DNA of 32,842 nucleotides from Candidatus Saccharimonadota bacterium. GTDB lineage: Bacteria; Patescibacteriota; Saccharimonadia; Saccharimonadales; Saccharimonadaceae. The notes under the pieces are model-generated. The model was not told the DNA's origin, searched no databases, and saw only the letters and a list, made by a program, of their open reading frames with translations. This document shows, in pieces, positions 1 to 32,842 of this stretch. Position 1 is the stretch's first letter; each line of letters starts with the position of its first letter. The translations under genes and the position numbers were made by a program. The DNA is taken from positions 1 to 32,842 of the forward strand of contig JAFUCF010000015.1 of the NCBI GenBank assembly GCA_017459845.1, read 5' to 3'.

Positions 1-13
1 ACTAGGAGGTTAA

Positions 14-2218
14 ATGGAAAGTAAAAACAGCGGTAGTATTTTCTTGAACTACATAATGGGCACTAGATTTTTAAAGCGCTCTAGTTTCCATTATGGAGCT
101 CAAGTGCCTCAAAAACATAGCAGTAGGCTTTTTAAAGCCTTTCTCTTTGTTTCTCTTGGGCTCCTTACCTCCCAATTGTTTATTCATTCCGCTTATGCCG
201 CCTTTTATGTAGATGTTTCTAGTACGGCTTCTGTAAGGCTCACAGAAGCCGGTAGCGATGCTAGTAGCTCTAGCAGTATTAAACCGTCCAGTTCTGGTAC
301 TCTCGGTACCGGTAGCGACGTAGTAACGATAAACACTAACTGTAATGCCGGCTATAATTTATACGTTTCTGCTACCTCTACGGGCAATACTAGACTAAAC
401 CTTTCTGGCGCATCTTCTTCAGAGCTCCAAGATGCAGTAAACTACATCGCTCCGTCTTCCAATGCTCCAACCGCAGAAGGAACTCTAGAAAAAGACACTT
501 GGGGTGTTGGTAAGACTAGCTCTACCTTTGCTGGGCTCCAGGCTTACTCTGCCGATGCTGGGAATTGGACACCGCTTTATACTGCTACTAGTACAGACAT
601 CACTAACGGTATGGCCGGAAGCTCTACTCCTGGCTCTGCCACTCTAACCCACAACGTCTACTATGGCGCTAATATCTCTACCGCTAAAACTCCAGGTACT
701 TATTCTGGTAACGTCCTATATACCGTAATCATGGAAAACGCTTGTACAGAATACACTTTGAAGTTTGATGATGGCGTAGACGATAGCGATACCGAGGCCC
801 AGGCTACCATTACTAGTAACCTCCCTAACGGTATCCCTACTACAGAAACTGGTGGTAAAGGCGAATATCCTAAAGTAATCTTCGGGACTAAAGTAAACCT
901 TTCCCAGTATTCTTCCGCAGACAAAATTAAACGTACTGGCTATACTCTCAAAGGCTGGAAGATTAAAGTAGGAAACGGTACTCCAAGTGAAACAACCTAT
1001 AGCACCACAGAAAACATGGTCTTAGACGATAGCGAAACATCCGAAGTAACTCTTATTGCTCAGTGGGAACCTAATAAGTATACCATCCACTACAATTCTA
1101 ATGCTCCTAGTGGCACTACCGCATCAGGTACCACTGCAGACCAAACAGACCAAGCTTATAATGCTACTACTACACTAAGAGCTAATGGTTTCTCCGTTAC
1201 CGGCTATAACTTCGCTGGTTGGGCCTACACCGCAAATGGTACTAAAGCTTTCGATAGTGCCCAAGCGAGTGTAAGCATTAAGACTTTAGCCGAGAATGCT
1301 AAGCCAAATAGTGTAGTAGATACTAACAATGCTACCATTAACCTATATGCCCTCTGGACTAAAGCTAGCTATACCCTTACCGTTTCTAATGGTAACTCTA
1401 CGGCTATTTCTAGTGTATCTGGCGGTGGTACTAAAACCTATGGTGCTTCTGTAACGGCCTCTTGTACACCAAAATCTGGTTACCATTGTACTGGCTGGAC
1501 AAGTAGTAATATAAGCTTACTCCCAAGTAGTTCAAACGCATCATATACCTTTAATATGCCAGCAGGAGCTGTTACCCTTACCGCCAGCGGCGCTGCTAAT
1601 AGCTTTACTATTTATTACAATTCTAATGGTGGTTCTGGTTCTACCGCCAGTACTACAGCTACCTACGGGCAAAACGTTACTCTAGCCACCAATGCTTTCA
1701 CCGCTCCAAGTGGCAAGAAATTCAAGAGTTGGGGTACAAGCACTAGTGGCGGTACCACCTATTCTAGCGGCCAATCCGGTATCTCCCCAACTACCTTAAA
1801 GTCTAATGTTACTACCGTAAATGGCGGAAGTATTACTCTTTATGCGATTTGGGAAGATGATGTACTAGTATGCTCTGGAGATATTTATCCTACCAGTACC
1901 GTAGGTTGTAAGCTTGCTGATGGCCATACTTGGACATATGGAATGGGTGGCAGAGCTGTACAATGGTTTAACATCCATGGCGGATGCAATTCTGGGTATA
2001 GTTTACCAGACAGAGCAGTTTATGCTAACTTAATTAGCAACTATAGCGGTGGTGGCTTATATAATGCCCTTCATCTCTCCGGCGCTCACGGCTTTTGGTC
2101 TTCTACTGAGAACAATAGCGGCAACGGCGCCTACGTCATGTACGTCAGCAAGTATGGCGCCTCCACGTACGAATACTACTTCGACGAGGACGACGCCCAC
2201 GTGTTATGCTATAAGTAG
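14..2218 (+). CDS. Secreted surface protein with InlB-type repeats and C-type-lectin-like tail
   Basis: The gene encodes 734 residues and starts at an ATG with a strong AGGAGG site 5 nt upstream. The N-terminus is basic, then a hydrophobic segment (about 42-60) ends in an AYA cleavage site near residue 62, so it is probably exported by Sec. Residues about 246-352, 354-450, 452-526 and 529-615 are Listeria-Bacteroides/InlB B-type repeats, recognisable by the YTIxYNSN starts, GYxFxGW middles and LYAxW ends. Residues about 617-734 resemble the Fib_succ_major/DUF1566 type of C-type lectin fold (FWSSTE at 694-699, C-terminal LCYK). From residue 700 the codons abruptly become C-ending, which fits a retroelement-diversified ligand-binding tail. 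No LPXTG anchor is seen. A role as host-contact adhesin is inferred only. Its promoter lies outside the window. Confidence 0.85.
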   Translation: MESKNSGSIFLNYIMGTRFLKRSSFHYGAQVPQKHSSRLFKAFLFVSLGLLTSQLFIHSAYAAFYVDVSSTASVRLTEAGSDASSSSSIKPSSSGTLGTGSDVVTINTNCNAGYNLYVSATSTGNTRLNLSGASSSELQDAVNYIAPSSNAPTAEGTLEKDTWGVGKTSSTFAGLQAYSADAGNWTPLYTATSTDITNGMAGSSTPGSATLTHNVYYGANISTAKTPGTYSGNVLYTVIMENACTEYTLKFDDGVDDSDTEAQATITSNLPNGIPTTETGGKGEYPKVIFGTKVNLSQYSSADKIKRTGYTLKGWKIKVGNGTPSETTYSTTENMVLDDSETSEVTLIAQWEPNKYTIHYNSNAPSGTTASGTTADQTDQAYNATTTLRANGFSVTGYNFAGWAYTANGTKAFDSAQASVSIKTLAENAKPNSVVDTNNATINLYALWTKASYTLTVSNGNSTAISSVSGGGTKTYGASVTASCTPKSGYHCTGWTSSNISLLPSSSNASYTFNMPAGAVTLTASGAANSFTIYYNSNGGSGSTASTTATYGQNVTLATNAFTAPSGKKFKSWGTSTSGGTTYSSGQSGISPTTLKSNVTTVNGGSITLYAIWEDDVLVCSGDIYPTSTVGCKLADGHTWTYGMGGRAVQWFNIHGGCNSGYSLPDRAVYANLISNYSGGGLYNALHLSGAHGFWSSTENNSGNGAYVMYVSKYGASTYEYYFDEDDAHVLCYK
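2111..2218 (+). other. Putative DGR variable region at the 3' end of the surface-protein gene
   Basis: From codon 700 to the stop, 24 of 35 sense codons end in C (AAC, GGC, TAC, GTC, GAC, GCC). In the preceding roughly 85 codons of the same domain only about a quarter do. NNC-rich codons at the end of a C-type-lectin-like domain are what adenine mutagenesis of AAC codons in a template repeat would leave. The position (last about 35 codons, after FWSSTE) matches known variable regions. No reverse transcriptase or template repeat lies in this window, so the call is an inference. Confidence 0.5.
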
Positions 2219-2249
2219 CCGCTTCGCGTCTTCTAAGCTGCCTCACTCG

Positions 2250-2277
2250 GATACAGGAAAGTGAACTTTCCTGTATC
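2250..2277 (+). terminator. Perfect 12-bp hairpin with TGAA loop after the surface-protein gene
   Basis: GATACAGGAAAG (2250-2261) pairs perfectly with CTTTCCTGTATC (2266-2277) around the loop TGAA. It begins 31 bp after the stop codon. The downstream sequence is only partly T-rich, so it is a mediocre intrinsic terminator. A short perfect stem with a 4-nt loop just behind a variable region is also the form of the DNA hairpin used in DGR target recognition. Both readings are open. Confidence 0.55.
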
Positions 2278-2299
2278 TCTTGTTTCGTTGTTCGGTATG

Positions 2300-2340
2300 T
2301 TCTCCGTTTCTCAGGTTCTCCACGATTTCTCAACGGAGAA
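2300..2340. repeat. 9-bp inverted repeat with 23-nt loop
   Basis: TTCTCCGTT at 2300-2308 is the reverse complement of AACGGAGAA at 2332-2340. It lies between the hairpin at 2250 and the promoter of the LOG gene. No function is apparent. It may add to transcription termination. Confidence 0.35.
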
Positions 2341-2375
2341 ATAAACGCCCGAAGCCCCCCGCCTCATCCCACTTA

Positions 2376-2384
2376 TGCTATAAT
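2376..2384 (+). promoter_or_regulatory. Extended -10 promoter of the LOG-family gene (leaderless)
   Basis: TGCTATAAT has a TATAAT box at 2379-2384 and a TGN extension. No -35 match is visible 17 bp upstream. The ATG follows after 6 nt (2391), so transcription should begin at or beside the start codon. There is no Shine-Dalgarno sequence. Confidence 0.65.
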
Positions 2385-2390
2385 ATAACC

Positions 2391-3104
2391 ATGGAAGACA
2401 AATTTAAACAATGGGTAGAAAAGCAGCTAGAGGCAGAACTCCCGGCGGCTGATGTAGAAAGGGCAATGGATTATGCGGATGATCTTTTGCACGGCCTTAA
2501 AACTATTCGCACTTATACGCAGGGCGTCGTTATCTATGGCTCGGCTCGCGTTAAGCCAAATGATAAATACGCCGAGAAGGCTCGTGAGCTGGGCGGGATG
2601 CTCGCCAGAAACGGCCACACTGTTATTACTGGTGGCGGGCCTGGAATTATGGAAGCCGCTCATCACGGCGCCTTTGAATATGGCGGCCGCACCGTAGGGC
2701 TAAATATTGAGCTCCCGCACGAGCAACATATTAATCCATACGTTACCGACCAGCTAGAGTTTAAATACTTTTTTGCCCGCAAAGTAATGCTCTCGATGAG
2801 CGGTAAGGTCTACGTCTTTTTCCCGGGCGGCTTTGGTACGCTGGATGAGCTATCAGAAGTCCTTGTCCTAATCCAAGAGGGGAAGATGCCAAAAATGCCG
2901 GTCTTTCTCTTTGGCAAATCTTACTGGCGCGGCCTAGACAAGTTCTTCCGTGCCCGCCTCTATAAGGATAAAATGATTATGGCGAGCGATCTTAGGATTT
3001 ACAAAATGACCGACGATTTAAAAGAAATCGTTACCGCCGCTAACAAAATTGGCTACCCAAAAATCGGCGAAAACATCTACGATGTGCTTACATCTGCGGC
3101 CTAA
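2391..3104 (+). CDS. LOG-family nucleotide phosphoribohydrolase
   Basis: The product has 237 residues and belongs to the Rossmann-fold lysine-decarboxylase-like/LOG family (TIGR00730). Members cleave nucleoside 5'-monophosphates to base and ribose 5-phosphate, as in cytokinin activation. Visible signatures are VVIYGSARV, TGGGPGIMEAAHHGAFEYGG and the active-site motif PGGFGTLDELSEVL. An open frame extends upstream to 2280, but that stretch covers the intergenic repeats and the promoter. The ATG at 2391, 6 nt after a TATAAT box, begins the conserved protein. The substrate in this organism is unknown, and a role in nucleotide salvage or turnover is inferred. The gene appears monocistronic. Confidence 0.85.
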   Translation: MEDKFKQWVEKQLEAELPAADVERAMDYADDLLHGLKTIRTYTQGVVIYGSARVKPNDKYAEKARELGGMLARNGHTVITGGGPGIMEAAHHGAFEYGGRTVGLNIELPHEQHINPYVTDQLEFKYFFARKVMLSMSGKVYVFFPGGFGTLDELSEVLVLIQEGKMPKMPVFLFGKSYWRGLDKFFRARLYKDKMIMASDLRIYKMTDDLKEIVTAANKIGYPKIGENIYDVLTSAA

Positions 3105-3137
3105 TTATAAAAACCAAGCCTAACATCCCGCAGTCCC

Positions 3138-3166
3138 TTGTAATTCCGCGCAAAATTTCATATAAT
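3138..3166 (+). promoter_or_regulatory. Promoter of the gatCAB operon (leaderless gatC)
   Basis: A TTGTAA -35 (3138-3143) and a TATAAT -10 (3161-3166) are separated by 17 bp. The gatC ATG is at 3174, 7 nt after the -10, with no Shine-Dalgarno sequence. The gatC message is therefore probably leaderless. Confidence 0.75.
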
Positions 3167-3173
3167 TATAGCG

Positions 3174-3479
3174 ATGAATATTACACGCGAGGAAATAGAC
3201 CACCTTGCGGAGCTTTCCAATTTTGAATTGTCAGATGCGGAAAAGAGCTCTCTGCAAAGCGATCTAGAAAACATAATTAAATATATCTCGGAGCTTAGTG
3301 AGCTGAACACTGATGGAGTAGAGCCTACTTACCAAGTTTTTGAGATGGAAAACATTTGGCGCGAGGATGAGATTTTGCCCCAAGAGGCAGGCCGCGCCGC
3401 GCTTCTTAAAACCGCCCCTAGTTTCCATGGCAAAGAGGGCGTAGAAGATTATCAACTAAAAGTCCCGAAGGTATTATAA
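3174..3479 (+). CDS. gatC: Asp-tRNA(Asn)/Glu-tRNA(Gln) amidotransferase subunit C
   Basis: This is a 101-residue GatC, the small belt-like subunit that wraps and stabilises GatA and GatB in the transamidosome. The N-terminus has the family pattern ITREEIDHLAELSNFELSD, and a middle segment ISELSELNTDGVEPT matches the usual LxxLdTegVePt motif. Length is normal for the family. It opens the operon gatC-gatA-membrane protein-gatB, with a 1-nt gap to gatA. Presence of GatCAB implies that Gln-tRNA and/or Asn-tRNA is made indirectly in this organism. Confidence 0.93.
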   Translation: MNITREEIDHLAELSNFELSDAEKSSLQSDLENIIKYISELSELNTDGVEPTYQVFEMENIWREDEILPQEAGRAALLKTAPSFHGKEGVEDYQLKVPKVL

Positions 3480-3480
3480 T

Positions 3481-4857
3481 ATGAAGATTGCGAATAAAAC
3501 TACTTCGGCTGTGGCGTTAGTAAAAGAAGCCTTAGAAAAAGCCAAGAAATATGAGGATTATCATATTTTCGTTAGCCTGAATGAGGAGGCTGCCCTGAAG
3601 AAAGCTAAAGAGATAGATGATAAAATCAAGAAGGGCGAAGAAGTAGGCGCCTTGGCTGGCGTACCATATGCCTGTAAAGACAATTTCTTAAGCCCAGAGG
3701 GTAACACGACCGCTTCTAGCAAAATCTTAGAGCCCTTCCACTCGCCAATAACCGCCACTGCTATTAAAAAACTAGAAGATGCGGGCGCAATCATGATAGG
3801 CCGGGCAAACCTAGACAGTTTTGCGCATGGCTCATCCACCGAAAACTCTTACTTTGGCCCCACTAAAAACTCTAAAGATAAAACTCGCGTTGCGGGCGGC
3901 TCTAGCGGCGGCTCTGCCGTAGCAGTAGCCCTTGACATTGTAGAATTTGCAACAGGTACCGATACCGGCGGCTCCATCCGCCAACCAGCCTCGTTTAATG
4001 GCGTTTACGGCTTTAAACCAACTTATGGCACCATCTCGCGGTACGGCGTAGTGGCCATGGCCTCTAGCCTAGACTGCGTGGGCTTCTTTGCCAAATCCCC
4101 AGAGGACATAGACCTTCTCATGTCCATTACCGCCGGCCAAGATGAAAACGACATGACAACCTTACCAGACTTCTACGGACAAGAAGGTTATTCAAGAACC
4201 TCAAAAGTGGGAATAATTAAGGGCTTCGACCAAGGCTTAAACGATGATATCAAAAACGCCTACGAGCAAGAAATCGCAAAGCTCAAAGAAAAAGGCTATG
4301 AAATCGTAGAACTAGATATGCCTACCTTAAAATACGCCTTGCCAGTCTACTACATTATCCAGCCGGCCGAGGTTGCCTCTAACCTTTCTCGCCACGATGG
4401 TGTGCGTTACGGCTTCCGCGCAGAGAATATAGAGAGTCTAGCCGATGTCTATGGTAAATCCCGCTCTGAGGGTTTCATGCCAGAGAATAAGCGCCGTATT
4501 ATGATTGGTAACTTCGTTTTATCCTCTGGGTTTTATGATGCCTATTACTTGAAAGCCCAGCAAGCCCGCACGCTCATTATTAAAGAGTACGATGCAGCCT
4601 TTGAGAAATGCGATTTTCTCCTTACGCCAGTTTCTCCAAACCCAGCCTTTAAACTGGGCGAGAAAACAAGCGATCCACTTTCTATGTATATGGAAGATGT
4701 CCTATCTGTGCCGCTAAACCTCGCTGGTCTGCCAGGCCTGGCTATTCCAGTTGGCGAGACAGCAGAGGGCTTAAGCCTTGGTCTCCAAATCGTTGGGCCA
4801 CGCCGCAGTGACAAAGCTTTGTTGGCTTTCGCCAGCCAGATTAAGGAGGAAAAATGA
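3481..4857 (+). CDS. gatA: Asp-tRNA(Asn)/Glu-tRNA(Gln) amidotransferase subunit A
   Basis: The 458-residue amidase-signature enzyme releases ammonia from glutamine for transfer to mischarged tRNA on GatB. The Ser-cisSer-Lys triad is present: K66 in AGVPYACKDNF, S141 in AGGSSGGSAVA and S165 in DTGGSIRQPA. The spacings (75 and 24 residues) match those of characterised GatA enzymes. The start lies 1 nt after the gatC stop, with GAAGG upstream as the ribosome site, so translation is probably coupled. The last codons overlap the next gene by ATGA. Length is slightly short of the usual 475-490 residues but no motif is missing. Confidence 0.95.
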   Translation: MKIANKTTSAVALVKEALEKAKKYEDYHIFVSLNEEAALKKAKEIDDKIKKGEEVGALAGVPYACKDNFLSPEGNTTASSKILEPFHSPITATAIKKLEDAGAIMIGRANLDSFAHGSSTENSYFGPTKNSKDKTRVAGGSSGGSAVAVALDIVEFATGTDTGGSIRQPASFNGVYGFKPTYGTISRYGVVAMASSLDCVGFFAKSPEDIDLLMSITAGQDENDMTTLPDFYGQEGYSRTSKVGIIKGFDQGLNDDIKNAYEQEIAKLKEKGYEIVELDMPTLKYALPVYYIIQPAEVASNLSRHDGVRYGFRAENIESLADVYGKSRSEGFMPENKRRIMIGNFVLSSGFYDAYYLKAQQARTLIIKEYDAAFEKCDFLLTPVSPNPAFKLGEKTSDPLSMYMEDVLSVPLNLAGLPGLAIPVGETAEGLSLGLQIVGPRRSDKALLAFASQIKEEK

Positions 4858-5273
4858 ACGGCACTCTCATAGCACTCATCGTAGCCTTTATTATCGTCGG
4901 GGTTTTAGTCTACGTTGCAATTACCCTTACACAAAACCGCAAGTATGCCTTTAATAGGGAAGAATACCAAGCCGATTGGCTAGCCATTAATAATAGCCTC
5001 AAGAAAGAAGCTCCAGATTCCGCCAATATGGTAGTAGTAAAGGCCGACAAACTACTAGATAAAGCCTTGATAGAAACAGGTATACCTGGCAAAACTATGG
5101 GCGATAGATTAAAACGGCTTCATGGCCGTCTGTCAAACGAGAACGCCGTCTGGGCCGCACATAAGATGCGTAACCAAATCGCCCATGAGACGAACTTTAA
5201 CGCTAGCTATGACGATGCCCGTCACGCCCTGGCTGCTTACAAAACCGCCTTAAAAGACTTAGGAGCTATATGA
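4854..5273 (+). CDS. Membrane-anchored protein with HEPN-like RNxxxH motif, inside the gat operon
   Basis: The 139-residue protein has one hydrophobic segment (about 4-26) and then a basic, helical cytoplasmic domain. Residues 106-111 read RNQIAH in the context WAAHKMRNQIAHET, followed by a helix (DDARHALAAYKTALKDL). This resembles the R-x4-H motif and C-terminal helix of HEPN-type domains, but no family can be assigned by eye. It overlaps gatA and gatB by 4 nt each (ATGA), with AGGAGG before the start, so it is translationally coupled to both. The context suggests a link to tRNA-dependent amidation or tRNA handling at the membrane. That is inference; it could also be a passenger gene. Confidence 0.75.
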   Translation: MNGTLIALIVAFIIVGVLVYVAITLTQNRKYAFNREEYQADWLAINNSLKKEAPDSANMVVVKADKLLDKALIETGIPGKTMGDRLKRLHGRLSNENAVWAAHKMRNQIAHETNFNASYDDARHALAAYKTALKDLGAI

Positions 5274-6793
5274 AATACGAGATTACTATTGGTATAGAAT
5301 GCCACGTCCAATTAAAGACTAAAACTAAACTTTTCTCAGAGGTAGATAATGATGCCCGCGGTAAAGAGCCTAACTCTTGTGTCTCGCCGGTGGATTACGC
5401 CTTGCCGGGCATGTTGCCGCGTTTAAATAAGGAGGCCGTAAGACTAGCCGTTCGCGCGGGCTATGCAATGAATTCAGAGATAAACTTATATTCTCGCTTT
5501 GACCGCAAACATTATTACTACCCAGACTTGCCGAAGGGCTACCAGATTTCCCAGTTTTACCACCCAATTATTGGCGCGGGCTTTATAGAGCTCCCAGATG
5601 GTACCAAAATCCGGATTGAGCATGCCCATATGGAGGAGGATGCCGGCAAGCTTACTCACTTCTCTAATTACTCTCTCGTAGATTTAAATCGTGCCGGCAC
5701 GCCGTTGATTGAAATCGTTAGTGAGCCAGATATCCACTCTGCCGCCCACGCACGTGATTATTGTAAAGAGCTTTGGCGCGCTATGACTTATGCTGGTGTC
5801 ACCTATGGAGATCTTTATAATGGCAACATGCGCTTTGATGTAAACATCTCCCTGGCTAAGCCAGGCGAGCCGCTTGGCCGCCGGGCAGAGATTAAGAATC
5901 TTAACTCTTTTCGCAGCGTAGAACGCGCCGTAGAATATGAATACGAGCGCCAGAGTAAGATCTTGGATAAGGGCGAGCGGGTAGTCCAGGAGACGCGCGG
6001 CTGGAACGACGCTACGGGTAAGACCACCTCTCAGCGCTCCAAGGAGGAGGCCCAAGATTACCGTTATATGCCAGAGCCAGACATCCCGCCAATCCGTCTA
6101 ACGGATGAATTCGTGAAAGAAGAACAGAAAAAAGTCCCTCTCCTCCCATCTGATTACCGCAAATTATTTAAGGATGTTGTCCCAAGCGACACGCTAGAGG
6201 TTTTGCTAGACTATCAGCCGCTAATGGACTGCCTATGGCAATGTGCCGACAGTTCTTTTGAAGGGGATACGGAGCGCGGCAGCGCGAGTAGTAGCGCCGC
6301 CCGCCCATGGCGATGGGCCGGGCGGACGCGCCCCGAAAAAGAGCTGTCGGACATTGCCAAAAGCCAGATAAAGCGTGTTGCCAACCTCTTTTCTAGCGTT
6401 CTTCTAGCTGAGGAAAAATCTTACGAGATGCTAAATGATTTGCCATCCGCCGCGCAGCTAAACGAACTCTGCACTATGGCCGACAAGCAAGAACTATCTA
6501 GTACCGGTACTAAAGAAGTCTTCTTAAAGTTCTTTGATCCGCAGATGAAGGAGAAATCCGCCAAAGATATTGCAAAAGAGCTGAATGTTTTACAAGAAAA
6601 CGATACCGCCGCCCTAGAGAAAATCGTAGACGAGGTTTTGAACGATCCTGCTTGCAGCAAGGCGATAGAAGATTTTAAAAACGGCCAAGAGAAAGTGATA
6701 GGCTTCCTTGTGGGGCAAGTAATGAAGGCTTCAAAGGGTAAGGCCAACCCTGGCGCCGCCCAGCAAATCCTTAGGGCTAAATTAAAGAGCTAA
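5270..6793 (+). CDS. gatB: Asp-tRNA(Asn)/Glu-tRNA(Gln) amidotransferase subunit B, with an in-frame inserted element
   Basis: GatB (507 residues) phosphorylates and amidates Glu or Asp on the mischarged tRNA. The N-terminal cradle is typical: IGIECHVQLKTKTKLFSE, the HMEEDAGKLTH motif, SLVDLNRAGTPLIEIVSEPD and DYRYMPEPDIPP. The helical and YqeY-like tail domains follow from about residue 365. Residues about 323-364 are not GatB-like and are encoded by a palindromic structured element (6236-6359) that also occurs in leuS. Without it the protein would be about 465 residues, near the family norm. The insert lies in the region joining cradle and tail, where a surface loop may be tolerated. The start overlaps the upstream membrane-protein gene by ATGA. 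Confidence 0.95.
   Translation: MKYEITIGIECHVQLKTKTKLFSEVDNDARGKEPNSCVSPVDYALPGMLPRLNKEAVRLAVRAGYAMNSEINLYSRFDRKHYYYPDLPKGYQISQFYHPIIGAGFIELPDGTKIRIEHAHMEEDAGKLTHFSNYSLVDLNRAGTPLIEIVSEPDIHSAAHARDYCKELWRAMTYAGVTYGDLYNGNMRFDVNISLAKPGEPLGRRAEIKNLNSFRSVERAVEYEYERQSKILDKGERVVQETRGWNDATGKTTSQRSKEEAQDYRYMPEPDIPPIRLTDEFVKEEQKKVPLLPSDYRKLFKDVVPSDTLEVLLDYQPLMDCLWQCADSSFEGDTERGSASSSAARPWRWAGRTRPEKELSDIAKSQIKRVANLFSSVLLAEEKSYEMLNDLPSAAQLNELCTMADKQELSSTGTKEVFLKFFDPQMKEKSAKDIAKELNVLQENDTAALEKIVDEVLNDPACSKAIEDFKNGQEKVIGFLVGQVMKASKGKANPGAAQQILRAKLKS
6236..6359 (+). repeat. Structured palindromic element, copy 1, in frame in gatB
   Basis: The outer arms 6236-6259 (TGGCAATGTGCC...) and 6337-6359 (...GACATTGCCA) pair over about 23 bp with one bulge and one G-U pair. 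The core 6260-6336 runs from GAAGGGG to CCCCGA. It contains a small hairpin GCGC-GGCA-GCGC (6273-6284), the conserved linker GAGTAGTAGC and a longer hairpin (6298-6324) with a GGCG loop at 6309-6312. The predicted fold is a closing stem, a GGGG/CCCC stem and a three-way junction. Copy 2 in leuS keeps the junctions and loops while the stems change but still pair. The encoded peptide contains FEGDTERGSASSSA. No stop is introduced. Confidence 0.85.
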
Positions 6794-6808
6794 ATTTGTA
6801 GGTTTTAC

Positions 6809-6838
6809 TTGTCAACACGGAGTTTCCTGTGCTATAAT
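6809..6838 (+). promoter_or_regulatory. Promoter of fusA
   Basis: TTGTCA (6809-6814) and TATAAT (6833-6838) are separated by 18 bp, with TG-rich sequence before the -10. The fusA ATG lies 39 nt downstream, which gives a leader of about 30 nt with a weak AAGAGAG ribosome site. Confidence 0.75.
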
Positions 6839-6877
6839 AAAACAAGTCGTAATATTTTTTAATGTAAGAGAGTTTAT

Positions 6878-8974
6878 ATGGCTGAAGTAAAAGATTTATC
6901 AAAATTCCGAAACATTGGTATCATTGCCCACATTGACGCGGGTAAGACAACCACTTCTGAGGCGATTCTTTATCGCACCGGCTTAAAACATAAAATTGAC
7001 TTAGTAAAGGGCGACACCGGCGGTGCCACCACCGACTGGATGGAGCAAGAGAAGGAGCGTGGCATCACGATTACTTCTGCTGCCGTTACCGCTTACTGGA
7101 AGGGCCATCAGATTAACATTATTGACACCCCAGGCCACATTGACTTCACCGCAGAGGTAGAGCGTTCTCTCCGTGTGTTAGACGGTGCTGTCGTGGTGTT
7201 TGATGGTAAGATGGGCGTAGAGGCTCAGTCTGAGACTGTCTGGCGCCAGGCTACTAAATACGGCGTCCCTCGCATCTGTTTCGTCAACAAAATCAACCAA
7301 ATCGGTGGCGATTTCTACAAATCCCTAGATAGCATCCACAAGCGCTTGTCTAAGAACGCCGTTGCTATCCACCTGCCAATTGGCTTTGAAAAAGATATCT
7401 GCGGTGTAGTAGACCTCGTTGACATGAAGGCTTACACCTATAAGGATTACGCAGACCACGAGCTTACCGTCGGCGAAATCCCAGCCGATATGGTAGAGAA
7501 GGCTAAAAATGCCCGCTCTTTGCTTGTTGAGGAGGCCGTCCAAGCCGATGAAGCTCTCATGGAGAAGTTCTTCTCCGAGGGTGAAGATGCCATTACTGAA
7601 GATGAGCTAAAGAAAGCTCTAAGAAAGCGTGTACTAGACGGCGATTTCTTCCTCGTTACTGGTGGTGATGGCCGTGGTGTGATCGTAGAAAAAGTACTAG
7701 ACCTTTGTGCAGATTATCTCCCATCCCCACTAGACCGTGATCAAGGCCAAATCGTAGGTACCGATCCAAAGACTGGCGACCAAGTGATTAGAAAAGCCGA
7801 TGATTCTGAGCCACTCACCGCTCTCGCCTTCAAGATCGCTACGGATCCTTTCGTTGGTAAACTTATCTTCATTCGTGTTTACGCTGGCGTCTTGAAATCC
7901 GGCTCTTACATCTTAAATGCTACTACTGGTAACAAAGAGCGCGTTGGCCGCATCGTCCGTATGTTTGCTGATAAGCGCGAGGAAATCTCCGAGGTTACCG
8001 CCGGTGATATCGCCGCTGTAGTTGGCCTTAAAGATACCACTACTGGTACCACGCTTTGTGATCCAGCCCACCCAATCCATTTGGAGTCTATTGAGTTCCC
8101 AGAGCCGCCAGTATCTATCGCTGTAGAGCCAAAGACTAAATCAGACCAAGAGAAAATGGCGCTTGGCCTCTCTAAACTAGCAGAAGAAGATCCTACCTTC
8201 CGTGTCCACACCGATGAGGAGACCGGTCAGACTATCATCTCTGGTATGGGTGAGCTCCATCTTGAGATTATTATTGACCGCCTCAACAAAGAGCATGGTG
8301 TAGAGGCTAACACTGGCGCCCCACAGGTTGCCTATCGTGAGACTATCCGTGGCACAGCCGAGGCTCAGGGTAAGCACATCAAGCAGTCTGGTGGCCGTGG
8401 TCAATATGGCGATGTTTGGATTAAGTTTGAGCCAAACGAGCCGGGCAAGGGCTTTGAGTTCATCGACCAGATTAAAGGTGGCGTTGTCCCTCAGGAATAC
8501 CGCAAGCCTGTCCAGCAGGGCGTAGAAGAAACCTTAAACGGTGGCGTTATCGCTGGCTACCCAGTAGTAGACGTCAAGGCTACGCTCTATGATGGTTCTT
8601 ACCACGATGTAGACTCATCCGAGCTCGCCTTCAAGCTTGCAGGCTCGCTTGCTACCCGCGAGGGTATTGCTAAGGCCTCCCCAGTCTTGCTAGAACCGGT
8701 TATGAAATTAGAGGTCACCACCCCAGAAGAATTCATGGGTGATGTCATCGGTGATATCAACGCCCGCCGTGGCCGCATTGATGCAATGGAAGATCTAGCC
8801 GGTGGTGCCAAGCTCATCAAGGCTTTCTGCCCGCTTGCCAACCTCTTTGGTTACACTTCGGACCTCCGCTCTATGTCCCAAGGCCGTGCTGCCTCCTCTA
8901 TGGAGCTCTTTGCTTACGAGGAAGTACCACCAAATGTAGCCCAAGAAATCATCGCAGAAAGAAACGCGAAATAA
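6878..8974 (+). CDS. fusA: Elongation factor G with atypical guanine-recognition motifs
   Basis: EF-G (698 residues) drives GTP-dependent translocation on the ribosome. The P-loop AHIDAGKT (18-25), the switch region [10 protein letters not shown] and DTPGH are canonical, and domains II-V are complete ([44 protein letters not shown]). Two motifs that read the guanine base are unusual. The G4 NKxD motif is NKIN (137-140), with Asn for the invariant Asp. The G5 region, normally GSAxKNKG, reads TGGDGRG (261-267). The protein otherwise has full length and family order, so it is expected to be functional. It is monocistronic, closed by a strong terminator at 8976. No rpsL or rpsG lies nearby. Confidence 0.95.
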
Positions 8975-8975
8975 G

Positions 8976-9003
8976 AAAACCCCGCTCCTAGAAGCGGGGT
9001 TTT
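8976..9003. terminator. Bidirectional intrinsic terminator between fusA and the convergent gene
   Basis: AAAACCCCGCT (8976-8986) pairs with AGCGGGGTTTT (8993-9003) around the loop CCTAGA. The T-run follows for plus-strand transcripts and the mirrored T-run serves the minus strand. The last codons and stop of the minus-strand gene lie inside the stem and loop. Confidence 0.85.
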
Positions 9004-9590
9004 ACGATTTCGGGCGGGTATAATTTGTTCCATAAGTCACAAATATATTCCCTCCCGCCAATTAGGAGGTCCAGAGGCACTAACATCATAGATTGCCCCA
9101 TTATCTCTTTACTGATTAGAACTCCCACATGGGTTCTTTTTCCGATGAAGTTTTCTACGGAGTTTACAAAAACGCTGTAGTCTACTCCGCAATAAATGAA
9201 TAGAGCGTAGTTCACTTCGGTTAGCCGTGGAATATCTTCCACGAATAGCTCCGAAAATGGGCTCTCCGCCCTGAACCTGCCCGGAAAGAACCCGAGATGT
9301 TTTGCTCTACAAGATAGCGGGTTTGCGACTTCCTCGCCGCGAGCTAAAGCAATTTCCATCCAGTTCAATTGCTTTGGTTCGGTTTTCGGCAGATCGACCG
9401 GCAGGTTAATGCCGACGGATATATTCTTGCCTTTCCGGATGACTTTAGAGCCGTCCGAACTCTCGTATACCCCAAGATACTCTTGGAAGCTTCGAGGCTG
9501 GGTGAAGATCAACCTGTTCCCGCGTACCACGAAGCTTTCGCGGTACAACTCTCTGAGCTGAAAAACATCTAAATGAACCTTTTCGCACAT
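8988..9590 (-). CDS. Hypothetical soluble protein, 200 residues
   Basis: I do not recognise a family. The start at 9590 is chosen because AAGGAGG lies 8 nt upstream on the minus strand. The longer frame to 9659 would run through the promoter. The protein begins MCEKVHLDVFQL and has no signal peptide or membrane segment. It looks like a mixed alpha/beta globular domain (FVVRGNRLIFTQP, SVFVNSVENFIGKRTHVG). It is the only minus-strand gene in the first 27 kb. It converges on fusA with a shared terminator and diverges from tuf with back-to-back promoters. The TAG stop lies within the terminator loop. Confidence 0.75.
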   Translation of the reverse strand: MCEKVHLDVFQLRELYRESFVVRGNRLIFTQPRSFQEYLGVYESSDGSKVIRKGKNISVGINLPVDLPKTEPKQLNWMEIALARGEEVANPLSCRAKHLGFFPGRFRAESPFSELFVEDIPRLTEVNYALFIYCGVDYSVFVNSVENFIGKRTHVGVLISKEIMGQSMMLVPLDLLIGGREYICDLWNKLYPPEIVKPRF

Positions 9591-9630
9591 ATCATATACC
9601 TCCTTCTGTGTAATGTACGATAACTTAACC

Positions 9631-9659
9631 ATTATAGCATAAAAGTTATGAAAAATCAA
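9631..9659 (-). promoter_or_regulatory. Promoter of the minus-strand hypothetical gene
   Basis: On the minus strand a TTGATT -35 (9659-9654) and a TATAAT -10 (9636-9631), preceded by TGC, are separated by 17 bp. The leader to the start at 9590 is about 35 nt and carries a good ribosome site. The -35 lies 12 bp from the -35 of the divergent tuf promoter. Confidence 0.75.
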
Positions 9660-9671
9660 GTATTTTCTCTC

Positions 9672-9700
9672 TTGCCAAACCGGGAAAAGTACGGTACAAT
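9672..9700 (+). promoter_or_regulatory. Promoter of tuf
   Basis: TTGCCA (9672-9677) and TACAAT (9695-9700) are separated by 17 bp. The leader to the ATG at 9768 is about 60 nt. It contains a hairpin with GTCTGG (9711-9716) pairing with CCAGAC (9738-9743), followed by AAGGAG. Confidence 0.75.
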
Positions 9701-9710
9701 AATTACAAGT

Positions 9711-9743
9711 GTCTGGAGCTGGTTTTTATTAGTGCTACCAGAC
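9711..9743 (+). promoter_or_regulatory. Hairpin in the tuf leader
   Basis: GTCTGG and CCAGAC enclose AGC...GCT, giving a 6-bp stem that can extend inward. It ends a few nucleotides before the AAGGAG ribosome site. It could influence translation or message stability. No known riboswitch is recognised. Confidence 0.4.
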
Positions 9744-9767
9744 AATAAAATAAAGGAGAATAAAAGA

Positions 9768-10952
9768 ATGGCAGAATTTGACCGTTCCAAGCCACATATC
9801 AATGTAGGCACCATGGGCCACGTAGACCATGGTAAAACCACTCTTACCGCTGCTATTACTGCGGTACTAGCAAAGAAACTTCCTAGCGAAGTAAACAAAC
9901 CGGTCGCTTACGACCAAATCGATAACGCTCCAGAGGAGAAGGCTCGTGGTATCACCATCGCTACCTCTCACCAGGAGTATGAGTCAGAAAAACGCCACTA
10001 CGCACACGTAGATATGCCTGGCCACGCTGACTACATTAAGAACATGATTACCGGTGCTGCCCAGATTGATGGTGCAATCCTCGTCGTCGCAGCAAACGAT
10101 GGTCCTTTGCCACAAACTCGTGAGCACGTACTTCTTGCTCACCAAGTAAACGTGCCAAAGATTATCGTCTTCCTCAACAAGATGGACTTAGCTGATCCAG
10201 AGCTCGTTGAGTTAGTCGAGATGGATGTTCGTGAACTTCTTAACAAGTACGGCTTCGATGGCGATAACGCCCCAATCATCAAGGGTTCCGCTACCAAAGC
10301 TCTAGAAGGCGATCCTGAGAACGAGCAGGCTATCATGGATCTCGTCAAGGCTATGGATGAGTACTTTGATATCCCAGAGCACGATCTTGACAAGCCATTC
10401 CTCATGCCAATTGAGGATGTCTTTTCAATCAAAGGCCGTGGTACTGTTGCTACTGGTCGTATTGAGCAGGGCGTTGTAAAGCTTAACGATGAAGTTGAAA
10501 TCGTTGGTCTCCGCGATACTCAGAAGTCCGTCGTCACTGGTATTGAGGCTTTCCACAAGACTCTTGACCAGGGCCAAGCAGGTGATAACGCCGGTTTGCT
10601 TCTCCGCGGTATTGAGCGTGATCAGATTGAGCGTGGTCAGGTAATTGCCAAGCCTGGTACCATTACCCCACACACCGAGTTTGAAGGCGAAGTTTACATC
10701 TTGAAGAAAGAGGAAGGCGGCCGCCACACCCCATTCTCAAAGGGTTACAAGCCACAGTTCTACTTCCGCACCACGGATGTTACTGGTGAGGTTGAGCTCC
10801 CAGCTGACAAGGAAATTGTCATGCCTGGCGATACTGTTACCTTTAAGGTTAAGCTCTTAGCTCCAATTGCTATGAACAACAACGATCGTTTCGCTATCCG
10901 CGAGGGTGGCAAGACCGTCGGTTCTGGTGTCATCACCAAGATTGTTAAATAA
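9768..10952 (+). CDS. tuf: Elongation factor Tu
   Basis: EF-Tu (394 residues) delivers aminoacyl-tRNA to the ribosome as a GTP complex. The start at 9768 ([25 protein letters not shown]) follows AAGGAG by 10 nt; an upstream extension of the frame to 9648 overlaps the promoter and is rejected. Visible motifs are the P-loop GHVDHGKT (17-24), the effector [18 protein letters not shown] where DCPGH is usual, NKMD and a GSATK G5 motif. Domains 2 and 3 are complete to the C-terminal GVITKIVK. Unlike fusA, its NKxD motif is normal. It has its own promoter and is followed by a long inverted repeat and a terminator before rpsJ. Confidence 0.96.
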
Positions 10953-11055
10953 TTTCAATTAAAACCGCCCATCTTGGCATTTTTCCGCGCTTGCTCGTCC
11001 AAAGACGCACAGCGCGCGGAGAAAATGCCAATCTGAGCGATTTTATCTTGAAATT
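10951..11055 (+). repeat. 105-nt imperfect palindrome after tuf
   Basis: The arms AATTTCAA (10951-10958) and TTGAAATT (11048-11055) enclose nested pairing segments. These are TTGGCATTTT with AAAATGCCAA, CCGCGC with GCGCGG, and a tip CGTC-CAAA-GACG. The left arm includes part of the tuf stop codon. It can fold as one long hairpin. It could be a tuf 3' structure, a processed small RNA or a decayed palindromic repeat. It does not share the core of the gatB/leuS element. Confidence 0.65.
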
Positions 11056-11063
11056 ACGGAATG

Positions 11064-11086
11064 CCCCTTGCAAAAGGGGTATTTTT
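11064..11086 (+). terminator. Small terminator overlapping the rpsJ promoter
   Basis: CCCCTT (11064-11069) pairs with AAGGGG (11074-11079) around GCAA, followed by TATTTTT. The TTGCAA -35 box of the rpsJ promoter is formed by this stem-loop. Read-through from tuf would therefore end inside the rpsJ promoter. Confidence 0.6.
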
Positions 11087-11096
11087 GATGTATAAT
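11068..11096 (+). promoter_or_regulatory. Promoter of rpsJ
   Basis: TTGCAA (11068-11073) and TATAAT (11091-11096) are separated by 17 bp. The leader of about 65 nt contains a hairpin at 11122-11154, then AAAGGA before the ATG at 11169. Confidence 0.75.
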
Positions 11097-11121
11097 AAAA
11101 ACACTATCAACTAATATCAAG

Positions 11122-11154
11122 CTAGAAAAACTCCATTCTTCCGAGGTTATCTAG
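11122..11154 (+). promoter_or_regulatory. Hairpin in the rpsJ leader
   Basis: CTAGA (11122-11126) pairs with TCTAG (11150-11154), and an inner CTC/GAG pairing supports the stem. It lies directly upstream of the ribosome site. Autoregulation by a ribosomal protein is possible but unproven. Confidence 0.35.
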
Positions 11155-11168
11155 TAAGAAAGGAACAT

Positions 11169-11495
11169 ATGACAGAAGCCAAAAAAAGCGAAGGCTTAAA
11201 AATCCGCATCCGCCTCAAGGCCTATGACCACCGCGTCATTGACCAAAGCGCAAAACAAATCGTAGATACCGCCATCCGTACGGGTGCTAATGTGTCTGGC
11301 CCAGTGCCTCTACCAACTAAGCGTAGCACCTTTACCGTCGTAAAGAGCCCACACGTCTACAAAACTGGCGGCGAGGCCTTTGAGATGAAGGTACATAAAC
11401 GTTTGATTGATATCACCAATGCCACACCAAAGACGATTGATAGCCTCCAAAACCTATCTCTCCCAGCCGGTGTAGATGCCGAAATCAGAATGTAA
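11169..11495 (+). CDS. rpsJ: 30S ribosomal protein S10
   Basis: The 108-residue protein is uS10, a component of the 30S head and of NusB-S10 antitermination complexes. Family motifs are [43 protein letters not shown] and the C-terminal region [11 protein letters not shown] short acidic and lysine-rich extension ([10 protein letters not shown]) precedes the core. In most bacteria rpsJ opens the S10 operon. Here it follows tuf but has its own promoter and terminator, and no rplC comes after it. Confidence 0.95.
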
Positions 11496-11523
11496 AAAAA
11501 TACCCCTAACAGGGGTATTTTTT
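11495..11523. terminator. Strong symmetric terminator after rpsJ
   Basis: AAAAAATACCCCT (11495-11507) pairs perfectly with AGGGGTATTTTTT (11511-11523) around the loop AAC. The stem begins within the rpsJ stop codon. The symmetric A and T tracts make it usable on both strands. Confidence 0.85.
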
Positions 11524-11568
11524 GTTCGTAAAACCATAAATCTCCACCCATTTATATTGTGCCTATGA

Positions 11569-11574
11569 TATAAT
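11569..11574 (+). promoter_or_regulatory. -10 box of the envelope gene cluster
   Basis: TATAAT at 11569-11574 has a TG two bases earlier and no clear -35. The ATG at 11583 is 8 nt downstream and would lie at or next to the transcription start. The alternative ATG at 11577 is only 2 nt past the -10 and would probably not be transcribed. Confidence 0.6.
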
Positions 11575-11582
11575 AAATGTGT

Positions 11583-12875
11583 ATGACAATAACTGCGAGA
11601 TTTAAGAAGAAGTTCTACTTCGTGGCTGCGGGGTATTTTCGTTTCTTTGCAAATTTTACGCTTAAACGCTGGCATCCGCGTATCATCGCCATTACAGGTT
11701 CTGTCGGCAAGACTACGATGCTTCATCTAGTAGAGGCACAGCTGGGTAAAAAAGCGCATTACTCGCATGACGCTAATTCTGCCTTTGGTATTGCCTTTGA
11801 TCTCGTCAATACAAGGGGTATTACCGGCAGCAAACTCCGCTGGCTCTATCTGATTTTCTCCGTCCCGATTAAGTCTTTGTTCGTTAAACACTCAGAAAAA
11901 TATTATATTGTAGAAATAGACGGGGAGCGCCCGCATGAGACAGAGTTTCTAGCCAGTTGGCTCAAGCCAGAGGTTACTTTGTGGGTTTCGCTCGGCCGTT
12001 CTCACGCCGTTCAGTACGAGCAGCAAATCAGAGATGGTGTCTTTGAAAGCCTAGACAAAGCTATCACTCACGAATTTGCAATGTTGCCGCAGTATACTAA
12101 AAAAGATATTTACATTGATGGTGATGTGCCTCTCATGGTCAAAGCCACAGAGAAAATCCGCGGCAAAGGCCTTACCTCTGCCGCCGTACACGAGTTTTAT
12201 AAGAAGGATTTAAAAGCCTACGCGGTTAGTCCAGAAAAAACCACTTTTAAACTAAAGAGCGGTACTGTCTTTTCTTTTGCCCAACCGATGCCGCGCGATA
12301 TTGTCATTCAGCTTTTAATGCTAGAGAGCCTGATGAAATATCTCAAACACCCACTAAAAACAGATTTGTCAGATATGCCGCTAGCGCCGGGACGAAACAG
12401 TTTCTTTGAGGGCAAAAAGGGTACTAAAATTATAGATAGCTCATACAATGCCCACCTGATTTCCGTCCAGTCTATCCTAGAGATGACCGCCGCCATGCCA
12501 GAAAAAGATAAGTGGTATATCATCGGCGATATGGTGGAGCAGGGTTTCATAGAGGGGGACGAGCACGCTAAGCTCGCCGATTTAATCGCCAAAGCCAAGC
12601 CGTCTAAGGTTATTTTGGTTGGCCGCCGCACAAAAAAATACACCGCTCCACGCCTAGAGGAGCTTGGCATTAAACCGGAGACTTTCCCGGATGTCAAAAA
12701 AGCCTACAATTTCCTAGAAAAGAACATCCAGGGCGGCGAAGTCTTAATCTTTAAAGGCTCACAATACTTAGAGTGGATAATACAGCAAATCCTCAAAAAC
12801 CCAGAGGATGCCGATAAATTACCGCGCCGCGAGAAAGCTGCCCAGAAACGCAGGGAAAAACGGGGGCTAAACTAA
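11583..12875 (+). CDS. MurF-like Mur ligase family protein
   Basis: The 430-residue protein resembles UDP-N-acetylmuramoyl-tripeptide:D-Ala-D-Ala ligases. The ATP-binding P-loop is ITGSVGKTT (37-45). A later segment DSSYNAHLISVQSILEMT matches the MurF DxYNANPxSm motif, and IIGDMVEQG matches its LGDMxELG motif. The N-terminal substrate-recognition domain of true MurF is missing; a short basic and aromatic segment (1-30) replaces it. The substrate is therefore uncertain. The start at 11583 is preferred over the ATG at 11577 because of the -10 position. It heads a run with a hydrolase, an aminotransferase and FemAB-like ligases, so a role in building cell-wall peptide is likely. Confidence 0.82.
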   Translation: MTITARFKKKFYFVAAGYFRFFANFTLKRWHPRIIAITGSVGKTTMLHLVEAQLGKKAHYSHDANSAFGIAFDLVNTRGITGSKLRWLYLIFSVPIKSLFVKHSEKYYIVEIDGERPHETEFLASWLKPEVTLWVSLGRSHAVQYEQQIRDGVFESLDKAITHEFAMLPQYTKKDIYIDGDVPLMVKATEKIRGKGLTSAAVHEFYKKDLKAYAVSPEKTTFKLKSGTVFSFAQPMPRDIVIQLLMLESLMKYLKHPLKTDLSDMPLAPGRNSFFEGKKGTKIIDSSYNAHLISVQSILEMTAAMPEKDKWYIIGDMVEQGFIEGDEHAKLADLIAKAKPSKVILVGRRTKKYTAPRLEELGIKPETFPDVKKAYNFLEKNIQGGEVLIFKGSQYLEWIIQQILKNPEDADKLPRREKAAQKRREKRGLN

Positions 12876-12888
12876 TGAGGAGTAACAT

Positions 12889-13614
12889 ATGACTACTATC
12901 TATGTCATTCATGGCTGGACTTACACTGTAGAGCCTTGGCAACGCACCATTAAAGAGTTAAGAGAAAAGGGCATTCAGATAAAAATGTTGAATGTGCCTG
13001 GTCTCACTACGCCGAGCAATAAAGTCTGGACAATTGAAGATTACGTCAAATGGGCAGAGCGTAATATCCCAGATGGCGCCATCGCGCTTGGGCATAGTAA
13101 CGGCGGTCGCATTTTGTTAAACCTCCTCAGTGAAAAACCAGGTAAAATAAAACATCTCATTTTGGTAGATTCGGCAGGTATTTATGAGGAAAACAGAAAG
13201 CGCGATTTATCCCGTAAAGTTTCTAAAACTTTTGCTCCACTTAAGAACGTCAAGTTGTTCCGTAAGGTTTATCATAAACTCCTTGGCGCATCGGATTACG
13301 ACCGCGCACCGGAGAATATGAAGAAAACACTTTCTAATATGCTCGAATCGGATAAGAACCTAGACGTTAGAAAAGTTACCACTCCTACGACAATTCTTTG
13401 GGGTAAAAAAGATACTATTACTCCGCCTCGTCAGGCAGAAAAGCTACATGAACTCTTGCCAGAATCTGAGCTAAATTTCTACGCTAACTGGGGCCATGCG
13501 CCATATATCTCTGATCCAGCCGGTTTTGCCCGCGCTATTGCAAAAGCTGTTAAATCTAAATCCAGTGTAGATCCTGGCCGTTCTTTAGCTGGCAGAAATA
13601 AGGGGGTAGTGTAG
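12889..13614 (+). CDS. Alpha/beta hydrolase
   Basis: This 241-residue protein has the alpha/beta-hydrolase layout: IYVIHGWTY near the N-terminus as oxyanion region, the nucleophile elbow GHSNGG with Ser70, an acidic residue D175 in LWGKKDTITPP and His203 in NWGHAPY. The small lid between strands (about 105-150) is basic. No signal peptide is present, so it is cytoplasmic. A GAGGAG site precedes the ATG. It sits 13 nt after the MurF-like gene and abuts the aminotransferase gene without a gap. The natural substrate is unknown; the context suggests a precursor of the envelope. Confidence 0.85.
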   Translation: MTTIYVIHGWTYTVEPWQRTIKELREKGIQIKMLNVPGLTTPSNKVWTIEDYVKWAERNIPDGAIALGHSNGGRILLNLLSEKPGKIKHLILVDSAGIYEENRKRDLSRKVSKTFAPLKNVKLFRKVYHKLLGASDYDRAPENMKKTLSNMLESDKNLDVRKVTTPTTILWGKKDTITPPRQAEKLHELLPESELNFYANWGHAPYISDPAGFARAIAKAVKSKSSVDPGRSLAGRNKGVV

Positions 13615-15207
13615 GTGTATTTCTTAGGGCAGGCATCCACTTACAAATTTAAAGACGTCCTTCGCCATACTTTTGCATTTGGCAAAAAAGATGATTTGAG
13701 CGAGCTTCGAGCCTACCTTGCCGCCCACTATGGTACTACTAAAGACCGCGTAGCGGTGTACCATACTGGCCGTACCGCCCTCGCCGTAGCCTTAGACAAG
13801 CTCGTGCCCGCCGACACAGAAGTCATCGTTACCAGCCTCACCTGCTACGCCGTCTACCAGGCTGTCTCAGAAGTTAGCTGCATCCCGGTTTTTGCCGATG
13901 TAGATAAAGAGACCATGCATTTTGGCCCGCAAGAGCTCTTGAACACACTAAAAATGTACCCGAATGCCGGCGCGGTCATCGTCCAGAATAACCTCGGCCA
14001 TCCTGTAGACATGAAAGGCATCGAAAAGATTTGTAAAAAATATGGCCTAGTCTTAATAGAAGATTTAGCTCATTCTGCCGGCGTACACTACCGGGATGGT
14101 AGAGAGGCGGGTACCGTTGGTGATGCGGCAGTCTTATCCTTTGGTAAGGGTAAGTCTATTGACACCATCTCTGGCGGTGCAGTCGTCTTTACCGGCCCAG
14201 ATTCCCCTACCGTCCATCAGCCAACCCGCCGCCCTCGCTTAGCAGACCGTCTAAGAGATCGGTTTTATCCGCTCTTTGGCTGGGAAATCCGCGGGTTATA
14301 TCATCTTGGCAATCTCGGTCGCCTCTTTACTAGTTTGCTTCTTAAAATCCACTTTATAGAGCGCTCTGCCGATGCCGATTTAGATCCGATTGATAGGATT
14401 ACCTATTGGCAAGCCAAGCTCGCCCTAAAGCAACTCAAGAGCATTCCGCGCGCTGGCCGTCGCCCGATAAGAGATTATTATTATGTAGAAGATAGAGTAG
14501 AATTACTCCAAAAGCTAGAAAGCGCCGGCTATGTCTTCGATGATATCTGGTATAATTGCCCGGTGTCGCCAATTCGCTATTATGCTCGTGTAAACTTCCC
14601 CGAAGAAGAATGCCCAGTGGCAGTCTGGGTGGCCAAGCATGTCATTAACGTCCCTACATGGTACTCAAAAAAGGCTCTGAGCCCAGCCCTCAACCTCATA
14701 GAACGCTACGAAGTAAAAGCAGAAGATACCATCCCTACACCAGCCAAGCATCCGGCAAAGCCGGCAGCATCAGCAGTGGTTAAAAAGCCAGTGCGCACTA
14801 CAAAACCCGCTGTAAAACCTAAAGCCGAGAGCCTACCAAAAACCAATTTAGATTTTGCGCTCGCCGAGCTTGGAGAGCAGCCAGTCGAAGAAACAGAGTA
14901 TACCTATCCATCTGAAGAATTTGAAGATGAACCTCCTACAGAGAAAGATGTTTATATTGTAGAAGAAAGAGACGAGTTAGGCGGCACGATTAACTACTCT
15001 GAACTAGTCTATGATAAGTTTGATCATACACATCTTAACCGCACGAATATTATAGATAAAAATATCAATTCCGACGGCACTTACGTCACTTTGACTAAAG
15101 AAGAACGCAAGCCTAAAAAAGCGCCCATCAAGAACAACCTGCCAAAAATCCGCCAGTATAAAAAGCCTGAGAAGGGGCCGGAGACCACGGAGGGCAAAGT
15201 ATGGTAA
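13615..15207 (+). CDS. DegT/DnrJ/EryC1-type PLP aminotransferase with a long disordered tail
   Basis: Residues 1 to about 370 form an aspartate-aminotransferase-fold enzyme of the DegT type: HTGRTALAVALDKL, EVIVTSLTCYAVYQAV, LIEDLAHSAGVHY and VLSFGKGKSIDTISGG with likely PLP lysine K180. Members typically aminate keto-sugars of nucleotide sugars. The remaining roughly 160 residues are unusual. They begin with a proline/lysine/alanine-rich linker and continue acidic and then basic, without an evident fold. The GTG start at 13615 directly follows the previous stop and is preceded by AGGGGG. The end overlaps the next gene by 7 nt. The product is cytoplasmic and probably modifies a sugar for the envelope. 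Confidence 0.82.
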   Translation: MYFLGQASTYKFKDVLRHTFAFGKKDDLSELRAYLAAHYGTTKDRVAVYHTGRTALAVALDKLVPADTEVIVTSLTCYAVYQAVSEVSCIPVFADVDKETMHFGPQELLNTLKMYPNAGAVIVQNNLGHPVDMKGIEKICKKYGLVLIEDLAHSAGVHYRDGREAGTVGDAAVLSFGKGKSIDTISGGAVVFTGPDSPTVHQPTRRPRLADRLRDRFYPLFGWEIRGLYHLGNLGRLFTSLLLKIHFIERSADADLDPIDRITYWQAKLALKQLKSIPRAGRRPIRDYYYVEDRVELLQKLESAGYVFDDIWYNCPVSPIRYYARVNFPEEECPVAVWVAKHVINVPTWYSKKALSPALNLIERYEVKAEDTIPTPAKHPAKPAASAVVKKPVRTTKPAVKPKAESLPKTNLDFALAELGEQPVEETEYTYPSEEFEDEPPTEKDVYIVEERDELGGTINYSELVYDKFDHTHLNRTNIIDKNINSDGTYVTLTKEERKPKKAPIKNNLPKIRQYKKPEKGPETTEGKVW

Positions 15208-16253
15208 TCCCAAAAGAGGAGCCGGGCACAAAAAAATACCTCGAAGAATGGGGCAAGAACATTAAGCGCTACCATAAAGAGGCGAATTTTCTTCAGTCGC
15301 CTTTATGGTATTACACCAACCAAAAAATTGGCCACGAGGTGAAAGTCTTTTCTATCAATACTGGTACGCCCGATGACGAAAACTACGCTTTTTATATCAT
15401 CAAAAATGCCAAAAGGGGCAGATATATGGAAGTTCCTGGCGGCCCGTTAATAAGCTGGGACAACGCGGAGTTAGTAAAAGCTATGTTTGATGCCTTGAAA
15501 CGTCAGGCGGTGGCATATAAATGTGGTTTTATTCGTATCCGTCCTCAGCTCGAAAACACTCCAGAAAACCTCAAGCTCTTAAAGCAGGCTGGCCTAAAGC
15601 CATCTCCGATGCATCTCCACGCCGAACACACTGTGATAATTGACTTAAATCAGCCAGAAAGCGCTTTGCTTGCTGCCATGCGGCGCCAGACTCGCTACGA
15701 AGTCCGCCGGGCAGAAAAACTCGGCTTAAAAGTTACAAGTGTTTCTGCGGATAGCAAGAGTTTCCAACCTTACCTAGATGAGTTTTACGATTGTCAGCAG
15801 CAAACTGCCGCCCGTCAACATTTTATTGCGCCCACGAAGAAAGAATTAACGGCCGAATGTTCAGCCTTTGGTAAAAATGCTACTTTATATAGAGTAGAGA
15901 CCGCTGAAAACCAACTCGTAGCCTACGGTTTAATCCTCAAATGGGGCGAGGAAGCGGATTATTATGAAGCTGCCTCTACAGATTTAAATCGTAAACTCCC
16001 AGGGGCCTATGCTTTGCTTTGGGCGGCCATGAAAGATTTAAAAAAAGAGGGTTATAGCCGTTTTAATCTCTGGGGTATCGCCCCTAAAGGTCAGAAAAAT
16101 CATCGTTATGCCGGCGTTACCACCTTTAAAACGGGCTTTGGCGGTAAAATAGTCAACTTTACGCCGGCCCATGATTTAATCGTTAGCAAGCTAAGATATA
16201 TCCCAGACTTTTTTGTCGAGACTGCCCGCCGCCACCATCGCCACCTAGACTAA
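15201..16253 (+). CDS. FemAB-like peptidoglycan aminoacyltransferase, first paralogue
   Basis: The 350-residue protein matches the FemX/FemAB family (tandem GNAT-like folds), which adds amino acids from aminoacyl-tRNA to the side chain of lipid-linked peptidoglycan precursors. Visible features are HKEANFLQSPLW, YMEVPGGPLISW, IRIRPQLEN, the basic helix MRRQTRYEVRRAEKLG and the C-terminal FNLWGIAPKGQKNHRYAGVT with KTGFGG. A GGAGGG site lies 6 nt before the ATG, and the start overlaps the aminotransferase by 7 nt. The neighbouring gene is a paralogue sharing all these motifs, so the pair arose by duplication. Confidence 0.88.
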   Translation: MVIPKEEPGTKKYLEEWGKNIKRYHKEANFLQSPLWYYTNQKIGHEVKVFSINTGTPDDENYAFYIIKNAKRGRYMEVPGGPLISWDNAELVKAMFDALKRQAVAYKCGFIRIRPQLENTPENLKLLKQAGLKPSPMHLHAEHTVIIDLNQPESALLAAMRRQTRYEVRRAEKLGLKVTSVSADSKSFQPYLDEFYDCQQQTAARQHFIAPTKKELTAECSAFGKNATLYRVETAENQLVAYGLILKWGEEADYYEAASTDLNRKLPGAYALLWAAMKDLKKEGYSRFNLWGIAPKGQKNHRYAGVTTFKTGFGGKIVNFTPAHDLIVSKLRYIPDFFVETARRHHRHLD

Positions 16254-16259
16254 ATATGA

Positions 16260-16265
16260 TATAAT
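16260..16265 (+). promoter_or_regulatory. -10 box of the second FemAB-like gene (leaderless)
   Basis: TATAAT at 16260-16265 lies between the two fem-like genes. The ATG at 16272 is 6 nt downstream, with no Shine-Dalgarno sequence and no clear -35. A separate leaderless transcript is likely. Confidence 0.6.
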
Positions 16266-16271
16266 TAAACT

Positions 16272-17300
16272 ATGTCAAAATACGTATTCTTAGATTGCGA
16301 AGACAAAAAAACCTGGGATAGTTTTGTTACTTCTCACAAAGAGGCAAACTTCCTCCAGTCTTATGATTTCTATGAATTTCATAAAAGCCGTGGCAACGAA
16401 ATCATCCGGCGCATTGCAAAAGAGGGCGATAAAGTTGTAGCGGCCTATGCCGGCGTAGTGGAGCACGCTAAGCGCGGCCGCCATTTAGCAATCGCCGGCG
16501 GGCCAATCTTGGATTGGCAAAATAAGCCACTAATAAAAGCCGTCTTTGAAGACATTAAAACCGCCGGCAAAAAGACTAACTGTGTATTTGTCCGTGTCCG
16601 CCCTCAGCTAGAGCTTTCTGAAAAATCTTTAAAGCTTTTCGAGGAAGAGCTTGGCCTAAGAAAGGCTCCGATGTACCTTTCAGTAGAATTTGCTGGAGTA
16701 TTAGATTTGAATAAGTCAGACGACGAGCTCCTTAAAAATATGCGTCAGCGGCTCCGTCGCGCTCTGAGAAAGGCCGAGAAAAACAATATTACCGTAGAAA
16801 AGTCTACTAACCCTGAGGATATTAAAACTTTCTACAACATCCAGCTCCAAACTGCCAAACGCCACGATTTTTACGCTTTCTCAGAAGATTTCCTTGAAAA
16901 ACAATTTGCCGCCTTTGCGCCAAACGGCGAGGCGGTCTTATACACCGCTAAATATGAGGGAGAGATTTTGGCTCAAAACTTCATGATTTTTTACGGCAAC
17001 GAGGCTTCGTATCATTATGGCGTTTCATCTGAGCTTGGCACAAAGCTTTCCGGCGCGCCGCTTTTACATCTTACCGCTATGCGTGACGCCAGAGAGCGAG
17101 GGATAATGCGCTATAACTTTTGGGGTATCGTAGGGGAGGACGAGACAAAACATCGCTTTTACGGCGTATCGTGCTTTAAACGTGGCTTTGGCGTTGATGA
17201 GCTAAAATACGTCCCTGCACATGATTTAGTGTTGAAACCAGCCTCCTATAGGAAAACTTGGGCCATAGAGACCATGCGCCGCAAACTCCGCCACGTCTAG
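16272..17300 (+). CDS. FemAB-like peptidoglycan aminoacyltransferase, second paralogue
   Basis: This 342-residue paralogue repeats the family plan: HKEANFLQSYDFYEFH, LAIAGGPILDW, VRVRPQLELS, MRQRLRRALRKAEKNN and YNFWGIVGEDETKHRFYGVSCFKRGFG. It also shares the ending PAHDLV with its neighbour. Two Fem-like enzymes often act in sequence on successive positions of an interpeptide bridge, which is a reasonable inference here. It probably uses aminoacyl-tRNA as donor at the inner face of the membrane. It has its own apparent -10 box, so it may be expressed apart from the upstream cluster. Confidence 0.88.
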   Translation: MSKYVFLDCEDKKTWDSFVTSHKEANFLQSYDFYEFHKSRGNEIIRRIAKEGDKVVAAYAGVVEHAKRGRHLAIAGGPILDWQNKPLIKAVFEDIKTAGKKTNCVFVRVRPQLELSEKSLKLFEEELGLRKAPMYLSVEFAGVLDLNKSDDELLKNMRQRLRRALRKAEKNNITVEKSTNPEDIKTFYNIQLQTAKRHDFYAFSEDFLEKQFAAFAPNGEAVLYTAKYEGEILAQNFMIFYGNEASYHYGVSSELGTKLSGAPLLHLTAMRDARERGIMRYNFWGIVGEDETKHRFYGVSCFKRGFGVDELKYVPAHDLVLKPASYRKTWAIETMRRKLRHV

Positions 17301-17314
17301 ACGTAAACATAAGG

Positions 17315-17331
17315 GTGTGGTATAATCACAC
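17315..17331 (+). promoter_or_regulatory. Promoter -10 within an inverted repeat, upstream of the HD gene
   Basis: TATAAT at 17321-17326 is framed by GTGTG (17315-17319) and CACAC (17327-17331). The symmetric placement around a -10 box resembles a repressor operator. The leader of about 30 nt ends in the strong ribosome site AAGGAGGTG. Confidence 0.5.
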
Positions 17332-17363
17332 GTGGTTGGGTGTTCTTTTTCAAGGAGGTGTGT

Positions 17364-18140
17364 ATGGATAAATACGAAAAGGTTTACGATGCTATTACTC
17401 ATGATCAAACGTGGAAAGATTGGATGGATGTAATCTATGAAAATCCAACAGACGATCCGAAACTTTACGCAGATCATGGCCTATGCCATGCGCAGCGCGT
17501 AGTCGAGTATGGTAGAAAGTTTCTTACAGATTATTTTTACTGTCAGCCGTACGATTATAAGAAGGAATTGGGTTTATTCAGTATTGCAGCGGCCTTGCAC
17601 GATATTGGATACGCTAAAAAGAACCATGAAGGCCACGCTAAATTAAGCGCAGAAATTGCAGATAAATATTTGGAGCAGTTTCATGATATAACTGCTAAAG
17701 AACGCGATGTAATAACACATGCAATACGTCACCATTCAAACGGGGTTGATCCAGACAACATTTTGGACGCAGCATTAATACTAGCTGACAAAATGGATGT
17801 CGTAGGTTACCGCTATTCCAATCCCAAATGTAATGACGATCGCAAAATTGGGAATATGATTCGCGAACAACATAAGGTGGCAAGGGTAGCATTTAAATTT
17901 ATAGAACCGCTATTTAGTAAGAATGCAGAGTTTAAATGCTATCAGACTGCAAGGCTCAGCTATAAGCTTACGCCAGCAATGTTTGAATACAATGAACCAT
18001 ATAATGCTAAATGTCTCGCCGAATGGCCTAAAGCGCTCATAGTGCCTCGCAACATAGCGCTTGGGATATGCAAATGTAAGAACTTTGAGTTTGAGGTAAA
18101 CGACGTGCTGGTAGATGCGGACGCTATTATCCCAAGATAA
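17364..18140 (+). CDS. HD-domain phosphohydrolase
   Basis: The 258-residue protein carries an HD-superfamily metal site. Likely ligands are H38/H42 in ADHGLCHAQRV, the HD pair H79-D80 in AALHDIGYAKK and D142 in ILADKMDVVG, with accessory H119 and HH at 123-124. Such proteins hydrolyse phosphomonoesters, phosphodiesters or nucleotides. Which one applies here cannot be told. The start at 17364 follows AAGGAGGTG; an earlier in-frame ATG at 17340 lies before this site. It stands alone between its own promoter and a terminator. Its base usage looks more AT-rich than that of its neighbours, perhaps a sign of later acquisition. Confidence 0.85.
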   Translation: MDKYEKVYDAITHDQTWKDWMDVIYENPTDDPKLYADHGLCHAQRVVEYGRKFLTDYFYCQPYDYKKELGLFSIAAALHDIGYAKKNHEGHAKLSAEIADKYLEQFHDITAKERDVITHAIRHHSNGVDPDNILDAALILADKMDVVGYRYSNPKCNDDRKIGNMIREQHKVARVAFKFIEPLFSKNAEFKCYQTARLSYKLTPAMFEYNEPYNAKCLAEWPKALIVPRNIALGICKCKNFEFEVNDVLVDADAIIPR

Positions 18141-18155
18141 CACACCCACCAAAAT

Positions 18156-18185
18156 AAAATGCTCAGAGTTCCTCTGGGCATTTTT
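18156..18185 (+). terminator. Intrinsic terminator after the HD gene
   Basis: AAAATGCTCAGAG (18156-18168) pairs with CTCTGGGCATTTT around a TTC loop, with one G-T pair, followed by further T residues. Confidence 0.8.
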
Positions 18186-18198
18186 CTTGCGTGATATC

Positions 18199-18227
18199 TT
18201 GTCAAACCAAACCGCTCGCGGTATAAT
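18199..18227 (+). promoter_or_regulatory. Promoter of the DUF308 membrane-protein gene
   Basis: TTGTCA (18199-18204) and TATAAT (18222-18227) are separated by 17 bp. The leader is about 23 nt and carries GTGGAG near the start. Confidence 0.75.
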
Positions 18228-18256
18228 AAAATCAACAATAAAGTGGAGAATTATAT

Positions 18257-18928
18257 ATGCCTAGTCGCAAAGTAAAAAAGTATACTGAATCCCATTGGCT
18301 TGTTTTTGCCCTCCAGGGGGTAGTTGGCCTACTCTTTGGATGGTTCGTTATGTTTACAAATATGAGAGAGGTAAATACTCTAATCATAATAGCAGGCGCC
18401 ACTATTCTAGCGCTTGGCCTGATTGATTTAGCCAACTTAATCTATCGCAAGCGCCGCCAACAAAACTGGGGGCTAGCGCTAGTGTTGCTCATTTTAGAAA
18501 TTGCCGTTGGCCTTGCGCTCATTCTTACCAAAGATTTGAACCCAGCCGTCGCTATGACCATCATCGCCTGTTATACCATCTTTTGCGGCATATTCCAAAT
18601 GCTTATTGGCTTCAAATCTCTATCGGACGCTACGGACCGTTTCATGTGGATTGTCTGTGGCATCTGTGCCTGTATTTTAGGCTTCGTTGTACTAAACTCT
18701 GGCCACTTTGAAAACCCTACTACTTTCATTAAATTCTTTGGTACATATACCATGATTTATGGTATTACCACTTTGATATATGCCGTACATAACAAAAATA
18801 TCCTAGCAGAAGAAAAAGAAGAGAGAAGAAAAGCTCGCCTCCGCCGCAAAAAAGAAAAAGAAGCGGCCGAAAGTTCTCGCAATCCCTTAGTACGTCTTTT
18901 TAGAGGCGGCAAATCTACTAAAAAATAG
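18257..18928 (+). CDS. DUF308/HdeD-like multi-pass membrane protein
   Basis: The 223-residue protein has about six hydrophobic segments in three pairs: LVFALQGVVGLLFGWFVMF, LIIIAGATILALGLIDL, LALVLLILEIAVGLALIL, AMTIIACYTIFCGIFQMLI, WIVCGICACILGFVVL and FGTYTMIYGITTLIY. Repeated paired segments with central glycines are typical of the DUF308 (HdeD) family, whose function is mostly unknown. The C-terminus from about 185 is very rich in K, R and E and is cytoplasmic. It has its own promoter and precedes galU by 36 bp. Confidence 0.78.
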   Translation: MPSRKVKKYTESHWLVFALQGVVGLLFGWFVMFTNMREVNTLIIIAGATILALGLIDLANLIYRKRRQQNWGLALVLLILEIAVGLALILTKDLNPAVAMTIIACYTIFCGIFQMLIGFKSLSDATDRFMWIVCGICACILGFVVLNSGHFENPTTFIKFFGTYTMIYGITTLIYAVHNKNILAEEKEERRKARLRRKKEKEAAESSRNPLVRLFRGGKSTKK

Positions 18929-18935
18929 TTTCGTA

Positions 18936-18944
18936 TGCTATAAT
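18936..18944 (+). promoter_or_regulatory. Extended -10 promoter of galU
   Basis: TGCTATAAT has its -10 hexamer at 18939-18944 and no clear -35. The ATG at 18965 is preceded by AGAGGAG. Confidence 0.65.
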
Positions 18945-18964
18945 GTATTTTCAAGAGGAGACTT

Positions 18965-19810
18965 ATGAAATACCAACTACCTAAAAAAGCTATAATTACC
19001 GATGCGGGCTTTGCGAGCCGTTACCTTCCTATCACCAAAACTATCCCAAAAGCGATGTTGCCGCTTGGTAGTAAGCCTATTATGCAGCTTGCGGTAGAAG
19101 AATGTATGGCCGCTGGCATAGAAGAAATTATTATTGTAGCAACTAAGGCAGGTCGTCCAATTTATGAAGATTATTTCCACGGGGAAGTTCCGCAGATTAA
19201 AGCCTTGCTAGACAAGCAGGGCAAATCAGACCGCTATGAGCCAGTCCGAGAAGTTCTAGAAAATTTCCCAAAGATTACCATAATAGAGCAAGATCCAAAT
19301 TACCCTTATGGCAATGGCTCCCCAATCGCATCTGCGCGTGACTATATCAACGACGATGAAGCCTTTGTGGTGCTCTATTCGGATGATGTAGTGTTTGGCT
19401 CATCGGATGTTAAAACATTGATCCAGTCTTACGAGGCCCATGATGATGCCAAGGCTATCATTATCGCCCAAGAAATGCCAAGAGAGGTATTGAATAAATA
19501 TGGCATTATCCGTCTCAAAAACGAAGAAGATATGACTTTAGAGAATATCGTAGAAAAACCAAATATAGAAGATGCTCCGTCTAGCCTCACTAGCTACGGC
19601 CGCTATCTTCTCACGCCAGAAGTTTTTAAATATCTAAATCCAGACAATACTGGCCTAGATGGAGAGCTTTGGACGGTAGACGCCATCACTAATCTCACTG
19701 AAGACGGCCCAGTCTATATAGAGAAAACCCATGGTACTTGGATGACCACGGGAGATCCAAAGAACTACGCTGCCGCAAGTGAATATTATAATAAGGAGTA
19801 TCTGAAATGA
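18965..19810 (+). CDS. galU: GalU-like UTP-glucose-1-phosphate uridylyltransferase
   Basis: The 281-residue nucleotidyltransferase should make UDP-glucose from UTP and glucose 1-phosphate for envelope sugars. Family features are the N-terminal AIITDAGFASRYLPITKTIP with KAMLPLGSKPIMQ, the metal-site region VVLYSDDVVFG, ENIVEKPNIEDAPS, and TGDPKNYAAASEYYNKEYL at the end. The glycine-rich nucleotide loop, usually AAGLGTRxLP, reads DAGFASRYLP, which is a mild departure. Another nucleotidyl-sugar specificity is possible. The stop overlaps the next gene by ATGA, so the two are coupled. Confidence 0.85.
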   Translation: MKYQLPKKAIITDAGFASRYLPITKTIPKAMLPLGSKPIMQLAVEECMAAGIEEIIIVATKAGRPIYEDYFHGEVPQIKALLDKQGKSDRYEPVREVLENFPKITIIEQDPNYPYGNGSPIASARDYINDDEAFVVLYSDDVVFGSSDVKTLIQSYEAHDDAKAIIIAQEMPREVLNKYGIIRLKNEEDMTLENIVEKPNIEDAPSSLTSYGRYLLTPEVFKYLNPDNTGLDGELWTVDAITNLTEDGPVYIEKTHGTWMTTGDPKNYAAASEYYNKEYLK

Positions 19811-20067
19811 ACACTGCAGAATGGATTATTGCTGGCATTCTATCTGCCACTCTTTTCATCTTTTTAATACTTGGCATTATCGTCATGATAAAAGTTCTGA
19901 AGCTTTTAAAGGAGACGCGCCGCTTTATTGAGACTGGCCAAGAGTTTGCTGATAAGGCCTCTGGTGTAGCAAACAATCTTTACGAAATGACGCTCGTTGG
20001 TAGCATAACCGGTCTTGCGAAAAGAATAAAAAAGCAATATAATAAATTTAAATCAGATAAAGAATAA
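19807..20067 (+). CDS. Small single-pass membrane protein
   Basis: The 86-residue protein has one transmembrane segment (about 6-31, rich in I, L and F), then an amphipathic helical domain (VLKLLKETRRFIETGQEFAD) and a lysine-rich end. The layout resembles DUF948-type proteins that often precede YtxH-like proteins, but similarity by eye is weak. It overlaps galU by 4 nt and is 16 nt before the YtxH-like gene. It may have an envelope-stress or scaffolding role. Confidence 0.7.
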   Translation: MNTAEWIIAGILSATLFIFLILGIIVMIKVLKLLKETRRFIETGQEFADKASGVANNLYEMTLVGSITGLAKRIKKQYNKFKSDKE

Positions 20068-20083
20068 GAAAGGTGGGTAAACC

Positions 20084-20332
20084 ATGACAACTAAGAAAAA
20101 AAGCCGCTTCTTACTCGGGGCTTTAATTGGTGCAACAGCTGGCGTATTGTTAGCGCCAAAGTCTGGCAAAGAGACTAGGAATGACATTAAAAAGACCGGC
20201 AAAAAGGCCTATCGTAAGGCTCGCACCACCGGTGCTAAAACCGTAGCGCAAGCTAAGCGCGTCTCTCGCACCGTTGAGCGCGATGCTAAAAAAGCCGCCA
20301 AATCCGTCGGCATGACAAAGAAGAAGAAATAA
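20084..20332 (+). CDS. YtxH-like small protein
   Basis: The 82-residue protein starts with a short basic stretch and a glycine/alanine-rich hydrophobic segment, FLLGALIGATAGVLLAPKSG, followed directly by KETRNDIKKTG. This is the hallmark of the YtxH family (GaxiGAlvGLLfAPkSGkETR). The rest is a highly basic K/A/R-rich helix. Such proteins are linked to stress responses but their role is not defined. AGGTGGG lies before the ATG. It ends the galU transcription unit, before the palindromic intergenic region. Confidence 0.8.
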   Translation: MTTKKKSRFLLGALIGATAGVLLAPKSGKETRNDIKKTGKKAYRKARTTGAKTVAQAKRVSRTVERDAKKAAKSVGMTKKKK

Positions 20333-20461
20333 TTACTACAAAGTAAAAACAACCTACTTTACGAGTCCTATAGCGAACCAGATTTGAACAAGATTCTTAC
20401 AGAGACGAGTACGCGAAAGTCCGCGGCGCAAGTCCCTGCTAAGAATCTTGTGAAAATCTGA

Positions 20462-20496
20462 CGTGAGCTATAAAGACGAAGTAAAGTAGGTTGTTT
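20462..20496 (+). repeat. 35-bp direct repeat, copy 1
   Basis: The sequence begins CGTGAGCTATAAAGACG and ends GTAGGTTGTTT. It is identical to 20574-20608. It forms the right arm of the palindrome with 20347-20362 and is followed by CTTTTT. Confidence 0.85.
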
Positions 20497-20573
20497 CTTT
20501 TTGGGTAATTTTAAAGCGATACGGGCGGCGGACAGCGCTGCTGAAGTAACGATTGATGATTGATATGGATTGC

Positions 20574-20608
20574 CGTGAGCTATAAAGACGAAGTAAAGTA
20601 GGTTGTTT
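20574..20608 (+). repeat. 35-bp direct repeat, copy 2
   Basis: It is identical to copy 1 at 20462-20496, offset by 112 bp. The following bases TTAC extend its pairing with the left arm at 20343-20362 to 20 bp. Confidence 0.85.
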
Positions 20609-20631
20609 TTACCCAATAAAGCGGTTGCTTA

Positions 20632-20640
20632 TGCTATAAT
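20632..20640 (+). promoter_or_regulatory. Extended -10 promoter of dnaE (leaderless)
   Basis: TGCTATAAT has its -10 hexamer at 20635-20640. The ATG at 20647 follows after 6 nt without a Shine-Dalgarno sequence upstream. Confidence 0.65.
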
Positions 20641-20646
20641 AGATAT

Positions 20647-23600
20647 ATGGAAAGAGAGGAGGTGAAGTTATCGCCAGTATCAACCGGACCAGTCTGCGTT
20701 CCGTCTGATTTTGTACATCTGCACAACCACACTCATTATTCATTGCTGGATGGTTTAACAAAAATCCCAGATTTAATTAATTTTGTAAAATCAGAGGGCA
20801 TGGAAGCCGTGGCAGTGACAGACCACGGTACGATGACCGGCCTAGTAGAGCTGTACAAAGCCGGGTATGAGGCAAATATTAAACCAATTCTAGGCTTAGA
20901 GGCCTATGTAGCCGCCCGCAAATACACGGATAAAGATCCGTCGCACGACAAGGAGCGCTTTCATATTACGCTGCTTGCAATGAACGAAAAGGGCTATGAA
21001 AACCTCTGCCGCCTAATGACCGAGGCTGAGATAAACGGTATGTATTATAAGCCGCGTATCGACCACGATTTGATGGAAAAATACAACGAGGGTATCATTT
21101 GCCTTTCTGGCTGTGCCTCGTCAGAAATATCAGTTAAACTAAAAGAGGGCGATTATGATGGCGCCATGAAATTGGTAAATTGGTATAAGGATGTATTTAA
21201 AGACCGCTTTTATCTAGAGATGCAAGACCACGGCCATCCAGAGTCTCCTACTCATTGGGAAGTGCAAACCAGAATAAACGAAGGCCTACAAAGAATTGCC
21301 AAAGAGACGGGCTTACCGCTTGTAGTTACCTGCGACGGGCACTATTTGAAGCATGAGGACTCAGAAGCCCACGAGATACTACTCTGTATCGGTACCGCAT
21401 CCAATCTATCCGATCCCAACCGTATGACTTTGAAAGATTTCCAGCTCCATGTTATCCCACCCAAAGAGATTATAGAGCGCTGGAGTAAAGATTTCCCAGA
21501 GGCTATCCGCAATACTAAGCGTATTGCCGAGCGCTGTAGTGTAGACTTACAGCTTGGCCGCATCCTAATCCCGAAGTTTCCAGGTATTCCAGATGGCTTG
21601 GATGAAAAGCAATACCTAGACCAACTAGTTTTCCGCGGCCTCGCCTTCCGCTATGGTGGTAAGACCGAAGAGGAGGCTAGCCAGCTTAGTATAGAAGAAT
21701 GTCGCAAACTTTTAACGAAAGAACAGTTAGAGCGGATAGACTATGAGTTATCTGTTGTGGATAAGATGGGCTACAATGGCTACTTCCTAATCGTGCAAGA
21801 CTTTATTAACTGGGGTAAGAAAAAGCGCATCGTTTATGGCCCAGGGCGTGGCTCGGCAGCCGGTTCACTCCTGGCCTACGCTCTAAGGATTACCGAGCTA
21901 GATCCCCTAAAATACGATTTGCTCTTTGAACGCTTCTTAAATCCAGACCGTGTCTCTATGCCAGATATTGATACTGATATCCAAGATACTCGCCGCGATG
22001 AAGTTATCCAATATTGTACCGAGAAATACGGGCGTGGCCGGGTTTCCAACATTGTTACTTTTGGCAAAATGATGGGTAAGACGGCCGTACGTGATGTTGC
22101 GAGAGTACTAGAAGTGCCATATGCCGAGTCAGACCGCATTGCTAAGCTCGTGCCAGATCCTGTTATGGGCCACCACGTGCCGCTAAAAGAGGCTATTGTC
22201 AGCAATCCAGACCTCAAGAATGAATATGAGAACAACCCAACCGCCAAAGAGGTGATAGATTTTGCCATGAAACTAGAGGGTACCATCCGCTCGCACGGCG
22301 TCCACGCTTGTGGCGTAGTGATTGCGCCAGATGATTTAGTCAAATTCTTACCGCTAGAAGTATCACGCAAGCAGACCAACGGCGAGCAAACTCTTGCCGC
22401 CCAATTCCCGATGACTCAAGTAGAGGAGCTAGGCCTTCTAAAAATGGATTTCTTAGGCCTTTCTAACCTCTCGGTGATTAATAATGCCCTGAGAATGATT
22501 CGCGCGGTTTACGGCGAAGATATCGATATGTACCAGCTCCCGCTTGACGATAAAAAGACTTACGAGCTATTACAGCGAGCTGAGACGACGGGCGTATTCC
22601 AGCTTGAATCTGCTGGTATGAAACGCTATCTAAAAGACCTCAAGGCCTCGCGTTTTGAAGATATTATTGCTATGGTAGCGCTCTACCGCCCTGGCCCGAT
22701 GCAGTTTATTGATAGCTTTATTAGAAGAAAGCACGGTAAAGAAAAAATCACTTATCTTCACCCTGGCCTAGAAAATGCCCTGAAAGATACCTATGGTATT
22801 CTGATTTACCAGGAACAGTTCATGCAGATATCTCGTACTTGGTGTGGCTTTACCGGTGGTCAGGCGGATACTTTAAGAAAGGCCGTAGGCAAGAAGAAAA
22901 TCAAGCTTATGGAAGAGGTTAAACCACAATTCATCAAAGGCGCCGTAGAAATCGGTGGTGCTACCGAAGAAATTGCCGAAACCTTCTGGTCGCAGTTGCT
23001 AGATTTTGCTAACTACTGTTTCAATAAGTCTCACGCCGCGTGTTACGCTCTAATAGCTTACTGGACGGCCTACCTTAAGGCTCATTACCCAGATGCTTTT
23101 ATGGCGGCCCTAATGACCTCGGATATGCGCTGGACAGACCGCCTTGCGATTGAAATTGCCGAATGCAAGCGCATGGGCATAAAAGTTTTAGGTCCAGATA
23201 TTAACCAGTCTTATGGCGATTTTGGTATCGTTAAGGGCGAAAAGACTATACGCTTTGGGCTATCAGGTATTAAGTCGATGGGTAAAGCTCTCGTGGAAGA
23301 AGAAGTTATCCCAGAGCGCGAAAAAAATGGCCCCTTCAAATCCGTTACTGATTTTGCCGCTAGGGTAAATTCTACTAAATTCAACAAACGCTCTTGGGAA
23401 GCCGCCATTAAAACTGGTGCCTTCGACCGCTTCAACGAACGCTCGGATCTTCTCTATAATTTGGAAACTATTCAGGGTTACGCTAACAAAGTCCAAAAGG
23501 ATAAAGCCACCGGTCAGATGGATTTATTTGCGGCTTTTGGCTCAGCCGGTGCTATCCCAGAGCCAGAAATCAAGCCGGCCCCAGTTAAAGCTTCTGAAAA

Positions 23601-24414
23601 AGAGCAACTCTTATGGGAGCGAGATTTAATGGGGCTTTACCTATCTGCACACCCACTAGACAAATACGACGTCTTCTTCGAAGAGCAATGCCACTCGTAC
23701 TCTTTAGTCAACGAAGAAAACGACGGTAAAGTTGTTTCCGTAGGTGGTATTATTACGGATGTCCGCACAATCCTCACTAAAAAACAATCTAAAATGGCTT
23801 TTATTAAGATTGAAGATAAAAACGGCAGTCAAGATTTAATTGCCTTCCCGCAGATTTACGAGCAATTTGGCGGCAAACTAATACAAGACAATGTAGTAAA
23901 ATGTACTGGCCGCGTGAGTGCTAGAGATAAAAATGGCAACGTCGTACCAGATGCGCAAGTCATTATAGACAGCGTAGAGGTAATCGCGGATGAGACCTTG
24001 GCAAATTATCAGCCAACAGGCGAGCGCTTGCCGGCCCCTAAAGCCGCACCAGATAACCGTCGGAAATTCCGCGGCAAAACCTCATCGGAAACCATCAGCA
24101 AGCCAAAGGTAAACTATGGCGAGAAAGTGCCAGCGGTGCCAAGCACTGGTAGCGAGCCATCAGCTACGGGTAAACCTATTGATCCCACTCATGAAAGGCT
24201 CTGGTGTTTAATAAAAGAACCTAATAATACGGATACCTTAAATGAAATTAAACACCTCTGTGATTTGCACCCCGGCCTTCAGGAAATTATCTTAGTATTA
24301 GATGAAGGGGGTGAGAAAAAGCCTCTAAAGATGCCATTTAAGGTAGAGGCCAGCGCCGAGCTTATTGGGCCACTTACCGACTTACTGGGTACAGAGGCTG
24401 TCAAAGTCAAGTAA
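20647..24414 (+). CDS. dnaE: DNA polymerase III alpha subunit
   Basis: The 1255-residue replicative polymerase has an N-terminal PHP domain with an apparently intact metal site (FVHLHNHTHYSLLDG, VTDHGTM, LGLEAYVAARK, CDGHYLKHEDS). The palm carries GPGRGSAAGSLLAYAL and the catalytic aspartates D440 and D442 in PDIDTDI, with the third in LLKMDFLGL. The DNA-binding HhH region and the OB fold (VSVGGIITDVRTILTKKQ) follow. The C-terminal 150 residues contain a proline-rich linker and a small alpha/beta domain. The intact PHP motifs leave open an intrinsic exonuclease activity. The ATG at 20647 is 6 nt past a TATAAT, so the mRNA is probably leaderless. An AGGAGG lies 9 nt after the start but no usable codon follows it. 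Confidence 0.95.
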   Translation: MEREEVKLSPVSTGPVCVPSDFVHLHNHTHYSLLDGLTKIPDLINFVKSEGMEAVAVTDHGTMTGLVELYKAGYEANIKPILGLEAYVAARKYTDKDPSHDKERFHITLLAMNEKGYENLCRLMTEAEINGMYYKPRIDHDLMEKYNEGIICLSGCASSEISVKLKEGDYDGAMKLVNWYKDVFKDRFYLEMQDHGHPESPTHWEVQTRINEGLQRIAKETGLPLVVTCDGHYLKHEDSEAHEILLCIGTASNLSDPNRMTLKDFQLHVIPPKEIIERWSKDFPEAIRNTKRIAERCSVDLQLGRILIPKFPGIPDGLDEKQYLDQLVFRGLAFRYGGKTEEEASQLSIEECRKLLTKEQLERIDYELSVVDKMGYNGYFLIVQDFINWGKKKRIVYGPGRGSAAGSLLAYALRITELDPLKYDLLFERFLNPDRVSMPDIDTDIQDTRRDEVIQYCTEKYGRGRVSNIVTFGKMMGKTAVRDVARVLEVPYAESDRIAKLVPDPVMGHHVPLKEAIVSNPDLKNEYENNPTAKEVIDFAMKLEGTIRSHGVHACGVVIAPDDLVKFLPLEVSRKQTNGEQTLAAQFPMTQVEELGLLKMDFLGLSNLSVINNALRMIRAVYGEDIDMYQLPLDDKKTYELLQRAETTGVFQLESAGMKRYLKDLKASRFEDIIAMVALYRPGPMQFIDSFIRRKHGKEKITYLHPGLENALKDTYGILIYQEQFMQISRTWCGFTGGQADTLRKAVGKKKIKLMEEVKPQFIKGAVEIGGATEEIAETFWSQLLDFANYCFNKSHAACYALIAYWTAYLKAHYPDAFMAALMTSDMRWTDRLAIEIAECKRMGIKVLGPDINQSYGDFGIVKGEKTIRFGLSGIKSMGKALVEEEVIPEREKNGPFKSVTDFAARVNSTKFNKRSWEAAIKTGAFDRFNERSDLLYNLETIQGYANKVQKDKATGQMDLFAAFGSAGAIPEPEIKPAPVKASEKEQLLWERDLMGLYLSAHPLDKYDVFFEEQCHSYSLVNEENDGKVVSVGGIITDVRTILTKKQSKMAFIKIEDKNGSQDLIAFPQIYEQFGGKLIQDNVVKCTGRVSARDKNGNVVPDAQVIIDSVEVIADETLANYQPTGERLPAPKAAPDNRRKFRGKTSSETISKPKVNYGEKVPAVPSTGSEPSATGKPIDPTHERLWCLIKEPNNTDTLNEIKHLCDLHPGLQEIILVLDEGGEKKPLKMPFKVEASAELIGPLTDLLGTEAVKVK

Positions 24415-24426
24415 TTGTGCTATAAT
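24398..24426 (+). promoter_or_regulatory. Promoter of leuS
   Basis: TATAAT (24421-24426) is preceded by TGTGC and by a CTGTCA at 24398-24403 with 17-bp spacing. It overlaps the end of dnaE. The leader is about 23 nt with AAGGGG before the ATG. Confidence 0.65.
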
Positions 24427-24455
24427 ATTAAAAATAACAACGAAGGGGTATTTTT

Positions 24456-27011
24456 ATGGATAAATACGATCCGATACAGATTGAGAAGAAATGGCAAAAG
24501 AAGTGGGAAGAAGAAGGGGCTTTCAAGGCAGACGATAATGCACAGAAAACTGCCGATGGGCGCCCAAAGGCCAAGATGTTTTTAGCAGAGATGTTCCCAT
24601 ACCCATCTGGCGCAGGCCTTCACGTAGGCCACGTACGTAATTTTACCATCGTAGACGTTCTTACACGTTTCTATCGCCAACAAGAAATGAATGTCCTTCG
24701 CCCCTTTGGTTATGATACTTTCGGTCTTCCTGCTGAAAATTACGCTATTAAGACTGGCATTTCCCCACAAAGTGCCACGGAAACAAATATCAAAAATTTC
24801 CGCAAACAAGCCAAGCGTCTTGGTCTTGCCATTGACTGGTCTCGCGAGATTAATACCTCATCCCCTGAATATTATCGTTGGACGCAATGGTGCTTCTTGC
24901 AGCTTTACAAAAAAGGCTTAGCCTACCGCAAGGAGTCCGAGCAATGGTGGTGTCCAGTAGATCAGACTGTACTTGCAAATGAGCAGGTAGAAGGCGGCAA
25001 ATGCTGGCGCTGTGGTCACGAAGTAGAGAAGAAAAAAATGAAACAATGGTTCTTCAAAATCACCGACTACGCAGACGAATTGCTAGATAATACCGATGCC
25101 CTTGATTGGCCAGAAAAGATTAAGACCATGCAAAAGAACTGGATTGGCCGCAGCGAAGGCGCAGAAATTGATTTTGAATTAGCGAATCAAGCCAATAGTA
25201 GCAAAGATAATAAGCGTTGGCAATCTGCTACCCTCTTCGAAGGGGATACGGAGCCTGGCAAGGCGAGTAGTAGCGCCGAAACCCCTGTGGCGACAGGGGT
25301 TTCGGACGCGCCCCGAGAAGAGAGTAGCAGTTGCCAGCAAACAAGACATATCCGTGTCTTCACAACTCGCCCTGACACTATCTTTGGCGCCACTTTTCTG
25401 GTTCTTGCCCCAGAGCATCCAATGGTCCCTGCGCTTACTACAGAAGACACTAGAGCAGAAGTAGAAGCTTACATCAAAGCCACTCAGAAAAAATCCGATA
25501 TCGAACGCCAGGAGAATAAGGAAAAAACAGGTGTGTTTACGGGCTCATACGCTATCAACCCAGCTACCGGCGAGAAAATGCCAATCTGGATAGCCGACTA
25601 CGTACTCATCGGCTACGGTGAGGGCGCCATCATGGCCGTGCCAGCGCACGACGAGCGCGACTATGAATTTGCTAAAAAGTTTGATTTAAGTATTAAAGTT
25701 GTCATAGAAAAACCAGAGGATTCAGAAGATGATAGCGAGTGCTATGGCGGCGAGGGTAAATTAGTCAACTCTGGTCACTTTAACGGTATTAATTCATACG
25801 ATGCGCGCGAACAAGTTGTAGCCTGGCTAGAAGAGCAGGGAATTGGCAAGCAAAAAGTTACCTATAAGATGCGCGACTGGCTCATTTCACGCCAGCGTTA
25901 TTGGGGCTGCCCAATTCCGATTGCATACGATAAAAATGGTGAGCCACACCCAATCCCAGAAGACCAGCTCCCAGTCATGATCCCAGAGGTCAAAGACTAT
26001 CAACCGGATAACTCTGGCCGCTCCGCGCTTGCCAAGGCAAAAGATTGGCTCAAAGTTACCATAGATGGTGAAGAAATGACTAGAGAAACAGACACCTTAG
26101 ATGGCTATGCCTGCTCCTCTTGGTATCTTTGGCGTTATACCTCCCCACACGATGATAAAGCCGCCTGGGACGAGGATGCTATTAAATACTGGGCTCCAAC
26201 CGATATCTATGTTGGTGGCGACCACGCCGTGGCCCACTTACTCTACATTAGATTCTGGTGTAAATTCTTTGCCGACGAGGGCTATCTACCGTTCCGCGAA
26301 CCAGTCAAAACTCTACTATATAATGGTTACATCAACGCGCCCGACGGGCGGAAAATGTCTAAAAGTAAAGGTAATGTCATAGATCCACTGGATATCATTG
26401 AGTCAGGCTACGGCGCCGACTCGCTCCGTACCTATGAGATGTTCATCGGCCCATACGACCAAGATGCCGCCTGGGATACCAAAGGCATCGGTGGTGTCTA
26501 CCGTTTCTTAAACCGCTGTTACCAACTATGCTTCAACTTAGCTGACGATGAAAAGAACTCCTCTCATAATTCGGCAATTAGAAACAAGGCTATTAAGAAA
26601 GTCACAGAGGATCTCCACCGCCGCAGCTTTAATACTGCCGTAGCAGCCCTGATGGAATACGTAAATGAGCTTTATAAATCTGGCGCCACTCACGAGGATG
26701 TCACCGTGCTCGCCAAACTAATTGGCCCATTCGCCCCGCATCTTTCTGCAGAAATGCTCGAACATTTGGGCGAAAATGATATTTGGCCAACTTGGGACGA
26801 GAAGGAGCTTGTAGAAGACGAGTTAGAAATCGTTGTTCAGGTTAATGGCAAGCTCCGCGCCAAAGTGAAAATCAATGCGGGCGACTTAGAAAACCAAGCA
26901 GTCGTTGAAGGCCTAGCCCTTCAGGATGAAAACGTCCAAAAATTCTTAAACGGCGAGCCAAAGAAGACGATTTACGTCCCGCGTGCCAAGCTTCTAAACA
27001 TCGTGGCCTAA
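24456..27011 (+). CDS. leuS: Leucyl-tRNA synthetase with an in-frame inserted element
   Basis: LeuRS (851 residues) charges tRNA-Leu. The class I signature is HVGH (56-59, in PYPSGAGLHVGHVRNF) and KMSKS lies at 633-637. A zinc-knuckle-like segment WWCPVDQTVL...CWRCGH and the CP1 editing domain (VFTTRPDTIFGATF, MAVPAHDERDYEFAKKF) are present. Residues about 255-294 are foreign to the family. They are encoded by copy 2 of the structured palindromic element (25218-25336) and fall just before FTTRPDT, in a loop at the entry to the editing domain. The flanking host sequence continues normally. The gene is followed after 1 nt by a methyltransferase gene, probably co-transcribed. Confidence 0.96.
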   Translation: MDKYDPIQIEKKWQKKWEEEGAFKADDNAQKTADGRPKAKMFLAEMFPYPSGAGLHVGHVRNFTIVDVLTRFYRQQEMNVLRPFGYDTFGLPAENYAIKTGISPQSATETNIKNFRKQAKRLGLAIDWSREINTSSPEYYRWTQWCFLQLYKKGLAYRKESEQWWCPVDQTVLANEQVEGGKCWRCGHEVEKKKMKQWFFKITDYADELLDNTDALDWPEKIKTMQKNWIGRSEGAEIDFELANQANSSKDNKRWQSATLFEGDTEPGKASSSAETPVATGVSDAPREESSSCQQTRHIRVFTTRPDTIFGATFLVLAPEHPMVPALTTEDTRAEVEAYIKATQKKSDIERQENKEKTGVFTGSYAINPATGEKMPIWIADYVLIGYGEGAIMAVPAHDERDYEFAKKFDLSIKVVIEKPEDSEDDSECYGGEGKLVNSGHFNGINSYDAREQVVAWLEEQGIGKQKVTYKMRDWLISRQRYWGCPIPIAYDKNGEPHPIPEDQLPVMIPEVKDYQPDNSGRSALAKAKDWLKVTIDGEEMTRETDTLDGYACSSWYLWRYTSPHDDKAAWDEDAIKYWAPTDIYVGGDHAVAHLLYIRFWCKFFADEGYLPFREPVKTLLYNGYINAPDGRKMSKSKGNVIDPLDIIESGYGADSLRTYEMFIGPYDQDAAWDTKGIGGVYRFLNRCYQLCFNLADDEKNSSHNSAIRNKAIKKVTEDLHRRSFNTAVAALMEYVNELYKSGATHEDVTVLAKLIGPFAPHLSAEMLEHLGENDIWPTWDEKELVEDELEIVVQVNGKLRAKVKINAGDLENQAVVEGLALQDENVQKFLNGEPKKTIYVPRAKLLNIVA
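25218..25336 (+). repeat. Structured palindromic element, copy 2, in frame in leuS
   Basis: The outer arms 25218-25238 (TGGCAATCTGCTACC...) and 25317-25336 (...GTAGCAGTTGCCA) pair over 20 bp with one bulge and one mismatch. The core 25239-25316 again runs GAAGGGG to CCCCGA. It contains a hairpin GCCT-GGCA-AGGC (25252-25263), the linker GAGTAGTAGC and a perfect 12-bp stem (25277-25304) with a GGCG loop at 25289-25292. Compared with copy 1, the small stem shows two compensatory base-pair changes. The large stem differs almost completely yet pairs. The encoded peptide includes FEGDTEPGKASSSA. The core is 78 nt against 77 nt in copy 1, so the 3' half is read in another frame. Confidence 0.85.
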
Positions 27012-27012
27012 G

Positions 27013-27519
27013 ATGGAGATAGTTTTAAGTTTACATAACATCCGCTCCACGTATAACGTTGGCGCTATTATGCGTACGGCAGAAGGCTTTGGCGTAAAAA
27101 AGCTTATCTGTTCTGGCTATACACCATGCGTTAAAAAACCCGGTGTTTTGCCGCACCTTGCAGATAAATTAAATCGCCAAATCCACAAGACTGCACTTGG
27201 CGCAGAAGAAATGCTTCAAATAGAGTACTCAGAAGATATTATCTCGGAGTTGGAAAACTATCAAAAAGCCGGTTTTACGATAGTTGGCCTAGAGAATAAT
27301 ATTAGAGAGCAAACGATTTTACTAAATGATTTGCCAGCCTTAAAAAAGCTCGGCAATAAGATTTTGCTGGTTCTTGGCGAAGAAGTAAACGGTATTCCAG
27401 ATACGCTAAAACCCCAAATAGCTAAATATTTAGAGATACCAATGGAAGGTCAAAAAGAGTCATTCAACGTCTCTATCGCTGCTGGCATTGCGCTGTTCAC
27501 CCTGGCCACCCTCCGGTGA
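27013..27519 (+). CDS. SpoU/TrmH-family RNA 2'-O-methyltransferase
   Basis: The 168-residue SPOUT methyltransferase transfers a methyl group from S-adenosylmethionine to RNA ribose. The three family motifs are clear: NIRSTYNVGAIMRTAEGFGV (residues about 9-28), ILLVLGEEVNGI, and LEIPMEGQKESFNVSIAAGIALF near the end. There is no extra N-terminal domain, so it is the compact form. The target (tRNA or rRNA) cannot be told. It follows leuS with a 1-nt gap, which hints at a tRNA function. Its 3' end overlaps the convergent YolD-like gene by 60 nt. Confidence 0.88.
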   Translation: MEIVLSLHNIRSTYNVGAIMRTAEGFGVKKLICSGYTPCVKKPGVLPHLADKLNRQIHKTALGAEEMLQIEYSEDIISELENYQKAGFTIVGLENNIREQTILLNDLPALKKLGNKILLVLGEEVNGIPDTLKPQIAKYLEIPMEGQKESFNVSIAAGIALFTLATLR

Positions 27520-27669
27520 CCAGATTTTATCCTTTAGCTTTAAACGTGTTTCCACCTCCCATTCTTTTTGTTTTAAAGCAGCATCCAGTCCATTTAGGGT
27601 AGAAAACGGCAAAAACTGTTTAGCCCGTTTTTCTATTGACATCTTTGGACGATAAGTATCCCTATTCAT
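27460..27669 (-). CDS. YolD-like protein, partner of the Y-family polymerase
   Basis: The 69-residue protein has the signature RPKMSIEKRAKQFLPFSTLNGLDAAL (residues 7-32 in all), close to the pattern RPxMSxxxRAxQFxPFaALxGY seen in YolD-like proteins next to UvrX/DinB-type polymerases in Firmicutes. The start at 27669 has AGGAGGAGG upstream and overlaps the polymerase stop by 8 nt, so the two are co-translated. Its 3' 60 nt lie antisense to the end of the methyltransferase gene. YolD homologues are thought to assist or regulate the adjacent translesion polymerase; the mechanism is not known. Confidence 0.75.
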   Translation of the reverse strand: MNRDTYRPKMSIEKRAKQFLPFSTLNGLDAALKQKEWEVETRLKLKDKIWSPEGGQGEQRNASSDRDVE

Positions 27670-29011
27670 CGCCTCCTCCTGTCATAGCAGATTTATAAGA
27701 TTTAGAATTAGCCGAGTGGCCGCCAATCTGCGAATTGCGTACCAGGGTAGTGGCGTGTTTTTCCAAATCTTCACCTCTAAAAATTGCATTTTTACCATAC
27801 CTTCTCTGGATTTCTAAAATTGCATCGCTAGCCTGGTTAATTTTGCTCGGGCCAGCATCAAAAAGACTCAGTTGCCGGGGCTTCTCGGCGGGTTGCAGTT
27901 TATTCACATAAAGATAGATCCGCCTAATATCCATGTCTAAAACGATTTCATCGTAGAGTGCCATCAGCTTAGGGCTTATTACCGCTTCATCAGAGGTAAT
28001 GCTATGAAGATTAGTCGTGCCAGAAGAAGACGGCACAAAATACCCCCGCCGAGAAATTGCGGCGTTCTCCGCGCCAGTAAGTTTAGATTTATATTTGTTA
28101 GAATAGCCTAAATACAAGGTAATAGATTGCGTAAGCAAACTCTCGCGTTTTAACCTCAGGCAAATCTCTCGCGTCATCTCGCGGACGATTAAGCGTGCCT
28201 CTTTTGGCGAATAATCGCGGTATAACACTTGCCCAGAAGAAAACGATTTGGCTCTAGAATGATAATTCTTTATATCTTTAATCGTGACCGGCTCTCTCCC
28301 CCAAGCGTGGTCAACCAAAAGCTCTGCGTCCACGCCGAAGAGATTGTATAATATATCCTCGTCTGCCATTGCTACCGCCCGCATCGTAAAAAGAGAGTGG
28401 CGCTCTAAAGTTCTAGCCGTCCCTAGTCCAATCCTCCAGAAATCAGTTAAGGGGCGATGATCCCAAAGTTGCGCCTTGTAACTTTCCTCGGTTAATTCAC
28501 CAATAAAATCAGGTGAATGTTTTGCCATAATATCGAGGGCGATCTTCGCAAGATACAAATTACTCCCTATCCCAGCCGTAGCTCTCACACCCACCGCAGA
28601 AAAAACTTCTTGCATTAAAAACTCGGCCAGCTCCCGTGGAGTTTTCTGATAAAGCTTTAGATAATCAGTAGCATCGATAAACACCTCATCAATCGAGTAG
28701 ACGTAGATATCTTCTTTGCTGATATAGTTTAGATAAATTCCATAGATTTCCGCCGCATAATCAAGATACTTTTGCATCCGGGGTGGAGCAATGATGGTCT
28801 GTTTCCGAAGATTCAGTGGTATTTCAAACAAGCGGCAACGATTTTTCACCCCCTTTTCTTTGAGGCTAGGCGAGACTGCTAAGCATATTGTCTTATCCGT
28901 GCGCGATTCGTCCGCTACTACTAAATCTGTCGTCATGACGTCGAGCCCCCGCTCCACACATTCCACGGCGGCATAAAAGGATTTCAAATCAATACAGAAA
29001 TAAGACCTCAC
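27662..29011 (-). CDS. Y-family translesion DNA polymerase, UvrX/DinB type
   Basis: The 449-residue protein is a Y-family polymerase. The first catalytic aspartate D8 is in FCIDLKSFYAAVECVERG, and the catalytic pair D108-E109 is in VYSIDEVFIDAT. Helix-hairpin-helix thumb (FWRIGLGTARTLERH) and little-finger regions follow. A beta-clamp-binding motif QLSLF lies at 380-384. The pairing with a YolD-like gene and the fingers sequence suggest the UvrX/UmuC-like branch, not classical DinB. The start is GTG at 29011, 6 nt after a minus-strand TATAAT, so the mRNA is probably leaderless; the nearby ATG at 29013 is out of frame and meets TGA at once. No LexA box was recognised. Confidence 0.88.
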   Translation of the reverse strand: MRSYFCIDLKSFYAAVECVERGLDVMTTDLVVADESRTDKTICLAVSPSLKEKGVKNRCRLFEIPLNLRKQTIIAPPRMQKYLDYAAEIYGIYLNYISKEDIYVYSIDEVFIDATDYLKLYQKTPRELAEFLMQEVFSAVGVRATAGIGSNLYLAKIALDIMAKHSPDFIGELTEESYKAQLWDHRPLTDFWRIGLGTARTLERHSLFTMRAVAMADEDILYNLFGVDAELLVDHAWGREPVTIKDIKNYHSRAKSFSSGQVLYRDYSPKEARLIVREMTREICLRLKRESLLTQSITLYLGYSNKYKSKLTGAENAAISRRGYFVPSSSGTTNLHSITSDEAVISPKLMALYDEIVLDMDIRRIYLYVNKLQPAEKPRQLSLFDAGPSKINQASDAILEIQRRYGKNAIFRGEDLEKHATTLVRNSQIGGHSANSKSYKSAMTGGGDE

Positions 29012-29017
29012 ATGTTT

Positions 29018-29023
29018 ATTATA
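29018..29023 (-). promoter_or_regulatory. -10 box of the polymerase gene (leaderless, divergent)
   Basis: The plus-strand ATTATA reads TATAAT on the minus strand. The GTG start at 29011 follows after 6 nt. The box lies 11 bp from the -10 of the divergent tsaC-like gene. Confidence 0.65.
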
Positions 29024-29034
29024 TCATTTTGCGG

Positions 29035-29040
29035 TATAAT
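29035..29040 (+). promoter_or_regulatory. -10 box of the tsaC-like gene (leaderless, divergent)
   Basis: TATAAT at 29035-29040 is followed by the ATG at 29047 after 6 nt, without a Shine-Dalgarno sequence or a clear -35. It is back to back with the polymerase promoter. Confidence 0.65.
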
Positions 29041-29046
29041 AGATTT

Positions 29047-29628
29047 ATGATTATTAGAAATTCAAGAGACGTCCCCTTGATTGCTCGCTCGCTTTTAGAC
29101 GGCAATGTTGTTGCTTTGCCCACAGAAACCGTAATGGGTTTAGCTGTCTCGTTATATTCCGATGTAGCATTGAAAAAGCTTATTGCCCTCAAAAACCGTC
29201 CAATAGGCTCCGGTAAATATTTTACGCTCGTGCCAGAAAATAAAGAAAGCATAGAGAAATATGCCATCATCCCGCACAGCGCCAAAAAAGTCGTAGAAAA
29301 GTACATTCCCGGCGCTGTCACCCTCATCTTACCCAAAAATCCAGAGTTTTCCAATCACTATTTTGACCAGATTGACTCCGTGGGCGTTCGCATTCCTTAC
29401 CATTTCTTATTTGATAAAATCTTGCCTCTATCTGGACCGCTTTTACTCACCTCGGCCAACCCAAGGGATTTACCATCTGCCCGTACACCAGAAGAGGTCA
29501 AAGCCTACTTCGGCGATAACTTGGACGTTTTAGTAAATGAGCGCTCAGGCGGCTTACCAGCATCCACGATTATAGACTATACTTCTGGCAAACCAACAAT
29601 CAAGCGTCAAGGCCCGATTGAAATTTAG
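29047..29628 (+). CDS. L-threonylcarbamoyladenylate synthase (TsaC/Sua5/YrdC family)
   Basis: The 193-residue YrdC-domain protein should make threonylcarbamoyl-AMP from threonine, bicarbonate and ATP, the first step of t6A formation on ANN-reading tRNAs. Signatures are VVALPTETVMGLAVSL, the KNRPIGSGKYFTLVPEN substrate-binding region, PGAVTLILPKN, VGVRIPYH and LLTSANPRDLPSARTPEEV. It is of the short TsaC type, lacking the C-terminal Sua5 domain. The start at 29047 fits the -10 spacing; an upstream TTG at 29029 would lie in the promoter. It appears monocistronic. Confidence 0.88.
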   Translation: MIIRNSRDVPLIARSLLDGNVVALPTETVMGLAVSLYSDVALKKLIALKNRPIGSGKYFTLVPENKESIEKYAIIPHSAKKVVEKYIPGAVTLILPKNPEFSNHYFDQIDSVGVRIPYHFLFDKILPLSGPLLLTSANPRDLPSARTPEEVKAYFGDNLDVLVNERSGGLPASTIIDYTSGKPTIKRQGPIEI

Positions 29629-29667
29629 CTACAACACAAAGTGGGCCAAAAATCAAAAATTTCACTC

Positions 29668-29696
29668 TTGATAGAAGCTAAAATGTGTGATATGAT
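29668..29696 (+). promoter_or_regulatory. Promoter of rpmF-nusB
   Basis: TTGATA (29668-29673) and TATGAT (29691-29696) are separated by 17 bp. The leader is about 27 nt with a TAGGAG ribosome site before the ATG at 29730. Confidence 0.7.
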
Positions 29697-29729
29697 AGAA
29701 AACAAGTTATAGAATAATAGGAGCATAAA

Positions 29730-29906
29730 ATGCCAGAACCTAAAAAACAGAGCAGCGCTCGTAAGACCGGCCTTCGCCGCAGTCACTTACGTTTAAAGCT
29801 TGCTCGCAGTGTTAACAAAGTTTCACCAGTCAAAGCCTTTGAAACTGCAAAGAAAACCCCAAATTTAAAGGTAAAGACTACTAAAAAGGAAGTAAAGAAG
29901 AAGTAA
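29730..29906 (+). CDS. rpmF: 50S ribosomal protein L32
   Basis: This 58-residue, strongly basic protein begins MPEPKKQSSARKTGLRRSHL, matching the bL32 pattern (PKxxxSxxRxxxRRsH). The central NKVSPVKAFETA and a K-rich tail follow. The zinc-binding cysteines found in some L32 proteins are absent. A TAGGAG site precedes the ATG, and the stop is 3 nt before nusB, so they form one unit. Joint transcription of a ribosomal protein with the rRNA antitermination factor NusB would tie both to ribosome synthesis. Confidence 0.88.
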   Translation: MPEPKKQSSARKTGLRRSHLRLKLARSVNKVSPVKAFETAKKTPNLKVKTTKKEVKKK

Positions 29907-29909
29907 CCT

Positions 29910-30458
29910 ATGGCAAGTAATCGGCATTTAGGTAGAATTATATCTCTCCAGAGCCTATATGAATATGAGTTCCGGAGCAAGGCGGGCGATACTACGGCCG
30001 ACATAGATACGATTATCGCTAAAAATATTGAGCCATACGAGAAAGCGCTAGGCGATACCGAGTTTGTATATGCCCTCACTAAGGGCGTTGCGGAGAACAT
30101 TAAACATCTTGATGAGGCTCTCCAGCCTATCGCTCCAGAATGGCCAATATCAAGCATCGCAGCCATAGATCGCAACACCCTGAGAATTGGGTATTACGAA
30201 TTAGAGTCCTGTAGCGATAACGTACCACCAAAGGTTGCCATTAACGAGGCCGTAGAGCTTGCCAAAGCTTTCGGCTCAGACAATTCTTCCAAATTTATCA
30301 ATGGAGTTTTAGGAACAGCGCTCAAAAAGCTGCACCCTGATTTTGAGGATACAAATGAACAATCAACCAAGAGTAGTGGAGCAATCAAGGAAACGTCCGC
30401 TGGTGGCAAACCAAATGGCGCCTCATCGTCGGAAAATACCAGAAGCTCTGCCAACTAA
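29910..30458 (+). CDS. nusB: Transcription antitermination factor NusB
   Basis: The 182-residue NusB binds boxA of rRNA transcripts together with S10. The helical core spans residues 1 to about 144: RHLGRIISLQSLYEYEF, IAAIDRNTLRIGYYEL, VAINEAVELAKAFGSDNSSKFINGVLG. The last 38 residues are a low-complexity polar tail rich in S, T, N and G. That tail is encoded by DNA that also encodes the N-terminus of the NUDIX gene in another frame. The tail is not part of the usual NusB fold. The start lies 3 nt after the rpmF stop. Confidence 0.9.
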   Translation: MASNRHLGRIISLQSLYEYEFRSKAGDTTADIDTIIAKNIEPYEKALGDTEFVYALTKGVAENIKHLDEALQPIAPEWPISSIAAIDRNTLRIGYYELESCSDNVPPKVAINEAVELAKAFGSDNSSKFINGVLGTALKKLHPDFEDTNEQSTKSSGAIKETSAGGKPNGASSSENTRSSAN

Positions 30459-30960
30459 ATCATACAAAGAATCACCATTTTCTAAACTAAAAAATTCAGT
30501 TTTTCATAAAAAACCAGCAATTAAGGAAATCGTACGTGAGCCAACATCTGGGGGTATTGTTTTTCGAGTAAGCAAAGACCAGAAAGACATTGAAATCTTG
30601 CTCATTCAAGACTCTAAAAACCGTTGGACAATCCCAAAGGGGCATATAGAACCAGGCGAGACGGCTAAGGCTACTGCTATCCGGGAAATTGGCGAGGAAG
30701 CTGGGCTTCATCACGTAGACGTCCTAACTTGGCTCGGTAAAATTCATTTCAAATATCGCCGGATGGACAAATTAGTCCTAATGACCACCCAAATATATCT
30801 TGTAAGGGCTTTAGACTCTCATGAAATTCCTACCAAGGAAAAATGGATGAATGGCATCAAATGGTTTAAATTCAATGATGCCTTGAACGCTATTGAATAT
30901 GATGATATAGAAAAACTGATGCTAATTGCCAAGAAAAAAATACGCGCAGGGGAGGTGTAG
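30355..30960 (+). CDS. NUDIX hydrolase
   Basis: The 201-residue protein has a perfect Nudix box at residues 96-118: G96 HIEPG E102, then RE at 110-111 and EE-G-L to 118. Nudix enzymes hydrolyse nucleoside diphosphates linked to another moiety, such as dinucleoside polyphosphates, oxidised dNTPs or capped RNA. The catalytic domain begins near residue 57. The first 50 residues are basic and probably disordered. The start at 30355 follows TGAGGAT and overlaps nusB by 104 nt in another frame. A later ATG at 30415 would reduce the overlap to 44 nt but has no good ribosome site. The stop is 10 nt before rnc. Confidence 0.87.
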   Translation: MNNQPRVVEQSRKRPLVANQMAPHRRKIPEALPTKSYKESPFSKLKNSVFHKKPAIKEIVREPTSGGIVFRVSKDQKDIEILLIQDSKNRWTIPKGHIEPGETAKATAIREIGEEAGLHHVDVLTWLGKIHFKYRRMDKLVLMTTQIYLVRALDSHEIPTKEKWMNGIKWFKFNDALNAIEYDDIEKLMLIAKKKIRAGEV

Positions 30961-30970
30961 AAAGGAGTAT

Positions 30971-31771
30971 ATGAATAATCTAGCTTTCTTATCCGCAAAA
31001 GAAAAAGCGGCTTACCAAACCTTTGCCGAACAAAAACTAGGCTTTAAATTTAAGGATTTAAATCTACTTGTCACGGCGCTCACTCACCGCAGTTATGTCA
31101 ACGAACATTTAAAAACTTGCGTAGACCACAACGAACGCCTAGAGTTTTTAGGGGATGCTATTTTGGAGTTAGTGTCGTCAGATTTCCTCTTTCGTAACTT
31201 CAATGTTTCAGAAGGTTTAATGACGGCCTGGCGTTCTACCTTAGTCCGCACCGAGTCTATTGGTGATGCTGGCCACAAATTAGGCTATGCTCCGCTCGTC
31301 AGGATGTCCAAAGGCGAGCGTATCGGCTCTGCCCGCTCACACGATATTATTATGGCGGACTGTTTTGAGGCTGTTATCGGCGCTATTTATTTAGATCAAG
31401 GGTTTAAAACTGCCAGGGAGTTTATCTATAAGAATATTCTTGTCAAGATTACGGATGTTTTAGAGCAAGAAACCTGGCGCGATCCAAAATCTTATTTCCA
31501 AGAGCTATCGCAGCATTTTGACGGCGTACCGCCACAGTATCGTACTATTAGGGAAGAAGGCCCAGATCACGATCGCATCTTTACCGTAGCCGCCTATGTC
31601 AACGGAGAAGTTCTAGCTACCGCAGATGGCCACTCCAAGCAAGAGGCGCAAGTCGCTTGTGCCAAGCAAGCCGTAAAGCAATATCTAAAAAAATATGCCG
31701 CAGAGCTACCACCTCGTGAAATCCCTAAAATGCAGTGCCCAGATTGGCTAACCTCTGCTTACCCAATCTAA
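30971..31771 (+). CDS. rnc: Ribonuclease III
   Basis: RNase III (266 residues) cuts double-stranded RNA, including rRNA precursors. The signature NERLEFLGDAILEL lies at about 54-67, and the second metal-site region is DCFEAVIGAIYLDQG. The C-terminal double-stranded RNA-binding domain runs from DPKSYFQELSQHF to ACAKQAVKQYLKKYA. A 25-residue extension follows. The start at 30971 is preceded by AAGGAG; an in-frame extension upstream overlaps the NUDIX gene and is not supported. This enzyme is a plausible processor of the hairpin elements in the window, though nothing here demonstrates it. Confidence 0.93.
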   Translation: MNNLAFLSAKEKAAYQTFAEQKLGFKFKDLNLLVTALTHRSYVNEHLKTCVDHNERLEFLGDAILELVSSDFLFRNFNVSEGLMTAWRSTLVRTESIGDAGHKLGYAPLVRMSKGERIGSARSHDIIMADCFEAVIGAIYLDQGFKTAREFIYKNILVKITDVLEQETWRDPKSYFQELSQHFDGVPPQYRTIREEGPDHDRIFTVAAYVNGEVLATADGHSKQEAQVACAKQAVKQYLKKYAAELPPREIPKMQCPDWLTSAYPI

Positions 31772-31774
31772 GGC

Positions 31775-31803
31775 TTGAAATCATTTACTTTGTATAGTAT
31801 AAT
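31775..31803 (+). promoter_or_regulatory. Promoter of rpsP
   Basis: TTGAAA (31775-31780) and TATAAT (31798-31803) are separated by 17 bp. The leader of about 24 nt includes AAGGAG before the ATG at 31834. Confidence 0.78.
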
Positions 31804-31833
31804 AAGTACACTTTAAGTTAACAAGGAGAAATT

Positions 31834-32205
31834 ATGCTAGCGATTCGCATGCAACGTAATGGCCGAGCACACTACCCTGTGTATCGGATAGTCGTCCAAG
31901 AAGCGCAGCGCCATCCTCTTTCAGGTCGCGTTGTTGCCGAGGTCGGCAATCACAACCCACACACTAAAACTACCACCCTTGATAGGGAGAAGATTGAATT
32001 TTATCTTAAAAATGGCGCCCAGCCAAGCACTCGCGTAGCCCGCATTTTAAAGGCCAACAAGATTGCTTTGCCAGATTGGGTTAAAGACGCTCCTGTGAAG
32101 CACACAGCGCCAAAACACGCTGATAAGCTTCGCAAGAACCAGCCAAAGGAAGAACCAGCAGCCCCAGAGGCTGAGGCTCCAGCCGAAGAAGCTCCCGCTG
32201 AGTAG
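31834..32205 (+). CDS. rpsP: 30S ribosomal protein S16
   Basis: The 123-residue bS16 begins MLAIRMQRNGRAHYPVYRIVV with the family motif, then GNHNPHTKTTTLDREKIEFYLKNGAQPS. The core ends near residue 85. A tail of about 38 residues, first basic and then rich in alanine, proline and glutamate, extends it, as in several CPR and actinobacterial S16 proteins. It is followed by a KH-domain gene with its own promoter; the order rpsP-khpA is common in bacteria. Confidence 0.93.
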   Translation: MLAIRMQRNGRAHYPVYRIVVQEAQRHPLSGRVVAEVGNHNPHTKTTTLDREKIEFYLKNGAQPSTRVARILKANKIALPDWVKDAPVKHTAPKHADKLRKNQPKEEPAAPEAEAPAEEAPAE

Positions 32206-32243
32206 AATAAACGGCAGGCCCCGTGTTAAAATTACCTAATAAA

Positions 32244-32252
32244 TGCTATAAT
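32244..32252 (+). promoter_or_regulatory. Extended -10 promoter of khpA
   Basis: TGCTATAAT has its -10 hexamer at 32247-32252 and no clear -35. AAGGAG lies upstream of the ATG at 32282. Confidence 0.6.
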
Positions 32253-32281
32253 AAGAATATACTAATTTTAAGGAGACTTCC

Positions 32282-32677
32282 ATGTCAACTATTGACCAGC
32301 AATTTGTAGAATATATCGTTAAAACCTTAGTCAACAATCCCGACAAAGTAGAAGTTGAACGTACCATTGATGAAAAAGGCGTACTTCTAGCTCTTACTGT
32401 AGCGCCAGAAGATGTTGGCCGTGTAATTGGCAAGCGTGGTGTAACCGCACAGTCTATTCGTACGCTTTTGCGCGCTCTAGGCACAAAGAACGACGCCCGT
32501 TACAACCTAAAGATTGTAAATTCGGACGAAGGTGCGCCAGTAAAAAACACGCCTGAAGAAGTCGCCGCAGAAGGAACGGCTGCAGAGGTAGAGCAACCAG
32601 AAGAAGATGTCGAAACTTCTGCTCTTGCCGAGCGTACTCGCTCTGAACTTGCCGATTTAGACGATTTAGACATTTAA
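32282..32677 (+). CDS. khpA: KH-domain RNA-binding protein KhpA
   Basis: The 131-residue protein has a single type II KH domain of about 77 residues. The GxxG loop is in VGRVIGKRGVTAQSIRTLLRAL, and the YIVKTLVNNPDKVEVE N-terminus is typical of KhpA (YlqC). KhpA binds RNA with KhpB/Jag and affects cell division and envelope growth in Gram-positive bacteria. An acidic tail (about 80-131) ending in SELADLDDLDI is longer than in the usual 76-80-residue proteins. It lies downstream of rpsP, as in many genomes. Confidence 0.88.
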   Translation: MSTIDQQFVEYIVKTLVNNPDKVEVERTIDEKGVLLALTVAPEDVGRVIGKRGVTAQSIRTLLRALGTKNDARYNLKIVNSDEGAPVKNTPEEVAAEGTAAEVEQPEEDVETSALAERTRSELADLDDLDI

Positions 32678-32842
32678 TTTGAAATTTGCTATAAAAAACT
32701 CTGTCAATATTATTTGAAAATGTCGCATAGTTTATTACGTTAAAATGTCGTTTTGTCATGGTTTTACCATCTACTGGGTAGATTCTTATTATCCCATTCA
32801 GCACGATCGCGATTAGTAAAATTTGGATTAAATTGTCTCCAT
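32678..32842. other. Non-coding end of window
   Basis: This AT-rich stretch shows no convincing gene. A small inverted repeat ATCTAC-TGG-GTAGAT lies at about 32769-32783. The minus-strand frame that begins near 32804 overlaps khpA and has no family features. The next gene presumably starts outside the window. Confidence 0.4.

Follow-up and report, generated by a model that had tools for sequence, protein, structure and literature searches.

In a diversity-generating retroelement (DGR), a reverse transcriptase (RT) copies the RNA of a template repeat (TR) and misincorporates bases opposite its adenines. The resulting cDNA replaces the homologous end of a target gene, the variable region (VR); AAC codons become NNC codons, and the protein fold and the 3' end of the gene stay fixed. 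In CPR bacteria, DGRs are overrepresented and have C-lectin targets (PMC8144416). Contig-based surveys overlook remote targets, and a large survey was unable to detect targets far from the RT (PMC8144416). Hairpins of the Bordetella phage BPP-1 type have GC-rich stems of 7-10 bp and 4-nt GRNA loops (PMC3240598). The DNA analysed here (the window, 32,842 nt) spans all of contig C2 in a Saccharibacteria-type genome of 737 kb in 41 contigs. An initial annotation, made from the letters of the window alone, had read the tail of a surface protein gene as a likely DGR target. That reading is favoured by an RT with a TR/VR pair in the same genome, a homologous domain, variation confined to the tail, and templates in relatives; against it, a template matching the tail was not found.

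The window gene and its C-terminal tail

The features of the window gene are as follows.

14..2218, + strand: surface-protein gene of 734 aa (open reading frame and translation; Pfam Flg_new and Flg_new_2)
1079..1588, + strand: repeat region with Flg_new (aa 356-419) and Flg_new_2 (aa 453-525) (Pfam; residues converted to coordinates)
1904..2215, + strand: C-terminal C-lectin-like domain of the Lcl_C / Fib_succ_major type (hhalign to the target domains on contigs C15 and C17)
2110..2202, + strand: hypervariable core, putative VR, NNC-rich (64% identity to the paralogue on contig C6; codon bias)
2203..2290, + strand: conserved gene 3' end and flank, with a putative IMH-like boundary (85/88 bases as in C6)
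2250..2277, no strand: inverted repeat of 13 bp without mismatches, spacer of 2 nt, downstream of the stop codon; terminator or target hairpin

The product has a signal-peptide-like N-terminus, followed by InlB/Flg_new repeats and the C-lectin-like domain, and is presumably a surface adhesin that may contact the host. The C-terminal domain searched alone gave no Pfam match. It was aligned by hhalign to the C15 and C17 target domains of the same genome with 97.9% probability, and Lcl_C is matched by 9 of 13 members of the family (Pfam). By this homology, the tail forms the C-terminal end of a domain of the C-lectin type. A structure prediction of the protein from its single sequence reached a pLDDT of 36 and was discarded.

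After the motif FWSSTE, 24 of 35 codons (69%) end in C, compared with 27% in the rest of the gene and 28% in all window genes pooled (binomial p = 3.6e-7). The abrupt switch noted in the initial annotation is thus real, although its figure of about a quarter for the codons just before the tail was slightly low (33% in the preceding 36 codons). When codon order was shuffled, 3 of 5000 shuffles gave an equally C-rich stretch of 35 codons. Among the 8053 stretches of this length in the genes of the window, no other reaches 24 and the next highest has 23. The shift is by itself suggestive but not decisive, because of that other stretch.

The window gene was aligned with its paralogue on C6. The two genes are identical at 17/17 positions from 2093 to 2109, at 56/87 (64%) from 2110 to 2202, and at 85/88 (97%) from 2203 to 2290. 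Variation is therefore sharply bounded and limited to the tail, and the 3' boundary after the putative VR is conserved. The interval proposed at first (2090-2218) has to be narrowed to a core of about 2110-2202, as bases 2090-2109 are conserved with C6. Differences by codon position 1, 2, and 3 number 12, 13, and 6 in the core (6/31 at the third position) and 11, 12, and 15 upstream. The two tails are also unequal in length, by two codons, a difference that mutagenesis of adenines does not yield by itself.

The retroelement on contig C15 and its target family

A complete DGR, consisting of RT, TR, and target, was found on contig C15.

C15:1574-2731: RT (matches Pfam RVT_1 and a PHROG reverse transcriptase family)
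C15:3121-2867 (approximate): TR, an antisense copy of the target 3' end (TR/VR alignment)
Ending at C15:442: target gene, source of the VR paired with the C15 TR

The TR and VR differ at 18 positions over 253 bp, all 18 at template adenines, the pattern by which DGRs are defined. The expectation of a DGR RT elsewhere in the genome was thereby borne out, and this RT is the only one found in the genome. The arrangement is typical, since in the genus the TR commonly follows the RT and runs antisense to it. A 313-aa reading frame lies between target and RT (C15:606-1547). It matched no Pfam, NCBIfam, or PHROG family, and is a possible accessory gene (Avd or similar).

About 16 distinct proteins with such tails are encoded in the genome, with the identical C19/C40 stretches described below counted once. 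We grouped the tails into four classes and one single:

Class I: C15, C17a, C17b, C8
Class II: C4, C33, C34
Class III: C5, C19/C40, C16, C31, C20, C9b
Class IV: the window gene and its one paralogue, C6
Single tail outside the classes: C9a

Across the family, 43-69% of codons in the tails end in C versus 23-45% upstream. When the other class I targets were compared with the C15 TR, 25/36, 22/33, and 28/39 differences (C17 twice and C8, respectively) fell at TR adenines. In four class III copies, all sites with three or more states fall on codon position 1 or 2. A class I target on C17 (L012:2582-5101) has two Fib_succ_major domains in tandem, and the C15-type tail ends the second only.

Templates in related genomes and the search for a class IV template

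Within the genus, 84 of the 147 genomes carry a related RT, and several of these have two to four. An adenine-specific TR/VR pair was found at 53 of 60 further RT loci, and likewise in most of an earlier set. Two of these genomes bear directly on the window tail. The TR adjoining the RT of G067 (C10) encodes the same tail class (WSSTENN...VVCYR), and all 17 of its differences from a VR on another contig are at adenines. In G074 (C73), the TR adjoining the RT encodes WSSTQNN...LLCYK and differs from a VR ending in LLCYK, again on another contig, with 15/17 differences at adenines; this TR and its VR are likewise unequal in length. These templates therefore establish the window tail class as a genuine DGR target class whose targets can be remote. 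A further relative, G158, has a TR-like asparagine-rich reading frame beside an RT on its contig C19 (L124:3016-3390). Its targets are probably remote, as no VR for it was found within the stretch examined.

Differences between the window tail and C6 are enriched where the TRs of relatives have adenine (20/47 sites versus 11/73, p = 0.0009). When either tail was compared directly with these TRs, the adenine bias was weak (p 0.04-0.19), which would be expected if the true template has diverged but does not amount to confirmation. The inverted repeat at 2250-2277 was not counted as evidence for a DGR, because a similar hairpin was sought behind the class IV VRs of relatives and was absent.

The C15 TR was rejected as the template of the window tail; the tail that it encodes (...VRCIASS) is of another class, and the 3' flanks do not match. 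A class IV TR was sought in the assembly by DNA similarity, by a pattern letting any base derive from adenine, and by the WSST motif with mismatches, and was not found. With the TR of a relative as bait, the C15 TR and class III VRs were recovered, and a class IV TR was not. A template repeat matching the tail except at adenines, the second expectation of the initial annotation, was thus not found in this fragmented assembly of 97% completeness. The tail DNA had no match in 150 relatives. Viral contigs searched with the tail flank, the window protein, and the C15 RT yielded no relative, and those searched with the G067 RT yielded distant RTs alone (32-37% identity).

The assembly is broken repeatedly at target genes, within which lie the ends of several contigs. 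Contigs C2 (window:1-60) and C5 (L043:1-60) open on one and the same sequence from an identical first base, and 117/120 bases agree where the signal peptide is encoded; here the assembly broke at a gene start present in more than one copy. The end of C19 (L044, C19:9500-12486) is identical over 2987 bp to part of C40 (L045, C40:1139-4125) in opposite orientation; the shared stretch includes a class III target tail and is an unmerged overlap, a strain variant, or a long repeat. A repeat-borne cassette is easily missed because the assembly breaks at target genes, as at the common start of C2 and C5, and it is plausible that the class IV cassette is absent through assembly gaps.

Origin of the tail and comparison with known systems

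The stretch 2110-2202 is probably the VR of a DGR target, a judgement that spans past and present diversification. The core would have been diversified by copying of a template with misincorporation at its adenines. The genome would then contain, or until recently have contained, a class IV template, accompanied or not by a second RT, and this template may lie in an unassembled repeat.

Template loss is the main rival to a missing cassette. Under it, a DGR once diversified the tail, the template has since been lost, and ordinary mutation and selection now act on an orphan VR. The failed template search in a nearly complete assembly, the single RT, and, relative to C6, a length offset of two codons and some changes at third positions are consistent with such a fossil, but the breaks at target genes speak for a cassette that was missed, and the flanks of the VR are nearly identical in the two paralogues whereas the core is not. 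We regard a fossil VR as possible but somewhat improbable. Both readings share a DGR origin, so the high probability given to that origin overlaps with this rival. It is very improbable that the tail has no link to a DGR and is an ordinary lectin-like domain shaped by diversifying selection or paralogue recombination with a chance codon shift: tails could be exchanged among paralogues and an almost equally C-rich stretch occurs elsewhere in the window, but an intact-looking DGR with homologous targets is present in the same genome, two related genomes carry templates for this tail class, and the variation stops at both ends of the core and concentrates at sites where templates have adenine.

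A wider proposal, which we hold only tentatively, is that this tiny episymbiont genome keeps about 16 dispersed DGR-type surface proteins whose tails, of four or more classes, are diversified in trans by a single multi-template retroelement or a few of them, as a multi-template hypervariable host-contact system. If the proteins do touch the host cell, as we infer, variation in the host range of an episymbiont could be tested by sequencing a few gene tails.

The window target resembles the BPP-1 DGR (Mtd target) in its putative C-terminal VR of the C-lectin type, its fixed 3' end, and the inverted repeat that follows. The repeat here differs from the BPP-1 hairpin in its 13-bp stem and 2-nt spacer, and is not common to the class IV VRs of relatives. 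In the DGRs of G067 (C10) and G074 (C73), from the same genus, RT and template are assembled, whereas the window genome shows class IV targets only. With the Patescibacteria/CPR DGRs (clade 2, Roux et al., 2021, PMC8144416), the system shares a CPR host, an RT-based cassette, a C-terminal C-lectin VR, and adenine-specific TR/VR differences (here on C15). DGRs in CPR bacteria are already known, and the interest of this genome lies mainly in the size and dispersion of its target family, since about 16 genes in only 737 kb belong to one family and mostly lie at a distance from the RT. Unlike the described CPR systems (PMC8144416), one small genome here holds about 16 dispersed targets of several tail classes, and the window target lies far from the RT.
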